Positions 1 to 64,000 of a stretch of 64,000 nt of DNA are shown in pieces. Under the pieces are notes generated by a model. It was not told where the DNA came from and ran no database searches. It was given only the letters and a program-made list of their open reading frames with translations. Made by a program: the position numbers and the translations under genes. Position 1 is the stretch's first letter, and each line of letters begins with the position of its first letter. The stretch comes from Rhodopirellula halodulae (GTDB lineage: Bacteria; Planctomycetota; Planctomycetia; Pirellulales; Pirellulaceae): positions 489,001 through 553,000 of the forward strand of contig NZ_JAJKFV010000029.1 of NCBI RefSeq assembly GCF_020966775.1. The letters run 5' to 3'.

Positions 1-1
1 T

Positions 2-2527
2 GCGACCGTCAGTGAGACCGGTGACCTTTTGTTTGTGGAACTGGACGGCGAAGAGTCTTCGGTCTACGTCGGTCAGCCGATTCAACTGACGTTGCAAATT
101 TGGATTCGTCCCTATCGTTTGGAAGAGCAGAACCAAAATCTGTCCGAAGGGGACATGTGGTCGATGAGGTCCAGGCAGTCTCAATGGGGCGACTTCGCCG
201 ATGTGTTGGAAGAGATGGCACAACGTCGGCAACCTCCAGCCGGCCGGTCAGTTCTGCGAGAGGACGCGTCTGGCCAACAACGAGAGTACTATCTGTACGA
301 AATCGAGGCGGAAATCTATCCGAAGAAACCCGGCGAGGTGGACGCTGGCGGGGTGAAGGTCGTGCTCGACTATCCCACCAAAATCGGACCCGTGGCACGT
401 CGGGATCCTTTCGGGATGGGCTCGCCATTTTCCGGAGTGTTTGGCGATGACTTTTTCGGCGCACCCTTCGGACGCGAGCAGTTGGCGGTTTTGAATTCCC
501 GGCCGATTGAGGCCGATGCGCAAACAAGTTCGATCGAAGTTCGTCCGATTCCGACCGACGGTCGTCCCGATGGGTACAACGGGGCGGTGGGGCAATACCG
601 AATCCGAACGCAAGCCAGTCCGGACTCGGTGGAGGTTGGGGACCAAATCAAACTTAAAATCGGAGTCACAGGCAGCGGCCCCATGGAATTGGTTCGATGT
701 CCAAAACTATCGGCTCAGTCCGATTTGACCGCGGACTTCAAAGTCTCGGACCAACCTCTTCCGGGGTTCGTTCAGGACAACATGAAGGTGTTTGCTCCGA
801 CGATTCGTCCAAAGCATGAAGGTGTGACTGAAATTCCGCCAATTGAATTTCATTTCTTCAATCCGGAAACGGAGTCGTTTGAGGTTGTGAAGAGTGAGCC
901 GATTCCGATCCGGGTGCGACCTTCTGAGAAGCTGAGTCTGGATTCGATTGTTGCAAATGGCCGACGAGGTGGTGGTCAAGCGGAAGAGGCCAGCGGGGCA
1001 GGGCAGGGCGGTTCGGATGCGAATGGTTTCCGAGCAGATGGGATCTGGGATATTTTTAAAACGTCAGATGCGATCGAAAGTGTTCCGGTTCGGAATGCTC
1101 TTCCGCTTGGATGGTTGCTGGCGGTCTGTCCAGGCTTGGTCTGGATTGGTTTGGTTGTTTGGCAAAGTCGTGGACGCTGGATGACTTGGTTGGCTCAGTG
1201 GAAGTCACCCGCCCGGAAAGCGGTGTTGGCGATGGAGCAAGCGGACGACGCATTCACGATGGGGGAGATCATGAACGAGTATCTGCGACGTCAATTTGGA
1301 AGCGATCGCAAATCCTCGAGTTGGTTGTCTGGGGTCGGCGGAGTACGAGTCGCGGGTGCGTATGGCTTGGCAGCAGAAGTGGAGTCGTTTCTGAATCGTT
1401 GCCAGTGTCGAGAGACCGTGATTCCGCCAGAGTCAACAGCCGCAATTGAGGAATTGCGTTTTCGCGGCATGGCATTGATCGAGCAATTGGAAAAACTTCG
1501 GCTGCAAAAGCGTCCGTCTCGAAAGTTCTGCGCGAAGCCAGTCACCGCTCTGCAGTCACAGAGCGTCGCGGGGACGTTGGCGTGGGTGCTAGCTGGATGG
1601 TCCTTGGTCTCGGCGGGCAGTGTCGTCGCAAGCGAATCGGATGAAAGCTTGGCATTGGATCCGCCATCCATGTCGGTGTTGTTTCAAGAAGCCAACCAAG
1701 CGTACGAACGCGGAATGCAGACGTTCGAGCAGAATGAACCGGGGAGCTCCTCCACGAATGATCCGGTTGGCCATGCTGACTCTGGGCAGGCGGTTGCAAA
1801 GTCGGAGTTCTCGCTGGCCGCCACACGCTATCAAACACTGGTCGATGCGGGAGTTGAGAACCCGCAGTTGTATGCGAACTTGGGGAACGCCTGTCTGCTG
1901 TCGGGGCAAATTGGACGAGCGATCGTGGCCTATGAACGTGCGCTGAAGTGGAATCCGGAAAACGATTCCATTCGCACGCGTCTTTGGTTGGCTCGCGATC
2001 AGGTCAACCGCTCAAGCGATTCCCACACGTCGTGGAAGTTGCAACTACAGCGAACCATTGTGCCGGTGCTGTTTCGGTATTGGGGGGCGAGTCGGTTGCG
2101 ATGGAGCATTGTCAGTTTCGCATTGGCGTTCTGGACCCTTATGATTTTGATGCGGCTCCGAACATTGACGCCCGAATCACGTCGCATGACACGTTCGGCC
2201 GCGTCCATCTTCGCGATGAGTGCTGTTTTAGGTGGCGTCGTTTGGTGGCTGGCGACTTCTGCGGTATCGGACAAATCCACCGGATACATTGTGGCTGATG
2301 AGGTCACGGTTCGAACGGGAGACGGCGAAGCATTTCCCTCCCTCGTGGACTGGAGCGAGACCGATGGATGGTCAGTCCAGGTCGTTCAATCGCGAGGCGA
2401 TTGGGTCCTCATTCGCACCCCGTCCGCGACAGGTTGGGTTCCTGCGGACACGATCGCATTCGAGGCAATGGGCGAATTCAAGGCAATGGGTTTGGGTTCG
2501 AGGGCAGTCGGCGCGAGTGGGGCGTAA
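2..2527 (+). CDS. BatD-BatE-like fusion membrane protein (5' partial)
   Basis: The frame is open to the left edge, so the true start lies outside the window. The first ~1050 bases encode a BatD-like beta-rich region (an early VYVGQPIQLTLQI strand and proline-rich repeats). A hydrophobic segment follows near 1105-1160, then a cytoplasmic stretch, and a second hydrophobic segment near 1567-1630 that looks like a former signal peptide. After that come a TPR (about 1795-1995), two membrane segments (about 2090-2145 and 2200-2262) and a C-terminal SH3-like domain (about 2275-2455). The TPR-TM-SH3 order is that of BatE. Bat proteins accompany MoxR ATPases and von Willebrand proteins at the membrane; those partners would lie upstream, outside the window. 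The family call is from sequence pattern; the function of Bat proteins is poorly known. Confidence 0.75.
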   Translation, partial: ATVSETGDLLFVELDGEESSVYVGQPIQLTLQIWIRPYRLEEQNQNLSEGDMWSMRSRQSQWGDFADVLEEMAQRRQPPAGRSVLREDASGQQREYYLYEIEAEIYPKKPGEVDAGGVKVVLDYPTKIGPVARRDPFGMGSPFSGVFGDDFFGAPFGREQLAVLNSRPIEADAQTSSIEVRPIPTDGRPDGYNGAVGQYRIRTQASPDSVEVGDQIKLKIGVTGSGPMELVRCPKLSAQSDLTADFKVSDQPLPGFVQDNMKVFAPTIRPKHEGVTEIPPIEFHFFNPETESFEVVKSEPIPIRVRPSEKLSLDSIVANGRRGGGQAEEASGAGQGGSDANGFRADGIWDIFKTSDAIESVPVRNALPLGWLLAVCPGLVWIGLVVWQSRGRWMTWLAQWKSPARKAVLAMEQADDAFTMGEIMNEYLRRQFGSDRKSSSWLSGVGGVRVAGAYGLAAEVESFLNRCQCRETVIPPESTAAIEELRFRGMALIEQLEKLRLQKRPSRKFCAKPVTALQSQSVAGTLAWVLAGWSLVSAGSVVASESDESLALDPPSMSVLFQEANQAYERGMQTFEQNEPGSSSTNDPVGHADSGQAVAKSEFSLAATRYQTLVDAGVENPQLYANLGNACLLSGQIGRAIVAYERALKWNPENDSIRTRLWLARDQVNRSSDSHTSWKLQLQRTIVPVLFRYWGASRLRWSIVSFALAFWTLMILMRLRTLTPESRRMTRSAASIFAMSAVLGGVVWWLATSAVSDKSTGYIVADEVTVRTGDGEAFPSLVDWSETDGWSVQVVQSRGDWVLIRTPSATGWVPADTIAFEAMGEFKAMGLGSRAVGASGA

Positions 2528-2668
2528 GGCAAATCGGGTGGATGAACAGCCGTGAGTTTGGAGTGCCCCGGTCATTCTCTTGATCGCGTCTTGATTTCAC
2601 CTGGCCGGGCAATGCCGGTGTGGGGTCGGTACACTGTTGGAAATGCTTTTCTTTCCTTGGTAGACAGG

Positions 2669-3775
2669 ATGATCCGAATGTCACGTGGGCGGTTACGTAT
2701 TCAAGATGGAATCCTGGTTGTCGCTTCGGTCTTTCTAAGCATCGCACACCATGCTTCTCATTTGGTCGCCGATGAACCGGACACATTGTTCTTTGATGAC
2801 TTCGACGGAAAGGTCGACGAGCTTTGGGACCCGTTGCGACCGGACCCCAATCGCGTTTCGCTGACCAGCCATCCAGGCAAACTCACGTTGAAAACACATT
2901 TTGGTAGTCTCGGTGGCAACGCGTTGACTCGTCGAACTCCGCTGACACGAAATGTGTACTTGGTCCCCAACCCCGTTGAAGATGATGGCGATTTTGCGGT
3001 CACGACCTGCATTGAGTCTTTCCGACCGGTCAAGAACTTTCAGCAAGTGGGTTTGGTGATCTACAACGATGACGACAACTATCTCAAGTTCGACTACGAG
3101 CACAGCGGAAGGCATGCTGGGTTCAAGCACATGCGGGAGAAGGACACCTATCGGTTGGTCGATACCGATGAATTCATGGAGCCTGCTGATCGGCTTTGGT
3201 TGCGCGTGATCAAGCGGGGGAATGTCTACGAGCGAGCTTTCAGCACGGATGGCGAAAAGTACAAAGTCATCGGCGCCGCCGTTTGGGGCGACGGAAGCCC
3301 TCAGCAAATTGGGATTTTGGCTTGCAACGGATCGCTGCAAGGGCACGAAATCGAGGCTCAGTTCGACTTCGTCCAGATTCGGAAATTGACCGTCGCTGAA
3401 CGCCAGGAACCTGTCCATTTGCAGCGGCAGAAACTCGCCGGAGCATGGGATGTGGTTTCGACAAAAGTGAATGGCATCGAAATGGCCGAAGGACCGATTA
3501 CCGAGTTCAACTTTGATGGTGGCAATGTTTCGTTTGAAACCGAGGGTGAGCTCACCGAGGTCGACTACTTGCTGACCATCGATTCGGATCCAAAGGGATT
3601 CACGTTGGCGTCATTGACGAGAGACGCGAAAGAACCTGTCAACGGGATCTACTCCATCGAAAAAGATCGATTGATCCTGTGTTTGTCGCTTCCACCCGGT
3701 TCGCCGGCACCGACGCAATTGGAAGCGAGAGAGAACGACGGACGCATTTTGCTGACTCTGCAACGTAGCAAATGA
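2669..3775 (+). CDS. Secreted protein, concanavalin A-like domain plus TIGR03067-like lipocalin domain
   Basis: The chosen ATG gives a short basic N terminus, a hydrophobic core (ILVVASVFLSIAHHASHLVA) and a likely signal-peptidase site before DEPD; an ATG three codons later is also possible. Residues from about 40 to 240 resemble the DUF1349/DUF1583 glucanase-like beta-sandwich (FFDDFDG, QVGLVIYNDDDNYLKFDYE). The last ~120 residues, beginning LAGAWDVVSTKVNG and containing GIYSIEKDRLILCLS, match the planctomycete lipocalin-like TIGR03067 pattern. Both parts are non-catalytic by appearance, so binding of a polysaccharide or other ligand outside the cytoplasm is an inference. It stands alone between the BatD/E gene and convergent pyrD. 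Confidence 0.72.
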   Translation: MIRMSRGRLRIQDGILVVASVFLSIAHHASHLVADEPDTLFFDDFDGKVDELWDPLRPDPNRVSLTSHPGKLTLKTHFGSLGGNALTRRTPLTRNVYLVPNPVEDDGDFAVTTCIESFRPVKNFQQVGLVIYNDDDNYLKFDYEHSGRHAGFKHMREKDTYRLVDTDEFMEPADRLWLRVIKRGNVYERAFSTDGEKYKVIGAAVWGDGSPQQIGILACNGSLQGHEIEAQFDFVQIRKLTVAERQEPVHLQRQKLAGAWDVVSTKVNGIEMAEGPITEFNFDGGNVSFETEGELTEVDYLLTIDSDPKGFTLASLTRDAKEPVNGIYSIEKDRLILCLSLPPGSPAPTQLEARENDGRILLTLQRSK

Positions 3776-3806
3776 AAGCATCCGGTTCGAATGACACTGG
3801 ACTCGT

Positions 3807-4724
3807 TCACGAAAGCGTGCCAATGACTTCGGCAACGCTTTCGGCGTCGATTTCAGCCAAGGCATTTGGCAGTTGGTCGATCAGCCGGGTGGATACGGTC
3901 GGGTCGTAGTAATTGGCGGTACCGATCTGAACGGCCGATGCTCCGGTGACCAGAAACTGCATCACGTCGTCGATGTTGGCGACGCCACCAATTCCAATGA
4001 TCGGAATCTCAACCGCTTGGCGAACTTGGTGCACGCACCGCAACGCGATGGGTTTGATGGCGGGTCCACTGAGTCCACCCATCCCATTTCCAAGGATCGG
4101 CTTGCGTTTCTTCCAGTCAACCGCCATTCCAAGCACCGTGTTGATCAAGCAAACCGCGTCAGCACCTCCATCGGCGGCACCTTGAGCAATCTCTGCGATG
4201 CGAGTGACGTTAGGCGTGAGTTTGGCCAAAATCGGCACGTCGCAAGCGGCACGCGCGGAGGTAACGACTTCGCGGCAGGAGTCGGCATTGGTGCCAAAGT
4301 CGATGCCGCCGCTGACATTGGGGCAAGACAGATTCAATTCAATCGCGGAAACACCATCACATTGACCCACGCGACGTGCCAGTTCGGTGAAGTCTTCGAC
4401 CGTGCGTCCAGCAACGCTGACGATGATGGGAGTTCCCAGGCCAGCCAGGTACGGCAGGTGGTGTTCGAGGAAGGCATCCACCCCATCGTTGTCGAGCCCG
4501 ATCGCGTTGAGCAGGCCGGCGGAAGTCTCAACCGTTCGCCACGGTGCGTTGCCAACGCGGGGTTCGGCCGTGATGGTTTTAGGAAGAATTCCACCCAGTT
4601 TGGGCAGGTCGACAATTCCCTGCATCTCGCGGGCGTAACCAAACGTTCCCGACGCCACCAAAATGGGGTTGGGAAGCGTCAAACGTCCGAGCGTGGTTTG
4701 CAGGTTGGTTTGCGTGATTGTCAT
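3807..4724 (-). CDS. pyrD: Dihydroorotate dehydrogenase, class 1B type
   Basis: The 305-residue protein oxidises dihydroorotate to orotate in pyrimidine synthesis using FMN. It begins with the family pattern [14 protein letters not shown] and carries [10 protein letters not shown] with Cys134, the catalytic base expected in class 1B enzymes (class 2 has Ser). LAKLTPNVT and the C-terminal [11 protein letters not shown] and [10 protein letters not shown] phosphate-binding segments are also present. Length is normal. The start lies 5 bases after the stop of coaB, so it is the last gene of a co-directional run. No pyrK electron-transfer subunit is next to it, although class 1B enzymes usually need one; it may be elsewhere. 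Confidence 0.95.
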
Positions 4725-4729
4725 GTTGG

Positions 4730-5389
4730 TTAAAGCGCGAGCAAGCGGTGATGAATTTGATGAAGCAGTCGCCGAGCAACGTGTTCTTTGGTGCCTTGAA
4801 TGTGCTCAATCACATTCCCCGATGGGTCGAGCAACTCGACTTGATTTTCGGCGGAGTTGATGGCTTCCGGGCCATTGCTGACCATGAGATCGCAGTGTTT
4901 GCGTTCGAGTTTGACGGTGGCCCGAAACCGTCGGTCATCGGTTTCCAAAGCGAACCCAACCACCCACTGATCCGAACGTTTATTTTGTCCCAACGTCGCG
5001 ATGACATCGGGTGTTTCGATCAGTTCCAGTTGCAGAGGTTCACCTGTCTTGGACAGCTTTTGCGATGAGACGTGTCGGGGCATGTAGTCGCAGGGGGCGG
5101 CCGCACCGATGGCGCCATCGCATCGTTCAAAGGCTTCCCCGGCGGCCTGCAGCATTTCTTGGGTGGTCAGCACGTTGATCAGCTCAACGTCCTCGGGATA
5201 GTCCACGGACACGGGGCCGGAAACCATCACAACATCGTGTCCCAGATCCAACGCGGATTGTGCCAGCGCTGCTCCCATCCGACCGCTGGATGCATTGGTG
5301 AGATAGCGAACCGGGTCGAGATATTGCCGAGTGGGGCCTGAGGTAATCAAGATGCGGCGGCGATTGGTGGGCGCGGAAGCGTCAGTCAC
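4730..5389 (-). CDS. coaB: Phosphopantothenate-cysteine ligase (CoaB domain only)
   Basis: This is the CoaB half of the usual bifunctional CoaBC enzyme, which couples 4'-phosphopantothenate to cysteine in coenzyme A synthesis. It opens with [20 protein letters not shown] and [10 protein letters not shown], the nucleotide-binding start of CoaB, and has the later [13 protein letters not shown] and AENQVELLD motifs. At 219 residues it lacks the flavin-dependent decarboxylase CoaC half, which must be encoded elsewhere. The GTG start overlaps the stop of the TerB-like gene by four bases (GTGA), suggesting translational coupling. pyrD follows after 5 bases. Confidence 0.9.
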
Positions 5390-5823
5390 GGCAAACGTCC
5401 CAGTTCTTGCTGGACGGATTGAATGAGGGTTTGAAGACGTTGCCCAGTCAGATTCATTTTGGCGGCAGCCAACGCGAACAGTCGTTTTTCCGCTTCGGCA
5501 AATTGGCCATCGGCGGCCATCATGCGAATCAAGTCTTTCAGCAAGGCTTCTCGAACACCTGCGTCGGCAGGTAATTGAAGTTTGGCTTCATCGCTAATGC
5601 CAAAGGCGAGGGCGTCTTCCAATTCCGATTCGTGAAGACCCAATTCTTCACAACGATCGGCGATCAGGTGGACTTCACGGTGGCTGAGCGAGCCATCCGC
5701 AAATGCCATGACCACCAGGTTGCGAAGGTGTTGTTTGTGTTGTTGCGTGTTCTTTTCGAACGCCGAAACCACTTCCTCCACAGAATCGGAAGGGTCGGGA
5801 TCCGAAGGCGGGGGCGTGCTCAT
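5386..5823 (-). CDS. TerB-like helical protein
   Basis: The chosen ATG (5823) overlaps the stop of the sigma-54 activator gene as ATGA; a longer frame upstream would read through that gene's C terminus and is rejected. The 145-residue product starts with a low-complexity MSTPPPSDPDPSDS tail. It then forms a helical domain with LVVMAFADGSLSHREV and LIRMMAADGQFAEAEKRLF, the paired acidic ADG motifs typical of TerB-like and DUF533-like domains. Such domains may bind metal; the exact role is unknown. No membrane segment is visible. Its coupling to an FHA-type regulator suggests a shared regulatory role, but this is inference. Confidence 0.7.
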   Translation of the reverse strand: MSTPPPSDPDPSDSVEEVVSAFEKNTQQHKQHLRNLVVMAFADGSLSHREVHLIADRCEELGLHESELEDALAFGISDEAKLQLPADAGVREALLKDLIRMMAADGQFAEAEKRLFALAAAKMNLTGQRLQTLIQSVQQELGRLP

Positions 5824-7625
5824 CGTTCGATCTCGTACTCGGCAATTTTGCGATAGGCGGTCGCGCGGCTGATGCCCAGCAATTTCGCGGCTTCGGGGAC
5901 GCTGCCGTCGCAACGGTTGAGTGCTTTTTCGATCAATCGCTTTTCCCAAACGTCGATCCGCAGCGTGTCGATTTGCGTCAATCCGGCGTCGCGTAGTCCG
6001 AGATCATCCTCTTGGATCATCGGTTCATCGGCCATGACCACCGCGCTGTCGATGACATTGCGAAGCTGACGCACATTTCCAGGCCAGGCGTAGTTTCGCA
6101 TGCGTTCGCGAGCGGTATCGCTGAGCGACAAATTGGGACGTCCGTGTTGGCGTAGGAAGTGGTCCAGGAAGTGATCCATCAGAACGTCGATGTCTTCACC
6201 GCGTTCACGAAGAGGCGGGACAACCAATTCGAAAACGCTCAGCCGGTAATACAAGTCTTCGCGAAATCGGCCATCTCGTACGAACTCGGTCAGATCGCGG
6301 TTGGTCGCGGCAATCACCCGAACGTCCACGCTGACTTGTTTGGTGGCACCCACGGGCAAGAACGGATGTCCTTCGAGGATCCGCAACAGTTTGGCTTGGC
6401 CTTCCAGGCTCATCTCGCCAATTTCGTCGAGGAACAGCGTGCCTTCGTTGGCTTGTTGAAACAAACCGTCATGATCGTTGTCGGCACCGGTGAAGGCACC
6501 TTTCTTGTGCCCAAACAGTTGGCTTTCCAGCAGGTCTCGCGGGATGGCGGCACAGTTCACCGAGAGCATCGGGCGGTCAGTTCGGTTGGAAGAACGGTGC
6601 ACGGCGCGAGCAACCAACTCTTTTCCAGAACCACTTTCCCCGCGAACCAAGACGGAGCCGTTGGCCAATCCAACACGCGCGATGCGTTCCTTCAAACGCA
6701 ACATGGATTTGCTGTTGCCAATTAGTTCGCCTTGGTCGGCGTTCCGATCGGCGATGCGTTGGTTTTCTAAACGCAGATTTTCAGTCAGGGTGGATTGGGC
6801 GATGCCCTTGGTGAGCAGGCTGCCAGCACCAACGGTCAAATCCACCAAGCGTTCGTCGTAGGGAGCACCGCTGCGATGCAGAACCAAAACGCCCAGCGAG
6901 GTTTCTCCGTCCAGGATGGGCACCATCATGCATGCGTCGCTGCCCGCTTTGCCGTTGCCCTCACCGTTGTCACTGACAAACGGTTTTTGTTCATTGCACA
7001 CGTGCCGCAGGCGACCACGATCGAGTTTGATCGGTTGTGAGTCCTTGGGGAATTGCCGGCGTATTTTCCAACGACCTTCGCCCAGATCCGCGACCAATGT
7101 GACCGTCTCGGATGCTGTTCGGTCGAGCAGCAATTCCAGCGTGGTGTTGATGACTTCGTCGGCACGTTTTCCGCCCAGCAGCGAAAGACTGAGTTGGTAC
7201 AGATCCAAAAGGTCGTCCGGGTGATCGACCACTTGTCCGGGTTCGCGAACCCGATCCGGTTGACGCGATTGATAAGTTTCGAGGTCTTCGTAAACGGTTT
7301 GTGAGAGCGCGTCGTCGGCGAAGGAATCTTCGTCGAGGTTGATCATCTGCATCACCGTCTTGCCGATCACGACTTGGGTGTCGTTGTTCAACCGAGCGGT
7401 GCTGACTTTCTTTCCATTGACCAGCGTGCCGTTGCGGCTCTCTGTGTCGCGAAGATGCCAAGTGTGGTCCTCATAGTACACGACCGCGTGAAAGCGACTG
7501 CTGTTGGGATCCGTCAGCATGATTTCACACCCGGCGGCACGCCCAATGTGCATTGGGCGTTCCGGATCCAAAGGGAATTGGGTTCCCTTTTCGTTGCCGT
7601 CTTGAATGGCGAGGTAAGCAACCAT
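5820..7625 (-). CDS. Sigma-54-dependent activator with FHA and GAF domains
   Basis: The 601-residue protein is a bacterial enhancer-binding protein. An FHA domain fills residues 1-95 (HIGRAAGC, SSRFHAVV, RNGTLVNGK), giving phosphothreonine binding in place of a response-regulator receiver. A GAF-like region covers about 140-290. The AAA+ core has Walker A GESGSGKE (329-336), the sigma-54 contact loop GAFTGA (376-381) and Walker B GTLFLDE (395-401). A Fis-type helix-turn-helix ends the protein (LLGISRATAYRKIAEYEI). It should drive RNA polymerase-sigma54 open complex formation at promoters not identified here. FHA input suggests control by a Ser/Thr kinase. The gene starts four bases after its upstream neighbour and overlaps the TerB-like gene. 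Confidence 0.95.
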   Translation of the reverse strand: MVAYLAIQDGNEKGTQFPLDPERPMHIGRAAGCEIMLTDPNSSRFHAVVYYEDHTWHLRDTESRNGTLVNGKKVSTARLNNDTQVVIGKTVMQMINLDEDSFADDALSQTVYEDLETYQSRQPDRVREPGQVVDHPDDLLDLYQLSLSLLGGKRADEVINTTLELLLDRTASETVTLVADLGEGRWKIRRQFPKDSQPIKLDRGRLRHVCNEQKPFVSDNGEGNGKAGSDACMMVPILDGETSLGVLVLHRSGAPYDERLVDLTVGAGSLLTKGIAQSTLTENLRLENQRIADRNADQGELIGNSKSMLRLKERIARVGLANGSVLVRGESGSGKELVARAVHRSSNRTDRPMLSVNCAAIPRDLLESQLFGHKKGAFTGADNDHDGLFQQANEGTLFLDEIGEMSLEGQAKLLRILEGHPFLPVGATKQVSVDVRVIAATNRDLTEFVRDGRFREDLYYRLSVFELVVPPLRERGEDIDVLMDHFLDHFLRQHGRPNLSLSDTARERMRNYAWPGNVRQLRNVIDSAVVMADEPMIQEDDLGLRDAGLTQIDTLRIDVWEKRLIEKALNRCDGSVPEAAKLLGISRATAYRKIAEYEIER

Positions 7626-7629
7626 CGTT

Positions 7630-8613
7630 TCAAGTTGTGTGAAAGTTGGTGGAGGACGGGGATGAATCGTTGGCTCTGAGAGCGGCCGAAAGTTGTTTCA
7701 GTGCGACGGGTGTCGGCTGCGTTGAAAAGCCTGTTGCCTCCCACCAGCTTTGCACCACGGACGCTTGGGAAGGTGAGACTTCGGATTGCCACATCGACAT
7801 CGCTTTTTCGATCGGCAGCGTTTGGCTGTTGATCATGCCCGCTTCGTTGGCTTCCGACAAAATCAGCGGAATGATCGCGGTGGTCCATGGCAGTTCCGAG
7901 GAACCGCCGCTTTCACCTGTGGCGGTGTCACTGTTGGTTCGCGTGCCACTGCTGCTGTTGTGCGTTCGGGTGTGTGACGTGATGGCCATGCAGGTCAGTT
8001 GGTAGACCAAACGCAGCCATTCGGGCACCTGAGGATCCATGTCGGTGAGCACCGCTTCGATCCACACGCTGGCCTGTTGACCACTGGCACCGGCGGCTCC
8101 GTGAGCAATCGGCGTGACCGCGTGAACGCTGACGCGTGACGGCCACCAATCGGTCGGCGGTTGCCCATTCCAAATGGCTTTGCCGACGGAACGGACCAAG
8201 CCGGGGCCGTAGGACTCGTAAGCTTGTTTCAGGGGGGCATACCGCAGGCGAAGTTGATCCGCCAGTCGCGGAGAACGGGTGGTGAAAGCACGCTGGCATG
8301 TTTCCAAGCTGCGAAAAATCGCCAGCGCGGTCTGGTCGGATTGCAAATCCGAATGGCCGCCGCGAATCAACGCGATCTCACAGAGGGCGGGCGAGAGATC
8401 GACATCGCTGTCTTGAGCGACGATCTCGTCGACCATGAATTCCCAAACCAAATTTGGATCGATGGACGCATTGATCAAACGTGTGGTGATCGAACGCACC
8501 GCCGGTTGGATGGCTTGCTGCAGGGAAGCATCCTTTAATTCGCGTTGGCGACCGACCCACTGCACCGTGCGCAGAAGGCTCAGGGTGGTGGAGGGAATCC
8601 ACTGCAGTTTCAC
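7630..8613 (-). CDS. Conserved-looking protein of unknown function
   Basis: The 327-residue product is not recognised. The GTG at 8613 (VKLQWIPSTTLSLL) is preferred because a good AGGAGG-like ribosome site lies just upstream and the aroH-type gene ends four bases before. A longer frame would overlap that gene. The protein looks soluble and mostly helical, with a Ser/Thr/Gly-rich linker (SSSGTRTNSDTATGESGGSS) near residue 230 and no signal peptide, membrane segment or known catalytic motif. It lies between chorismate mutase and the FHA sigma-54 activator in a tight run, so co-expression with the regulator is likely. Its function cannot be assigned. Confidence 0.65.
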   Translation of the reverse strand: MKLQWIPSTTLSLLRTVQWVGRQRELKDASLQQAIQPAVRSITTRLINASIDPNLVWEFMVDEIVAQDSDVDLSPALCEIALIRGGHSDLQSDQTALAIFRSLETCQRAFTTRSPRLADQLRLRYAPLKQAYESYGPGLVRSVGKAIWNGQPPTDWWPSRVSVHAVTPIAHGAAGASGQQASVWIEAVLTDMDPQVPEWLRLVYQLTCMAITSHTRTHNSSSGTRTNSDTATGESGGSSELPWTTAIIPLILSEANEAGMINSQTLPIEKAMSMWQSEVSPSQASVVQSWWEATGFSTQPTPVALKQLSAALRANDSSPSSTNFHTT

Positions 8614-8617
8614 CGAA

Positions 8618-9043
8618 TCATTCCTCCTGCAGGTGTTCCGCGATCCACTGTTCCAGCTCTTCAAAATCGACTGGAGGAACCTTGGAAAGGTCCGGTCGCA
8701 ATTTCACCGCGTCACGAATGTAGACGTGTTGGATTTCTGATTGCGTCTTGGTGGTGTTCCAATGCAAAAGCACGCGAATGCATCGTGGCAGGGATCCATC
8801 GACCGACACCTCGTAACCGCACAGCAAGGGGACCTCCAACCAACCGAGTTGCCGAGCGGCCAACGCGGGGAATTCGCTTTGCAGATCTTTCGTGACGGTG
8901 AATGTTGCGCTGGCCAAGTCCGCCGAATCGATTTCATTGCGGCGAATCATCAGCGCCAGCAACTGAGTGGTCGCTTTGAGAATTTCTTCGCGGTTGTCTT
9001 GCTCGACGGTGGTGGCCCCGCGAACTCCCCGGCACATGGTCAT
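8618..9043 (-). CDS. aroH: Chorismate mutase, AroH (monofunctional) type
   Basis: The product rearranges chorismate to prephenate at the branch to phenylalanine and tyrosine. It matches the small AroH family: [17 protein letters not shown] near the N terminus, then [26 protein letters not shown] and [15 protein letters not shown]. These supply the Arg and Glu residues that line the trimeric active site in the Bacillus enzyme. The start at 9043 (MTMCRGVRG) has an AGGA upstream and fits family length; a longer frame adds an unrelated basic stretch. The C terminus is about 20 residues longer than the classical enzyme. It is the first gene of a six-gene minus-strand run ending in pyrD. Confidence 0.93.
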
Positions 9044-9254
9044 TTGGTTGCAAATCCTGTTTTGAGACGAGCCTCTTCGTCCCGCTACCATAGACTCGAT
9101 CTCAATTTGCGACTACTGGGGTTGGGTTCACTTGAGCTTGGAATTCCCGTGAAACGCTGGGTTCTGGCCATGACTCGGCGGGCAGAATCGCGGTAAGTTG
9201 AGGCCGTCCCGACTCGGGGCTCCCACTTTCTCTCGCGTTTCACAGGCAAGCATC

Positions 9255-9728
9255 ATGTTTCAGAAATTGGCACGGACGTCGCACGTCGCACCCGGACACT
9301 TGTTCCCGAGTATTGCGTTCACGCTGCTGGTGAGCTTCTTTGGGCTGGTCGGATGCACCGGCACCTCGTCGACCACGACGGTCGATCCTGATTTGACCGA
9401 ATCGGAATCCACCGGAACGGTCACTATCGAATTTGTGCTGGAAGATGGCACCGAGAAAACGCACGCGATCGAAGACGTTGCCAGCGGAACGACGCTGGAA
9501 AGCTTGATGCGGGATCTCGACGAACCGAAGATGGAGATTGGTGGCGAAGGAACCACCGCGTTCATCCATTCAATCGATGGTGTGTCCACCAGTGCCACAC
9601 AGGGATGGACTTACACGATCGACGGCGAGTTCGCGAAAACGGGAGTTGGGACCACCAAGCTTGAACCCCCAACGACGGTGCGTTGGAAGTTCACCACGTT
9701 CGAAGAGGCAATGGCGGATCAAGATTGA
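9255..9728 (+). CDS. DUF4430-like lipoprotein
   Basis: From the ATG at 9255 the protein has a signal peptide ending in a lipobox (GLVGC), so it should be lipid-anchored outside the cytoplasm. The mature part (about 120 residues) contains VTIEFVLEDGTEKTHAI, SGTTLESLMRDL and the diagnostic GWTYTIDGEFAKTGVGTTKL, the pattern of DUF4430, a ubiquitin-like fold also seen in the C-terminal part of transcobalamin-like proteins. Its ligand is unknown. It is transcribed away from the aroH run. A 7-bp hairpin follows the stop. Confidence 0.78.
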   Translation: MFQKLARTSHVAPGHLFPSIAFTLLVSFFGLVGCTGTSSTTTVDPDLTESESTGTVTIEFVLEDGTEKTHAIEDVASGTTLESLMRDLDEPKMEIGGEGTTAFIHSIDGVSTSATQGWTYTIDGEFAKTGVGTTKLEPPTTVRWKFTTFEEAMADQD

Positions 9729-9743
9729 TCCGCCTGTGGCCAT

Positions 9744-9775
9744 GGTCAGGCAAGTCCTGACCTGCGTTGTTGTTT
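9744..9775 (+). terminator. Possible terminator after DUF4430 lipoprotein
   Basis: Perfect 7-bp arms GGTCAGG and CCTGACC enclose a 5-base loop and are followed by a GT-rich stretch (TGCGTTGTTGTTT). There is no pure T tract, so strength is uncertain. The convergent sugar-kinase gene ends just beyond. Confidence 0.42.
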
Positions 9776-9793
9776 GAGCCTGGGATGGAACGC

Positions 9794-10870
9794 TCAGCGT
9801 TGGACGCGGGCGTTGCCTTTCCAGATGCTCCAGACTTGGTCTTCGTCGGCGGGTTGGCCGTAGTCGGTGTAGAGCGTTGCGGTCAAAGCGCCGGTTGCCC
9901 AGCCAAACTGCGAACTCTTTTCCGCGTCCCAGCCTTGCAGGACGCCGTACAGCAAACCGCCGACAAATCCGTCGCCGCCGCCGATGCGATCGATGACGCC
10001 AATTTCACGTGGCTCGATCACGGCGAACTCGCTGCCATGCGAAACGATGGCACCCCAGTGGTGCAGGTTGGCGCTTTCGACTTCACGCAGGGTGGTCGCG
10101 AACAGAGTCGTGTCGGCGTATTCCTTCTTGACACGATTGATCATCTCTTTGAAGCCATCGATCTTGGCCGAGATGTCGTTTCCGCCTGCTTCCGGGCCTT
10201 CCACGCCTAAGCACAATTGGAAGTCTTCTTCGTTGCCGATCAGGATGTCGGACAAGCTGGCGATTTCTTTGAACTGCTCCGCCAGCAATGTTTCGCGGCC
10301 CTTCCAAAACGACGCGCGGTGGTTAAGGTCAAACGAAATTCGCGAACCGTGTTTTTTAGCAGCGCGAGCGATCTCCAAGCAGAACTCGCTGGTCTCTTCC
10401 GACAGGGCCGCGATCAAACCCGACAGGTGAACGATCTTGGCGCCTTCGGTTCCGAAGATTCGATCGAGATCGAAGTCTTTGACGTTCAGCTTGCGGCCGA
10501 CTTCACCGGCACGGTCGTTTTGCACGCGCGGTCCGCGCGAGCCCCAGCCACTGTCGGCCATGTTAATTTGGTGACGAACGCCCCAGGGGTTGTCTTGAAC
10601 GAACTCAGGGCCCTCATAGTCCATGTGCCGGCCGGCCAAGTCGTCTTTGATGAAACGAGCGACGGGGCTGTCTTTTACGAACGCCGTCAGAATTTTGACG
10701 GGCAGACCCAAGAACGACGAGATGCTGCCGACGTTCGATTCAGCACTGGTCGCTTGCATCTTGAACGTGTCGCTGCAGTGGAACGGTTGATGATCCGCTG
10801 GCGTCAATCGAATTCCCATGCTGGTGGGAATGATCATGGCGTATTTGGCGTCGCTGCGAAGTTCAATCAT
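9794..10870 (-). CDS. PfkB-family sugar kinase, probable 2-keto-3-deoxygluconate kinase
   Basis: The 358-residue protein has the PfkB kinase fold. FNLNHR-like FDLNHRASFW, GNEEDFQLCLG and the C-terminal nucleotide/anion-hole motif DRIGGGDGFVGGLLYG are all present; GGGD replaces the more usual GAGD. Members with FDLNYR and NEEDF motifs phosphorylate 2-keto-3-deoxygluconate to KDPG. The upstream SDR gene resembles D-mannonate oxidoreductase, which fits a hexuronate route. The substrate is inferred from motifs and context, not certain; another ketose or aldonate is possible. It is separated by 140 bases from the SDR gene, in the same direction. Confidence 0.83.
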   Translation of the reverse strand: MIELRSDAKYAMIIPTSMGIRLTPADHQPFHCSDTFKMQATSAESNVGSISSFLGLPVKILTAFVKDSPVARFIKDDLAGRHMDYEGPEFVQDNPWGVRHQINMADSGWGSRGPRVQNDRAGEVGRKLNVKDFDLDRIFGTEGAKIVHLSGLIAALSEETSEFCLEIARAAKKHGSRISFDLNHRASFWKGRETLLAEQFKEIASLSDILIGNEEDFQLCLGVEGPEAGGNDISAKIDGFKEMINRVKKEYADTTLFATTLREVESANLHHWGAIVSHGSEFAVIEPREIGVIDRIGGGDGFVGGLLYGVLQGWDAEKSSQFGWATGALTATLYTDYGQPADEDQVWSIWKGNARVQR

Positions 10871-11010
10871 GGGATTGTGTGGGTGGGGAAAGTTGGGATG
10901 AAGGGTGAGTCGCTATTGGCGGACCGTCGAGCTGGAATCGTTTCCGAACCTGCGAATTCGAATTCTGGCGGATCCGGCTACGAGTGTGGCTAGCAGTCGT
11001 TGGTCGAGGG

Positions 11011-11820
11011 CTAGATCGTGACGGATGCGAAGCCGCCGTCGACCGCGATGTTCTGCCCGGTCACAAACGAGGAGGCTTTTCGCGATGCCAACCAGATCGC
11101 CGCTCCGGCGAGTTCCTCTGGTTTGCCAAAGCGAGCCATTGGTGTGTGCCCGATGATTTGGCCGCCGCGTTCGGTGTACGAGCCATCGTCGTTGTAGAGC
11201 AGTTTGCGGTTCTGTTCGGCTGGGAAGAAACCGGGGCTGATCGCATTGACCCGAACGCCGGTGGTGGCCCATTCGCGAGCCAACCAAAGCGTGAGGTTGA
11301 TCACAGCGGCTTTCGCGGCGGAGTAAGCCACGACGCGAGATAACGGAATGATGCCCGACATCGATGCGATGTTGATGATGCTGCCGACACCGGCTTCGAT
11401 CATCGCGGGAGCAAACACCTGACTGGGAAGCAGGGCTCCGCCGACGAGGTTCAGGTCGAACACGTGCTGCCAAGCTTCGCGAGGCAAACCGCACACGTCG
11501 CCGCCGGGTGGAATGGTTGCATCGGGGTGGTTGCCGCCGGCCGCGTTGACCAACACGGTGGGCGTTCCGGCCCATGCGGTGATCGCGTCACGGGCTTCCG
11601 CCAAAGAATCCGCCTGCATGCCATCGACGGCGAAGAATTTCGCGTCGCCGCCCGCGGACGTGATGGTTTTGACTTTCGCCTCCCCACGTTCCGCATTCCG
11701 TCCCAAAACCGCGGTGCGAGCGCCCGCGGATCCGAGTGCCTGGGCCATGTGCCCGCCGAGTTCGCCCGTGCCGCCGATCACGACAGCCACATCATCGTTG
11801 AGATTGAATAGATCGTTCAT
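11011..11820 (-). CDS. SDR oxidoreductase, D-mannonate/gluconate dehydrogenase-like
   Basis: The 269-residue protein is a classical short-chain dehydrogenase. The NAD(P)-binding glycine motif is GGTGELGGHMA, NAAGGN follows strand 4, the catalytic Ser lies in IASMSG, the Tyr-Lys pair in YSAAK, and ISPGFFP and GQNIAVDGGF close the fold. The insertion with GGNHPDATIPPG is typical of SDR members annotated as D-mannonate oxidoreductase (fructuronate reductase). Together with the downstream KDG-type kinase it suggests breakdown of glucuronate or alginate-like sugars. Specificity is inferred. The dehydratase and aldolase of the pathway are not in the window. Confidence 0.83.
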   Translation of the reverse strand: MNDLFNLNDDVAVVIGGTGELGGHMAQALGSAGARTAVLGRNAERGEAKVKTITSAGGDAKFFAVDGMQADSLAEARDAITAWAGTPTVLVNAAGGNHPDATIPPGGDVCGLPREAWQHVFDLNLVGGALLPSQVFAPAMIEAGVGSIINIASMSGIIPLSRVVAYSAAKAAVINLTLWLAREWATTGVRVNAISPGFFPAEQNRKLLYNDDGSYTERGGQIIGHTPMARFGKPEELAGAAIWLASRKASSFVTGQNIAVDGGFASVTI

Positions 11821-11987
11821 AGTGGCGGTACTTTACTCGCAACCTGAGGCAGCGAACAGCACGCGAAACGACGAAGTTTTCGCCGGGACGCCACATTCAA
11901 ACTATGGAGATTCCGGGCAACGAGTCGAGCGTCGCGTCACCTCCGGAAGTGACCGCAAGGGAAGGGTGAGGGAAGGTGATCTCGGGC

Positions 11988-13787
11988 CTAACCTTGTCGA
12001 CGCCAATCGACCAAGTGGACCTCAACGCTCCGGTACCCGTTGAATTCGTTGATGACGGGCCGATAGGCAATTTCGATGGGGCCGTCGTGTTGGTTCAGAG
12101 GTTCGCACCAATCCGCGGCACCAAAGGCGACTCCGCGAATGACACGTTCGCCTTGTTTCAGACGCACGGACAAGTGGTTTTCGCCTTTTCCCATTTTCTT
12201 GGCCGGTTCGCTCAGCCGAATATCGCGTCCCATCAAGACTGGCCTGGGGTTTCCAGCTCCAAATGGCGCCATCGTTTCAATTTGCTTCATCACTTGCAGA
12301 TTGAGTTGCCCCAGCGGAGCTTCCGCGTCAATTTGGATTGCCGGCACCAGTTCACGATCGGACCATTGTTTGGCAACCGCTTCGCAGAAATCACCTCGAA
12401 AAGCCTCGATGTCCGATTCGCGAATGGTCAGCCCGCCCGCCGCCGGGTGGCCGCCGAAACGGACCAATCTGTCCTCGCATTCTCGCAAGGCGTCGTAGAG
12501 GTTGATTCCTGTGCCGCCGACTCGACCGGATCCCGTTGCGTCCACTTTGCCCGCGGTGTCCAGCGACAGGATGATCACTGGTTTGGCGTATTTCTCTGCC
12601 AGTCTGCCGGCGACGACACCGATCACGCCGGTGTGCCAGCCCACTCCGGCCAATACCAACGCGGGATCGTTTTCCGGATCGAAGTCTGTCTTGGCTTGTT
12701 TTTGTGCGGCGAGTTGCACGCTTCTCTGCAGCGTGTCGCGTTGGCCGTTGAGTTGATCGATGTACTGCGCGAGTGCCGCGGCGCGTTCGCCGGCTTCAAT
12801 CGTTAGTAGCTCAATCCCCAATTGGGCTTGGCCCAATCGGCCCGCCGCATTCAAGCGAGGTGCCAGCGAAAAGGCGATGTTTTCGGTGGTCAATTCACTA
12901 ATTTGATCGAGCTTTGTGAGCTTCATCAGTTCCCACAAACCCGGCAGCGGTTCGGTTTGCATCACCCGCAGGCCGTGATTGACCAGCACTCGGTTTTCGT
13001 CCAGCAGCGGAACGACGTCAGCGATGGTTCCAATCGCGGCCAAGGCCAGCGACTGCATCAGGAAACGCTTCATCGGCGGCGTGACTTTTTTTTGCCCGCA
13101 GGTTTCCTGGCACAGCGCCCAAGCCAACTTGAACGCGACCCCGGCGCCACACAGTTCACCAAATGGGTAAGCCGTCCCCGGCAATCGCGGGTGAACAATC
13201 ACGTCCGCATCGGGAAGTTCATCACCCATTTGATGGTGGTCGGTGATAATCAGCGAGACGCCGAGCTCTCGGCAAACCTGTGCACAATGCAGGCTGGAAA
13301 TTCCGCAGTCGACCGAGATGATCATCTGCTTCCCACGAGCCACCAATTTGCGGATTGAATCCTCGTTCAGGCCGTAGCCTTCTTCCAGTCGGTTGGGCAC
13401 GTGATAGCTGACGTCGGCTTTCAGCAAACGCAGGCAGTTCACCAGGATTGCTGAGCCGGTCATCCCGTCCGCGTCGTAATCGCCGTAAACGACAATCGGC
13501 GTTTTGGACTGAATGGCCGCTTGGATTTTTTCTGCGGCGGCAGGCACGCCGGGCAGCAACTGCGGGTCGCGCAGGCTGGTCAGTTTGGTGTCCAGAAAAG
13601 TCGAGGCGTCATCTTTGGAGTAGACGCCACGGCTCACCAGCAATTGGGCGACGACCGGCGGCAGGCCCGTGGTGCGAATCAGTTGTTCGACCAACGGGGC
13701 ATCGTGAGGAGTGATTCGCCATTCCCGGTTCGTTCCCGACTCACTGGTCTGGTTGGAATCAGAAACCGTGCTGGAATGCGAACTCAA
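11988..13787 (-). CDS. recJ: Single-stranded-DNA-specific exonuclease RecJ
   Basis: The 599-residue protein degrades single-stranded DNA 5' to 3' in recombination and mismatch repair. The DHH phosphoesterase motifs are clear: YGDYDADGMTG (residues 101-111), SVDCGIS, and IITDHHQMG. The DHHA1 motif RFGGHPAAGGLTI follows, and then a C-terminal OB-like domain. Length matches the family. It is preceded by rpmG about 40 bases upstream in the same direction. The first ~25 residues are polar and poorly conserved, so a slightly later start is possible. Confidence 0.96.
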   Translation of the reverse strand: MSSHSSTVSDSNQTSESGTNREWRITPHDAPLVEQLIRTTGLPPVVAQLLVSRGVYSKDDASTFLDTKLTSLRDPQLLPGVPAAAEKIQAAIQSKTPIVVYGDYDADGMTGSAILVNCLRLLKADVSYHVPNRLEEGYGLNEDSIRKLVARGKQMIISVDCGISSLHCAQVCRELGVSLIITDHHQMGDELPDADVIVHPRLPGTAYPFGELCGAGVAFKLAWALCQETCGQKKVTPPMKRFLMQSLALAAIGTIADVVPLLDENRVLVNHGLRVMQTEPLPGLWELMKLTKLDQISELTTENIAFSLAPRLNAAGRLGQAQLGIELLTIEAGERAAALAQYIDQLNGQRDTLQRSVQLAAQKQAKTDFDPENDPALVLAGVGWHTGVIGVVAGRLAEKYAKPVIILSLDTAGKVDATGSGRVGGTGINLYDALRECEDRLVRFGGHPAAGGLTIRESDIEAFRGDFCEAVAKQWSDRELVPAIQIDAEAPLGQLNLQVMKQIETMAPFGAGNPRPVLMGRDIRLSEPAKKMGKGENHLSVRLKQGERVIRGVAFGAADWCEPLNQHDGPIEIAYRPVINEFNGYRSVEVHLVDWRRQG

Positions 13788-13825
13788 ATCGACCGTCGTC
13801 CTTGAATAGAGTCAGCCTGAGAAGC

Positions 13826-13990
13826 TTACTTTTTCTTCTCAGTGTGCCAGGTGTGCTTGCGCAAGCTGGGGTTGTACTTCTTCAAACGAAGCTTTTCTCC
13901 GCCAGGCTTTTTGCGGAGGGTGTAGTTGTATTGTCCGGTTTCTTCGCAGACCAGGAAAATGGTTTCTGCTTTTTTCTTGCTCTTGGCCAT
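13826..13990 (-). CDS. rpmG: 50S ribosomal protein L33
   Basis: The ATG at 13990 gives a 54-residue basic protein beginning MAKSKKKAETIFLVCEE and containing YNYTLRKK and LRLKKYNPSLRKHTWHTEKK, the L33 signature. Only one cysteine is present, so it is the zinc-independent form. A longer in-frame extension upstream has no ribosomal protein character and is rejected. It lies alone upstream of recJ; L33 genes are often separated from the main ribosomal operons. Confidence 0.95.
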   Translation of the reverse strand: MAKSKKKAETIFLVCEETGQYNYTLRKKPGGEKLRLKKYNPSLRKHTWHTEKKK

Positions 13991-14176
13991 CAGACGCGCC
14001 GGCGGGGGTGTGTCAGGGGAAATGAAATTTTCGAGCCCCAGAGTATGACTTCCTGGGGGCGATTTTGGCAAGCCATCATTTTTGGCTGGAATTCATGCGG
14101 TGGTTTGGGTCAGCGACAACGCAAACCGGCGTTTCCGGGCGACTGAAAGGTCATCGAGCCGATTGCGTGTTTCGCC

Positions 14177-14205
14177 GGAATGGTTGGAGGCGTTTCCAAC
14201 GTTCC
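14177..14205 (-). terminator. Hairpin directly after the DUF1559 gene
   Basis: An imperfect inverted repeat, GGAATGGTTGGA against TCCAACGTTCC, begins three bases beyond the stop of the DUF1559 gene. There is no strong T tract on the minus strand, so it may stabilise the 3' end rather than terminate fully. Confidence 0.35.
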
Positions 14206-14207
14206 GC

Positions 14208-15077
14208 CTACATTGCATCGTCGACAAATTCGCCATCGGCACGGTTGCCCAGGTGAGCGAAAACGTCGGGGTCGATGCTTTCAGAAAGAAAGCGAATCGC
14301 CCCATCCGCAAAGCAGAATTGAGCCCCGCCTCGGTGTTCACTCGCGAATCCGCCAACCTGTTGTGCGGGTGGTTCGTCCATCGAGCGGCCGAATGGGTCG
14401 GAGGAACCACCGATCATGGTTCCTGTGTTTCGCAGCGACGCGCGGGTTCCCGATGCCCACCCGAGCGATTGGAGAGAAGGCAGGTGTTCGCCAATCAGGA
14501 TGGTGTGGCTGCTGCCATCGTAGATCTCGCCGTATGTCATCTCGCTGTTCAGAAACAGCAGACCATTGTTGTCCTCATCGATTTGAACCTCGGTTGAATG
14601 ATGACAGCCCGCGTAATTGGTTAGCCCCGCGGTTTCATCTTCGTTCTGACTGAATGGAAACGAAGGGCAGAGGAAGGTTGCAATCTGGTAAGAGCGGACT
14701 TTGGCGTTGTCGGCCGAGTAAACACTTTGGCTCGTGTCGAAATCATCGGCGGCACCCTGCTGCTCGATGTACGGAAGCAGTCGCACCAGAAAACTGATGT
14801 GCTCACCGACCGGTTCGCTGACGATGGGGCCGTCCGGGTTGGTGGTGCCCGCCGGCAAGTGCTCCCACGAGAATTCATAGTTGTGGGTGGCCAGTCCCAA
14901 CTGGGCGAGATTGTTGGAGCAGCTCATTCGCCGCGCCGCCTCGCGAGCGGCTTGGACCGCGGGAAGCAACAGTCCGACCAACACGCCGATGATGGCGATG
15001 ACGACGAGAAGCTCAACCAGCGTGAAAGCGCGTGGCTTTCTCGATGAATGGATGGAAACAACGTTGGGCGATGTCAT
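14208..15077 (-). CDS. DUF1559 prepilin-like protein
   Basis: The chosen ATG gives MTSPNVVSIHSSRKPRA followed by the type IV prepilin motif FTLVELLVVIAIIGVLVG with Glu at +5, so it should be cut by prepilin peptidase after Ala and packed into a pseudopilus or held in the membrane. PAVQAAREAARRMSCSNNL and the C-terminal FADGAIRFLSESID pattern identify DUF1559, a family greatly expanded in planctomycetes. The length is 289 residues. It sits 116 bases downstream of the GspK-like gene in the same direction and may be part of, or an addition to, that operon. In-frame sequence upstream of the ATG lacks coding character. Confidence 0.88.
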   Translation of the reverse strand: MTSPNVVSIHSSRKPRAFTLVELLVVIAIIGVLVGLLLPAVQAAREAARRMSCSNNLAQLGLATHNYEFSWEHLPAGTTNPDGPIVSEPVGEHISFLVRLLPYIEQQGAADDFDTSQSVYSADNAKVRSYQIATFLCPSFPFSQNEDETAGLTNYAGCHHSTEVQIDEDNNGLLFLNSEMTYGEIYDGSSHTILIGEHLPSLQSLGWASGTRASLRNTGTMIGGSSDPFGRSMDEPPAQQVGGFASEHRGGAQFCFADGAIRFLSESIDPDVFAHLGNRADGEFVDDAM

Positions 15078-15193
15078 GGCGGTGGCCTCGTGTGGAAGGT
15101 GGAGACAACGTGAAGGGCGGGGGAGAGTGATGGGGAACATGGTTTTGATGCATCGGGGTTGGCCGGCTCGCCGTGCCAATCGACCGAGGCGTC

Positions 15194-15655
15194 TCATTCC
15201 GGTGGTGTTTTGGTGGTGGGGAGTGTCCACGTGCGAGATCGTTGGATACGCCGTGAGGAACTCGCGTCGGGGGATCCAGCGATTGGTGATCCAAGAATGA
15301 CTGTGACTTGCAACGAAACAGCCGACTTGGATGAGTTGGGGGAGCCAGAGTCCGTTTCGGGAAAAATCGCGATCTGGATTTCCGCGTTGTCTTCCTTTTT
15401 CAATGCGTCGCTGACTATCCAGGTTTCGCCGGTGTATTCCGAGTTCGCACTCAGCGATTGGTGAGCTCGGATCAGCCCCGCTTCCAAAAGCCATTCGGCC
15501 TGTTCAACGCGACGTTCATGCTGTCCTTGGCGACGACTGGCCAAACTGCTTTTCAGCGATGTCATGACCAGCGACATCGCGATTCCAAGGCAAACCAAAA
15601 CGTAGACCAACGCGGTCCCGCGGCGGGTTGGGGTCTGTGGCGATTTCAGGTTCAT
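15194..15655 (-). CDS. GspK/PilX-like minor pseudopilin
   Basis: The N terminus has a short basic leader ending in RRG, then TALVYVLVCLGIAMSLVMTSL. This is a prepilin-type hydrophobic helix lacking the Glu at +5, which is the hallmark of GspK-type tip pseudopilins. The rest (153 residues in all) is a small globular region without recognised motifs, shorter than canonical GspK (about 320). It overlaps the upstream GspJ-like gene by ATGA. With the two preceding genes it would form an I-J-K tip complex; that assignment is inferred from N-terminal features and order. Confidence 0.7.
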   Translation of the reverse strand: MNLKSPQTPTRRGTALVYVLVCLGIAMSLVMTSLKSSLASRRQGQHERRVEQAEWLLEAGLIRAHQSLSANSEYTGETWIVSDALKKEDNAEIQIAIFPETDSGSPNSSKSAVSLQVTVILGSPIAGSPDASSSRRIQRSRTWTLPTTKTPPE

Positions 15656-16245
15656 GGCAGGACCTCAAATCGTGCGTATCGATTTAGCTCCACCTGCAGC
15701 AGCAAGTCGTTTCGCGGAATTGTGTCGGTGTTCCGAGGTGGCCGCACCGAGCCGTTGGAAGACTGATCCGTCGATGGTGCCGGATGGCGGCTGGTCAGCG
15801 GCGTGTTGCTGGAGCGTTGAATCTGCAACGTGATGGAGTTGGACATATCTGAACGAAGCCACTTCACCAACGATCCGGGGGCAACTTCGAACACGTCGGT
15901 TCGTTTCGTTCGCGTGCTGATTTGCTCGGTTCGCTGGATCAAGGAGTCTTTTGCTTCGTACAACACATTTCCCGAGTTCAGAGAAAGGGTGTTGCCCTGG
16001 ATCGAGGCATCCGCGGCGAAGCGGACGTCTTCACGAAACATTCGCGACAATCGTGACAAGTTGTTTTGATGGGAGGCTCGTGATTGCATCTGTTTGGACA
16101 ACTTCATGGATTGATGAATCCATCCGATGGAGATGGTGATCAGGGACGAGAGAACGGACATCACGATCAGCAATTCGACCAGCGAGTGCCCTTCGCGTTT
16201 TTCGCCGAAGGAAATGCGACGATGAATTCGAACACGAGTCCTCAT
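15652..16245 (-). CDS. GspJ-like minor pseudopilin
   Basis: From the ATG at 16245, which overlaps the preceding stop as ATGA, a basic leader ends in REG and is followed by HSLVELLIVMSVLSSLITISIG, a prepilin helix with Glu at +5. The mature part has an RLSRMFREDVRFAAD segment and a beta-rich C terminus, as in GspJ/PilW-type proteins. The product is 197 residues. Upstream in-frame sequence encodes an arginine-rich stretch read from the neighbour gene and is not part of the protein. The likely role is a pseudopilus tip subunit; assignment to J is tentative. Confidence 0.75.
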   Translation of the reverse strand: MRTRVRIHRRISFGEKREGHSLVELLIVMSVLSSLITISIGWIHQSMKLSKQMQSRASHQNNLSRLSRMFREDVRFAADASIQGNTLSLNSGNVLYEAKDSLIQRTEQISTRTKRTDVFEVAPGSLVKWLRSDMSNSITLQIQRSSNTPLTSRHPAPSTDQSSNGSVRPPRNTDTIPRNDLLLQVELNRYARFEVLP

Positions 16246-16706
16246 GGCGTTTCCTCCGTTTCCGAAACGGCTGCTTTCGCATCGTCGTTGTCGCTCGGCA
16301 ACGGTTGCTCGAAGGTCCAAGCCACCAATTCGACCGGGACGCCCGGGTGATCGCGATCCCAATTCAGGCTCAGTTCGATTCGTTGACCCAACGAGTCGCT
16401 CACCAGTTCTCCTGATAGCAGCGGATTGGGAAGCATGTCTCGCAACTCATCGGATGCTTGAAGCTGCGACAGTTGCGTCGGAAGTTCTTTCGTCGGCACC
16501 GTGGTGAGTCGCTCCATTTCGCCAGCCAATGCCCAGGTCGCGGTTCGTTGTTGATTTGAGTCCTTCCAAACCCGATGGATCCGAAACGTCAACGAGGTCA
16601 CGACTGACATCAACGCAATCAAGATGGAGGCTGCGACGACCAATTCAATCATCGTGAAGGCGGTGCGTCTATTCGTTCTCTGCTGTTGAAGCATGTTGGG
16701 TTTCAT
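16242..16706 (-). CDS. GspI/GspH-like minor pseudopilin
   Basis: The ATG at 16706 overlaps the stop of the third GspF-like gene (ATGA). The leader MKPNMLQQQRTNRRTA precedes FTMIELVVAASILIALMSVV, a class III signal with Glu at +5. The 154-residue product has a short soluble domain with an acidic tail (SDNDDAKAAVSETEETP). Small size and position before the J- and K-like genes point to GspI or GspH. It should be processed by a prepilin peptidase, not encoded in the window. Confidence 0.75.
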   Translation of the reverse strand: MKPNMLQQQRTNRRTAFTMIELVVAASILIALMSVVTSLTFRIHRVWKDSNQQRTATWALAGEMERLTTVPTKELPTQLSQLQASDELRDMLPNPLLSGELVSDSLGQRIELSLNWDRDHPGVPVELVAWTFEQPLPSDNDDAKAAVSETEETP

Positions 16707-17806
16707 GCGAGCCCCCGGACCAAGTTGATGAGCACGAGGAAGACTGCGAAGGCGGACCAGGCGACGACAATCGCCAGCAGCAGGAGGCTGGCCACGGAAA
16801 TCAGTCGCGTGAAGAAATGTTGACGCAAAGTCCGGCGGTTGAACCTGGCCTCCGCAAGCCACCTCAGCAGCCAGGCTTGGACCGCACTGGATCCCGCGAC
16901 GGACAGGGCTCTTGATTCGCGAGACGTGAGGATCTGCTCGTTGGCGAGCGTGATCCACGGGTCCGCACCTTGTTCAATCAAAGTGCAGGACGTGGCCAAT
17001 TGCCGACGCACCCTCGGGATGTGGTGGCACTTCGACAGGGTTTGCAAACCCGCGGTGATCGGGCGACCGGAGTCCACCACGATTGCCAACAATGAGAGGA
17101 GATTCACCGACGGCGGAACAAAACGCTCGTGCCATCGCATTGGATTGAATCGGTACGGTTGAGGTTCACGACTGAATAGAAGTCGCCCCACAATCACCAT
17201 CCCGAAGATGGCAATGCCGAGGATCAGCACCTCACCCGCTCGATTACTGACTGCGATTAAGGAACTTGTGACGGCGGGAAGTTCTAGCCCGAATTCCTCA
17301 AACATGCGTTCGAAGGTGGGCATGATAAAGATCAATAAGAACGACAGGATCATCCACGCGATCAAGAAACCAAGCATGACGCGAAAAAACTCTGATCGGG
17401 GGCTGCGCCAACCGGAGTCGGATGTTTCTGGTTCGAGCCCGGCATCTGAAAGCAACGCGTCGTAGGTTTGACTCAAGGTGCCCGTTTCGCTGGCGAGTCG
17501 AATGGCCATCAGGGCCGACGGCGGAAGGATTCGCGGTGTTTGTTCCAAGGCATCCGGGACAGGAATTCCGGTGTTCAGCAGAGTTGCTAGATGATTCATC
17601 CTGGCCGCCACCGGGCCTTTGAACTCAGCCGCCAACAGCTCCACCCAAGTCGCCGCCGATTCGCGTTTGACATGGGCGACCGATAACACGCGAACCAAAG
17701 AACGGTGGGGAACCGAAGAAAGTGCGAGCAGCCCGTCGGGGATTTGGTTTGACGAAGGAACGGCTGCGTCCATCTCGCTGTCGTGTTGGATGGGGCGTTG
17801 ATTCAT
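16703..17806 (-). CDS. GspF/PilC-like inner-membrane platform protein (third of three)
   Basis: The 367-residue protein is the most typical GspF of the set. Its N-terminal domain (FKGPVAARMNHLATLLNTGIPVPDAL, then RLASETGTLSQTYDALL) is a full T2SS_F helical bundle. It is followed by membrane segments with FIMPTFERMFEEFGLELPAVT, a second helical bundle (DSGRPITAGLQTL) and a final membrane segment. GspF anchors the assembly ATPase under the pseudopilus. The start at 17806 overlaps the previous gene by ATGA. Two other GspF-like genes lie directly upstream. No ATPase gene is nearby. Confidence 0.85.
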   Translation of the reverse strand: MNQRPIQHDSEMDAAVPSSNQIPDGLLALSSVPHRSLVRVLSVAHVKRESAATWVELLAAEFKGPVAARMNHLATLLNTGIPVPDALEQTPRILPPSALMAIRLASETGTLSQTYDALLSDAGLEPETSDSGWRSPRSEFFRVMLGFLIAWMILSFLLIFIMPTFERMFEEFGLELPAVTSSLIAVSNRAGEVLILGIAIFGMVIVGRLLFSREPQPYRFNPMRWHERFVPPSVNLLSLLAIVVDSGRPITAGLQTLSKCHHIPRVRRQLATSCTLIEQGADPWITLANEQILTSRESRALSVAGSSAVQAWLLRWLAEARFNRRTLRQHFFTRLISVASLLLLAIVVAWSAFAVFLVLINLVRGLA

Positions 17807-18984
17807 GTCAATCCGCTCACGAGTTGAACCAAAGGCATGAACAGAGCAGTCATGACCCATCCGGTGATGCCACCAATGAGGAGGACGACAAGCGGTGTGA
17901 GCCAGACGAGAAGGTCGCGGCGTTTGTGACGCTCTCGGTCTTCGTAAAGCTTGCCCACCTCGCGAAGCAAACTGGCTTGCTCCTCCGGCGATGGGCTCTG
18001 CAGTGCGCGAATCATCAAGTGCGATGGTTTGCCGCGAACATGGGTGATGCCGGACAACGGGGCACGACCGGATTTCAAGCTGGCGAGGCATTCCTGGCTG
18101 ACGGTTCGCATGAAGCGTGCTGGGCTGGATTCGCCCGCAATCCGATAGGCGTCTGCTTTACTCAATCCGGTTTGCAGCAACAGAGCGACGTGTTCGGCCC
18201 AGGAAGCCCAGGCCAAGCGAGTGGGTGTGAACAGTCGTTGCCCCCAACGAATCCACGGGGATGCTTTGCCGGCACGGTGGCTGAGAAGTCGGGCAGATGC
18301 CGCAATGACCACCAAGATGATGATGCCGAGCAGAAGCCAGGCACCATAGGTTTGCGTGAATCGAGAAACAGCGAAGACCGTGCGCGTCGGCAGCGGCAAC
18401 GCTAGCCCAAAATCGTCCATCATCTCTTCGAACGAAGGGACGAGGAACACACAGATCAACATCAAAATCGCGATGCTCGTGATCGACAATACAATGGGGT
18501 AGGCGAGCAAGACCCAAAAGCGATTTCGTGAAGGTCGTCGTGAGATCGAACTCTCCCAGCGACGGACAGAGTCTTCCAATTTGGAGCTGGTCGAAACCCA
18601 TTCCTCCGGCGATCCCTCGTTGTTCGTGGAAGCGGCAGGACGCGGGTCCTCCGGTGTCGCACCCGTCAATTCAGTTTGATCCGAAGTCTCCGCTTGCACT
18701 CTCGGCAAATCCAACAACGGACGGCAGATCGCCAACGCGTCCGCGTGCGAGAGAACATCGTTGGCGGTGACCGGTCGGTCGAACCAGCGACTCATCAACT
18801 CCATTTGTTTCGCGACGCTGCCAACGGAGTTTTGAGCCGACTGGTGCAGCTGCAAAGCAATCATCGATTTGCGTTGCAATAAATCGTCCAGTGCGTTTCG
18901 AATCTGTTCCACGGTCGCTGAACCTGTGTCAGGTTCCGGGGGAAGATCGAAGGTGTCTGGTGGGTTGCTGGGAAGCGAGCTCAT
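17803..18984 (-). CDS. GspF/PilC-like platform protein (second of three)
   Basis: The 393-residue protein keeps the GspF layout: an N-terminal helical region (residues 20-90) with only weak family resemblance, a Ser/Glu-rich linker, and a membrane segment followed by FLVPSFEEMMDDFGLALPLPTRT, the conserved P-x-F...LP loop. A second membrane segment, a C-terminal bundle (HVALLLQTGLSKADAYRIA) and a final membrane segment complete it. The start overlaps the preceding gene by ATGA (18981-18984). Divergence of its N-terminal bundle suggests it does not bind the ATPase in the same way as the third copy; this is inference. Confidence 0.8.
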   Translation of the reverse strand: MSSLPSNPPDTFDLPPEPDTGSATVEQIRNALDDLLQRKSMIALQLHQSAQNSVGSVAKQMELMSRWFDRPVTANDVLSHADALAICRPLLDLPRVQAETSDQTELTGATPEDPRPAASTNNEGSPEEWVSTSSKLEDSVRRWESSISRRPSRNRFWVLLAYPIVLSITSIAILMLICVFLVPSFEEMMDDFGLALPLPTRTVFAVSRFTQTYGAWLLLGIIILVVIAASARLLSHRAGKASPWIRWGQRLFTPTRLAWASWAEHVALLLQTGLSKADAYRIAGESSPARFMRTVSQECLASLKSGRAPLSGITHVRGKPSHLMIRALQSPSPEEQASLLREVGKLYEDRERHKRRDLLVWLTPLVVLLIGGITGWVMTALFMPLVQLVSGLT

Positions 18985-20096
18985 GCGCAGGTCTCCTCGA
19001 GAGACGACGCTTGTCCGGGCTGGCTCGTGGGATCAACGAATCGATCTGCAGCGATGGAATCCTTGGCAACATCCTTGACGACATTTTTGTGCAGCGGATC
19101 GAAGCGTTCCGACACAACCGGGGAGAACATTCGCGATGGTGGGTGCTGCGTGGGCAGGACACGCGTGGGCTGAGAGAGGTCCTCGATCAACGAGATCAAC
19201 GGGTGAAAAATTGCGAGGCTGTAGGCCAGCACGCCGGTGCCGCCGATCGCGGCGGTGAGCAGGAGCGGCAAAACGACTCGCAGCACATTGATCCGATTCG
19301 AAGCAGACGTTTGGAAATGGTTTGCCAAACGCATCAATGCTGGTTCGCCGACCGACTTGGCATGCCGGCCTCGCATGGTGTTTTCGATTTGAAGTCGCGT
19401 GCTTCGTTCGCTGCCGATGAGTTCACAGCTCAATCGAACGGCATCGTCCATGGGAACGCCTGATCGAGTCATCCAGGCAATCAAACGCATGGCCACCGAG
19501 GTGGCTTGGTCACGGATAAAAGCCGACCCACCAAGACGCCGAGCCCATCCCGAGACGCCACCCGTCACCCAAAGTCCAAGACAAACCAACACAAAGGCGA
19601 TGGGGGCGATGGTCAGCACCGTCGGCAGAACGGAGATGATTGGATCCAGCCGGGCGGTGTCAGGCGTTTCGGGCACCAATGCCATGTCGCCTCGCAACGC
19701 GTTGACGTTTGGTGCCACAAACATCAGGTAAAACGCGAGGCCCGCGTAGCCAAGAAATGCGAGGACAACCAAGTAGATCAGAGAACCCCAGAGGATTCGC
19801 GAGAGTCTTTGTTCTGACCGATCGTTGTGCGTCAGCCCGTCCAACACAATTTGCATGTTGCCACAACGAGAAAAAATTTCGCGGGCAACTCGATACCTCG
19901 CGGGCAATTGCGAGGCGGGAAGTTTGCGAAGCAGTTCGAGCTTCTCCAGCGTCAGCCTACCGCTGTGATGTCCGCCGCTTCCCAGATGAATCGGAATTTT
20001 GACCATGACGGCGGCTGCCAATCCGTCGTCGAAGACCGACCAGTCGATTGGCGGATCTTTGTCATGCCCATGGGGTTCTGTTTCACCAGCGTTCAC
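18981..20096 (-). CDS. GspF/PilC-like platform protein (first of three)
   Basis: A GTG start at 20096 overlaps the stop of the putative anti-sigma gene (GTGA) and gives 371 residues. A basic helical N-terminal region (LEKLELLRKLPASQLPARYRV) leads to a membrane segment, a periplasmic loop (FVAPNVNALRGDMALVPE), a second segment, and the bundle RLIAWMTRSGVPMDDAVRLSCELI characteristic of the second GspF domain. A further membrane segment and a polar tail of about 60 residues, absent from ordinary GspF, end the protein. It is the most divergent of the three copies. Its membrane topology is inferred from hydrophobicity only. Confidence 0.75.
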   Translation of the reverse strand: MNAGETEPHGHDKDPPIDWSVFDDGLAAAVMVKIPIHLGSGGHHSGRLTLEKLELLRKLPASQLPARYRVAREIFSRCGNMQIVLDGLTHNDRSEQRLSRILWGSLIYLVVLAFLGYAGLAFYLMFVAPNVNALRGDMALVPETPDTARLDPIISVLPTVLTIAPIAFVLVCLGLWVTGGVSGWARRLGGSAFIRDQATSVAMRLIAWMTRSGVPMDDAVRLSCELIGSERSTRLQIENTMRGRHAKSVGEPALMRLANHFQTSASNRINVLRVVLPLLLTAAIGGTGVLAYSLAIFHPLISLIEDLSQPTRVLPTQHPPSRMFSPVVSERFDPLHKNVVKDVAKDSIAADRFVDPTSQPGQASSLEETCA

Positions 20097-20491
20097 GGAG
20101 TCTTCTCCGTTTCGCCAGTCGCAAAACGGATCGAAGAGGTGGAGTTGGGACGTTGAGCTTCCATGATTTCCATCAACGCCCAATCCAGCGACTGATTGGT
20201 CATGGAAGAACGCATCACAGCTCGGTGTTCCACTTCTTCACTGGTCATCCGTGGCAGTGGTGCCATGGATTGCAGCGATTGACCGACCCAGACGAATGAT
20301 AACGTGGCCGCCAATCCCAAACCAATCATTCCCAGTAGGGGACCCGTTTGTTTGCGCTGTTGGGTTTGCTGACGGACTTTCTCCAAGACCCTGGGGCGCA
20401 GTTCATCCGATGGGCGAACATAGTTTCCCGCTCGCTCGATCCATTCCTCGATGGAACCATCCCCATGGGAATGTTGTTGCAAGTCATTCAT
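20093..20491 (-). CDS. Putative anti-sigma factor, single-pass membrane protein
   Basis: The 132-residue product has an N-terminal cytoplasmic part (IEEWIERAGNYVRPSDELRPRVLEKV), one membrane segment (GPLLGMIGLGLAATLSFVWVG) and a ~60-residue outer part. It starts inside the end of the ECF sigma gene (8-base overlap) with GGAGG nine bases before the ATG. Position, size and topology fit an anti-sigma factor holding the upstream ECF sigma factor at the membrane. No zinc-binding HxxxCxxC motif is present, so the family call rests on context. The next gene starts within its stop codon. Confidence 0.65.
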   Translation of the reverse strand: MNDLQQHSHGDGSIEEWIERAGNYVRPSDELRPRVLEKVRQQTQQRKQTGPLLGMIGLGLAATLSFVWVGQSLQSMAPLPRMTSEEVEHRAVMRSSMTNQSLDWALMEIMEAQRPNSTSSIRFATGETEKTP

Positions 20492-21059
20492 GGCTGGGCA
20501 CCTCCGCATCGAGGTCGATTCGCAGCAGATGGGTCAGCTTTTCCATGCCGTATCGGTAGCGGCTGGCAGAAGTGGACAGGGTGATCTCCAGGACGTCAGC
20601 AATTTCAGCAAAGGTCATCTGTTCCCAAATCTTCAACACGATGACTTCGCTTTGTTCCATGGGCAGCTTTCGCAAGGCTCGCCACACCGCACGGATCGTT
20701 TCTTCTTTTTCCAATTCGTCGACACGTCGCACGGTCAACAAATCAGTGAGATTCTCGACGATGTTCCAACGTGATTTTCGACGAGCGATGGCCAGCGATT
20801 CGTTGCGGACCATTCGCAGCATGTAGTTCCACGGCTGGTTGGTGTCGCGGACCATGCGAGGGCATTGGGCCACTTTGACCAGCACCGTTTGCACGGCGTC
20901 TTCCGCGTCATGTTGGTTGCGAGTGACCGTGGTTGCGAATCGAACCAAACGCGTCGACGTCAGGTCGATCAGTCCCGCGATGGCGTCGCCTCCCTGCGCG
21001 ACCATGTGGTCGAGGCAGCGAGAAACTCGATTCGGAAAGGGGGTGGAGTGGCTCATCAC
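20484..21059 (-). CDS. ECF-family RNA polymerase sigma factor
   Basis: The 191-residue protein has sigma region 2 (RLVRFATTVTRNQHDAEDAV) and region 4 (LPMEQSEVIVLKIWEQMTFA, then EIADVLEITLSTSASRYRYG) and lacks regions 1 and 3, as ECF factors do. It heads a chain of overlapping genes for a putative anti-sigma protein and a pseudopilus-type apparatus, so it probably controls that operon. A start one codon downstream is equally possible (MM). It diverges from the YtrA-type gene with 178 bases between the start codons. Confidence 0.92.
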   Translation of the reverse strand: MMSHSTPFPNRVSRCLDHMVAQGGDAIAGLIDLTSTRLVRFATTVTRNQHDAEDAVQTVLVKVAQCPRMVRDTNQPWNYMLRMVRNESLAIARRKSRWNIVENLTDLLTVRRVDELEKEETIRAVWRALRKLPMEQSEVIVLKIWEQMTFAEIADVLEITLSTSASRYRYGMEKLTHLLRIDLDAEVPSHE

Positions 21060-21185
21060 AGAGACGATGCGCGGAGCGGCGAGTTTTGTTTAACAAAGTC
21101 ACAGAAAGTGGTCGGAATTCTCATCGGCGGTCACCGAGGGCGGGTTCCAGGCCGCAGACCAATCCTGAGTATGAACAAAAAACGC

Positions 21186-21214
21186 TTGACCTGCTTCTTG
21201 AGCGGTTGTATTAA
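21186..21214 (+). promoter_or_regulatory. Sigma-70-type promoter for the YtrA-ABC operon
   Basis: TTGACC (21186-21191), a 17-base spacer and TATTAA (21209-21214) form a near-consensus promoter. Transcription would start near 21221, which rules out the ATG at 21214 and supports the GTG at 21238 as the real start of the regulator. Confidence 0.65.
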
Positions 21215-21237
21215 TGAATCAACACAAGGGGTCAGTT

Positions 21238-21633
21238 GTGCAGATTCATTTATCCGACGACGGCGTTCCGCTGTACCAACAAGTCGTGCAGCAGATTCAG
21301 CATCGCATCTTGTCCGGCCAGCTCGCCGGCGGTGCTGAGATGCCCGCCATTCGAACGTTGGCGGAGCGGTTGAGGGTCAATCCCAACACCATCGCGCGAG
21401 CCTATCGCGAATTGGAGCAAGCGGGATTGGTGGAAAAACGGCGAACACGGGGCACGTTTGTGACTTCGTCGCCCACCGCCATGTCATCGCAAAAGAAACG
21501 CGAGGCGATCGAGCCCGCGATTGATCAATTGATCGTCCTGGCCCGGGGGTTGGGCGTGGATGGCAAAGAATTGTCGCAGTGGGTGCTTCGCCGCGACGAA
21601 CACATGCAACGCCAACGGGGAGAGCAGTCATGA
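21238..21633 (+). CDS. GntR-family regulator, YtrA subfamily
   Basis: The GTG at 21238 is preferred. It is preceded by AAGGGG at 7 bases, lies just after the predicted transcription start, and yields VQIHLSDDGVPLYQQVV, the usual N terminus of YtrA-type proteins. The 131-residue product has the GntR winged helix (IRTLAERLRVNPNTIARAYR, ELEQAGLVEKRRTRGTFV) and the short helical C-terminal tail of this subfamily, in place of a large ligand domain. YtrA regulators repress adjacent ABC-transporter operons, and such an operon follows with an ATGA overlap. The effector is unknown. Confidence 0.92.
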   Translation: MQIHLSDDGVPLYQQVVQQIQHRILSGQLAGGAEMPAIRTLAERLRVNPNTIARAYRELEQAGLVEKRRTRGTFVTSSPTAMSSQKKREAIEPAIDQLIVLARGLGVDGKELSQWVLRRDEHMQRQRGEQS

Positions 21634-22616
21634 GTGAGACGCGAAACGATACGACGTCGCAGGCGGTGGTGGTGAAAGGGCTGACGCAGCGCTTTGGCGA
21701 GACGTTGGCCTTGGACGACGTTTCCTTGTCGATTCCACAAGGATCCGTGTTTGGATTGTTGGGGCTCAACGGTGCCGGAAAGACAACCTTGCTGCGTCAC
21801 TTGTTGGGTTTGCATCAGTCGCGAATTGGCGAGGTGAGCGTCTTGGGATGCAGCCCCATCAAGGACCGCGAGCAGGTGATGCGGCGGATCGGATACTTGT
21901 CGGAAGAAGACAGCTTGCCAACGTGGATGCGAGTTCGTGATTTGACTTCGTTTTGCCAGTCGATCTACCCACGATGGGACGAGGCTTACGCGAAAGAGTT
22001 GTGCGATTGGTTTGAGCTCTCACCGGATACCAAGTTGCGTTCACTGTCCAAGGGAGGACGAGCTCGCGCCGGTTTGATCGCCGCGATTGCCCATCGTCCC
22101 GATTTGTTGATCTTGGACGAACCCGGCAGTGGCTTGGATCCGATCGCTCGCGACGACATTTTGCAAGCGATCATTCGCACCGTCAGCGTGGAGGGACGCA
22201 CGGTGATCTTCAGCAGTCATTTGCTGGAGGAAGTCAGCCGGGTATGCGACGACGTGGCGATCGTTCATCGCGGACGTTTGATCGAATCGTTGCCGATCCG
22301 TGAGATCGATCAGCGATACGAAGAATGGATTCTGCGACGCACGGACTCGTCTGGCGAACAGGCTGCCTGCCCGGTTTCGGACGCGTTTGGATGGCATCAA
22401 GAAGATCGCGAATGGTCGATGGTGTTGCCCAAATCAAGTCATGCCCAATCGATTCGCTTGCCAGATCCATGGCAACGCATCGAGACACGGCACGTGACGT
22501 TGAAACGATTGTTCGAGGCTCGCGTGCGAACGCAACGGTCGTCTGGTCCTGACGCATTGGGATCCGGACAAGAGGGGCCTGAATCAGCCAGTGAATTATC
22601 GGAGTCGTTGTCATGA
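21630..22616 (+). CDS. ABC transporter ATP-binding protein
   Basis: The ATG overlaps the regulator's stop (ATGA). The 328-residue ATPase has Walker A GLNGAGKTT, a signature loop LSKGGRARAGL (degenerate compared with LSGGQ), Walker B LLILDEPGSGLDP and the switch HSHLLEE-like SSHLLEEV. A C-terminal extension of about 100 residues resembles those of drug or bacitracin-type exporters. It should energise the membrane protein encoded next. Substrate cannot be told from sequence. Confidence 0.93.
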   Translation: MSETRNDTTSQAVVVKGLTQRFGETLALDDVSLSIPQGSVFGLLGLNGAGKTTLLRHLLGLHQSRIGEVSVLGCSPIKDREQVMRRIGYLSEEDSLPTWMRVRDLTSFCQSIYPRWDEAYAKELCDWFELSPDTKLRSLSKGGRARAGLIAAIAHRPDLLILDEPGSGLDPIARDDILQAIIRTVSVEGRTVIFSSHLLEEVSRVCDDVAIVHRGRLIESLPIREIDQRYEEWILRRTDSSGEQAACPVSDAFGWHQEDREWSMVLPKSSHAQSIRLPDPWQRIETRHVTLKRLFEARVRTQRSSGPDALGSGQEGPESASELSESLS

Positions 22617-24421
22617 GTGCCGTGGCAACAGGACCGAGTTCCATCGGTGGTCAAGAAGCGATTCGCGGTGGCTTCACACAGGATTGCCAGGCCGCATTTC
22701 GGTTGCTGTGGGCGAGGTGGGCTGGCGTGGCGATCTCGTTGTGGACAGTTTCCGTCATGGGCGTGTTGTTGGTCGGCTTGATCCGGCAATTGTTCATCGG
22801 TGATTGGCTTTTCGCGTCCAATGCGTGCGTCCTGGTGATGATCGTCACCCAAGCACCGCTGTTACTTTGGTCCGTCTTTGCTGTCGATTGGTGGGGCCCA
22901 GACATCAATCGCAAGGCATCCGGATTTGACGCGTTCCTGCTTCGCAGTCCCATTCCGTCCTCGCGATTGATGGTGGTCGCCGTGCTGGCGCGGCATGTCG
23001 CGATCGTGATCTCGTTGATGATGTTTGCGATCTCCATCGAAATTTCGCAAACCAGCAATGAGGAGCATTGGTGGGGAATCTATCCGGCTCTGTTGGTTTC
23101 GCTGGGGACGGCGTCTTTGTTGGTGTTGGCTTTCTGCTGGCGACCTTTTGCATGGGCGGGAACACGGGTGCTGTCCTTGTTGGTGCTGATTCCACTGGTT
23201 TACGTGATCAGTGTCTGGCCATTCGCAGCAACCTCCCCGGGACATCCGCGATTCTTGGTTTGGGGATTCCTTCCGTGGCCCCTGTTGCTGCTTTGGGCCG
23301 CTGCACTCGCGTTGGTTTATCAATCACTCGAATTGGCGAGGTCCAACTCTTACGGCTTGGACGACCGAGGGACCTTGGTTGCCACGCTGCGCGGTTGGTC
23401 GAGCCGGATCGCTGACCGCGTTTTGTCGATCGGGGGCTCTGGTCAAGCGTTTGCCGAAGGGCGGGCGCTCCGCTGGTTTGAGTCTCGGCAAACCCGGTCC
23501 AGCCGCTGGTCCATGGTGGCTTGGATTGGCGTCCCATCGCTGGTGTTGCTCGGGCTACTGCCACTCAATGCTGCGTCCGTCGTTATCGCAGCTTTGATTG
23601 TGTTGACCTACACCGAGCTGTCGATTGCGGGTGGATGGAGCGAAATGCACGGGGCCAATCGAGGAGGGCAGGGCAGGGCGATGCCATTGTTGTTGGCCGT
23701 CAGTCCCGTTTCACGCGAACGATTGGCGGGCGTGAAGATCCAACAAACGCTTTGGCTGGTCTCGACCGCATCGGTGGTCACCTTTGGCGTCTTGGCCGTG
23801 TTCGCGGTGCCGCGTCAGTGGAACGTTTGGAAACATTGGGCGGAAAGCATCCACGTTGGGCCACCGGGCGACGCTGTTTCCACGGGAGTTGGCGTTTCGC
23901 TCGCGTTGGTCTTGTTCCTGTTTGTTTCGTTGGTCGGTCGTGGGCTAGCGATGTTGTGGTTGTCGTTGATGTCCAATCGCAAAGTGACTTATAGCGTCGT
24001 GATTGCCGGTTGTTTGCTTGTGATGCTGTTCACGGGAAGGTGGGTGAGCTGGTTCATCGCTCAAGAGGAATGGGAGGTCATGCTCTACGAACTGCGACAA
24101 GGCTTACAGCGAATCCCATTTTGGATGGGGGTCTTGCTGGTCATCAAATCGGTCGCCGTGATTAGTGCTGCGATTTTGGCGATCAGGCAACCCGGACGAT
24201 GCGGGTCGTGGGTGGCGAAAACGACGCTGGGCTGGCTTTTGTGTGTGACCGCGGCGTCGCTGGGATTGCTGTTTCTATTGCCCGCCGAAATTCATCTCAG
24301 TGAGACTTGGCCGCGATGGCGATTGGATTCATGGATGGTTTGGGCGGCAACGATGTTGATGTTGCCACTGGCAAGACTGTTGATTTTGCCTTGGGCCGTT
24401 GGGAGAGACATTCACCGTTGA
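22613..24421 (+). CDS. ABC transporter permease
   Basis: The 602-residue protein begins in an ATGA overlap with the ATPase gene. It has about twelve hydrophobic segments, with two at the start (about residues 30-85), a cluster at 110-230, and further groups at 300-345, 380-450 and 470-600. This is the size and pattern of ABC-2-like exporters fused as one long chain. The cytoplasmic middle segment between residues 240 and 295 is basic. The stop overlaps the end of the convergent epimerase gene by ten bases. The transported compound is unknown. Confidence 0.85.
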   Translation: MSAVATGPSSIGGQEAIRGGFTQDCQAAFRLLWARWAGVAISLWTVSVMGVLLVGLIRQLFIGDWLFASNACVLVMIVTQAPLLLWSVFAVDWWGPDINRKASGFDAFLLRSPIPSSRLMVVAVLARHVAIVISLMMFAISIEISQTSNEEHWWGIYPALLVSLGTASLLVLAFCWRPFAWAGTRVLSLLVLIPLVYVISVWPFAATSPGHPRFLVWGFLPWPLLLLWAAALALVYQSLELARSNSYGLDDRGTLVATLRGWSSRIADRVLSIGGSGQAFAEGRALRWFESRQTRSSRWSMVAWIGVPSLVLLGLLPLNAASVVIAALIVLTYTELSIAGGWSEMHGANRGGQGRAMPLLLAVSPVSRERLAGVKIQQTLWLVSTASVVTFGVLAVFAVPRQWNVWKHWAESIHVGPPGDAVSTGVGVSLALVLFLFVSLVGRGLAMLWLSLMSNRKVTYSVVIAGCLLVMLFTGRWVSWFIAQEEWEVMLYELRQGLQRIPFWMGVLLVIKSVAVISAAILAIRQPGRCGSWVAKTTLGWLLCVTAASLGLLFLLPAEIHLSETWPRWRLDSWMVWAATMLMLPLARLLILPWAVGRDIHR

Positions 24422-25488
24422 TCATTCGAGTGCATCGGCTGATTGATTGCGAAGAGTGAAACGGCCCGTCGATCCAAGCTCGCTCCGGTTCCGGACTGCG
24501 AATTGGGGATCAAATGCCCGCACCGAACCTTCAAGCCTGATGCGGGGCTGTCAGAGATCAGGTTGGCTCCATCCAAATCCGCGAAATCGAGCAGTGGATT
24601 CAACTGTGCAGCACCGCTGATTCCAACGGGCGATTCGACCATGCAGCCGATCATCGTGTGTTTCCCCTTGGCTCGGGCTTGCTCCAGCATGCTTTTAGCA
24701 GGCGTCAAACCACCGCACTTGCAGAGTTTGACATTGATCCCGTGGAAGAACTCGAAGCAAGTCTCCAGATCCGATTCCGTTTGGCAGTCTTCATCAGCGA
24801 TGATCGGCAAAACGGATTGTTCAAACACACGTTGCTTGTCAGCGTCGGTCGCGGATCGCGGCAGCGGTTGTTCGATGAATTCCACGTTCAGATCGCGGAG
24901 TTCATGGGAATACTGGATCGTTTGTTCGGCGGTCCAGGCACAGTTTGCATCCACCCGAAAGATCGCGTCGGTGCAGCTTCGCAATTCGCGAACGAGGTCC
25001 AGGTCGTGCTCGGTGCCCAGCTTGATTTTGTAGACCGGCCAACCCGAGTCCGCCGCAAGCTTTCGTTTCATCACTTCGATGGTATCGATGCCGATTGTGA
25101 AGCTGGATTTCAAGCTGTCGTTCCAAGTCAGATTCCACCGGTTCCAAACCGGTTTTTTGATTCGACGCGCGTGCCAATCGTGGCAGGCCATGTCGATCGC
25201 CGAGAGCGTGAAGCGATCGTCGCCCAATCGTTCGGCCATGATCGACCAAGCTTCTTCGGGAGTGTGATTGAAACAGACCGCCAAGTCGTCTTGAGAAAGC
25301 GAACGCAGTTGATCGCTCATCGCTTCGAGCGTATGGCCGTAGTAGTCGTTGGCGGTGACCTCACCCAGGCCCACGATGCCGTCGTGTTCAATCTGGACCA
25401 GCAGGCTTTCTTGGTGAGTGATCGTGCCTCGCGAAATGGTGAATGGATCGCGGAGGGGAAGCTGAATTGGGTAGCACTGCAGGTTCAT
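24412..25488 (-). CDS. Enolase-superfamily amino-acid/dipeptide epimerase (DgcA-like candidate)
   Basis: The 358-residue protein is a muconate-lactonizing-subgroup enzyme. Catalytic lysines lie in YKIKLG (K154, K156), metal ligands in VDANCAW (D180), IEQPLP (E206) and ADED (D232), and the opposite lysine in KLCKCGG (K257). These fit the L-Ala-D/L-Glu epimerase family. The start overlaps the stop of the DUF1611 gene by ATGA. Paired with DUF1611, this family has been reported as DgcA, an N-acetyl-D-glutamate racemase in a D-glutamate catabolic route of marine bacteria. Whether this copy acts on N-acetyl-glutamate or on muropeptide dipeptides cannot be decided from sequence. Confidence 0.88.
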   Translation of the reverse strand: MNLQCYPIQLPLRDPFTISRGTITHQESLLVQIEHDGIVGLGEVTANDYYGHTLEAMSDQLRSLSQDDLAVCFNHTPEEAWSIMAERLGDDRFTLSAIDMACHDWHARRIKKPVWNRWNLTWNDSLKSSFTIGIDTIEVMKRKLAADSGWPVYKIKLGTEHDLDLVRELRSCTDAIFRVDANCAWTAEQTIQYSHELRDLNVEFIEQPLPRSATDADKQRVFEQSVLPIIADEDCQTESDLETCFEFFHGINVKLCKCGGLTPAKSMLEQARAKGKHTMIGCMVESPVGISGAAQLNPLLDFADLDGANLISDSPASGLKVRCGHLIPNSQSGTGASLDRRAVSLFAINQPMHSNDQR

Positions 25489-26588
25489 CTCTCAGCCTCT
25501 TGCAGCGATGGCTGTGACAACAGTTGTTGCATGTTGGCGGGCTGTTCAGAGAACAGTTCCTGGCGAAGCTGAACCGCGGCGTGGATCAGTTTGTCGGCTC
25601 CATCGCGATAGACGTCGCAGGCCGGCAGCCCGAATCGGTCTTCGGCGCGTTGGATCTCAAGGGCGGCTTCCGCCGCGGACTGGCGACGCGTGTTGACGGA
25701 GACCCCGATGAATTGGGTGGGGCCTCGCAATTGAGCGATCTGTTTGATCGCTTGCATTTGTTCTTCGGCGGGTGGGATCGGGCATCCGTCAAAGCCTTTG
25801 ACTTCTTTGCGAAGAGCTTCGTAGCAATAGACCAAACCCTGAGGCACGCATCCGTGAAGGAGCCCCAGCGTCACCGCGGAGTAAGCCGGATGAGAGATGC
25901 TGCCTTGTCCCTCAATCAGCAAGAAGTCCGCCGAATCATTTTCGCGAACAAGGTGTTCGATGGCTCCGTTGACGAAGTCCGAAACGACGCAGTCGGCGGG
26001 AACGCCTTGGCCGGAGATCATGATCCCGGTTTGTCCGGTCGCCAAGAACTTTGAATCGTGGCCCAGAGCACGCAGCCCGCGGTCCATCTCCACGGTCGTG
26101 ACCATTTTGCCGATGCTGCAGTCCTGGCCGACGGCGTGGATTCGAAGGCATTGCTCGCGGAACGGTTGCCCGGTGGCGGTTTCCTTCCAGTTGTTTTTGC
26201 GGACATCGATCAGGTTCGCTCCCGTTTGTTTTGCCAGTTGGACCCAGGGGGCGTGGTCCGTCAAAAAGTCATGCAGGCCCGAAACCACATCAATCCCTTG
26301 TGACAATGCCGCCTCGATTTGAGGTTTCCAGGCCGCGGGGAGTTTGCCACCGGGAGGAGCGATGCCGATGTAGATCGCGTCGCAATCCAACGACGGGCTC
26401 CAAGATTCCACCACCGGGACTTGGCCCACACCGAACAGGTCCGCCGACGTTTTGCCGGCGTGTTCCCGATCGACGACCACCGCGATGTCGGAGGTCCGGT
26501 AGCGAAGCAGGCTGATCGCAGTCTTTGCTAGGAACGCGTTGGAGGCACCGTCAGTGAGGAGAGCGATGCGGCGATGTTCAGTCAGCAT
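25485..26588 (-). CDS. DUF1611 protein (DgcN-like candidate)
   Basis: The 367-residue protein has an N-terminal Rossmann-like part (ALLTDGASNAFLAKTAISLL, IAPPGGKLPAAWKPQI) and a C-terminal P-loop-like part (VGQDCSIGKMVTT, then DFLLIEGQGSISHPAYSAVT), the two halves of DUF1611. Such proteins are often mislabelled NAD-dependent epimerases. In marine bacteria a DUF1611 protein encoded beside an epimerase has been described as DgcN, which N-acetylates D-glutamate. The same pairing, with overlapping genes, is seen here. The gene diverges from a XylR-like regulator. The enzymatic role here is inferred from the pairing. Confidence 0.8.
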   Translation of the reverse strand: MLTEHRRIALLTDGASNAFLAKTAISLLRYRTSDIAVVVDREHAGKTSADLFGVGQVPVVESWSPSLDCDAIYIGIAPPGGKLPAAWKPQIEAALSQGIDVVSGLHDFLTDHAPWVQLAKQTGANLIDVRKNNWKETATGQPFREQCLRIHAVGQDCSIGKMVTTVEMDRGLRALGHDSKFLATGQTGIMISGQGVPADCVVSDFVNGAIEHLVRENDSADFLLIEGQGSISHPAYSAVTLGLLHGCVPQGLVYCYEALRKEVKGFDGCPIPPAEEQMQAIKQIAQLRGPTQFIGVSVNTRRQSAAEAALEIQRAEDRFGLPACDVYRDGADKLIHAAVQLRQELFSEQPANMQQLLSQPSLQEAER

Positions 26589-26727
26589 GGATGTTTTCCT
26601 TCAAAGCGAGCGGGCACGACCAGAGCGAGTCAAAGCGTTATCGCTGAGTGGCCATTGTGTATGAACCGAGTTTTCGATGGAAAATTAGCCGGTCATTGCT
26701 GGCGTGAAGAATATCAGTGAAATAGTG

Positions 26728-26772
26728 TGGCGTCTTGCGCCACTGCGTAAATCATTTGCGAAATGGCGCAAG
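26728..26772. promoter_or_regulatory. Palindromic operator candidate between DUF1611 and XylR-like genes
   Basis: Perfect 9-bp arms CTTGCGCCA (26734-26742) and TGGCGCAAG (26764-26772) flank an AT-rich centre that holds a second, imperfect repeat (TGCGTAAAT/ATTTGCG). The left arm is itself part of a smaller palindrome, TGGCG TCTTG CGCCA (26728-26742). The site lies in the divergent region and is a good candidate for binding of the XylR-like regulator. Confidence 0.55.
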
Positions 26773-26826
26773 ATCGAGATGCCTCTTGAAGAATGTCACC
26801 ACGTCGACTCATTGAATGATCCAGCG

Positions 26827-28011
26827 ATGAATACGGGCGATACAAAACCACGACGCCGTACGCGGACCGTCCCCGACCGCAACGTTGCGGTCTTGGTGGA
26901 GACGGATGACTTGTGGGGCAGATCGGTGGTCAAGCGAATCACCGAGTTGGGGAGCCAGCATCGTTGGCGGTTTTTGCTGGCTCCTCGCGACAACCAACAT
27001 CGACTTCGGTTGCCTCGGCGTTGGAATGGCCAGGGCGTCATCGCGTCGATTCGTGACAGGTCATTGGCGACTCACTTGAAAGCGTCCGGTCTGCCGGTCG
27101 TCGACGTTTCAGCGATGTTGCCTTTGGAAAAATGGTTCACGCGAGTTTCAACCGATGACAGGATCCGCGCGCAAATGGCGGCGGATCACTTGTCCGATCG
27201 AGGTTACCGAAGTTTCGCGGTCTATGCGCCGCCGATTGGCCGATACGCTCCGCAACGAGCCTTGGAATTTGAACGGTTGGTACGGAAGCGAAATTGGCCG
27301 TGCGAGCGTTTTCTTTCTTCGCGGGGACGCACCGGATGGGGCGAAGAATTGGTCGGGATCGAACGTTGGTTGAAGTCGTTGCCCGATCAAACCGCAGTGT
27401 TTGCTGCGGATCCGCACCCCGCTCGTCAGTTGGCGGAAGTCTGTCAGTACGCCGGCATCGAAGTTCCGGATCGATTGGCCATCCTTTCGGGTGACGATGA
27501 CGATTTGTTGTGTCAATTGGCGGAACCCAATCTGTCGGCGGTGCAGTTGGACTGCGGCGAGATCGGAAGGCAGGCGGTGACGCGATTGAACCAAATGATG
27601 CGGACCGGACGAATTCCCAAACGAGAGCGGCGGGTTTCTCCGGTGCAGGTGATGGTTCGTCAGTCGACCAATCGGTTTTCTGTATCCGACGGCATGGTCT
27701 CGGAAGCATTGCAAATCATGTCTCGTGTTGGCCAACAACCCCTGACGGTCGATGAGGTGGCCAAGCAGTTGCTTGTTTCGCGACGGACGTTGGAGCTGCG
27801 TTTTCGCAGCGCCACCGGACGCAGTCCCGCTGAAGCCATGCGGGCATTTCGTTTGGAGCAAGCCAAGCATTGGGTGCTTCAGAGCGGATTTTCACTGACG
27901 GAAATCGCCATGCGTCTCGGGTTTCCCAGTTCGGCAGGATTCAGTCAGCAATTCCGCTCGCAATTTGGCGACACACCGTCCGCGTTCCGAAAGCGTTTTC
28001 GACGGGAGTGA
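26827..28011 (+). CDS. XylR-like AraC-family transcriptional regulator
   Basis: A LacI-type periplasmic-binding-like sensor domain (NVAVLVETDDLWGRSVVKRI, AMLPLEKWFTRVSTDDRIRA, LSGDDDDLLCQLAEPNLSAV) is joined to a C-terminal pair of AraC helix-turn-helix motifs (VDEVAKQLLVSRRTLELRFR; LTEIAMRLGFPSSAGFSQQF). This is the architecture of E. coli XylR, a family numerous in planctomycetes. The frame is open upstream to 26704 with ATGs at 26704 and 26779. The later ATG is preferred because the upstream part overlaps a palindrome likely to be an operator. It probably controls the divergent DUF1611-epimerase pair; the effector may be a sugar or amino-acid derivative. Confidence 0.85.
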   Translation: MNTGDTKPRRRTRTVPDRNVAVLVETDDLWGRSVVKRITELGSQHRWRFLLAPRDNQHRLRLPRRWNGQGVIASIRDRSLATHLKASGLPVVDVSAMLPLEKWFTRVSTDDRIRAQMAADHLSDRGYRSFAVYAPPIGRYAPQRALEFERLVRKRNWPCERFLSSRGRTGWGEELVGIERWLKSLPDQTAVFAADPHPARQLAEVCQYAGIEVPDRLAILSGDDDDLLCQLAEPNLSAVQLDCGEIGRQAVTRLNQMMRTGRIPKRERRVSPVQVMVRQSTNRFSVSDGMVSEALQIMSRVGQQPLTVDEVAKQLLVSRRTLELRFRSATGRSPAEAMRAFRLEQAKHWVLQSGFSLTEIAMRLGFPSSAGFSQQFRSQFGDTPSAFRKRFRRE

Positions 28012-28081
28012 TCGAAAACAGCTTCGCGGGGAAGTGGGGCGTTTGTCGTTGATCCAGCGTGGCTGCGGCGGCCATCGGCGA

Positions 28082-28420
28082 TCAGCTATGCATCATGCGT
28101 TGCAAACGATCCAAAGTCAGGACCATCTCGTTCCACTCTGCAACAATTTCCATGGTTGGAAGTTCCGAGCAATCGTTGCGATCGTAGCCACGTTCACTAA
28201 TACGAACTCGACCGTCCAGCACCGCCACCGGTTGATTCGACTCTGAGGATGGACTGTTGCCGTGATGGTTGGATTGCGGATTGGCGGATGAGTCGTTGTC
28301 TTCCTCGGTGGGAAGCACTTGTTGCATGACTTGGTGCACCGCCCACAGAGCCGCTTTGCGAGTGGAGTCGGCGGAAACGACGCTGCGGAAGGTGCCGGAT
28401 TGAACGTAAAACTTTGCCAT
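28082..28420 (-). CDS. Small unknown protein
   Basis: The ATG at 28420 gives MAKFYVQSGTFRSVVSADST followed by KAALWAVHQVMQQVLP, then a polar Asn/Ser/His-rich linker, and a C-terminal part with VAVLDGRVRISERGYDRND and VAEWNEMVLTLDRLQRMM. The compact 112-residue product looks soluble and is not matched to a named family. An extended frame upstream lies in the divergent promoter region and is rejected. It faces away from the metallo-hydrolase gene. Coding bias and the ordered beta-alpha pattern support a real gene, but there is no clear ribosome site. Confidence 0.6.
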   Translation of the reverse strand: MAKFYVQSGTFRSVVSADSTRKAALWAVHQVMQQVLPTEEDNDSSANPQSNHHGNSPSSESNQPVAVLDGRVRISERGYDRNDCSELPTMEIVAEWNEMVLTLDRLQRMMHS

Positions 28421-28626
28421 GGGAGGAGTCCTGAATTCGGGCGAAGGAAACAGAGTTTCGTTGACACCCATGACATCGGACGGCGGTGTGACACGTTTGG
28501 TCACGCCATTTCCCTCGGCTGGTTCCCGCCGTGGTAAAGTGATGCCACGACTCCGTTTCCGTCGTTTCGAGAACCACTCGCGGATCGACGGTTCCAATCG
28601 CTCTTGTCTCGCTTCTCTGATCGCTT

Positions 28627-29961
28627 ATGAAATTGGTCCACCACGGTGCGCACGAAGGTGTCACCGGTTCTTGTCACCAGCTTTGGATTGACGATTCAAA
28701 GAGTTTGCTGGTGGATTGTGGGACGTTCCAAGGTGAAGAGGCGAGGAAGAAGCCCAACCCAGAGATTGAGTTTTCGCTGCACGGAATCGAGGCGTTGTTG
28801 CTGACGCACGTGCACATCGATCACGCCGGCCGGATTCCGTATTTGTTGGCTGCCGGGTTTGAACGTCCCATCCTGTGCAGCGTTCCGACGGCCAAGCTGT
28901 TGCCTCTGGTGATGGAAGACGCGTTGAAGATTGGGTTCACGCGTTCCAAACGTCTTATCAAGAAGTTTCTGCAGCAAATCCGCCGGCAGTTGGTGCCGCT
29001 CGCTTACAACCAGTGGCATGATTGTCCCGGTGGCGTGAAGGTGCGATTGCTGCCCGCCGGGCATGTGTTGGGTTCCACCATGTTTGAAGTGGAACTCAAA
29101 GACGGTCGCCGCGCGGTGTTTAGCGGTGATGTGGGGGCGGGAACCAATCCGCTGTTGAATCCTCCGCCCAGTCCCGAACGTGCGGACTTGCTGGTGTTGG
29201 AAAGCACCTATGGTGACAAGTTGCACCCACCAAAATTGGATCGGCAAGCCGAATTGGAACGGGTGATTCGGCGAACGCTGGATGATTTGGGTGTCACCAT
29301 TGTTCCCGCGTTTTCGCTGGGGCGGACGCAAGCACTGCTGTATGAGCTGAATGCCATTTTTGAACGCATTCAAGAAACCGAGCATCGAACTTTGATGAAG
29401 CGGGTGGATGTCATCGTTGATTCGCCTTTGGCTTCGCGATTCACGGCGCTCTACAAAGAGATGAAAGAACACTGGGGAGAAGAAGCCCAGTTCACATTGC
29501 AGACGGACGATCAACCGTTGGTGTTTGAAAATTTGACCACAGTCGGCAATCATTCAGAACATCGCGAAACGGTGCGTTATCTGGCAGAGCACAAGTTGCC
29601 CGCGGTCGTGATCGCTGGAAGCGGCATGTGCACGGGAGGCCGCGTTGTGAACTACCTGAAGGAGTTCATCGGGCAAGAGGAAACCGACATTGTCTTCGCC
29701 GGATACCAAGCGGGTGGCACGCCCGGCAACTACATTTCACGTGGGAGTGATTGGGTTCGATTGGATGGTCGACGCTATGACGTTCGGGCCAAGTCGCATC
29801 AATTGTCGGGGTATTCTGCCCATGGCGACCAAGAGGATTTGATCGCGTTGGTGGATGGAATGGAGGAAGCTCCCAAGGAAATCCGATTGGTGCATGGCGA
29901 TTATGCAGCCAAGCGTGCTTTGTCACAAAAACTGACTGAAAAGGGTTATCACCTCACATGA
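28627..29961 (+). CDS. Beta-CASP metallo-beta-lactamase-fold RNase-like protein
   Basis: The 444-residue protein has the metallo-beta-lactamase metal site (HVHIDHAG, residues 61-68), LLPAGHVLGSTMF, FSGDVGAG and ESTYGD. Beta-CASP elements follow (VPAFSLGRTQALLYEL, IAGSGMCTGGRVVNYL), with the C-terminal histidine motif GYSAHGDQEDL and an RHDK-like tail. This is the CPSF73/YSH1-like group of nucleases and RNA-processing enzymes. Zinc binding is expected. The gene overlaps the next one by ATGA. RNA is the likely substrate but the specific target is unknown. Confidence 0.92.
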   Translation: MKLVHHGAHEGVTGSCHQLWIDDSKSLLVDCGTFQGEEARKKPNPEIEFSLHGIEALLLTHVHIDHAGRIPYLLAAGFERPILCSVPTAKLLPLVMEDALKIGFTRSKRLIKKFLQQIRRQLVPLAYNQWHDCPGGVKVRLLPAGHVLGSTMFEVELKDGRRAVFSGDVGAGTNPLLNPPPSPERADLLVLESTYGDKLHPPKLDRQAELERVIRRTLDDLGVTIVPAFSLGRTQALLYELNAIFERIQETEHRTLMKRVDVIVDSPLASRFTALYKEMKEHWGEEAQFTLQTDDQPLVFENLTTVGNHSEHRETVRYLAEHKLPAVVIAGSGMCTGGRVVNYLKEFIGQEETDIVFAGYQAGGTPGNYISRGSDWVRLDGRRYDVRAKSHQLSGYSAHGDQEDLIALVDGMEEAPKEIRLVHGDYAAKRALSQKLTEKGYHLT

Positions 29962-31403
29962 GTGAACCGGAACCGTTCAGCGGTGCGGCGTCTCCCACGG
30001 ACACATCGATTGAAACCCTGATCATCGGCGGCGGTCTGGCTGGCCTGACCTGCGCCCGCGTGTTGGCCGATGCTGGTCGCGAATTTCAGATTCTAGAAGC
30101 GACCGACCGTGTGGGAGGCCGGGTGCGCAGCGATGTGGTGGACGGGTTCACGCTGGATCATGGTTTTCAAGTCTTGCTGACCGCATATCCAGCTTGTCAG
30201 AGGTGGTTGGACTACGACGCGTTGCGATTGCGTCCGTTTGAGCCCGGCGCTTTGCTAAGACAACGTGGTGTGTTTCGTGTTTTGGGAGATCCCTGGCGGC
30301 GACCCATGCAATTGCTGGGGACCGCTCTGAATCCGGTGGGTTCGATCTCGGACAAGCTTCGGATTGCCAAGTTGCGACGGCAAAGTATGCGAGGCAGTTT
30401 GGAAGATTTGTACCAGCGTTCCGCAACAACTTCCGCTGAGCGACTGAAGGAAGATGGTTTTAGCGAACGCATGGTCGACCAATTCTTTCGGCCATTCTTG
30501 GGGGGCGTGTTCCTCGATGAGTCGTTGTCTGTCTCGAGCCGGATGTTGGAATTTGTTTTCCGAATGTTCGCTAGTGGCGACATTGCGGTGCCGTCTGATG
30601 GGATGGCCGCGATTCCGCGTCAACTGGCGGATCAATTGCCTCGCGGGGCGATTCGGTTCCAGACAACGGTTCAATCGATCGCCACGTTGTCGGCCGGGGA
30701 ACGCGAACATTTTGAGAATCAGATTTCGAGCGATGGCAACGACGAAGGGGCGGGGCGGCATCTTCGGCATCGAGTGGTGCTGTCTGATGGCACCGCGATT
30801 CATTGTCGGCACTTGGTGGTGGCGGTGCCGGCCGACGCCGCCGCAAAACTGCTTGGTCTTTCCACCCTGTCGAGAGATTGGTTTGGGACGACCAATTTGT
30901 ACTATGCGATGGACCGAGCACCTGACAATCGTTCGTTGTTGATGCTGCGTGGTGATGAATCGGGACCGGTGCAGAGTGCGGTGGTGATCAGCAACGTCGC
31001 ACCGACTTACGCGCCGCCTGGCAAGTCCTTGTTGTCCGTCAGCGTGGACTCCGGCGAGGATCCGGCGGATGGGTTGGACGATGAGGCATTGGACGTTCGA
31101 GTTCGCACGCAATTGCAACGATGGTTCGGTGACGATGCCATGCGTTGGCGATTGCTTCGCGTTTTTCGTGTTCCCTACTCGTTGCCGCAGATGAGCCTCG
31201 ATCCGATTTTGAAATCCCCCGCTTTGGAAGACTGGCAAGACGGCGGAGGGCAGGCCAGCACAGGGCAGAGCAGGCTAGGGCAGGGCGGGCCAGGGCAGGG
31301 CAGAGCAGGGGTTTGGTTGGCGGGGGACCACTGCCAAAGCCCAAGTATCCAAGGTGCGATGGACAGCGGGCAACGTGCGGCCGAGCAATTGCTATTGGAT
31401 TGA
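29958..31403 (+). CDS. FAD-dependent amine-oxidase/phytoene-desaturase-like oxidoreductase
   Basis: The 481-residue protein carries the FAD dinucleotide motif IIGGGLAGLTCARVLADAG and the following EATDRVGGRVRS, then a substrate domain and a C-terminal FAD loop VWLAGDHCQSPSIQGAMDSG. Proteins of this pattern oxidise carotenoid-like, protoporphyrinogen-like or amine substrates. A run of GGGCAG-type repeats inserts a glycine/glutamine-rich stretch just before the last FAD motif (31246-31310), probably a flexible loop. The start overlaps the beta-CASP gene (ATGA). The substrate is not determined. Confidence 0.87.
   Translation: MSEPEPFSGAASPTDTSIETLIIGGGLAGLTCARVLADAGREFQILEATDRVGGRVRSDVVDGFTLDHGFQVLLTAYPACQRWLDYDALRLRPFEPGALLRQRGVFRVLGDPWRRPMQLLGTALNPVGSISDKLRIAKLRRQSMRGSLEDLYQRSATTSAERLKEDGFSERMVDQFFRPFLGGVFLDESLSVSSRMLEFVFRMFASGDIAVPSDGMAAIPRQLADQLPRGAIRFQTTVQSIATLSAGEREHFENQISSDGNDEGAGRHLRHRVVLSDGTAIHCRHLVVAVPADAAAKLLGLSTLSRDWFGTTNLYYAMDRAPDNRSLLMLRGDESGPVQSAVVISNVAPTYAPPGKSLLSVSVDSGEDPADGLDDEALDVRVRTQLQRWFGDDAMRWRLLRVFRVPYSLPQMSLDPILKSPALEDWQDGGGQASTGQSRLGQGGPGQGRAGVWLAGDHCQSPSIQGAMDSGQRAAEQLLLD
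31246..31310 (+). repeat. GGGCAG-type low-complexity tract inside the FAD oxidoreductase gene
   Basis: About 65 bases consist of variants of GGGCAG, CAGAGCAG and GGGCGGGCC and encode an in-frame Gly/Gln/Arg-rich segment. Shorter copies with GGGCAGGGC lie at 994-1010, 23665-23680 and 54445-54456. Confidence 0.8.
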
Positions 31404-31461
31404 CCATTTCGCGTTGGAGCACATCGACGCTTCACGCTAAAAAATTCTCGCTGGGAGAAAC

Positions 31462-32349
31462 ATGAGCCATCGATTGACAACGGGCATCCCGCCGCTGGAT
31501 GAAATGCTGGGCGGAGGTCTCCTGCCTGGGACACTCACCGTGGTCCTGGGAGCCACTGGGATTGGAAAGACACAACTGGGAATTCAGTTTGCTCAGCAAG
31601 GACTGCAGCAGGAGGGGCAACGCGGAATCATCTTTGACCTGACCGCTCGCGGTGATTCACAGAACCACGTGGAGTATGCCAAACGTTTGGGCGAATGGTC
31701 CGTCCAGGAGTCGACCGATGACGATACGTTGGATCTGAAAAGCATTTGGGATGCGGGGGCGACGCGGCGTGACAGCATGCATCTTTTCAAGGATGCGGGG
31801 CGGCGTGTGACCTCCGCCGACATGGATTCGGATGATTGGCGGCGTTGGTCCTCCGAGCGTGCCAGGAAGCTTGATCGAGCCATCGGGTTCTTCTACGGGA
31901 ACTTCGCGCACGGCGTCCGCAGGGTTGTGATCGATGGGGTCGAACCGGTTGATCGCGCGGCTGAATCCATCCAATTTGAGTTGATCGAATACATCCAGAA
32001 CCAGGTTCTGCGCAAAGAACATGATTGGTTGGCACGCGACCTCTTTCGGGTTCACTTCCGAGAGAACGCGGAGCAAATTGCCTCGCACGCTTACGATCAT
32101 CACGACATCGGTGGGTTGTTATTGGCCACTTCGCACGAGGTCATGTTGGATGATTTGATTGCGCGTCCGATCCAGAGTGGCGATGTTCTTTCCAACGCGA
32201 ATACCATCATTTTGATGGGGAAAACACGTGATGGGAACAAAATGGGGCGGGCCCTTTGCATTGCAAAACATCGCGGAAGTGCGTGCGATGAATCGATTGT
32301 TCCGTACACCATTTCGGAAGCTGGTTTGGTGCTGCAGCCCGAATCTTGA
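31462..32349 (+). CDS. KaiC-like RecA-superfamily ATPase
   Basis: The 295-residue protein begins [19 protein letters not shown], the lead-in of KaiC/RadA-type ATPases. It has Walker A GATGIGKT and a Walker B-like strand [13 protein letters not shown] single domain is present, half the length of cyanobacterial KaiC, with an inserted helical part between residues 85 and 150. Such KaiC-like proteins act in signalling or DNA-related processes of unknown detail. It follows the FAD oxidoreductase by 58 bases and may be co-transcribed. No KaiA or KaiB is seen. Confidence 0.8.
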
Positions 32350-32404
32350 TCGGCCAACATGGTGTAGGTGAAGGTTTTGTTCGCGTTGTGAGTGTTCGAA
32401 TGAC

Positions 32405-32440
32405 ACAAAAAAACGGCGAGCCCGTGAGAGCTCGCCGTTT
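32405..32440 (-). terminator. Intrinsic terminator of the TlpA-like gene
   Basis: An 11-bp stem, AAACGGCGAGC and GCTCGCCGTTT, with an 8-base loop. On the minus strand it is followed by seven T residues, so it should end the TlpA-like transcript; it may also serve the convergent KaiC-like gene. Confidence 0.85.
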
Positions 32441-32465
32441 GGTTGAAAGGCTTGGCTGATCGAAT

Positions 32466-34406
32466 TTACTTCAGCAGTTTTTCGATCGCGTCATCGAGTT
32501 CTGCCGCGCCAATGTTGTGGTCGACCAAGCGACCTTTGGAGTCAATCAGCATGGTGGTTGGTAGCGTTTGGACGCCGAATTGCTTGGCCAGAGGGCTGCC
32601 TTCCAAGCCACCGTCTTCGTAGAGATGGATCCACGGAAGTGCGTTGGTTTTCAAGAATCCTTCTGCTTCATTGCGTTGGTTGTCGATGTTGACGCCAACG
32701 ATTTGTAGGCCGGCTCGCTGGTAGCGAGCTTGCAATCCGCGAAGCAATTTCATGTCGTTCTTGCATGGTTCGCACCAAGTCGCCCAGTAATGAAGAACCA
32801 CGGGGCGGCCGCGAAGAGCACTCAGACGGAAGGCTTTTCCTTGGACGGTTCGACCTTCGAGGTCGACTTCTTTGCCTTCGGATTCCAAACGCCGAACGGC
32901 GCCGGCGGCCCTTTCTGCGGCTTCGGTACCACGGAAGTCGGTGGCCACTTCACGGTAGAATTTGAGGGCTTCGGTCTCCTTGTCTTCAAACTCTTTGCTC
33001 AGTGCCAACTGCAATTTGGCAGCGGCGGTTTCGGGAGCACGCGGGTAGCGATCCGCGAATTCGGTCAGCTGTTCCAGCCACCAAACTTGGTTTTCAGCAA
33101 AGTCTGCATCTTCGGTTTGTCGGGCGATGTATTCCGTCCCGATCAATTGGTACTCCGTGTAGGCACGCATGGCATCCGTCTGTCCGCTTTTTGAATCACG
33201 GAATGATGCGGCGAGGGCTTTCAAGCGTTTCAGTCCGCCCGGATAGGTTCCGCTTTGTGTCGCGACGCTGACCGTGTCGACCAATTGGCGTGTCCAGGTT
33301 TCTCGTTCCGCATCCGTTTCCGCCGCGGAAATCAGGTCTTCCACGATGTCGGCGCGTTGCTCGTTCAGTTGTGCGAGAGCCTTTGGATTCGATTCGCTGA
33401 CCATCTTGGAATCCACGGATTCCAAAGCGCTGACCAGCTCTTGCGTTTGCGAATTGCCGGCCGACGAGCCTGTGGACAGGGAGCTGGAAAGACCGCCGGG
33501 CGTGAAGAAAACGCCATTGGATTGAGCGATGGGCTCACCGGAATCCGCCAAGACTGGCAGGTCGATCAACTTCCATGCATCGTCAATTCGGATGACGGTG
33601 CCGACCAGCATCTGGCCGGATTTTCCGTCGGATTCATACATGGCAACGGCGTTTTCATAGGCCATCACGTCCTTTTTGACACCCGCTTCATCGGCGGGAA
33701 CGATTCCCGGGGTGGCGGCGGCAAACTGAATCCACTCCGCGTTCCGGCCGATCGCACGTTGGTTCGCAGCGAACTTTTTAAAGTTGGATGCGGCGCGAGA
33801 TGCCTTCTTGATCAATCCCTCCAGCCGTTCGCCGTCCAAACCGGCGGACTGCAATTCTTTGGGAGATGCCAGCAGCGAAACGAAGCGATTGCCATCGGCG
33901 GTCGACAGGGCGTGAACCAATTCACGCGTGGTTTCCTCCGCCGAGATCATCTTCCAACGGTCGATTTGGCCGTCTTCGTTTTCATCGATTCCCCAACGAG
34001 TTCCGCCTGTGCCCATCCAGCGATACTGGTCGGCTTTTCCGTTGAAATTCGCATCGACGTCGCGGTAGACCTCCACGCCGTACTGGAAGTAACACCACAA
34101 ATCGACCTTTTTGTCGCCGTTGGTGTCAGCGAAACGACGCAGAAGTGTGCCGTCTTCGGCCAGCACTTCCCATCCAGACCAGTCATCGCGTTCGATGTCC
34201 TGGACCTCGCACTTTTCGACATCGCCGGATTCGACCTGTTCATATTCCACGTCATCTTGAACTGGTTTCAGACCCAAAGCGGCAGCTGCCGAGGGAGCCG
34301 CCGCGGTTGCTGGGCCAGCCAACAACGTGGAAAGGAAGAGCGAACCGCCTCCGAGGACGAAGCCTCGAACCGACCAGGACGCGGGAAAACGGTTGTGTTT
34401 ACTCAT
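32466..34406 (-). CDS. Secreted TlpA-type thioredoxin-like protein with calcium-loop-like repeats
   Basis: The ATG at 34406 gives a signal peptide (FVLGGGSLFLSTLLAGPATAA). After a short linker come three acidic DxNxDxxxD-like loops, DTNGDKKVD, DANFNGKAD and DENEDGQID, within about 60 residues, resembling EF-hand or dockerin-type calcium loops. A long helical middle region, partly TPR-like, leads to a C-terminal thioredoxin domain with the catalytic WCEPC and the cis-proline region TLPTTMLID. Such proteins reduce disulfides outside the cytoplasm, for instance in cytochrome maturation. The architecture seems specific to planctomycete-like proteins. The gene ends at a strong terminator and starts 279 bases from the tRNA-Ile gene. 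Confidence 0.85.
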   Translation of the reverse strand: MSKHNRFPASWSVRGFVLGGGSLFLSTLLAGPATAAAPSAAAALGLKPVQDDVEYEQVESGDVEKCEVQDIERDDWSGWEVLAEDGTLLRRFADTNGDKKVDLWCYFQYGVEVYRDVDANFNGKADQYRWMGTGGTRWGIDENEDGQIDRWKMISAEETTRELVHALSTADGNRFVSLLASPKELQSAGLDGERLEGLIKKASRAASNFKKFAANQRAIGRNAEWIQFAAATPGIVPADEAGVKKDVMAYENAVAMYESDGKSGQMLVGTVIRIDDAWKLIDLPVLADSGEPIAQSNGVFFTPGGLSSSLSTGSSAGNSQTQELVSALESVDSKMVSESNPKALAQLNEQRADIVEDLISAAETDAERETWTRQLVDTVSVATQSGTYPGGLKRLKALAASFRDSKSGQTDAMRAYTEYQLIGTEYIARQTEDADFAENQVWWLEQLTEFADRYPRAPETAAAKLQLALSKEFEDKETEALKFYREVATDFRGTEAAERAAGAVRRLESEGKEVDLEGRTVQGKAFRLSALRGRPVVLHYWATWCEPCKNDMKLLRGLQARYQRAGLQIVGVNIDNQRNEAEGFLKTNALPWIHLYEDGGLEGSPLAKQFGVQTLPTTMLIDSKGRLVDHNIGAAELDDAIEKLLK

Positions 34407-34602
34407 GGCAGCGAAACAAATCCTTCTGGTTGACATGCACATCGAAATGGAACGGTCGATCCGAACTGCGCGGATGACGAAGCCTCATTTTGCGAAATTC
34501 CGGGGGTTCAAGGGAACGTTGATTCAAGGCAACTCCGTGCCGAAGACGAAAAAAACGCCCACGGATCTGGAAGATTTGGTCAAAAACATTTGCAAAGTGC
34601 GT

Positions 34603-34630
34603 TTGACAACCCAAGGAAACTTCCTAAACT
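34603..34630 (+). promoter_or_regulatory. Predicted promoter of the tRNA-Ile/tRNA-Ala/23S/5S unit
   Basis: TTGACA (34603-34608), a 16-base spacer and TAAACT (34625-34630) precede tRNA-Ile by 55 bases. The -35 box is consensus, as expected for a stable-RNA promoter, and no other gene lies between it and the tRNA. Confidence 0.7.
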
Positions 34631-34636
34631 TCCGAC

Positions 34637-34658
34637 CCGCCTCGGGAAATCGAGGCGG
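34637..34658 (+). other. Leader hairpin before tRNA-Ile
   Basis: A perfect 8-bp stem, CCGCCTCG and CGAGGCGG, with a 6-base loop lies between the predicted promoter and tRNA-Ile. Outer bases GACCC and GGGTC could extend it. It may be a processing site or protect the 5' end of the precursor. Confidence 0.6.
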
Positions 34659-34685
34659 AAACCATTGGGTCGAATTCGACCTGAC

Positions 34686-34759
34686 GGGCGTGTAGCTCAG
34701 TTGGTTAGAGCGCGTCGCTGATAACGACGAGGTCCCAGATTCGAGTTCTGGCACGCCCA
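34686..34759 (+). tRNA. tRNA-Ile (GAU)
   Basis: The 74-base cloverleaf has acceptor arms GGGCGTG and CACGCCC, a discriminator A, the anticodon stem CGTCG/CGACG with loop CTGATAA (anticodon GAT at 34720-34722), and a T arm with TTCGAGT. The CCA end is not encoded. In most bacteria this tRNA sits between 16S and 23S. Confidence 0.97.
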
Positions 34760-34839
34760 TTTGAGAATTGAGGTTGCGGCAAGCGGATCCCGGTTGATAC
34801 TGGAACCGACCCTTCAATCTTGAAGATCAAAACCCAAAC

Positions 34840-34912
<73 letters not shown>

Positions 34913-35721
34913 CTTGGTTTAAATCAGAAAGTGACTCAAGTCACACCTTGGTTTGAACCGAAGCTTGAAGGACATTCGCTTTCGGGTGAATGACTGGAAG
35001 CAAAACAGGATCGAGAGTCCTGGTTTTGGTTCTGGACACTTCAATCCGAAGCAATTCACGAAGGAATCAAACTTTCTTCAGAAATGCTTCAGATTGCGGT
35101 TGACCAGGACCGGCCGCTCGCTATCTTTCCTGTCCCGCCGCTGAGCAAGGCTCTGCGACACTCTTCAAAAGGAGTGGAACAGACTCATGTGCAGCGGCAA
35201 ACGAGTCGAAGTCAGCTTTGAAACTTTTTTTAAAATTCATCGCTTCTTCCACTTGACCCGAAGCTGGCTCATCGCTAACTTCCTCGCTCGCTCAAAAGCG
35301 ACCGGCTGACCTCCGACTCACTGAGTCAGAGATTGACCGGCTGTTTTTGGCAGCGTCTCTCGGGTCCTCGCCTAGCGAGCATCCGGGAACTTGATTTTTG
35401 AAAATTTGGTTGTTTGGTAGTTGGCATCTGAAAAGAGCACCATGCGGCAGATGTGAACGGGCCTTTTTCCGGGGTCCAGGAACATTTGTCAGTAGGGTAA
35501 TAAGTTCTTCGGAAGCGTTGTTGCAAGGTCGATTGTTTTGATCGGTTTTGTAGCGAATGATTCTGATTGGATTCTTGAGCGATTCAGTTGTTTTCCATCT
35601 GGAAAGTAGCTGAGTCACTGTGTGATATCGTTAACTAGATACTACCGGATTTTGCACTCGGGTGTGAGTGGCTTGCTTCGCTTTGCGGGGTTGGTCGCTT
35701 GGCTTTGAGTTCGGGATTTCG
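34913..35721 (+). other. Long spacer between tRNA-Ala and 23S rRNA
   Basis: These 809 bases carry no convincing protein gene: the short open frames lack coding character. Visible contents are a promoter-like site (35100-35127), a boxA-like CACTCTTCAAAA (35159-35170) 31 bases after it, a small hairpin with arms CACTC and GAGTG (35159-35175), and the 5' half of the 23S processing stalk at the end. The spacer is longer than usual for a tRNA-to-23S interval. Confidence 0.7.
35100..35127 (+). promoter_or_regulatory. Possible second promoter upstream of 23S rRNA
   Basis: TTGACC, a 16-base spacer and TATCTT, followed by a GC-rich discriminator region as at many rRNA promoters. A boxA-like element follows about 30 bases downstream. 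The evidence is pattern only. Confidence 0.33.

Positions 35722-35730
<9 letters not shown>
35707..35730 (+). other. 23S processing stalk, 5' half
   Basis: This segment is complementary to 38591-38614 at 21 of 24 positions, extending the mature terminal helix into the flanks. It is the expected RNase III processing stalk and shows that 23S is excised from a precursor containing both flanks. Confidence 0.8.
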
Positions 35731-38590
<2,860 letters not shown>

Positions 38591-38599
<9 letters not shown>

Positions 38600-38614
38600 C
38601 GATATCCCGCACTC
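38591..38614 (+). other. 23S processing stalk, 3' half
   Basis: It pairs with 35707-35730 around the 23S gene. The strand TTTGGCCACCGATATCCCGC mirrors the upstream GCGGGAT-like flank with three mismatches. Confidence 0.8.
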
Positions 38615-38673
38615 ATGCGGTCCAATCGGATCGGCTTCTGATATTGAACTTGTTCAACTACCAAACAACTTGG

Positions 38674-38703
38674 CTTCACGGCGGCGAAACATTCGTCGTG
38701 AAG
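38674..38703 (+). other. Hairpin between 23S and 5S rRNA
   Basis: The arms CTTCACGGCG and CGTCGTGAAG form a 10-bp stem with one G-U pair just before 5S. It is probably a processing signal separating the two rRNAs. Confidence 0.6.
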
Positions 38704-38707
38704 TCTT

Positions 38708-38815
38708 TCCGGCGATCATATCTCAAAGGTTATACCTGTTCCCATTCCGAACACAGTAGTCAAGCTTTGAGAGCCGATGATAGTGCCCACCAGCGTGAAA
38801 GTAGGTCTTGCCGGA
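38708..38815 (+). rRNA. 5S ribosomal RNA
   Basis: The terminal helix CCGGCGA/TTGCCGG closes a ~108-base RNA containing the conserved CCTGTTCCCATTCCGAACAC (loop B and helix III) and the GATGATAGTGCC...GTGAAAGTAGG block of helices IV and V. It lies about 105 bases after 23S. Confidence 0.94.
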
Positions 38816-38823
38816 TTTTTAAA

Positions 38824-38857
38824 AAACCTCTTCGAGTTTGACTCGGAGAGGTTTTTT
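38824..38857 (+). terminator. Terminator of the 23S-5S transcript
   Basis: A strong stem, ACCTCTTCGAG against CTCGGAGAGGT (one G-U pair) with a 5-base loop, is followed by seven T residues. It starts nine bases after 5S. Confidence 0.92.
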
Positions 38858-38954
38858 TGCGCTGCCTGAGTGGTGTAGTTGCCTGTTGGGGCTCTTTGCT
38901 TTCTACAGTTGATGGCCCTGAATTGGTTGGTCGTTTTGTTACCGATGGCGCATG

Positions 38955-38984
38955 AAAAAACTCCGAGCTTTGGGGCTCGGAGTT
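38955..38984 (-). terminator. Terminator of the small two-TM protein gene
   Basis: The arms AACTCCGAGC and GCTCGGAGTT form a 10-bp stem; on the minus strand it runs into T residues. It lies about 25 bases beyond the stop of the gene at 39008-39268. Confidence 0.8.
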
Positions 38985-39007
38985 CTGATTGGATGTTCAT
39001 GGGTGGC

Positions 39008-39268
39008 TCATTCGCCGCCGCGTCCCCAGCGTTTGGGTAGCGTGATTGCATACAAAATGACCACCGCTCCGATCGCGAGCATCACCCAGGGAAATCGCTC
39101 GCTTGGGGTCCAAACCTTCGTTGTTTGTGCCGGAGTAACGCCCGGGTCCATGAATTCGACCGCGCTTGATTCGGCGGCTGCGTAAACGGTTGCGGAGTCA
39201 ATCAGCATGGTCTCGACCCCGAGAATGACCATCATGATCCCCACGGCCATGAATAGGCTTCGCCACAT
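39008..39268 (-). CDS. Small two-TM membrane protein
   Basis: The 86-residue product has an N-terminal hydrophobic helix (MWRSLFMAVGIMMVILGVET), a ~35-residue outer segment rich in Ala, Glu and Thr, a second helix (FPWVMLAIGAVVILYAITLP) and a short basic tail (KRWGRGGE). It is followed by a good terminator, so it is a self-contained transcription unit. No named family is recognised. Inside-out topology with the tail in the cytoplasm is suggested by the positive residues. Confidence 0.68.
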   Translation of the reverse strand: MWRSLFMAVGIMMVILGVETMLIDSATVYAAAESSAVEFMDPGVTPAQTTKVWTPSERFPWVMLAIGAVVILYAITLPKRWGRGGE

Positions 39269-39303
39269 TGGATATCGCTCCAGTTAGATTGCCGGTTGCT
39301 AGA

Positions 39304-39441
39304 ATGATTCATTTCTTCATTCGGCCGGGGGCGATCGTCGAAACAAAGGTCTTTTGGTTGCTCGTCGCATCCGTTGGGACTGGGGGAATCGTTTGTTTGC
39401 ATTTGATCGGGATGATCGGTTCAAGCGAATGGAGTTCATAA
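39304..39441 (+). CDS. Possible 45-residue membrane protein
   Basis: This short open frame starts MIHFFIRPGAIVETK and has a hydrophobic stretch VFWLLVASVGTGGIVCLHLI. It occupies the gap between the small two-TM gene (divergent) and the DUF58 gene, whose last six bases it overlaps tail to tail. There is no clear ribosome site and no family match, so it may be chance. Confidence 0.27.
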   Translation: MIHFFIRPGAIVETKVFWLLVASVGTGGIVCLHLIGMIGSSEWSS

Positions 39442-40917
39442 GAGGTGTTTCGCTTTGACTTCGAGATACTGGTTGACCAAGGGGGCACTTAATTCGTCAG
39501 GGAAGGCGTCGACGATCAAGACTCCTTTGTGGCGTAGGCCTCTCAAGACTTCTTCCCGCCATACCAGCATTTCTGCTGCTGCGCCGGCACGATAAAGACT
39601 GGTTTCGTCGATGGTTTGGGGAGATTGTGTTTGAGTCTTTTGTTGTTGGACGTGCATCGGCTCGTCAGCGGCATCAAAGATTTCTCGGTCTCGGAGCACA
39701 ACAGCAAGAGGAAGGTGGGTCCCGGTCAGGTTGCTGAGTTGATCCGAAACGACTTCGGCATTGACCTCATCAATGATGTTGGTGGTGAGCGTGACGAGCG
39801 AGCGTTTTTTGCAGTGCGAATTCAAGTACAGAAACGCCTGGTCATAGCGTGATTCGACCATTCGCGGGAATTGATCGAAGCCAGCCTGGAGCAATCGATT
39901 CATTTGGCTGGCTCCTCCGCGTGGCGGAAGATACGCATGAATCGTGTCGCTGAAGCAGATCATCCCCACGGAATCGCCCTGGTGAAGGGCGACGTAGGAC
40001 ATCATGAGGATCGAATTCAGGGCGTGGTCAAGCAACGAATACCCATTTCGGGTGTTGGTCATCATCCTGCCGCAATCGAGCAAAAAGATGAGACGTTGGC
40101 TCTGGTCACTTTGGAATTGTCGAACGGTTAGCTTGTTGCGCCGTGCGGTGCTTCTCCAGTCGATGTGTCGGTAGTTGTCATCGCGGGTGTAGTCCCGAAG
40201 GCGTTCGAAATCGCTGTCCTGGCCAATTCGCCGGGTTCGACGGACTCCGATCAGGCTGAGGCGGTTTGTGCGAGCAAGCAGCGCGTAGTCGGACAGTTGT
40301 TTCATGTCCGGGAATATTTTGAGTGGACTTTCCACCGCAAGCGAAATGTGACGCTGCCACAGACCCAATGGACTGATGAGCTTTAGATCGACTCGTTCCA
40401 GTGAAAATGCACCTCGGCGGTGAGGTGTGAGCTTTCTCTTGAGTTGCAGCTGTAATCCAGCCGGGAGGTCGAGTTGATGTTGGATGGGTTTGGAAACGAA
40501 ATAGTCCGGTAAATCGTCTCGAATGAGTCCTTTGATTCGTGAACGGGTGATATTTCGCAGGATCAAGACGCTGTCGAGGGGAACACCGAGCGATCCGGTC
40601 CGCGAAAGATTGCGCTCGACTTGAAGTCCTGACTTGCCGATCGCCCGCGTTCCAACCAGGTGCAAGATTCCATCGATCGCTGTGACGGTGAAGATGATCC
40701 CGTCGACGAGGGCGAGTACGACCAAAAACGCAGGAACAAAAACGACCGCGATGCTGAGAACCATGCTGGTCATCAGCAATGCGACCCATCGTTTGGTCGG
40801 ATACAGCCGAAGCCAGAACGCCAAAAAAACCAGCGGGAAGCTGATTAGGACCAACAGCAACCATGGCCATTGGCTGGCTGACTGAAAGAGAGCTTGAATT
40901 TGGTTGCCGAAGCCCAT
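39436..40917 (-). CDS. DUF58 membrane protein
   Basis: From the ATG at 40917 the 493-residue protein has two to three N-terminal membrane segments (WPWLLLVLISFPLVFLAFWL; LLMTSMVLSIAVVFVPAFLV). The DUF58 core follows: FERLRDYTRDDNYRHIDWRS, the conserved Arg-Tyr-Asp/Ile-Asp-Trp motif, then LIFLLDCGRMM, a vWA-like strand in which the metal-binding DxSxS is degenerate. DUF58 proteins usually accompany a MoxR ATPase; none is adjacent here. Upstream ATGs would extend the frame through the terminator of the cyclophilin gene, so they are rejected. Confidence 0.85.
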   Translation of the reverse strand: MGFGNQIQALFQSASQWPWLLLVLISFPLVFLAFWLRLYPTKRWVALLMTSMVLSIAVVFVPAFLVVLALVDGIIFTVTAIDGILHLVGTRAIGKSGLQVERNLSRTGSLGVPLDSVLILRNITRSRIKGLIRDDLPDYFVSKPIQHQLDLPAGLQLQLKRKLTPHRRGAFSLERVDLKLISPLGLWQRHISLAVESPLKIFPDMKQLSDYALLARTNRLSLIGVRRTRRIGQDSDFERLRDYTRDDNYRHIDWRSTARRNKLTVRQFQSDQSQRLIFLLDCGRMMTNTRNGYSLLDHALNSILMMSYVALHQGDSVGMICFSDTIHAYLPPRGGASQMNRLLQAGFDQFPRMVESRYDQAFLYLNSHCKKRSLVTLTTNIIDEVNAEVVSDQLSNLTGTHLPLAVVLRDREIFDAADEPMHVQQQKTQTQSPQTIDETSLYRAGAAAEMLVWREEVLRGLRHKGVLIVDAFPDELSAPLVNQYLEVKAKHLL

Positions 40918-41030
40918 TTTGATGCAGCCGATCCAGCACGAAGACTCGTTGTGATATTGCACACGCAGTCTAACACGGACGGACCTCATCGGCGGAAAGC
41001 TCGTGGGGCACCAGGAGACCGTTGAGGCAT

Positions 41031-41073
41031 AAAAAACGCCGCGAAATCGGAGGCTCGCTCCCATTCGCGGCGT
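41031..41073 (-). terminator. Terminator of the cyclophilin gene
   Basis: A 10-bp stem, ACGCCGCGAA and TTCGCGGCGT, encloses an 18-base loop that itself holds GGAG/CTCC. On the minus strand six T residues follow. Confidence 0.85.
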
Positions 41074-41126
41074 GGTGCTGGGTTGGTGGTTGGCTGGTCG
41101 CCTTCCGCTTTCCAGTGAGTCAGGAA

Positions 41127-41747
41127 CTACTTCAATTCGCCAGCTTCGGTGATTTTGATCAATTCACGGGTGCGTCCGGATTGGCTTCCCTGAGCTTCGA
41201 TTTTTTTCACAACGTCCATTCCTTCGATGACTCGACCGAAGACGACGTGCTTGCCGTCCAACCATGGGGTTGGAGCAACCGTGATGAAGAATTGAGATCC
41301 GTTGGTGTTGCGGCCGGCGTTGGCCATGCTCAACAGCCCGGGCATCGTGTGGCGGAATTTGAAGTTTTCATCAGCGAACTTCGCCCCGTAGATGCTTTCA
41401 CCCCCGGTACCGTTTCCTGCGGTAAAGTCACCGCCTTGCAGCATGAAGCCAGGAATCACCCGATGAAATGCACTGCCTTCAAAATCCAAAGGCACGCCGG
41501 ATTTGCCTTCGCCTTTTTCGCCAGTCGACAAAGCACGGAAGTTTTCGGCGGTTTTGGGAACGTCATCACCAAACAGTCCCAGCACGATTCGTCCGGCGGG
41601 TTCTTTGCCAATAGAGATATCGAAGTAGACCTTGTGGGTCACTTCGCCTTGGGCTGGATCGGCTGCTGCAGTTGGGGTAGCGGATCCGGCCTGCAGGCAA
41701 AACGCCGAAATTCCGACGAGCGACAAAATGATAGAGCGAGCGGTCAT
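41127..41747 (-). CDS. Secreted cyclophilin-type peptidyl-prolyl isomerase
   Basis: The start at 41747 gives a clean signal peptide ([20 protein letters not shown]) cut near TAAADPAQ. The cyclophilin domain has [40 protein letters not shown] with the catalytic Arg, [20 protein letters not shown] and [11 protein letters not shown]. The 206-residue protein should speed proline isomerisation during folding outside the cytoplasm. An upstream extension in frame lacks a signal-like N terminus. It is monocistronic, with its own terminator. Confidence 0.94.
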
Positions 41748-42002
41748 AGTCTTTTTTCGGGGGACAAAGGGAGAAATGCCGGCCGCGAGACGGCGGCAAT
41801 GTTTGCTCATATTGAACCAAATGACCTGGATCGCCACCAACCCCACTGACCATGGGGCGGATCGATCGAGAGTGCTGATTTGGTCTGAGGCGGATTGGTC
41901 GAGCCGGAGCACTTGGCCGAGAGCTCGACTTCGTTCTCCAACGCAAGAAATCGTTCTTTGGTTTGATAAAATCTGAACGGCGGCCAGAATTTCGAAACAT
42001 CG

Positions 42003-42518
42003 ATGCGCCGGTCAGATTCCTTCAACGCGAGAAAAAGTTTGTTGCAGTTTCCTCAATACGGCATCTATGCACGTTGGCCGGAGGACGGTCAGGGATGGAT
42101 TCATCCAGACGATCTTTCCGTCGTGAGTCGGTTGCTACCCAGCGAACGGGTCATCCGTCGCGAATCGTTCGATGGAACTCACTACCATTGCCGATACGGG
42201 GCGTGGAAATTCCGATTGCGTCCGGCTCTTTGGTTGCCGGTTCAAGCCGAAGGATTGGACATCGGTGACGAGGTCGAGACCGTTGGGCTTGGGATGGAAA
42301 GAGATTTGTTTGTGGGCGAAGTGGTTGGGATGTACTACGTTCGCCGGAAAGGACGCATTGCGTATCGGCTACGCAAAGCCTCCCAAAACATGCCGAGGCT
42401 TTTTCTTCGAGAGCACCTGCGTTTGTTGAGTGAAAAACAGCAGGTCCGGCAGGGCGAGATCGAGCATCCGACGCCGACGTGGGATGGTTCCGGCGAGCGA
42501 ATTGGGTTCGCTGATTGA
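42003..42518 (+). CDS. Unknown protein with SH3-like or beta-rich character
   Basis: The 171-residue product is rich in aromatic and basic residues ([40 protein letters not shown]) and has no signal or membrane segment. Repeated short beta segments such as [20 protein letters not shown] suggest a small barrel, but no family is recognised. It diverges from the cyclophilin gene and converges with the EVE gene 33 bases away. Codon use and open frame length support a real gene. Confidence 0.65.
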
Positions 42519-42551
42519 ACCCGCAGAAAGTTTTGCGATCTCGATTGGGTA

Positions 42552-43031
42552 TCAGCTTTGCGACATCTTCACAACGCGATCGAACTGCTTCTTGGTGACC
42601 GGTTGAACGGACAACCGACTGCCTTTTTGAAGCAGCACCATGTCGGAAAGTGGGCTGCGTGCCCTGGTGGCTTCCTCGCGAAGTTCGGCGAGCGTGACCG
42701 GACGTTCTAGTTTTTGGTCCAGTTTGACGTCCACCATGAACCAGGTCGGTGATTCGGGATCGCTTTTGGGGTCAAAGTAATGACTTTTTTTGTCCCAAGC
42801 GTGGTGATCGGGGTATCCACCGCGAGCGACCGTCGCCAAACCGACGACCGCCGGCGTTTTGCAAGCGGAATGATAGAAGAGAACGCGGTCACCCTCTTCG
42901 ATTTCATCTCGAAGCAAATTGCGTGCTTGGTAGTTGCGTACCCCCTCCCAGCACGTCGTCAGGTCCGATTCATTGGCTAGATCATCGACGCTGTAGGTCG
43001 TGGGCTCCGTTTTCATCAACCAGTATTTCAT
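42552..43031 (-). CDS. EVE-domain protein
   Basis: The ATG at 43031 yields MKYWLMKTEPTTYSVDDL, the exact start of EVE/thymocyte nuclear protein-like proteins, followed by WEGVRNYQARNLLRDEIEEGDRVLFYHSAC and the pocket segment PTWFMVDVKLDQKLERPVTL. EVE domains share the PUA-like fold and bind modified bases in DNA or RNA. At 159 residues it is a single domain of normal size. A longer upstream frame has no family similarity. No restriction partner is next to it. Confidence 0.93.
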   Translation of the reverse strand: MKYWLMKTEPTTYSVDDLANESDLTTCWEGVRNYQARNLLRDEIEEGDRVLFYHSACKTPAVVGLATVARGGYPDHHAWDKKSHYFDPKSDPESPTWFMVDVKLDQKLERPVTLAELREEATRARSPLSDMVLLQKGSRLSVQPVTKKQFDRVVKMSQS

Positions 43032-43282
43032 GTTGCTTGGCGCTCTCGGAAGGTTGGAGTGTTCGGTTGAGTGAATTTGTGCGGGGGTCGCATTTTTTTG
43101 TCGAATTGTTTCGGAGGTGTGTCGATACCTCAAGAAGACGCACCGGAAATCTGCGTCGAAGAAACGAATTCGCAGCTCTGCGCATGATTGCGTGAGCCTC
43201 CATCAGGCCATGGAAACGGCCGTTCCACCGTTTTCCATGCGCGGTCCGCTAACCGGACTCCGCGATTTGCCCTGAGGGACTC

Positions 43283-43372
43283 ATGAACGTCGACGCTATT
43301 CACACTGCATTGGGCATCGCTTTCACCGCCGTTTGGCTTTTTGTCGGACAAATCATTGTCGACAGCCACTAA
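43283..43372 (+). CDS. Possible 29-residue membrane protein
   Basis: The open frame encodes MNVDAIHTALGIAFTAVWLF followed by VGQIIVDSH, a single hydrophobic helix with polar ends. GAGGGA lies four bases before the ATG, a better ribosome site than most genes in this window. It sits in an otherwise empty gap. Small single-helix proteins of this sort often escape annotation. No homology can be claimed. Confidence 0.42.
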   Translation: MNVDAIHTALGIAFTAVWLFVGQIIVDSH

Positions 43373-43449
43373 GCCGATTACGCCCGCGGGTTGATCTCTT
43401 CGGATTTGGAGCCCGGCCAAATGGTCTGGCTTCAATTGGTGAGAACCGG

Positions 43450-43481
43450 CGTGAAGCCAAACGAGCGTGAAACCAAACGAG
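43450..43481. repeat. 16-base tandem duplication
   Basis: CGTGAAGCCAAACGAG is followed directly by CGTGAAACCAAACGAG, differing at one base. It lies in a non-coding gap. Confidence 0.8.
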
Positions 43482-43573
43482 ATTGTTTGCTACCGCGGTT
43501 GCAGGCCATGTCGCTGCGGACATGGCAGATAGAAAATTGGCATTGGGCTGGAACGCTCAGTTGGCGGAAAGGC

Positions 43574-44950
43574 TCACTTAGCAGAAAGGTCGTATGCTAC
43601 GATTTCTTGATCGTTGCGGATGAACGCGGTTTGGTTCGCGTACGCCGGCGCGGTCCAGGCGACCGAGCGTCCAAAGGCTTCACCCGTTGGCTCGATCGCG
43701 CGAAATCGGCCGTGCTCTTGGAAGCCATCTTTCGAGAGAGTCGCAATGATCAAATCGCCGTTTTCTGAAAACACCAAGAAACGATCCGAATCGCCCAGGC
43801 GATTGAGGAACGCGGTTCCGTGTTTGATGAACCGTTTTTCATTGGGCTGGGTGGCTTGGAAGGTCGACCAGATTCGATCGCCGGTTTCAAAGTCGACCGC
43901 AATCAATTCGCCAACATTGCAATCCGTTCCATAGATCACCCCATCGACGGCGACGGCGGGACTGTTGGATGAATAGACCGAGTGGTCTCGCTCGCCACGC
44001 CAAATTTCTTTGGTGGCGTTGGATTGTGGGTCCAGTTCAAACATCACCGACTCGGTGCGAATGCCACTGGCAAAGATGCGGTTTCCTTCCACAACAGGGA
44101 TGGCAATGGACATGTCGTACATTGGGCTGATGTCCATGTTCCAGATTGGATCGCCGGTGATCGGATCCAAACCATGAACGCCCGTGGGTGAATAGACGAG
44201 AAGCTGCTCGCTTTCAGCACGTCTCAAAATGGACGGAGCACAGTAACCGGCGTTGCAATCGAGTTGTTTCCACCGCACTTCGCCGGTGCTTTTGTCGAAA
44301 GCCACGATGCCTTGTCCATCGCCACCCACCATCGTGTAGAGCAGGTCGCCGTGCACGAGTGGATGAGCCGAAAATCCCCAAATGGGAACTTCTGCGTCAA
44401 AATCGGTCGGAAGATTGCGGCTCCAGACGAGTTCGCCATCGGTGACCGATAGGCAACGCAAATCACCTTCGCTTCCCAAAATATAGACATGGTCGCCATC
44501 GACCGTTGGAGTGCAGCGTGGACCGGCGGGGTAGGAAATGCTGTAGGGGCGTTCGTATTCGTGTCGCCACAGTTCTTTGCCGGTTTCTGCGTCCAGCACA
44601 ATCAGCCGTTCGTCGCCGGTCAAATCGGCTCGTTTCCCAGGATCGTTGAAAGCTTCGCCTTGGCGTTTGGCATAGTCGAATACAAAAACGCGACCGTCTG
44701 CGACGGATGGTCCGGCATATCCACCCGCAATTTTGGCTTTCCACTTCAACGGAAGTCCCGATTCGGGAATCTCGTTGACCACGCCTGATTCACGATAAAC
44801 GCCGTCGCGTTGATCGCCCTGCCAGCCCGACCAATCGTCGGCGGGCAGGCAGTTTCCTGACAAAGCGAGGCTACCCGACGTGATCAGAGCGGCGGCGGCA
44901 CGCCGAAGAGTGAAGGTGGACAGCATGGGAGAGAAAACGAAATCACGCAT
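43574..44950 (-). CDS. Secreted PQQ-type beta-propeller protein
   Basis: The 458-residue protein has an N-terminal signal (LRRAAAALITSGSLALSGNC; the start could also be the second ATG, MLSTF). It then shows repeated propeller blades of the PQQ/BamB kind: IVLDAETGKELWRHEY, CLSVTDGELVWSRNL, VAFDKSTGEVRWKQL, GLDPITGDPIWNMD and IAVDFETGDRIWST. The repeating D-x-x-T/S-G-x-x-x-W pattern is diagnostic. Planctomycetes have many such secreted propellers; whether this one binds PQQ or only acts in binding is unknown. There is no partner gene in the same direction nearby. Confidence 0.88.
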   Translation of the reverse strand: MRDFVFSPMLSTFTLRRAAAALITSGSLALSGNCLPADDWSGWQGDQRDGVYRESGVVNEIPESGLPLKWKAKIAGGYAGPSVADGRVFVFDYAKRQGEAFNDPGKRADLTGDERLIVLDAETGKELWRHEYERPYSISYPAGPRCTPTVDGDHVYILGSEGDLRCLSVTDGELVWSRNLPTDFDAEVPIWGFSAHPLVHGDLLYTMVGGDGQGIVAFDKSTGEVRWKQLDCNAGYCAPSILRRAESEQLLVYSPTGVHGLDPITGDPIWNMDISPMYDMSIAIPVVEGNRIFASGIRTESVMFELDPQSNATKEIWRGERDHSVYSSNSPAVAVDGVIYGTDCNVGELIAVDFETGDRIWSTFQATQPNEKRFIKHGTAFLNRLGDSDRFLVFSENGDLIIATLSKDGFQEHGRFRAIEPTGEAFGRSVAWTAPAYANQTAFIRNDQEIVAYDLSAK

Positions 44951-45059
44951 GATGAGTGGTCCAAGGAACGTTGTGGATTGGTTTGCGTACTATATGTTCT
45001 TTCCCGCGTTCTTTCCGCGTCTGCTTCAACTCGAGTCCGCCATTTAGGTTGCCGTTGCA

Positions 45060-45581
45060 ATGCGATTGATTTTGATGCGTCACGCCAAAAGCGATTGGGC
45101 GGACGCTAGTTTGGATGACCACGACCGGCCGTTGAATGCTCGCGGGCGTCGCGACGCACCGCGAATGGCGGGATGGATGAAGGAAAGTGGCTGCCAACCG
45201 GATTTCGTTTTGTCATCCGACTCGAAACGCACTCGAGAAACATTCTCGTTCTTGGAAGCACGTTGGGGACAGTCGGTTCCGGTGCATTTTTCATCGAAAC
45301 TTTACCTGGCATCCGCACCCAGAATTCGCGAAATCATTCAATCGACTTCGGAATGGTTGTCGGGCGATCAAGACGAATCCATCCAGATGCCGGAGACTTT
45401 GTTGGTCCTTGGACACAATCCTGGGATCAGCACGGCCGCCAGCGAGTTGCTCGGTCATGCATGCGGGCTGCCGACCGCCGCTTTGGTGATTTGGACGTGT
45501 CAAATTGATTCGTGGGCGAGAGAGCTAACTCTTTCAAATTGCAAACTGCTGGATTCGATGCGTCCGAAACAATTGCCGTGA
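45060..45581 (+). CDS. SixA-like phosphohistidine phosphatase
   Basis: The 173-residue protein starts MRLILMRHAKSDW, the RHG catalytic motif with the phospho-accepting His as in SixA, followed by LSSDSKRTRETFSFL and LVLGHNPGI with the second His. SixA-type enzymes remove phosphate from histidine-containing phosphotransfer proteins or similar substrates. Length is normal. It lies upstream of a metallophosphoesterase gene in the same direction, 148 bases away. Confidence 0.9.
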   Translation: MRLILMRHAKSDWADASLDDHDRPLNARGRRDAPRMAGWMKESGCQPDFVLSSDSKRTRETFSFLEARWGQSVPVHFSSKLYLASAPRIREIIQSTSEWLSGDQDESIQMPETLLVLGHNPGISTAASELLGHACGLPTAALVIWTCQIDSWARELTLSNCKLLDSMRPKQLP

Positions 45582-45729
45582 TGGTTGCTGGCAACGTCCT
45601 GCTGGATACGAAGCCATCGTTTGGGGCGTTGCTAGGGAGGTTGACTGGAAGCGACCCCATCCGTGATTCTCGTGCCAACCAATCAGCGGGACGCGGTGAG
45701 GCTTGCATCGGTGAAGATGCAATCGATCG

Positions 45730-46986
45730 ATGCTCCCTGGCAATTGGCCGAACTTGTCTGACGCGTTCTTCGTTTCTTCCCGGAACAATCTTTTGGATCG
45801 TTTGCTTGCCGAACCGTCGTTGCGAATGTTCTTGGTTGCCGCTGCGGTGCTGGCACACTTTGGTTTGCGTCTGACTTTCTACAACCGTTTGAACTCCATG
45901 GGGTGGAAACGGGCGACCATCAAGCGGACTGAGAAAATTGCTTTCGTCGAAACTTGGTTCACTCCGTGTGTGATGGGTTGGTTGTACGGATCCGACGTTT
46001 GGGATTGGATCCACGGTGATGTGACGGTGATCTCATTGCCAGCTTGGGTCATTGCCTACGCCATTGCATGCTCGGTTCTCGGTTTGGTTTTTGGCTCGCT
46101 ATGGTTGTTGTGGCGACCGATCTTCAGGGTGCACCATGTCCCCGTCGTTCGCGAAGTTCAGGTGCACGATGTGGTCAATCGGACCGGTCGCTCGCTCGCA
46201 CGAACTCGGAAATGCCGATGGGCGGCGAAGCTTCCATTCAATCAGATCTTCCAAATGTCGGTGGAACAAATCGAGCTACCGGTTGTCGGTTTGCCCGACG
46301 AGCTGGATGGCTACAAGGTGGCGCATCTTTCTGACATTCATTTGACTGGCCAAGTCGAACCCGAGTTCACACAGCATGCCATCTCGGCAGCGAATGAGTG
46401 GCGACCCGATTTGTTTGCATTGACGGGCGACATTGTGGACAAGCAGCCTTGTGTCGCTTGGCTGCATGATTTGTTTTCAAAAGCGAGTGCGTCCGACGGT
46501 TGCTACTTCGTTCTCGGAAATCATGACACGCGAATTTCCGATCCGGATGTGGTGCGTGAGCGAATGAAAGGGGCTGGGTGGATTGATGTTGGTGGACTCG
46601 TTCATTCAACGCGGCTTCGTTCTGTTTCCTGTGCGTTGTCTGGAAATGAGTACCCCTGGTTTTCGCGGCCGAGCGAGCAGGCGATGCGGGGGGCGGATGC
46701 TGAGTTTCGGTTTTGTGTGTCACACAGCCCCGACCAATTTGATTGGTGCCGACGCAATCAGGTCGATCTGATGCTCGCGGGGCACACTCACGGAGGGCAA
46801 GGTCGGTTGCCTATCGCGGGACCAATCTTGAGCCCGAGCTGGCATGGCAGCCGCTGGGCATCCGGTGATTTCTATCGTGCACCCACGACGCTGCATGTTT
46901 CTCGCGGACTTAGCGGAGTCCACTTGTTGCGAATCAACTGCCGGCCTGAGTTGTCGCTGATCACACTGCGGTGCTCACACGCTTAG
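45730..46986 (+). CDS. Membrane-anchored metallophosphoesterase
   Basis: The N-terminal ~140 residues hold several hydrophobic segments (MFLVAAAVLAHFGL; WVIAYAIACSVLGLVFGSLW). The calcineurin-like core has HLSDIHLTG, LTGDIVD, FVLGNHDTR and LAGHTHGGQGRLP, the ordered metal ligands of the YkuE/YaeI group. It probably acts on a lipid or nucleotide phosphate at the inner membrane. The start is uncertain: ATG at 45730 or a later one at 45826, just before the first hydrophobic stretch. The stop lies next to a tandem-repeat element. Confidence 0.87.
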   Translation: MLPGNWPNLSDAFFVSSRNNLLDRLLAEPSLRMFLVAAAVLAHFGLRLTFYNRLNSMGWKRATIKRTEKIAFVETWFTPCVMGWLYGSDVWDWIHGDVTVISLPAWVIAYAIACSVLGLVFGSLWLLWRPIFRVHHVPVVREVQVHDVVNRTGRSLARTRKCRWAAKLPFNQIFQMSVEQIELPVVGLPDELDGYKVAHLSDIHLTGQVEPEFTQHAISAANEWRPDLFALTGDIVDKQPCVAWLHDLFSKASASDGCYFVLGNHDTRISDPDVVRERMKGAGWIDVGGLVHSTRLRSVSCALSGNEYPWFSRPSEQAMRGADAEFRFCVSHSPDQFDWCRRNQVDLMLAGHTHGGQGRLPIAGPILSPSWHGSRWASGDFYRAPTTLHVSRGLSGVHLLRINCRPELSLITLRCSHA

Positions 46987-47046
46987 AGGGACGCATTCAA
47001 TGCGTGGCGAGAGTCGTCAAGGATTTTGGGACATCATGGAGGTACT

Positions 47047-47133
47047 CGAAACTCTTGACGAGTTTCGCTACTCCTGATGAGTTTCGTTGCGCATGATGAG
47101 TTTTGTTACGCTCGATGAGTTTCGCTACGTGGC
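47047..47133. repeat. 19-bp tandem repeats with palindromic end
   Basis: Four imperfect units starting at 47057, 47076, 47095 and 47114 share GATGAGTTTCG and have an exact 19-base period. The first unit forms an 8-bp palindrome, CGAAACTC TTGAC GAGTTTCG (47047-47067). It lies between two convergent stops. Confidence 0.85.
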
Positions 47134-47140
47134 GAATGAG

Positions 47141-48535
47141 TCACTTTTGCGAAGAGAACTTTTCCAGCGATCGGTCAAGTAGTTTGATCGCAGCGTCGAT
47201 GTGATCGTGAGTGGTGATCATTGGCGGGGGAAGGAATCGCAGTCGTGCAGGTTCGGCTCCGCACAGAAACCCGAGCAAGCCTTCTTCGAACATCAGGTTC
47301 ATCAACAATTTGGCATGGTCCAGCGTTCCGTCACCAGGCGTGAAAACAATCATCATGCCTTCGCCGTAGGGACCTGAAATCAAACCGGAGTGTTTATCCG
47401 CAAGCTGCTGCAGTTGTTCTGCAAAATAAACATGACGCGTCATGTTGGCACCGTCGTTGCCAAAGCAATTCGCGGCCTGAAGTCCGTCGAGCGTTTTCAG
47501 TCCCGTCGCGATGGCGGAGGTTGATCCGGTGAAGGTTTGGCTGAGGATCGGTGCCTTGGGATGGAAATCGTTTCGGTAGAGCGTTGCACAGACCTGAGTG
47601 ATTTTGCCGACGGTCACGATGTCAGCAAACTCGTCCAAGCCATAGTGTTGGAATGCGAATGGTCGACTGGTACGCGAAAAGGTTTGAATCTCGTCGAAGA
47701 TGATCGGCACACCGGCTTCGCGAAGTGGTTGGCACAGCGCGCTGAAAAAATCGTGGCTTCCGGGGTAGTAGCCGCCTTCGCCCGCAATGGGTTCGGCCCA
47801 GAAGGCGGCGTGTTTGCCAGGGTATCGTTTCAGCAATCGTTTCAATTCATCGACTGCCCATCGCTTGGATTTCTCAGGGTGATCGGGATGAACAAACGGT
47901 AGATAGTCGACTTGGATGGCTTCCGGCAATCCGTTTCGATAGGCGGGGCGGTCGGTCAAGGCAGCCAAGGCGATCGACCTTCCAGCAAAAGCATTGTCGA
48001 ACGCGATGATGCGATTGGCTGGTTGTCGATGGTGGAAGGCGAGTTTCAATGCATTTTCGTTTGCCATCGCACCGCTGGTGGAAAGCAACACGTGTTGCAG
48101 TGGGGCACCGGACTCACAGGCCAACGCGACCAACCGTTTCATCATTTCGATGCTGGCAGGGTTCTGTTGAAGGTTGCCCTGCATGACGGTGTCTTCGATC
48201 GCCGCGTCAATGCTGGCCGCGACCAGATCGGCGTGAGAGTGTCCGCCGCCGTGAACGCCAATCCCGCCGATGAAATCCAGTTTGACGCTGCCATCGGCGA
48301 GTTCGACGTAAGGGCCGTTGCCCAAGCCCGAGGCAAAGTAGGGCCAAATGGGTGGTCCGCCGCGGACCGATGTGAAATCATCGATCAAGGATTGGTAGCT
48401 CGCCGATAGTTCCGGATCGCTTGGTGAGACGTCCGTCATGGACGCCGCATGGTCACGCATCGCATCGGCAATCAACTGCTTGGCCTGTGCGATTCGGGGA
48501 TCCTGACGAAGGGATTCAGCGTGAAGCATATTCAA
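47141..48535 (-). CDS. Class III PLP-dependent aminotransferase
   Basis: The 464-residue protein has the fold type I aminotransferase pattern: GGIGVHGGGHSHADLV, STSGAMANENALKLAFHHRQ, EPIAGEGGYYPGSHDF, PIIFDEIQTFSRT with the PLP-contacting Asp, and the Schiff-base lysine in TVGKITQVCA. The family covers acetylornithine, GABA, diaminobutyrate and lysine aminotransferases; the specificity here cannot be fixed. The first 35 residues are helical and polar. Two near ATGs (48535 and 48529) are possible starts. Confidence 0.87.
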   Translation of the reverse strand: MNMLHAESLRQDPRIAQAKQLIADAMRDHAASMTDVSPSDPELSASYQSLIDDFTSVRGGPPIWPYFASGLGNGPYVELADGSVKLDFIGGIGVHGGGHSHADLVAASIDAAIEDTVMQGNLQQNPASIEMMKRLVALACESGAPLQHVLLSTSGAMANENALKLAFHHRQPANRIIAFDNAFAGRSIALAALTDRPAYRNGLPEAIQVDYLPFVHPDHPEKSKRWAVDELKRLLKRYPGKHAAFWAEPIAGEGGYYPGSHDFFSALCQPLREAGVPIIFDEIQTFSRTSRPFAFQHYGLDEFADIVTVGKITQVCATLYRNDFHPKAPILSQTFTGSTSAIATGLKTLDGLQAANCFGNDGANMTRHVYFAEQLQQLADKHSGLISGPYGEGMMIVFTPGDGTLDHAKLLMNLMFEEGLLGFLCGAEPARLRFLPPPMITTHDHIDAAIKLLDRSLEKFSSQK

Positions 48536-48721
48536 AAACGATTGGCGAAAACGGGCTCAAACGGGGGAACCTCCCCTTGGCTACATCCAAGAGCACGCAT
48601 CTTGATTCCCGGTTCGCTTCTTGGCAATCACGGCTGGGTGATCGTTGCCGATCAGGGCGGAAAAAACTAAGCTTTGCGGATTGGATTTTGTTCACCTACC
48701 TGCCTGAAAAGCTGCTTTTCC

Positions 48722-49552
48722 ATGCCTCAGCCTCGCGTACTTGTCCTGCGTGCTCCCGGTACTAACTGCGACGTCGAAACCGCCCACGCGTTTGAACTCG
48801 CCGGTGCGGTCGCCGAACGAGTGCACGTCGGGCGATTGATGGAAAACGCTGCGTTGGCCAGTCGCTATCAGATTCTCTGCGTGCCCGGCGGATTCAGTTA
48901 CGGTGATGACATCGCAGCCGGCCGAATTCTGGCAACTCGGATGCGACGTCACCTCGGCGATTTGATGCACCACTTCGTCGACAGCGGAGACAATCTGGTT
49001 CTGGGGATTTGCAACGGGATGCAGGTGTTGATGCGATTGGGCGTGTTGACCAGCGGCGTTGGGCAACTTCAAACCGCGGGCGGGCCATCGGAGGAAGCTG
49101 ACCAATCGGTGCCACCCGCGACGCTGACTTGGAACAATCACGGTCGATTCGAAGACCGCTGGGTGAACTTGGCCGTTGATGAAACGCCATGCGTGTTCCT
49201 CAAGGGCATTCAACAAATGTATCTGCCAATGGCTCACGCTGAAGGCAAGTTCATCGCTCGCGACACGGACGTGTTGGAAGAACTGCGATCGACCGGACGA
49301 TTAGCACTTCGATACTGCGAACCATCCGGCGAAATTCAATCCGAGACGTTGCCGTTCCCCATCAATCCCAATGGTGGCGATGCCAACGTGGCCGGAGTGT
49401 GTGATGCCAGCGGCCGGGTGTTTGGTTTGATGCCGCACCCCGAGCGACACATTGATCCGACCCAGCATCCTTACTGGACTCGCCGCAAGGAACAACCGGA
49501 ACATGGTGACGGATTGCAGATGTTCCGAAACGCGGTGGAGTGGTTTGCTTGA
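48722..49552 (+). CDS. purQ: Phosphoribosylformylglycinamidine synthase subunit PurQ
   Basis: The 276-residue class I glutamine amidotransferase begins MPQPRVLVLRAPGTNCDVET and has GFSYGDDIAAGRILA, the nucleophile Cys in GICNGMQVL and the catalytic His-Glu in PHPERH. It supplies ammonia from glutamine for purine synthesis. The ATG at 48722 matches other PurQ proteins; a 16-residue upstream extension does not. At about 276 residues it is longer than short PurQ (about 225), like the archaeal or planctomycete form. No purL or purS is adjacent. The next gene overlaps or abuts its stop. Confidence 0.95.
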   Translation: MPQPRVLVLRAPGTNCDVETAHAFELAGAVAERVHVGRLMENAALASRYQILCVPGGFSYGDDIAAGRILATRMRRHLGDLMHHFVDSGDNLVLGICNGMQVLMRLGVLTSGVGQLQTAGGPSEEADQSVPPATLTWNNHGRFEDRWVNLAVDETPCVFLKGIQQMYLPMAHAEGKFIARDTDVLEELRSTGRLALRYCEPSGEIQSETLPFPINPNGGDANVAGVCDASGRVFGLMPHPERHIDPTQHPYWTRRKEQPEHGDGLQMFRNAVEWFA

Positions 49553-49560
49553 GCGAGAGC

Positions 49561-50421
49561 ATGACGCCCGTTGAAGAGTCGGAAACCCGGTTCGCGTTTG
49601 GAAAGAACTGGGCGTCGTTTCTGGATCAGTTTGACGCCGAACGGTTGCAGCACGCGACTTCTTCTTTGAAGTCGCTCTTGCAAGTGGAATCACTGACGGG
49701 CAAACGTTTCCTCGACATCGGCTCCGGCAGCGGTCTGTTTTCTTTGGCGGCTGTATCGATGGGGGCCGAAGTTGTCAGCGTGGATTTGGATGATGACAGC
49801 GTGGCTTGCACGCGAGAACTTCGCGAGCGAGCGGTTGCGGAGGATCTGGCTGTGGCTGAACAATGGCAGGTCCAACAAGGATCGGCGCTTGATGCGGAGT
49901 GGTTGACTTCGCTTGGGACGTTTGACGTTGTCTACAGTTGGGGCGTGCTCCATCACACCGGACAAATGACCGCGGCGATCGAGGCAACCTCATCGGTGGT
50001 CGCACGTGGTGGTCAATTCGCGATTGCGATTTACAACGACCAAGGCGGCGGTAGCAGGCGGTGGTTGAAGATGAAGCAAGGGTATCATCGCTTGCCCGCA
50101 TGCTTGCGTCCGGCGTATGTCGTTCTGGTCGCAGGTTGCTACGAACTGAAGTTCGCACTCGCGAGGCTGGCCCGAGGTCGTAACCCGCTGCCGTTCGCGG
50201 ATTGGCGAGCGAAGAAGTCTGACCGCGGCATGAACGCGTGGCATGATTGGGTCGATTGGATCGGCGGGCTCCCGTTTGAGGTTGCCAAGCCGGAGGCAAT
50301 CATCTTGCCGCTGCGTGAAAAAGGATTTGTGCTCGACAACCTCACCACCGTCGGATCGGGCTGGGGATGCAACGAGTACGTTTTTCGGCGTCTGGAAGAA
50401 TCGGCGAAGTCATTACCGTAG
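49561..50421 (+). CDS. Class I SAM-dependent methyltransferase
   Basis: The 286-residue protein has the SAM motif FLDIGSGSGLFSLAAVSMGA with the following acidic VVSVDLDDDS, and the post-motif FDVVYSWGVLHHTG, as in UbiG-type methyltransferases. The C-terminal part is basic and may bind a lipid or sugar acceptor. It starts nine bases after the purQ stop; a TTG overlapping that stop is an alternative. The acceptor is unknown. Confidence 0.87.
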   Translation: MTPVEESETRFAFGKNWASFLDQFDAERLQHATSSLKSLLQVESLTGKRFLDIGSGSGLFSLAAVSMGAEVVSVDLDDDSVACTRELRERAVAEDLAVAEQWQVQQGSALDAEWLTSLGTFDVVYSWGVLHHTGQMTAAIEATSSVVARGGQFAIAIYNDQGGGSRRWLKMKQGYHRLPACLRPAYVVLVAGCYELKFALARLARGRNPLPFADWRAKKSDRGMNAWHDWVDWIGGLPFEVAKPEAIILPLREKGFVLDNLTTVGSGWGCNEYVFRRLEESAKSLP

Positions 50422-50646
50422 GCCATGTTTTACATGGCGATGGTTGTTGGCCGGTTTTCCTGACCTTCGCGTTGGCTCGTTGAGGGACGCCTCGCTTTGT
50501 TCCAAAGCATCGGCGTGGTCGCCAGGTGGAACCTGGCCTACGACCTGAAATGTGGTCGCCGGGTTCGCCAGAGTTCAAACGCCAACCTGTAACTCGGTGG
50601 TCCCCCACCGAGAACGAAACCTCAGTCACGGCGAGGATTGCCTCGC
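50418..50646. repeat. Cluster of five REP-like palindromes
   Basis: Short perfect stems with three- or four-base loops follow one another: GCCATGT/ACATGGC (50422-50438), GCTTTG/CAAAGC (50494-50508), GCCAGGT/ACCTGGC (50521-50537), CTCGGTGG/CCACCGAG (50593-50612) and GCGAGG/CCTCGC (50631-50646). The first and third have a common frame, GTAGGCCA(T/G)GT on one side and GCGA or TCGC on the other, in opposite orientation. They fill most of the gap between convergent genes; nothing else is seen from 50647 to 50742. Confidence 0.8.
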
Positions 50647-50742
50647 GACAGCACATCACTTGACGACCAAGCCTGGTTCACCCGGCATACTGATGCGACA
50701 AGGATCGCAAATTGATTCCCGCGAATTTTTGCAAAGAGGTTT

Positions 50743-53700
50743 TTACGATTCGTCGGAGAGCGGACTGCGGGCAGGAATGAGCAAACCGGCGGCGATGAAG
50801 GCGAACTGGGTGGCGAAGAAGATCGCCAGGTTGCGTAGCATGCCTTCGGTGAAGCCGTAGCTGTGCAGGCCAATGCCAAGTTCGTTGGTGCCGAACCAGC
50901 TCCAAGCCGTAATAATGTTGCCACCGATCGCCAGGATAGAGAATCCACGTGCGGCAACCATTTTGTCCCAGCGTGCGTGAAGCATCAGTGCGTTCCAGAT
51001 CACGATCAGCAACGCGCCGTTCTCCTTGGGATCCCAGCCCCAGAAGCGACCCCAGGAATCGTCCGCCCAAAGTCCACCGAGCACCGTGCCGATGAAACTG
51101 AAGAGGATGCCAAAGCACGAGGCTCCGTAAACACAGCGATACAAGTCGCGGCGGGCTCGATCGCTGGCGTTGATCCAACCGGAAATCAAATACCCGATTC
51201 CGAGCAACCCCGCGACGAGAGTTGCTACGTATCCAAGTGAAACGCTGATCACGTGCGTGCTGAGCCAGAACTGAGTGTCCAGAACTGCTTGCAGCACGCC
51301 CATTGTTTCGGCTTGTCCCACGTTCAGCGTCAGGTTGTAAGCGACTCGTAGCGTCATCATCCCGGCGACGGCGGCGAGCATGTTGCCCGTTCCATAACGG
51401 AAGATCCGTTCGATGATCAGACCAAACAGGACGGCCGCCCAACCAATGAAGATTGCTGAGGAGTAAAGGTTGATCACCGGAGCACGACCGGTGATGTAGA
51501 TTCGAGCCAAGATGACAACGGTATGGATCACAAACGCGATGGCGACTGTTCCCCAAACGGCCATCCCCAATCGTGGTGAGTCCACCGCGAAATAGATCAG
51601 TCCGAGGATGATCGCCAGGATGTAAAGTCCCGTCGCAATCGCCGTTGGGTTCGCCGATCCAAGCCACTGTTCCAGCGAAACGGCAAAGTGATCGTACCCT
51701 TGGATTTTGTAGGCCTGGACCGCGGCGAGGTGTGAATCAACCGCTTCGTTGAATGCCGCAGGATCCTCTTCGTTGTAACCACGGATCATTTCACCAAAGC
51801 TGCGAATGCCCGGGTCGCTGTTCTTTGGAGCGATGCCTTGTTTGGCCATGTTGAAGAACGCCGGAGCGAACGCCGTCCAATCCATCTGTTGAACACTTTC
51901 GGTCGCTTCCTTCATTGGCGGAGGAACGACGGCGGGAGCTGGCATCTGCGCCAGACTGTCCATTTGCCGTTCGAGCTGACGCAAGGCGAAGAGTTGTCGG
52001 GTCTGTTCGCTGGTGCCTTCCGGGAAGAAGCTTGCGGGGATCTCCTCGGGGACTGGCAAACGCATCGCGGCGGCGGCTACCGTGTACTGACGAGTCCGCA
52101 TGTCGAGTTCGATCAGCTTCTTATCTTTGAAGTCTTGGTCGACTGACTCTTTGGCTCTTGCTTCTTTGACCAGTTGAGTGAACCGCTCGACGTTTTGACC
52201 GATTTCATCGAGCGAATAAAGCTTGCTTTCCTTTCGGTCGAGGTCGAGTTCCGCGCGAATTTCTTCGGCATCGATTCGGAACATCGGCATGTACCGCAGA
52301 GCGGGGGCGTCCACCGCGACTTCCATCAGCCACTGAACTGCGGAGAGTTTTTTGGTTTCCACACGGTCCTTGATTTCGCTGGGCGCGGCATCCAGCGGCA
52401 ACGAATCCTTGTTGGTCATCGCCTTCAACGTTTGTCGCGCGTAGGCGTCCAACGGCATCACTCGCCCGCCGTATTGCACGGGGATTTGACCGAGGGCGGC
52501 CAAGTCGAATTCGGTGGCACGATCTGCAGGTTTCAATTTGTTTCGCATGGCCACACTGGGAGCCAGGACAACCGTGACGATCGCCGCCAATGCCGCCAGA
52601 TAAATGACCACAGGCAAGTTTTTTCGCGACGCGGGGGCCGGCCCGGATGTCTCGACACTTTCGGCGTATTTGGCATCCGCATCTTCGTCTTTGCCGAATT
52701 CAGCCAGTTCGCGTTCGTTCTCTCGTCGTCGTCGTGAAATGAATCGAGTCAACGTGCCCCAGAAGTGAACCAGCATGCCCAGTCCGGTGATGCTGCAAGC
52801 AACGTACGGGATCAACCATCCCGAATTGCGTACGACTTGGATTCCGGTCAGTTCTTTGCCGCCCGGCAAAGCTGTGTAGTTCGATTGGTAGAACGTCTCG
52901 CCGCGATATCGCAATGGGTTGTTCATCCACACGCGTTCTTTGCGGTCCTCGCCAGTTTCGCTATCGACGATGCGAATGAATGACGAATAGTCGCGTGGGG
53001 TTTCGGTGTTGCTGTAGTTGATGCGACGAACGTCTTCGAGTTGAACCCAGTAAGGTTTCACTTCGCGGTGCAGACGCAAGCCAATTTCATAGTCTTTGTC
53101 TCCCAAAGTGACGGTGTCGAACATGTCTTTGCTTGTCCCGTCAGGAACCAGCATTTCGCGATCATTGATCGACTGGCTGACCATGTAGACGCCGAGGGAT
53201 TCTTCAGATTCCGGATCGATCAGCTCGACGTAAGCGGCGGGCAGATTCATGGCCATGTCGGCGCCGCCCGATTTGGGACGCTCTACGGCGGACGCTTCCA
53301 ATCCAATCCCGGTGGTCGCGGGAGAGGCATCGTTGTGTTCATCGATTCCCGCGTTTTCAAAGTATTCAAGAACCTTGATGTGGAACGGCAAGGCTGGGTC
53401 TTCGATCGTCGATTCGTTCGCAGCAGCTCGCATCAAACGCGAAGCTGGCACAGCAACCACATTTTGAATGGCGTCGTCTGTGTGGATGAACTGCAATTCC
53501 ACTTCATCAAGGTTGACAAAGGTGTTGGTGGATTGCCCCTCAACCAAGCTCAGTCGTTGTTCCATTTGGCGATCGCCAAACGCGAATTGGCCGACCATCA
53601 ACAAGCCAACGCCGAGGTGCAGCAGCACGTTGCCGCCTTGCTTGCCAAAGGCGAGTTGGCATCCAACGAGCATGATCAAGCCGGCGCCCAATCCCTTTGC

Positions 53701-54405
53701 CAGTTGCCAAACGATACGAAGACCTGGATCACCGATCCGGTTGCCTGTGATCAAGCAATACAGCACAACCAAGCCAAGCAGTGCCGCGGTTCCGTAGGTT
53801 AAATACCGTAAGGTTGGAAGCTTCACAGACGATGCCGCGATCCCCGTTGCGATTGCGGCGATGGCGGTCAGGCCCAAAACAGCAGCCCACAGACTTTCGT
53901 AGGAAAGCCACGATGGGGGCGTGCCCTGCAAGCCATCGTCACTATGTCCGGTGAAAACAATCACTCCAGCAACCAAGAAGCCGGCGACCAAGAACCCGAC
54001 GCCAGCGGCCAGTCGTCCGCCGCTGGCTTGTAGCCGAAAGCGAGTGATCTTGGCCGCAATCAGGTTAATCATCAGCAGCGCACCAATCATCGCGCCACCA
54101 GGGAACGGCAGGATTCCCGGGATCGGCTGGGCGTGCCGGTAGAAAGCCTGAGGGAAGAAGTCGTCGATGTGCAGCGGGGCAATCCACGACAAGAAGTATC
54201 GCTGTTTAACCTCCTGCATGTTCATTTCGTCTTGGGCAAGTGTTCCCACCAAGACCAAGATGATCGAAAGAGCGAACAAGGTCACTGTCAGCTTCAACGA
54301 TCCCGCGGCGGCTAAGATTCGCTGTGGCGTCAACGAACTCAAAGCTTCCGCGAGAGGGTTGTGATCGCCTGAGGACGTTTGTGAATCGTTGGTGACGGTT
54401 GCCAT
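50743..54405 (-). CDS. ResB-CcsA fusion, cytochrome c maturation (System II)
   Basis: The 1220-residue protein joins both membrane parts of System II heme delivery. The N-terminal part (about residues 30-570) is ResB-like, with membrane segments and a large outer domain. A middle outer region contains MPLDAYARQTLKAM, typical of fused CcsA proteins. The C-terminal part (about 950-1215) is CcsA, with WGRFWGWDPKENGALL (the tryptophan-rich heme loop) and conserved histidines in LSTHVISVS, MLHARWDK and GIGLHSYGF. It passes heme to apocytochromes outside the membrane. The fused arrangement is known from other planctomycetes, epsilonproteobacteria and Bacteroidetes. Confidence 0.93.
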   Translation of the reverse strand: MATVTNDSQTSSGDHNPLAEALSSLTPQRILAAAGSLKLTVTLFALSIILVLVGTLAQDEMNMQEVKQRYFLSWIAPLHIDDFFPQAFYRHAQPIPGILPFPGGAMIGALLMINLIAAKITRFRLQASGGRLAAGVGFLVAGFLVAGVIVFTGHSDDGLQGTPPSWLSYESLWAAVLGLTAIAAIATGIAASSVKLPTLRYLTYGTAALLGLVVLYCLITGNRIGDPGLRIVWQLAKGLGAGLIMLVGCQLAFGKQGGNVLLHLGVGLLMVGQFAFGDRQMEQRLSLVEGQSTNTFVNLDEVELQFIHTDDAIQNVVAVPASRLMRAAANESTIEDPALPFHIKVLEYFENAGIDEHNDASPATTGIGLEASAVERPKSGGADMAMNLPAAYVELIDPESEESLGVYMVSQSINDREMLVPDGTSKDMFDTVTLGDKDYEIGLRLHREVKPYWVQLEDVRRINYSNTETPRDYSSFIRIVDSETGEDRKERVWMNNPLRYRGETFYQSNYTALPGGKELTGIQVVRNSGWLIPYVACSITGLGMLVHFWGTLTRFISRRRRENERELAEFGKDEDADAKYAESVETSGPAPASRKNLPVVIYLAALAAIVTVVLAPSVAMRNKLKPADRATEFDLAALGQIPVQYGGRVMPLDAYARQTLKAMTNKDSLPLDAAPSEIKDRVETKKLSAVQWLMEVAVDAPALRYMPMFRIDAEEIRAELDLDRKESKLYSLDEIGQNVERFTQLVKEARAKESVDQDFKDKKLIELDMRTRQYTVAAAAMRLPVPEEIPASFFPEGTSEQTRQLFALRQLERQMDSLAQMPAPAVVPPPMKEATESVQQMDWTAFAPAFFNMAKQGIAPKNSDPGIRSFGEMIRGYNEEDPAAFNEAVDSHLAAVQAYKIQGYDHFAVSLEQWLGSANPTAIATGLYILAIILGLIYFAVDSPRLGMAVWGTVAIAFVIHTVVILARIYITGRAPVINLYSSAIFIGWAAVLFGLIIERIFRYGTGNMLAAVAGMMTLRVAYNLTLNVGQAETMGVLQAVLDTQFWLSTHVISVSLGYVATLVAGLLGIGYLISGWINASDRARRDLYRCVYGASCFGILFSFIGTVLGGLWADDSWGRFWGWDPKENGALLIVIWNALMLHARWDKMVAARGFSILAIGGNIITAWSWFGTNELGIGLHSYGFTEGMLRNLAIFFATQFAFIAAGLLIPARSPLSDES

Positions 54406-54467
54406 CGGAAGACTCGTGAGATTGGCGTCGATTGAACGGCGGAAAAGGGCAGGGCGGAGCCCAATAA

Positions 54468-55733
54468 TCAGTACTGAAGTGATTCCAGGAAACGTCGCAT
54501 TTCCTGGTCTTGATCTTTGATCACTTCGGCGGGACCAGTCATTTTGATGAATAGGCTGAAGTCGTTTTCCAGCGGAACAATGGTCGCATCAATGGAGGAA
54601 GCGGATTTGTTTTCCGCATCCTTGGGCAGCAAGATGAACCGCTGAGCGTCGCGTCCAGCAACCGTGAGTTTTTCAGCGGACTCCAACGCCGCATCGACTT
54701 CCGCGTCGTCGGGTTGGCCGCCTTCGACTTGGCCCATCCAGCGAGCCACGTTGCCGCGAAGATCGCCGCCGGCTGTGATGACGGTGACTTCTGCGGGTGC
54801 GTCTTCGGGGCCGACGTTGAATGCCGCCAGCCGCATCATGCTCATCCGGCCGTCACGCCAACCTTCGGGGCGTTCGAAGTCCAACTCGGGGGTTGAACTC
54901 GATGATTCCGTCTTGCTTGATTCGCCTGGAAAAGCCTTCTCCTTTGCAGCGGGCATGGATTCGCCTTTTGCTTTGGCTTGTTCGATCGCCTCTTGTGCAT
55001 CGCGTGGCAAACCAGCGTGTGGGTCGGATGAAGCGTCGCCCGCAGATTGGCCACCCATCATTGGACCGCCCGCCATCGAAGCAAAGGGGGCGTTGCCAGC
55101 CATCATGGATGAACTGGAACTACTCGGGCGTCCCGTGACATCGACCCAGATCGCTGGCGCGTCGGCGAATGCTTCGGACGTGCCTCCAGACCACTCCATG
55201 GTCTCACCGCCAGCCCATTCATCGTCGCTGTCTTCCAGTCCAACCTGTTTGCGCCAACGGTTGACATTCATGGTCACCAATTCGGACCAATCATCCATTC
55301 GTGTCAGCTGAGAAATACTGAGATCTAACTGCTGGACCGGCGTGTTGATGTCAAAGGATGCAAAACGCATCATTCGTTCTTTGCCCTTTTGCCATTCCGC
55401 CGGCACGTCGTCCAGGATGGGGACGCCGTCTTCGAACTTGACCGACTCGACAAATTCGCGAAAGGAATCGTCGATCAGGTCGACCGCGGATTCCCGGCCC
55501 ATAATTTTGAAGAACCAAGCTTGGTCTTTCTGCGGAAGGATCGCGGCGATTGTGCGAGTGTCCTCCTCGGCCAGGACGGCTGGCTTCTGCGTCGGCACTT
55601 GGTAAGTGATGATCGGAGCTTCTTGGGTGCATCCCCCAAGGACGCTCAGCAAGCACAGGCCAGCAACGCTAGCAATCGTGGGGACGCACACTGCCCGGGG
55701 AAGGGCATGCACGCGACGGATGAAGGACGGCAT
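54468..55733 (-). CDS. Lipoprotein with two copies of a W-MR-A-F/WFFK domain
   Basis: The ATG at 55733 leads to a signal peptide ending LSVLGGC (lipobox). The mature part has AWFFKIMGRESAVDLIDDSF then WQKGKERMMRFASFDI and NVNRWRKQVGL; after a long Ser/Gly/Met-rich linker it repeats WRDGRMSMMRLAAFNV, NVARWMGQVEG and SLFIKMTGPAEVIKDQ. The two halves are thus in the order A-B-B'-A'. The family appears in planctomycetes without known role. Its position downstream of the molybdoprotein gene and upstream of resB-ccsA suggests a periplasmic respiratory role, but this is speculation. Confidence 0.72.
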   Translation of the reverse strand: MPSFIRRVHALPRAVCVPTIASVAGLCLLSVLGGCTQEAPIITYQVPTQKPAVLAEEDTRTIAAILPQKDQAWFFKIMGRESAVDLIDDSFREFVESVKFEDGVPILDDVPAEWQKGKERMMRFASFDINTPVQQLDLSISQLTRMDDWSELVTMNVNRWRKQVGLEDSDDEWAGGETMEWSGGTSEAFADAPAIWVDVTGRPSSSSSSMMAGNAPFASMAGGPMMGGQSAGDASSDPHAGLPRDAQEAIEQAKAKGESMPAAKEKAFPGESSKTESSSSTPELDFERPEGWRDGRMSMMRLAAFNVGPEDAPAEVTVITAGGDLRGNVARWMGQVEGGQPDDAEVDAALESAEKLTVAGRDAQRFILLPKDAENKSASSIDATIVPLENDFSLFIKMTGPAEVIKDQDQEMRRFLESLQY

Positions 55734-56075
55734 AGGTGGGAAACGAAGAGTTTTGTGGAGGCGGGGAGCAGTCGTGATCGAATTTCCTCCCCCGCGGCAT
55801 TTCACCTAAAAGGGAGCGAAAAACGGGACCCTCCATGGTGACCGATTTTTGCGTGAATCCAAGCTCAGATTAACTGCTATGTGTATTGAAACGCGACGGC
55901 AGACCGATTTGTTCTCACGCCAGAGTCAATGGACCGCAGGTAGTAGCCAAATTCGCGATCAATAGCGACGTCGCGTCGCAGGAGCCTGGACCGGGGGAAC
56001 GCGGGCGAAAACGGCCGTCGCAGGCCGGTTTCTTCCGCAATTAGCCTGCAAAACGAGTTTCAAGCTTGTGAAGTG
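55734..56075. other. 342-base gap
   Basis: No gene is seen. The only clear structure is the terminator-like hairpin near 56007-56032. A self-complementary GCGACGTCGC lies near 55967. Confidence 0.6.
56003..56032 (-). terminator. Probable terminator after the FdhF/YdeP-like gene
   Basis: The arms GAAAACGGCC and GGCCGGTTTC (one mismatch, 6-base loop) are followed on the minus strand by TTTTCGCC. It lies about 45 bases beyond the stop codon. Confidence 0.52.
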
Positions 56076-58256
56076 CTACTGCGGTGTGACCTTCACCACG
56101 ACGCCTTTGAACGCTGGGGTCTTGCTCTGCGGGTCAGCATACCGAGCCACCAACACGTTGGATTCAGGGTAGTACATCAAGGCGTTGCCTGGACGGATCT
56201 TTTCGTACCCGCGAGCCAGGATGTTGTTCATCGACCCTATGTCGTTGGCGACGGTCACTCGCTGATCGTGCTTCAGACCTAGACGCTGGAGGTCGTCCGG
56301 GTGCATCAGGATGATGTCTCGGCGGTCCTGGTTTCGATACAGGTCTTCCTCTTCGTAGACGACCGTGTTGAATTGGCCTTCGCTGCGGACCGTCATCAAA
56401 CGCAGTTCCTGTTCGCCCGTGCCTTTCAGCTCAGGGATCGAGTGGCAGTGCAAAATGCCACGGCCATCCGGCGTTCCGAATTGAGGCTCGTAGAACGTGC
56501 GACCGTCGATTTGGAATTCTTCCTTGGTTTTGTCGATCGAGGAAATCTTCTCGTAACCCGGAACCACCTTTCCGATCCAATCGCGAATGGTGGATGTGTG
56601 ATGCATGGCATCCCAGTCGATCCCCTTGGCATCGGGTCGCAATCGCGATCCGAGGGTTGCGATGATTTCAACCTCGCTGCGAGGACCGGGCAATCGTCGT
56701 GGGCCTCCGTCGCTGAGACGCACGAAGTTGAACATGGATTCTTGCGTGGTCGGTTCCGGTTCCTCGTCGCGTGCCAGCACCGGCAGGATAATCGTTTCTT
56801 TGGCGAGACCGTGTGCGTGCCCCGTGTTCATCGTGGTGTTCATCATCACGTTGAGATCGAGGTTTGAAAGGGCCTCTCCGGCGAAGGTCGCATCGGGGTT
56901 GGAACCGAAGAGATTTCCACCCAAGCAGAATCCTGCTTTGATCTCGCCTGACGCGGCACCTTCCATGCAAGCCAACGTGTCCAAACCCTCGGTGGTTGGA
57001 AGCTCCACACCAAACTCGTTTTGCAGTGCATCAAAAATTTGCTGTTTGAGTTTGGGCGTGACGCCGACGCTGCCGATTCCCTGCACGTTGCTATGGCCGC
57101 GAATGGGCATCAACCCGCTACCGGGACGTCCGACCATGCCACGGCACATCGCCAGGTTGGCAATCGCTTGGACGTTGTCGACGCCATGAGCATGATGGGT
57201 AATTCCCATTGTCCAAGAAAAGACCGCGCGTTCACTCTTAGCGTACAACGCGGCGATCGCTTCCATGTCCGATCGCGGAACGCCGGACTTCAGTTCGAGT
57301 TCATCCCAGCTCAACGTCTCAAGCTTGGCGAGGTACTCTTCATGGCCGTTGCAGTGACCTTGCAAGAAATCCAAGTTGATGTCATTGCTGGCTTTCAGAG
57401 CTTTGGCAATTCCCCAGAGCAACGCCAGGTCACCGCCGATGTGCGGTTTGTAATAGTGCGTTGCGACCTTGGTTCCTTTGAGAAGCGATATCGGGTCGCT
57501 GGGAATTCGGAAGGTGACCAAGCCGGTTTCTTCGACCGGGTTGATGACAATGACCTTTCCGCCACGTCGGCGAACGTGCATCAAACTGGTCATCAGTCGT
57601 GGGTGGTTGCTGGCCGGGTTGCCGCCAATCAGGAACACGCAATCCGATTTCTCGAGGTCTTCGAGTTGGATCGTGGCGGTGCCGGTTCCCAGACTGGATT
57701 GCAACCCCACGCCGCTGGCTTGGTGGCAGTAGAAGCTGCAGTTGTTGACGTTGTTGGTGCCGTAAACCCGTGCCAGCAATTGCAACAAGAAACCGGCTTC
57801 GTTGCTGCTGCGTCCGCTGAAATACCAAAATGTTTCTTCCGGGCGAAGCGAAGCGAACTTTGCCGCGATGGTTTGGAAGGCTTCTTCCCAAGTGATGGTT
57901 TCGTAATGCGACTCGCCTTGGCGGTACCGCAACGGGTGAATCAAACGTCCCAAGTGTTCCAGCTCTCGCGGCGTCATCGCAGCGAGTTCGGCAATGGACG
58001 TTTTCTTCCAAAACGGTGGCTGGATCCCCGGTTGCATGTCAGCCACCATCGCCTGCAAACTTTTTTTGCAGACTTCTGGGAAGGATCCAGATTCGTTGAC
58101 CATCCCGCCTTTCTGGCCACCCATGCCGACCGCACAGGTCTTGCATGAGTTGCGAGTTCGCATGGCTTTGTAAAGCTTCCAAACGCTCCCGGATTCACGT
58201 CCTTTCTTGAACGTGTACCAAATGGCTCGGAAGCCGCCGCCGCTGCCAACTTTCAT
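56076..58256 (-). CDS. FdhF/YdeP-family molybdopterin oxidoreductase
   Basis: The 726-residue protein belongs to the molybdopterin oxidoreductase family in the YdeP branch (TIGR01701-type). An N-terminal CKTC with a later FPEVCKK suggests a 4Fe-4S cluster. NNCSFYCHQASGVGLQSSLG contains the region of the molybdenum ligand, CVFLIGGNPASNHPRL and IRGHSNVQGIGSVG bind the pterin, and MLHPDDL-like and C-terminal segments form the cofactor cap. Despite labels of formate dehydrogenase, YdeP-type proteins have no proven substrate. No FdhD or electron-transfer subunit is adjacent; two sulfatases precede it in the same direction. Confidence 0.88.
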   Translation of the reverse strand: MKVGSGGGFRAIWYTFKKGRESGSVWKLYKAMRTRNSCKTCAVGMGGQKGGMVNESGSFPEVCKKSLQAMVADMQPGIQPPFWKKTSIAELAAMTPRELEHLGRLIHPLRYRQGESHYETITWEEAFQTIAAKFASLRPEETFWYFSGRSSNEAGFLLQLLARVYGTNNVNNCSFYCHQASGVGLQSSLGTGTATIQLEDLEKSDCVFLIGGNPASNHPRLMTSLMHVRRRGGKVIVINPVEETGLVTFRIPSDPISLLKGTKVATHYYKPHIGGDLALLWGIAKALKASNDINLDFLQGHCNGHEEYLAKLETLSWDELELKSGVPRSDMEAIAALYAKSERAVFSWTMGITHHAHGVDNVQAIANLAMCRGMVGRPGSGLMPIRGHSNVQGIGSVGVTPKLKQQIFDALQNEFGVELPTTEGLDTLACMEGAASGEIKAGFCLGGNLFGSNPDATFAGEALSNLDLNVMMNTTMNTGHAHGLAKETIILPVLARDEEPEPTTQESMFNFVRLSDGGPRRLPGPRSEVEIIATLGSRLRPDAKGIDWDAMHHTSTIRDWIGKVVPGYEKISSIDKTKEEFQIDGRTFYEPQFGTPDGRGILHCHSIPELKGTGEQELRLMTVRSEGQFNTVVYEEEDLYRNQDRRDIILMHPDDLQRLGLKHDQRVTVANDIGSMNNILARGYEKIRPGNALMYYPESNVLVARYADPQSKTPAFKGVVVKVTPQ

Positions 58257-58291
58257 CGGATAGGTCTTTCAAGACGAGGATTGTCACTCAT

Positions 58292-59635
58292 TCAAGCGGA
58301 ATCGGGTGCGTACCAAGCGTCGAGCAAGGTTTGAAGGGATTGCACCTTTTCCGGCTGTTGATCCGCCAGGTTTCGATTCTCGTGTGGATCCAACTTTAGA
58401 TTGTAGAGTTCAGGCGATCTGCCCGTCATCCGACTCGATGGATCGATCAGTTTGTAATTGCCCTGAATGACCCACCGATACTGCAAACTGTCGGCTGGAT
58501 TGTCCATCGACTGAATGTCGTGCTCAAAAATCTCTCCATAGATTGCTTGGCGTTCTTCCAACGAGGTTTCATTTAGAACGTTGATTCCGGGCAATCCGTT
58601 GGGAGTCTCTAGTCCTAGCAGGCTCATGGTGGTTGGCACGACATCAATGGTTGACACCAAGTGCTCGTTGTCCATTCGCGGTTCAATGACGCCGGGCAAT
58701 CTGTACATGATCGGTGTGCGCGTGCCGCCTTCGTTGGGACTGCGTTTGCTTCGCGGTGCGTAGCGGCTGGCGTCGGTTCGGTTGATCCAACCGTTGTCGG
58801 TGACATAGATGACCAGCGTGTTGTTGGTCAGAGAATACTGGTCGAGAAGCCCGAGCAATTCGCCGCAGGTTTCATCAAACCATTCGCACATGGCCCAGTA
58901 CTTTGCGATGGGGAGCGAGTCAGTCTTTTCACGATACTTCGCTAGCAGTCGCTCGGGCGGATTGTGGGGTGTGTGTGGCAGGAACGGCGCGTACCACAAG
59001 TAAAATGGTTGCTGTTTCGATTGAGTGTCGGCCAGAAAATCGTCGATGACCTTCATCCCGTTACGACCGATTTTCAGACCTGAATCGCCATGTCGCCCGT
59101 CTCGAGTGAAGTCGCCGTGAGTCATGGCGTCGGTGAAGCCGGCTCGCGAAGGTTTCCCCTCCCACCATTTGCCCGTTTGCAGGCTGCGGTATCCATGTGG
59201 TGCGAGCAACTCCGGTTGGCAATCCAATGCGTCCACGTGCTGCAGGTATTGCATGCGACTTTTGACGTATTGCGGCTGCTGATGGGCGGGCCGCTTCACG
59301 CCCTGTTCCATGCCAGGCCACGGCGGATCGTTGCCGACGATCCCGTGTTGATGGGGGTACAAGCCGCTGATGATGGTCGCCAGTGACGGTCGGCACAAGC
59401 TGACCGGTGAGTAGCCTCGCGTGAACGTGAGGCTTTCTTTCGCAAGCCGATCGAGGTTGGGGGTCTCGATGTGCGGGTGTCCCATGAAGGAATAGTCCGT
59501 CCATGCTTGGTCATCGCTGAGAATGACAACAACATTCAGCGGTTGATCGTTCGCCTTGATTGGCTTCGCAGCTAAGAGAACCACGCAGCATGCTGCCAGG
59601 GCCAGCTTGCAACTTTGATGGGGGAAAGACTTCAT
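58292..59635 (-). CDS. Secreted sulfatase with atypical CxPSL active-site motif
   Basis: The 447-residue protein has a signal peptide (LALAACCVVLLAAKPIKA) and a metal-binding start VVVILSDDQAW. The formylglycine site is VSLCRPSLATIISG with Cys81. The usual C-x-P-x-R has Leu in place of Arg at the fifth position, a variant I recall from other planctomycete sulfatases. HGIVGNDPPW and the later DNGWINRTD support the alkaline phosphatase-like fold. Likely substrates are sulfated polysaccharides of algae. It follows another sulfatase by 33 bases in the same direction. Confidence 0.88.
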   Translation of the reverse strand: MKSFPHQSCKLALAACCVVLLAAKPIKANDQPLNVVVILSDDQAWTDYSFMGHPHIETPNLDRLAKESLTFTRGYSPVSLCRPSLATIISGLYPHQHGIVGNDPPWPGMEQGVKRPAHQQPQYVKSRMQYLQHVDALDCQPELLAPHGYRSLQTGKWWEGKPSRAGFTDAMTHGDFTRDGRHGDSGLKIGRNGMKVIDDFLADTQSKQQPFYLWYAPFLPHTPHNPPERLLAKYREKTDSLPIAKYWAMCEWFDETCGELLGLLDQYSLTNNTLVIYVTDNGWINRTDASRYAPRSKRSPNEGGTRTPIMYRLPGVIEPRMDNEHLVSTIDVVPTTMSLLGLETPNGLPGINVLNETSLEERQAIYGEIFEHDIQSMDNPADSLQYRWVIQGNYKLIDPSSRMTGRSPELYNLKLDPHENRNLADQQPEKVQSLQTLLDAWYAPDSA

Positions 59636-59668
59636 GGGAGAGATGGGAGTGTGGGGAGAAGGTGGGAG

Positions 59669-61231
59669 TCACTCGTTCACGATGTACTCATCGGGAAACG
59701 TCGCAGGAGGGGATTGCGTCGCATCGCGAAGCGGAAACCGCGGGCCGTGATCTTCCAACAGCGGCATCTCCATGCCCGTGCTGTTTTTCAAATGTTGCCA
59801 CAGTTGTTGGTTGAGCGATTCGACTCGGTCAGCATAGCTCGGATCATGGATCAGGTTACGGGTTTCACCGGGATCGGATTCGAGGTCATAAAGCTCGTCA
59901 CGATCCCAAAGCCCGTGACATCGAATGTATTTGAAACGCCCACCAATCACCGCATGCAGTGTTGGGGTGTGTGGGTAGTTGCGTTCCCAGTAATACTCGT
60001 AGAGCAACGTGCGGTCATCGAGCGATTTGGCGTCAGCGGAGCAGAGTTCTTTCCAAACGCTTTGTCCGTTGAGATGGCTCAGGGGGGAAGCGCCAGCGGC
60101 TTCCAGCAAAGTCGGGGCAATGTCGATGTTGCCGACCAAGCCATCGAACGGTTGCCCGGCCGGAATTTGGCCAGGAGCAACCATTAATAACGGCACTTTC
60201 GCGCTGGCTTCGTAGGCGGTTCGCTTGTCGATCAAGCCATGGTCGCCAAACTGAAACCCGTTGTCGCCCATGTAGACGACAATGGTGTTTTGATCGAGGC
60301 CCCGCTGTTCCAGGAAACGACGCAAGCGACCAACTGATTCGTCCACCGCCAATAGGGATTCACAATATCGTCGGTAATAAACCTCTGGGCTGAAGCCTTT
60401 CAGGTTGTAGCCAAAGTCCACTCCGTGACGGCTGTTTCGTTGGTTGCGAACCCACATCGGCTTGTCGCCGTCTTCCATCGACTCCGCAGTCGGGATTTGG
60501 ATTGGTAGAGGCTCATTGTCGTAACGGCCTCGATGGCGATCCGCGGGAACGAAATCGGCGTGAACCGCTTTGTGGCTAACGTACAAGAAGAACGGTTTGT
60601 TAGGGTCGCGGTCGCGAAGCCACTGCAGAGAATAGTCGGTCAGTTCGTCGGTGATGTAGCCGCGTTGTGGAACACGTTTGCCGTTAATGTTGAAACCATC
60701 GTAGGTCGTTTGTGGCACCTCTCGTGTGGTGCCGTGACCATCGGGCCAGTAGGTGCCTTGGCCTTTGAATGAGATCCAATGATCAAATCCACGTTGAGGA
60801 TCATCGATGTCGCCGCCCATGTGCCACTTGCCGATGAACGCGGTTTGGTAGCCGGCTTTCTGCAAGTGCTGCGGAAAGAACACCAGGTTCGGATCCACCG
60901 CGTGATAGTTGTCCACAACGCGATGGTTGTGAGCGTATTGACCGGTCAGGATCGACGCGCGGCTGGGTGAACAAAGTGAGGTGGTCACATAGGCACGACG
61001 TAGCATGGCTCCGTCGCTTGCCATCGCGTCCAGGTTGGGAGTTTCCAAAAACGGGTGGCCGGCGACGCCGAGGCAATCGAATCGATGGTCGTCGCAGAGA
61101 ATGAACAGAATGTTCGGGCGAGCCTGATCCGCAGCAAAGGAGTTTGCAAAGCTCGAAGCCGCTGTCAGGACGAAGAAAAACCCAACCACGAAACGGATTC
61201 GCGATTGGGTTGTGTGGACATCAAATTGCAT
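59669..61231 (-). CDS. Secreted sulfatase, canonical CSPSR type
   Basis: The 520-residue protein has a signal peptide (RFVVGFFFVLTAASSFANSF) and the classical type I sulfatase signature CSPSRASILTGQYAHNH with Cys87 to be converted to formylglycine. ILFILCDDHR, GKWHMGGD and VYMGDNGFQFGDHG supply metal and substrate ligands. It resembles heparan- or choline-sulfatase-like exosulfatases. The ATG lies only five bases after the RNase E/G stop. A sulfatase-maturing enzyme is not in the window. Confidence 0.94.
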   Translation of the reverse strand: MQFDVHTTQSRIRFVVGFFFVLTAASSFANSFAADQARPNILFILCDDHRFDCLGVAGHPFLETPNLDAMASDGAMLRRAYVTTSLCSPSRASILTGQYAHNHRVVDNYHAVDPNLVFFPQHLQKAGYQTAFIGKWHMGGDIDDPQRGFDHWISFKGQGTYWPDGHGTTREVPQTTYDGFNINGKRVPQRGYITDELTDYSLQWLRDRDPNKPFFLYVSHKAVHADFVPADRHRGRYDNEPLPIQIPTAESMEDGDKPMWVRNQRNSRHGVDFGYNLKGFSPEVYYRRYCESLLAVDESVGRLRRFLEQRGLDQNTIVVYMGDNGFQFGDHGLIDKRTAYEASAKVPLLMVAPGQIPAGQPFDGLVGNIDIAPTLLEAAGASPLSHLNGQSVWKELCSADAKSLDDRTLLYEYYWERNYPHTPTLHAVIGGRFKYIRCHGLWDRDELYDLESDPGETRNLIHDPSYADRVESLNQQLWQHLKNSTGMEMPLLEDHGPRFPLRDATQSPPATFPDEYIVNE

Positions 61232-61236
61232 GGGGA

Positions 61237-62841
61237 TCAGGAGTCGATTTCGACGCGTTCGCCGTGCTCATCACGGCAATCCACTTCCAAGTGTTCCGGG
61301 AACAGTCCTTCGCTGCCGAGGATTTGAACGGTCATGTTACCGGATTCTTCCATCTCGCTGACGGTGCGTCGTTTCTTGTTGTTCAAGAACGCGCTGACTT
61401 CGTCGTTGACGCGAACGGTGACTCGAACGATGTGCTTATTCTTGACCGCCAAAGCGAGCATGCGGACGACTTCGATCGACATGCTTTCAGGTGTCTTGAC
61501 CAATCCGCGACCTTCGCAACACGGGCAGTCTTTGTAGATGCTGCGTTTCAGGCTGGGGCGGATGCGTTGACGCGTCATCTCGATCAAACCAAACGGGCTG
61601 GTTCGAAGGATTTTGGTTCGTGCACGGTCGTTGGCCATCGCGTCGCGAAGGACTCGTTCGACTTTGCGCCGATAGCTTTCCTTCCGCATGTCGATGAAGT
61701 CGTTGACGATCACGCCCCCAAGGTCACGCAGTCGCAATTGGCGAGCGATCTCTTTCGCGGCTGAGATGTTGAGCCGGAAAGCGTTTTCTTCCGCCGATCC
61801 GTTGCCGCGGAAGTTGCCGCTGTTGACGTCAATTGCCACCAGGGCTTCCGTGGGGTCGATCACAATTGAACCGCCGTCGGGCAACGCAACTTGGCGTTGG
61901 TTGATTTTGACAATCTCGTCCTCGAGGTTGTACTTGTGGAACAGCGGTGATGGTCCGTCGTAGTATTTCAGTCGATCGACGACACGCGGCATGACCATTT
62001 TCAGGAAGTCGCGAGCCTTTTCGTAAGCTGATTTTTGGTCGATCAAAATGTGATCGATGTCGTCGCTGTAAATGTCGCGAATGGTGCGAATGATGAGGTC
62101 GCTTTCCTCGTAGATTTCGCCGGGCTCCGACGTGTTCTCAACGCGGCGAACGATGGCTTTCCACAAACGCAACAAGTAATCCATGTCACGTTGCAGTTCC
62201 TCTTCGCTGCGGCCGGCACCGGCGGTACGGACGATGAATCCGAGGCCCTTGGGCGGGTTGAGTGAGAGCAAGCATTTCTTGAGTCGTTTGCGATCGTCTT
62301 CGTCCTCGATCTTGCGGCTGACGCCAACTCGCGAAAGAGCGGGCATCAACACCAGGTAGCGACCAGGGATCGAGATGTAGGTGCTGAGCGTGGGGCCTTT
62401 GTTGCCAATCCCTTCTTTGATGACTTGGACCAGGACTTCATCGCCACGTTTGAAGATCTCTTGGATCGGTGGTTTGTTGCGAGGTCGACCGCCTTTGAAA
62501 ACGCGAGTGCTGCCGCGTCCTGATTCACGGTTGCGTTTCGCGGCGGCTTCGGCCATTTCGTCCGATTCCCGCATGATCTCTTCGGGATCGTAGCCGCCTT
62601 GGCGGAAGTATTGAGGCTCGATGTCGCTGATGTGGAGGAAACCATTGCGGCCAACGCCAAAATCCACGAACGCAGCTTGGATGCTGGGTTCGAGGTTGAC
62701 GATCTTGCCGCGATAAATGTTGCCGGAGTAGTTCTCAACGCTCTTCCGCTCGACGTAAAGCTCTTCGAGTCGGTTGTCTTCGACGACAGCGATTCGGCTT
62801 TCTTCGGGCTGAAGCACATTGATCAGCATTTCACGTTTCAT
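61237..62841 (-). CDS. rng: RNase E/G family ribonuclease
   Basis: The 534-residue protein has the family start LINVLQPEESRIAVVEDNRL, an S1 domain (GNIYRGKIVNLEPSIQAAFV) split by a basic insertion, and the DNase I-like catalytic core with VAIDVNSGNF and GGVIVNDFIDM giving the two metal-binding Asp residues. The zinc-link CPCCEGRG of RNase E/G is also present. There is no long C-terminal scaffold, so it is closer to RNase G. A good ribosome site, AAGGTGA, precedes the ATG. It should act in 16S rRNA maturation and mRNA decay. Confidence 0.95.
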   Translation of the reverse strand: MKREMLINVLQPEESRIAVVEDNRLEELYVERKSVENYSGNIYRGKIVNLEPSIQAAFVDFGVGRNGFLHISDIEPQYFRQGGYDPEEIMRESDEMAEAAAKRNRESGRGSTRVFKGGRPRNKPPIQEIFKRGDEVLVQVIKEGIGNKGPTLSTYISIPGRYLVLMPALSRVGVSRKIEDEDDRKRLKKCLLSLNPPKGLGFIVRTAGAGRSEEELQRDMDYLLRLWKAIVRRVENTSEPGEIYEESDLIIRTIRDIYSDDIDHILIDQKSAYEKARDFLKMVMPRVVDRLKYYDGPSPLFHKYNLEDEIVKINQRQVALPDGGSIVIDPTEALVAIDVNSGNFRGNGSAEENAFRLNISAAKEIARQLRLRDLGGVIVNDFIDMRKESYRRKVERVLRDAMANDRARTKILRTSPFGLIEMTRQRIRPSLKRSIYKDCPCCEGRGLVKTPESMSIEVVRMLALAVKNKHIVRVTVRVNDEVSAFLNNKKRRTVSEMEESGNMTVQILGSEGLFPEHLEVDCRDEHGERVEIDS

Positions 62842-62943
62842 CTAGTTCACCTTTTCTTCGGTGTTGAGCCGGCTCGGATGGGATTGCCAACAAGGACGGT
62901 CACATGGACGCCGGCGTAACGAAAGTATGTGGTTGCTCCTGGT

Positions 62944-63654
62944 TCAGGAGCGTTTAGTTCTTTGGGGCTCTTGCAGTTCCACCGCGGTGCGGACGATGTT
63001 CGCGCCGCGTTCGGGCCAGTTGCCCAAACCAAGCAAGTCGAGCAAGTCCTGCATCTTCAAGGACGCGCCATCGGCGAGAACCATGCGAGCAAACAATTGG
63101 TTGTCTTGGAGTTCAATCGTGGGCAGATGTTCGTCCACGATCGCGGTGACCGTCTTCCCTTTGCGTTCGACGGAAACCGATTCTTCTTGTTTTAGATTTG
63201 CAATGCGAGCGACGATCTCGGCTCGCTGGGATTCGTCCCAATCATCGGGGAGCGAAACGGTGTACTGCGTGGCGGCGATGCGGGCTTTCTTGACACCTTC
63301 GGGGATCTTCTCCACGGAGTGAATCGTCAGGCCGGGTTGCTCATCACTGCGAAGACGCTCGAGCAGTTCGTCCGCGGCCAGGTCTTCGCACAGATCGATT
63401 TCGGCGACCTCGTCTAGGCTTTCGATTCCCAGCGGCAATGCCGACGGAAATGCGATTCGCGGCGTTGGGTGGAAGCCTTCGGTCATCGACAGTGGCAACG
63501 TGACTCGACGTGCCACACGTTCAAAAAGCAAGGCTAAGTCGCGGTGGCTGATCCAACGCAGCAGACCTGTTTTGGCAAAGCGGACACGATAGCGAATCCG
63601 CAATTGGTCGGCCGGGTGAACGTTGGGCGATTGGCGGGATGGCCGCGTTCTCAT
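62944..63654 (-). CDS. DUF2344 (TIGR03936-type) protein
   Basis: The 236-residue product contains RIRYRVRFAKTGLLRWISHR, FERVARRVTLPLSMTEGFHP and PRIAFPSALPLGIESLDEVA, the signature of DUF2344, a family usually fused to or placed beside a radical-SAM protein and next to rne/rng and rplU genes. Here it stands alone ahead of rng by 102 bases, without the radical-SAM part. A role in tRNA or ribosome modification is suspected from context in other genomes. The start overlaps the stop of ptsI (ATGA). Confidence 0.88.
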   Translation of the reverse strand: MRTRPSRQSPNVHPADQLRIRYRVRFAKTGLLRWISHRDLALLFERVARRVTLPLSMTEGFHPTPRIAFPSALPLGIESLDEVAEIDLCEDLAADELLERLRSDEQPGLTIHSVEKIPEGVKKARIAATQYTVSLPDDWDESQRAEIVARIANLKQEESVSVERKGKTVTAIVDEHLPTIELQDNQLFARMVLADGASLKMQDLLDLLGLGNWPERGANIVRTAVELQEPQRTKRS

Positions 63655-64000
63655 TGCATCACCAGTTCGGGGGCCAGGTCGGCCAAGCGGTCCAGCAGAT
63701 AGAGGTCAACGTCGCGAGCCGCTTCTAACTTCATGACACGCTCGGCGATCGCTTCGCACTGTGTGATCGAAACGTTGCGAATGACTTTTTTGACGCGAGG
63801 CAGTGCTGACGGCGGGACGCTGAGGTTGCGAACGCCCATGCCAAGCAGCAGCAACGCCCGACCTGGGTTGCTGCTCATTTCACCGCAAACGCTGACGGGC
63901 GTTTGGCTCTTTGCCGCCACGTCGATGCTGTGCTGGATCAACCGCAAGACCGCCGGATCACTGGATTGATAGAGGTCCGCGACGTATTCGTTGCTTCGGT
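63651..64000 (-). CDS. ptsI: PTS enzyme I, C-terminal end (partial)
   Basis: The frame is open to the right edge, so only the last ~115 residues are present. They read NEYVADLYQSSDPAVLRLIQ then TPVSVCGEMSSNPGRALLLL and GVRNLSVPPSALPRVKKVIR, the PEP-binding barrel end of enzyme I, including the conserved Cys in VCGEM. Enzyme I passes phosphate from PEP to HPr. Planctomycetes often have PTS phosphotransfer proteins for regulation rather than sugar uptake; nothing here shows which. Confidence 0.87.
   Translation of the reverse strand, partial: RSNEYVADLYQSSDPAVLRLIQHSIDVAAKSQTPVSVCGEMSSNPGRALLLLGMGVRNLSVPPSALPRVKKVIRNVSITQCEAIAERVMKLEAARDVDLYLLDRLADLAPELVMQ

What the first reader, a model, noticed from the sequence alone, without database searches (positions are those of the whole stretch)
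14208..21059. Sigma-factor-led pseudopilus operon with three different GspF-like proteins and no ATPase or secretin
An ECF sigma factor, a one-TM putative anti-sigma factor, three consecutive and divergent GspF/PilC-like platform proteins, pseudopilins resembling I/H, J and K, and a DUF1559 prepilin form one chain. Known type II and type IV systems have one GspF, with GspE beside it. Three copies suggest either a hetero-oligomeric platform or several pilin-assembly machines sharing an ATPase encoded elsewhere. Control by a dedicated ECF pair suggests envelope-stress-linked assembly.
Basis: partly seen in the sequence, partly recalled or inferred. Interest (0 to 1): 0.78.

Follow-up and report, generated by a model that had tools for sequence, protein, structure and literature searches.

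The report
Triple-platform pseudopilus operon without its motor
A planctomycete operon appears to build a small pilus-like envelope structure from three different copies of a platform protein that other bacteria use as one, it seems to be switched on by its own sigma factor, and its lineage lacks the motor gene that related operons still carry.

Summary
Nine packed genes (sigma, putative anti-sigma, F1, F2, F3, I, J, K, DUF1559) lie at 21056-14208, minus strand, with no GspE or secretin among them. F1-F3 are GspF/PilC relatives by profile. The arrangement is conserved: 89 of 94 related loci have exactly three F reading frames; one clearly has a single F. F1 and F3 form positional clades, so the triplication is old; F1-F3 are under purifying selection. 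Sister operons (16 of 89) carry a GspE before F1; the window lies in a 62-operon clade with none, so the dedicated motor was probably lost long ago, not "only here". New: a conserved promoter, TARACAAA-N12-GCGCATC, 36 nt upstream of sigma; in 12 genomes where sigma lies elsewhere it precedes both sigma and F1, indicating a dedicated autoregulated ECF regulon. The channel YP motif is never in F3 and the partner acid never in F1 (0 of 89 each), favouring one hetero-oligomeric platform. Whether it borrows an ATPase or runs without one is unresolved. New variant of the type IV filament superfamily; my searches found no description.

The parts
21066..21092 (-). Conserved promoter-like motif TARACAAA-N12-GCGCATC, predicted target of the operon's own ECF sigma factor
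   Evidence: 0 mismatches in window; 38 of 45 sigma-led GspE-less operons at <=2 mismatches; exact genome matches one per genome and at this operon in 11 of 17 genomes searched, no exact match in the other 6
20484..21056 (-). ECF sigma factor (ATG at 21056 or GTG at 21059)
   Evidence: Pfam Sigma70_r2 6e-9, Sigma70_r4_2 1.5e-10; 47-79% identical to 14 orthologs
20093..20491 (-). Putative one-TM anti-sigma factor
   Evidence: No Pfam or NCBIfam match; position after sigma conserved; function inferred
18981..20096 (-). F1, GspF/PilC-like platform protein, most divergent (GTG start)
   Evidence: T2SSF 23.2 bits, below cut-off; family profile to PilC 3jc8 E 2.4e-34; AF2 mean pLDDT 81.9; Foldseek gives nothing at E <= 0.001
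17803..18984 (-). F2, GspF/PilC-like platform protein
   Evidence: T2SSF 3.6e-11; profile to PilC E 5.7e-56; AF2 mean pLDDT 87.0, Foldseek best match PilC 3jc8 E 3.3e-4
16703..17806 (-). F3, GspF/PilC-like platform protein with two T2SSF stretches
   Evidence: T2SSF 7.2e-22; profile to PilC E 1e-34; 99% identical to a Rhodopirellula sp. JC740 protein
16242..16706 (-). Minor pseudopilin, I/H-like
   Evidence: N_methyl E 0.007, sub-threshold; position conserved
15652..16245 (-). Minor pseudopilin, J-like
   Evidence: N_methyl E 8e-4, sub-threshold; position conserved
15194..15655 (-). Minor pseudopilin, short K-like
   Evidence: GspK NF037980 E 1.2e-6, sub-threshold; position conserved
14208..15077 (-). 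DUF1559 prepilin, probable main subunit (start 15077, or 15197)
   Evidence: PF07596 5.2e-60, N_methyl 2.7e-7, H-X9-DG 1.1e-6

Best explanation
This is one machine of the type IV filament superfamily, encoded by one autoregulated ECF-sigma operon. I-J-K and a DUF1559 prepilin are assembled in the inner membrane on a hetero-oligomeric platform made of F1, F2 and F3, most likely one of each, by analogy with the GspF homotrimer. The ancestor had its own GspE just before F1. The window's lineage lost it but kept all three platform proteins under selection. The product is inferred to be a short membrane-anchored endopilus or tip complex rather than a long filament. Shown: gene content, order, conservation, old triplication (F1 and F3), purifying selection, promoter-like motif, GspE in sister operons. 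Inferred: sigma binding to the motif, F1:F2:F3 stoichiometry, product, energy source, and loss rather than gain of GspE.
For: Order and copy number: 89 of 94 loci have exactly three F reading frames. F1 of GspE-less and GspE-bearing operons lies on one side of a branch (29 rows, SH-aLRT 100), F3 likewise (32 rows, 99). dN/dS in six overlapping GspE-less pairs is 0.10-0.28 for F1, 0.13-0.18 for F2, 0.10-0.18 for F3. GspE precedes F1 in 16 of 89 loci; the window's 62-row clade (SH-aLRT 100) has none. The TM1 YP motif is in F1 of 36, F2 of 83 and F3 of 0 of 89; the TM3 acid is in F1 of 0, F2 of 7 and F3 of 4 of 89. GspF/PulF is supported as a trimer in PMC10790770 (abstract and three results sections seen). 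The motif lies upstream of sigma, and upstream of both sigma and F1 in 12 of 12 genomes where they are apart; those 12 had been picked for the F1 motif.
Against: F2 is not resolved as one clade across operon types, and F1 and F2 of the divergent own-genome operon do not group with the others (quick tree, SH-aLRT only). Inter-protein covariation of TM1 and TM3 gave no signal once gappy rows were removed. One locus (L208) has a single F. The trees are midpoint-rooted. No complex was modelled and no co-transcription shown. Three of 45 sigma-led GspE-less operons lack the motif within 3 mismatches, and two of the weaker matches lie 149 and 181 nt upstream.
Confidence: 0.68

Rival explanations
1. 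The operon has no motor of its own but borrows an assembly ATPase (PilB/GspE type) encoded elsewhere, and builds a normal ATP-driven endopilus.
For: The own genome has 13 GspE-family matches, two of them in the same clade as the operon motors of relatives (C29:775k and C4:240k). G025, a carrier of the GspE-less operon, has a GspE of that clade with no F detected beside it (L151). The 11 GspE-less operons outside the 62-row clade keep the F1 YP motif in 10 and the F1 tip glycines in 11, as if still docking a motor.
Against: Motif erosion in the window's clade: F1 YP 12 of 62, F1 tip glycines 6 of 62, F2 tip 0 of 62, against 14, 14 and 9 of 16 in GspE-bearing operons. G035 carries the operon but none of its six listed GspE matches is of the short type (open frames 522-636 aa). 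The erosion is largely one phylogenetic event and the independent-pairs test cannot reach significance, so borrowing is not excluded; F3 keeps tip glycines in 25 of 62 and could dock alone.
Confidence: 0.4
2. Three F genes serve three separate pilin-assembly machines.
For: DUF1559 prepilins are numerous in planctomycetes: 68 paralogs in P. limnophila (PMC10632474, passage) and 74 in R. baltica (PMC2754498, passage).
Against: In 89 of 94 loci the three F genes share one operon with one I-J-K-type set and keep their order, with positional ancestry of F1 and F3. YP is missing in F3 and the acid in F1 in 89 of 89 loci.
Confidence: 0.06
3. The platform and pseudopilins are no longer an assembly machine but an envelope sensor that feeds back on the anti-sigma factor.
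For: Dedicated sigma control, with the only exact promoter copy at this operon in 11 of 17 genomes; loss of motor and erosion of coupling motifs.
Against: Sigma lies away from the operon in 12 of 12 genomes searched for it, and the prepilin genes are retained.
Confidence: 0.12
4. The operon is a decaying relict of a GspE-driven system.
For: Absence of GspE and erosion of channel and tip motifs; F1 is below the Pfam cut-off.
Against: dN/dS 0.10-0.28 for F1-F3 in six pairs; three F reading frames in each of the 62 operons of the clade.
Confidence: 0.03

Closest known systems
Type II secretion system core (GspE-F-G-H-I-J-K)
   Same: GspF-like platform, I/J/K-like minor pseudopilins, prepilin main subunit
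   Different: Three F genes; no secretin and no GspC/L/M match among the nine genes; GspE absent here though present in sister operons; sigma/anti-sigma led; DUF1559 in the place of GspG
Tad pilus (TadA-TadB-TadC)
   Same: More than one platform gene working as one platform
   Different: TadB and TadC are fission products with one T2SSF domain each (PMC6668835, passages); here three longer paralogs that match PilC over most of its length
Planctomycete PilB-PilT-PilC type IV pilus cluster (own genome C10:244-251k; a like cluster in G133, taken to be P. limnophila)
   Same: PilC/GspF with pilin-like genes beside it
   Different: One F with its own ATPases
GspE-bearing triple-F operons of family f22 (L103-L105, L107, L110, L118; called Gimesia-like here from recall, not from a call)
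   Same: Same order including sigma and I-J-K-DUF1559
   Different: A 404-416 aa GspE (530-aa frame in L107) before F1; more canonical F proteins; promoter motif not found (0 of 6)

Membership tests
Type IV filament superfamily (broad) | GspF/PilC-type platform protein | tested here: met
Type IV filament superfamily (broad) | Class III prepilins | tested here: met
   DUF1559 protein passes the N_methyl cut-off; I and J are sub-threshold
Type IV filament superfamily (broad) | Dedicated assembly ATPase | tested here: not met
   No GspE hit over 100 bits in the fetched stretch of 73 of 89 loci, window included (profile from six own-genome ATPases); present in 16 sister operons. Genome-wide ATPases exist
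Type II secretion system | Secretin GspD with the operon | tested here: not met
   Own-genome secretin matches lie on C4, C14, C16 and C29:2.47M, none near C29:503-510k
Type II secretion system | GspC/L/M inner-membrane assembly proteins | tested here: not met
   No such match in the nine proteins; not searched genome-wide
Tad pilus | Split platform proteins, one T2SSF domain each, with TadA | tested here: not met
   F3 has two T2SSF stretches; F1-F3 profiles match most of PilC
ECF sigma factor | Sigma regions 2 and 4 | tested here: met
ECF sigma factor | Autoregulated promoter | tested here: inconclusive
   Conserved motif upstream of sigma and, where split, of F1; binding and transcription not tested
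Anti-sigma factor | Known anti-sigma domain | tested here: not met
   No Pfam or NCBIfam match; role inferred from position
Verru_Chthon pseudopilin cassette | TIGR02599 / TIGR02596 matches over cut-off | tested here: not met
   17.8 bits against 256.5 (I) and 28.2 against 70 (DUF1559)

The most novel reading that the evidence does not exclude
An ATPase-independent type IV filament machine: an obligate F1:F2:F3 heterotrimeric platform that lost its GspE long ago, yet has been kept across many planctomycete genera under a dedicated sigma factor, assembling an I-J-K-DUF1559 complex by pilin self-assembly or ion motive force.
Probability: 0.3. Interest if true: 0.85.

Novelty: new variant of a known kind. 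Interest (0 to 1): 0.64.

Why it matters
How GspF/PilC works with its ATPase, and its oligomeric state, are still debated (PMC10790770). A natural family with three specialised copies, both with and without the motor gene, makes both questions testable by gene removal. It also offers a defined ECF regulon and a home for one DUF1559 prepilin, a family of dozens of paralogs in planctomycetes described as of unknown function (PMC10632474, passage).

Tried and rejected
Inter-protein covariation of F1/F2/F3 first showed a strong F1-TM3 to F2-TM1 signal. It vanished when eight rows gappy in a TM segment were dropped, among them L203, whose F2 lacks TM1: no support either way.

Link between GspE absence and motif loss: the counts differ, but only 4 independent pairs exist on supported branches (6 on all branches), too few for the sign test to reach 0.05; part of that output was cut. 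The TM3 acid is also absent from 10 of 10 GspE-bearing operons outside family f22, so its loss is not tied to GspE loss.

Foldseek with the F1 model found nothing at E <= 0.001; the F2 model found PilC. The Plim_0410-0401 secretion-related locus of P. limnophila (PMC10632474, section 9) was considered: in genome G133, identified as P. limnophila only by my recall of its chromosome length, the region expected from the locus numbers holds a PilB-PilT-PilB-PilC-like cluster, not three F genes; no locus tags were seen. Plasmid records gave only two DUF1559 fragments. The dN/dS figures use longest reading frames, some over-extended at the start; K in L068/L075 (0.56) is unreliable for that reason, and pseudopilin genes reach 0.42 elsewhere. 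The sigma searches of class and phylum scored only 22-28 candidates per genome, often about half, so their tallies (28 of 148, 5 of 118) are lower bounds. In the GspE tree three rows sit on a very long branch and are probably wrong reading frames picked by my script. Twelve fetched loci without any F were dropped before the F counts.
Full report
WHAT IS THERE. The nine genes lie on the minus strand: sigma 21056-20484, anti 20491-20093, F1 20096-18981, F2 18984-17803, F3 17806-16703, I 16706-16242, J 16245-15652, K 15655-15194, DUF1559 15077 (or 15197)-14208. Stops and starts overlap from sigma through K. An rpmG-like gene (about 13988-13826, named from its sequence) and a recJ-like gene (13787-11988, likewise) follow on the same strand. 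A GntR-like regulator and ABC-transporter-like genes (21214-24421) diverge upstream; these neighbours are kept in close relatives. F3 is 99% identical to a protein of Rhodopirellula sp. JC740.

FAMILIES. F2 and F3 pass the T2SSF cut-off; F1 is just under it. Profiles built from F1, F2 and F3 match PilC of entry 3jc8 along most of its length; the F1 and F2 profiles include relatives that still have GspE. AlphaFold2 models of F1 and F2 have mean pLDDT 81.9 and 87.0. F2 finds PilC and the OutF/EpsF/PilC cytoplasmic domains, only the first at E <= 0.001; F1 finds nothing significant.

CONSERVATION. Ten of the 12 other genomes of the genus searched have the operon, one of them cut by a contig end. 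Of 247 genomes in the order, 96 have an F3-profile match at E <= 1e-45. I fetched 60 further loci from that list, mostly the stronger matches; a number of listed places were left unfetched, so the frequencies below describe the loci seen, not the order. I annotated 107 loci. Twelve had no F (11 of these were fetched for a sigma match, one for a GspE match), and L081 is an ordinary E-E-F locus, leaving 94. Of these, 89 have exactly three F reading frames. The other five are L204 (three F, overlapping labels), L087, L149 and L210 (an F split in pieces) and L208 (one F only, 5.3 kb of upstream room). In the 89: sigma without GspE 45, neither 28, GspE without sigma 10, both 6. None of the 73 GspE-less loci has a GspE hit over 100 bits anywhere in the fetched stretch. 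Five of them have under 1.5 kb upstream of F1 (L086, L159, L177, L180, L194). Some genomes give two loci.

HISTORY. In a tree of 101 F proteins (quick method), F1 of GspE-less and GspE-bearing operons is one side of a branch (29 rows, SH-aLRT 100), as is F3 (32 rows, 99, including a third type found in the own genome). F2 of the main GspE-less group is one side (20 rows, 100), but F2 as a whole is not resolved. In the concatenated tree the window sits in a 62-row clade (SH-aLRT 100) with no GspE; the other 27 rows hold 16 with and 11 without. GspE status needs 6 changes on the tree, at least 4 on supported branches. Single-F loci in the own genome and sister operons carry GspE next to F in most cases, so loss is the simpler reading, but the tree is rooted only at the midpoint. 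Two genomes (G042, G059) carry both a GspE-less operon and a GspE-bearing one. The own genome carries a second, divergent GspE-F-F-F operon (L093).

THE MOTOR. The own genome has 13 GspE-family matches; the nearest on the operon's contig is about 266 kb away. The operon GspE of relatives falls in a clade of 12 rows (SH-aLRT 100) that also holds two own-genome proteins and one from G025. In G025 no F was detected beside that GspE (L151), which would suit a lent motor. G035 has the GspE-less operon but none of its six listed matches is of the short type. So a borrowed motor, if used, is not always of that clade.

RESIDUES. In PulF a tyrosine next to a proline in TM1 and a glutamate next to a proline in TM3 of neighbouring subunits line a channel, and the trimer fits a GspE hexamer in models (PMC10790770, sections read). 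Here the YP motif is in F1 of 36, F2 of 83 and F3 of 0 of 89. The TM3 acid is in F1 of 0, F2 of 7 and F3 of 4 of 89. F1 never has the acid and F3 never has YP, so neither supplies both halves, which fits a mixed platform. The Cyto1 tip glycines of F1 are kept in 14 of 16 GspE-bearing and 17 of 73 GspE-less operons, those of F2 in 9 of 16 and 2 of 73. In the 62-row clade: F1 YP 12, F2 YP 59, F1 tip 6, F2 tip 0, F3 tip 25. This association rests mostly on one event, cannot reach significance in the independent-pairs test, and alignment in the eroded regions is uncertain.

SELECTION. In six GspE-less pairs, which share some members, dN/dS is 0.10-0.28 for F1, 0.13-0.18 for F2 and 0.10-0.18 for F3. 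These are not dying genes.

REGULATION. The motif TARACAAA-N12-GCGCATC starts 36 nt upstream of the sigma ATG, exact in the window at 21066-21092. In 45 sigma-led GspE-less operons the best upstream match has 0 mismatches in 23, 1 in 9, 2 in 6, 3 in 4, and none within 3 in 3. It is not found upstream of 16 of 16 GspE-bearing operons. Of 445 random stretches from the same loci, 437 have no match. Genome-wide in 17 genomes, exact matches occur once each in 11, each at this operon; two more have a one-mismatch match at it; G042, whose operon copy has 2 mismatches, and G001, G008 and G080 have none; the other one-mismatch matches are no more than the reversed-pattern control gives. Of 28 operons lacking both sigma and GspE, 12 have the motif upstream of F1 at <=2 mismatches, one at 3, and 15 have none. 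I searched those 12 genomes: sigma is elsewhere in 12 of 12, in some about 45-57 kb away, and it too carries the motif (0 mismatches in 10, 1 in 2). The 12 were chosen for the F1 motif, but the sigma result is independent of that choice. I read this as an ECF sigma factor that drives its own gene and the pseudopilus genes.

LITERATURE. Searches for planctomycetes with DUF1559 (four papers, passages of all four seen), GspF and pseudopilin (27: none), type II secretion and pili (67: 193 papers, only the listing of 15 seen), GspE and GspF (73: none), DUF1559 with pilin (74: one), and ECF with type II secretion (98: none) showed no description of this operon. PMC11300603 and PMC6668835 were seen in passages. 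The library holds open-licence papers only.

Noticed in passing
G000:C4:240-247k (L093:7158-13862): A second, divergent operon in the same genome: GspE, F, a 263-aa F-like protein, F, weak I, J, DUF1559. A counterpart is in G002 (L152).
   Followed up: partly
G000:C1:2042-4567 (L097:2024-4567): Two adjacent GspE/PilT-like proteins with no F hit in the 9-kb stretch; no Walker A motif is seen in the part of the 446-aa one that was printed.
   Followed up: no
L092:7646-10029 (G000:C29:775-778k): A GspE 54% identical to the operon GspE of G189 stands beside a single F.
   Followed up: partly
L151:7497-8714 (G025): A GspE of the operon-motor clade with no F hit in its 16-kb locus, in a genome that carries the GspE-less operon.
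   Followed up: partly
window 34686-38816: tRNA-Ile, tRNA-Ala, 23S and 5S are found, but no 16S rRNA match was listed for the window; an unlinked 16S is recalled as known in planctomycetes.
   Followed up: no
L068, L070, L075 just upstream of the sigma promoter: Arrays of short CGAGCA/GAGCG-type repeats lie directly upstream of the promoter motif.
   Followed up: no
G022:C92:26180-26206: A one-mismatch promoter motif between the anti-sigma gene and F1 although sigma leads the operon, so possibly an internal promoter.
   Followed up: no
window 16659-16661 and 15027-15029: The I-like and DUF1559 prepilins have alanine, not glycine, before the predicted cleavage site.
   Followed up: no
L208: The only related locus seen with a single F (527 aa) before I-J-K-DUF1559-DUF1559.
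   Followed up: partly
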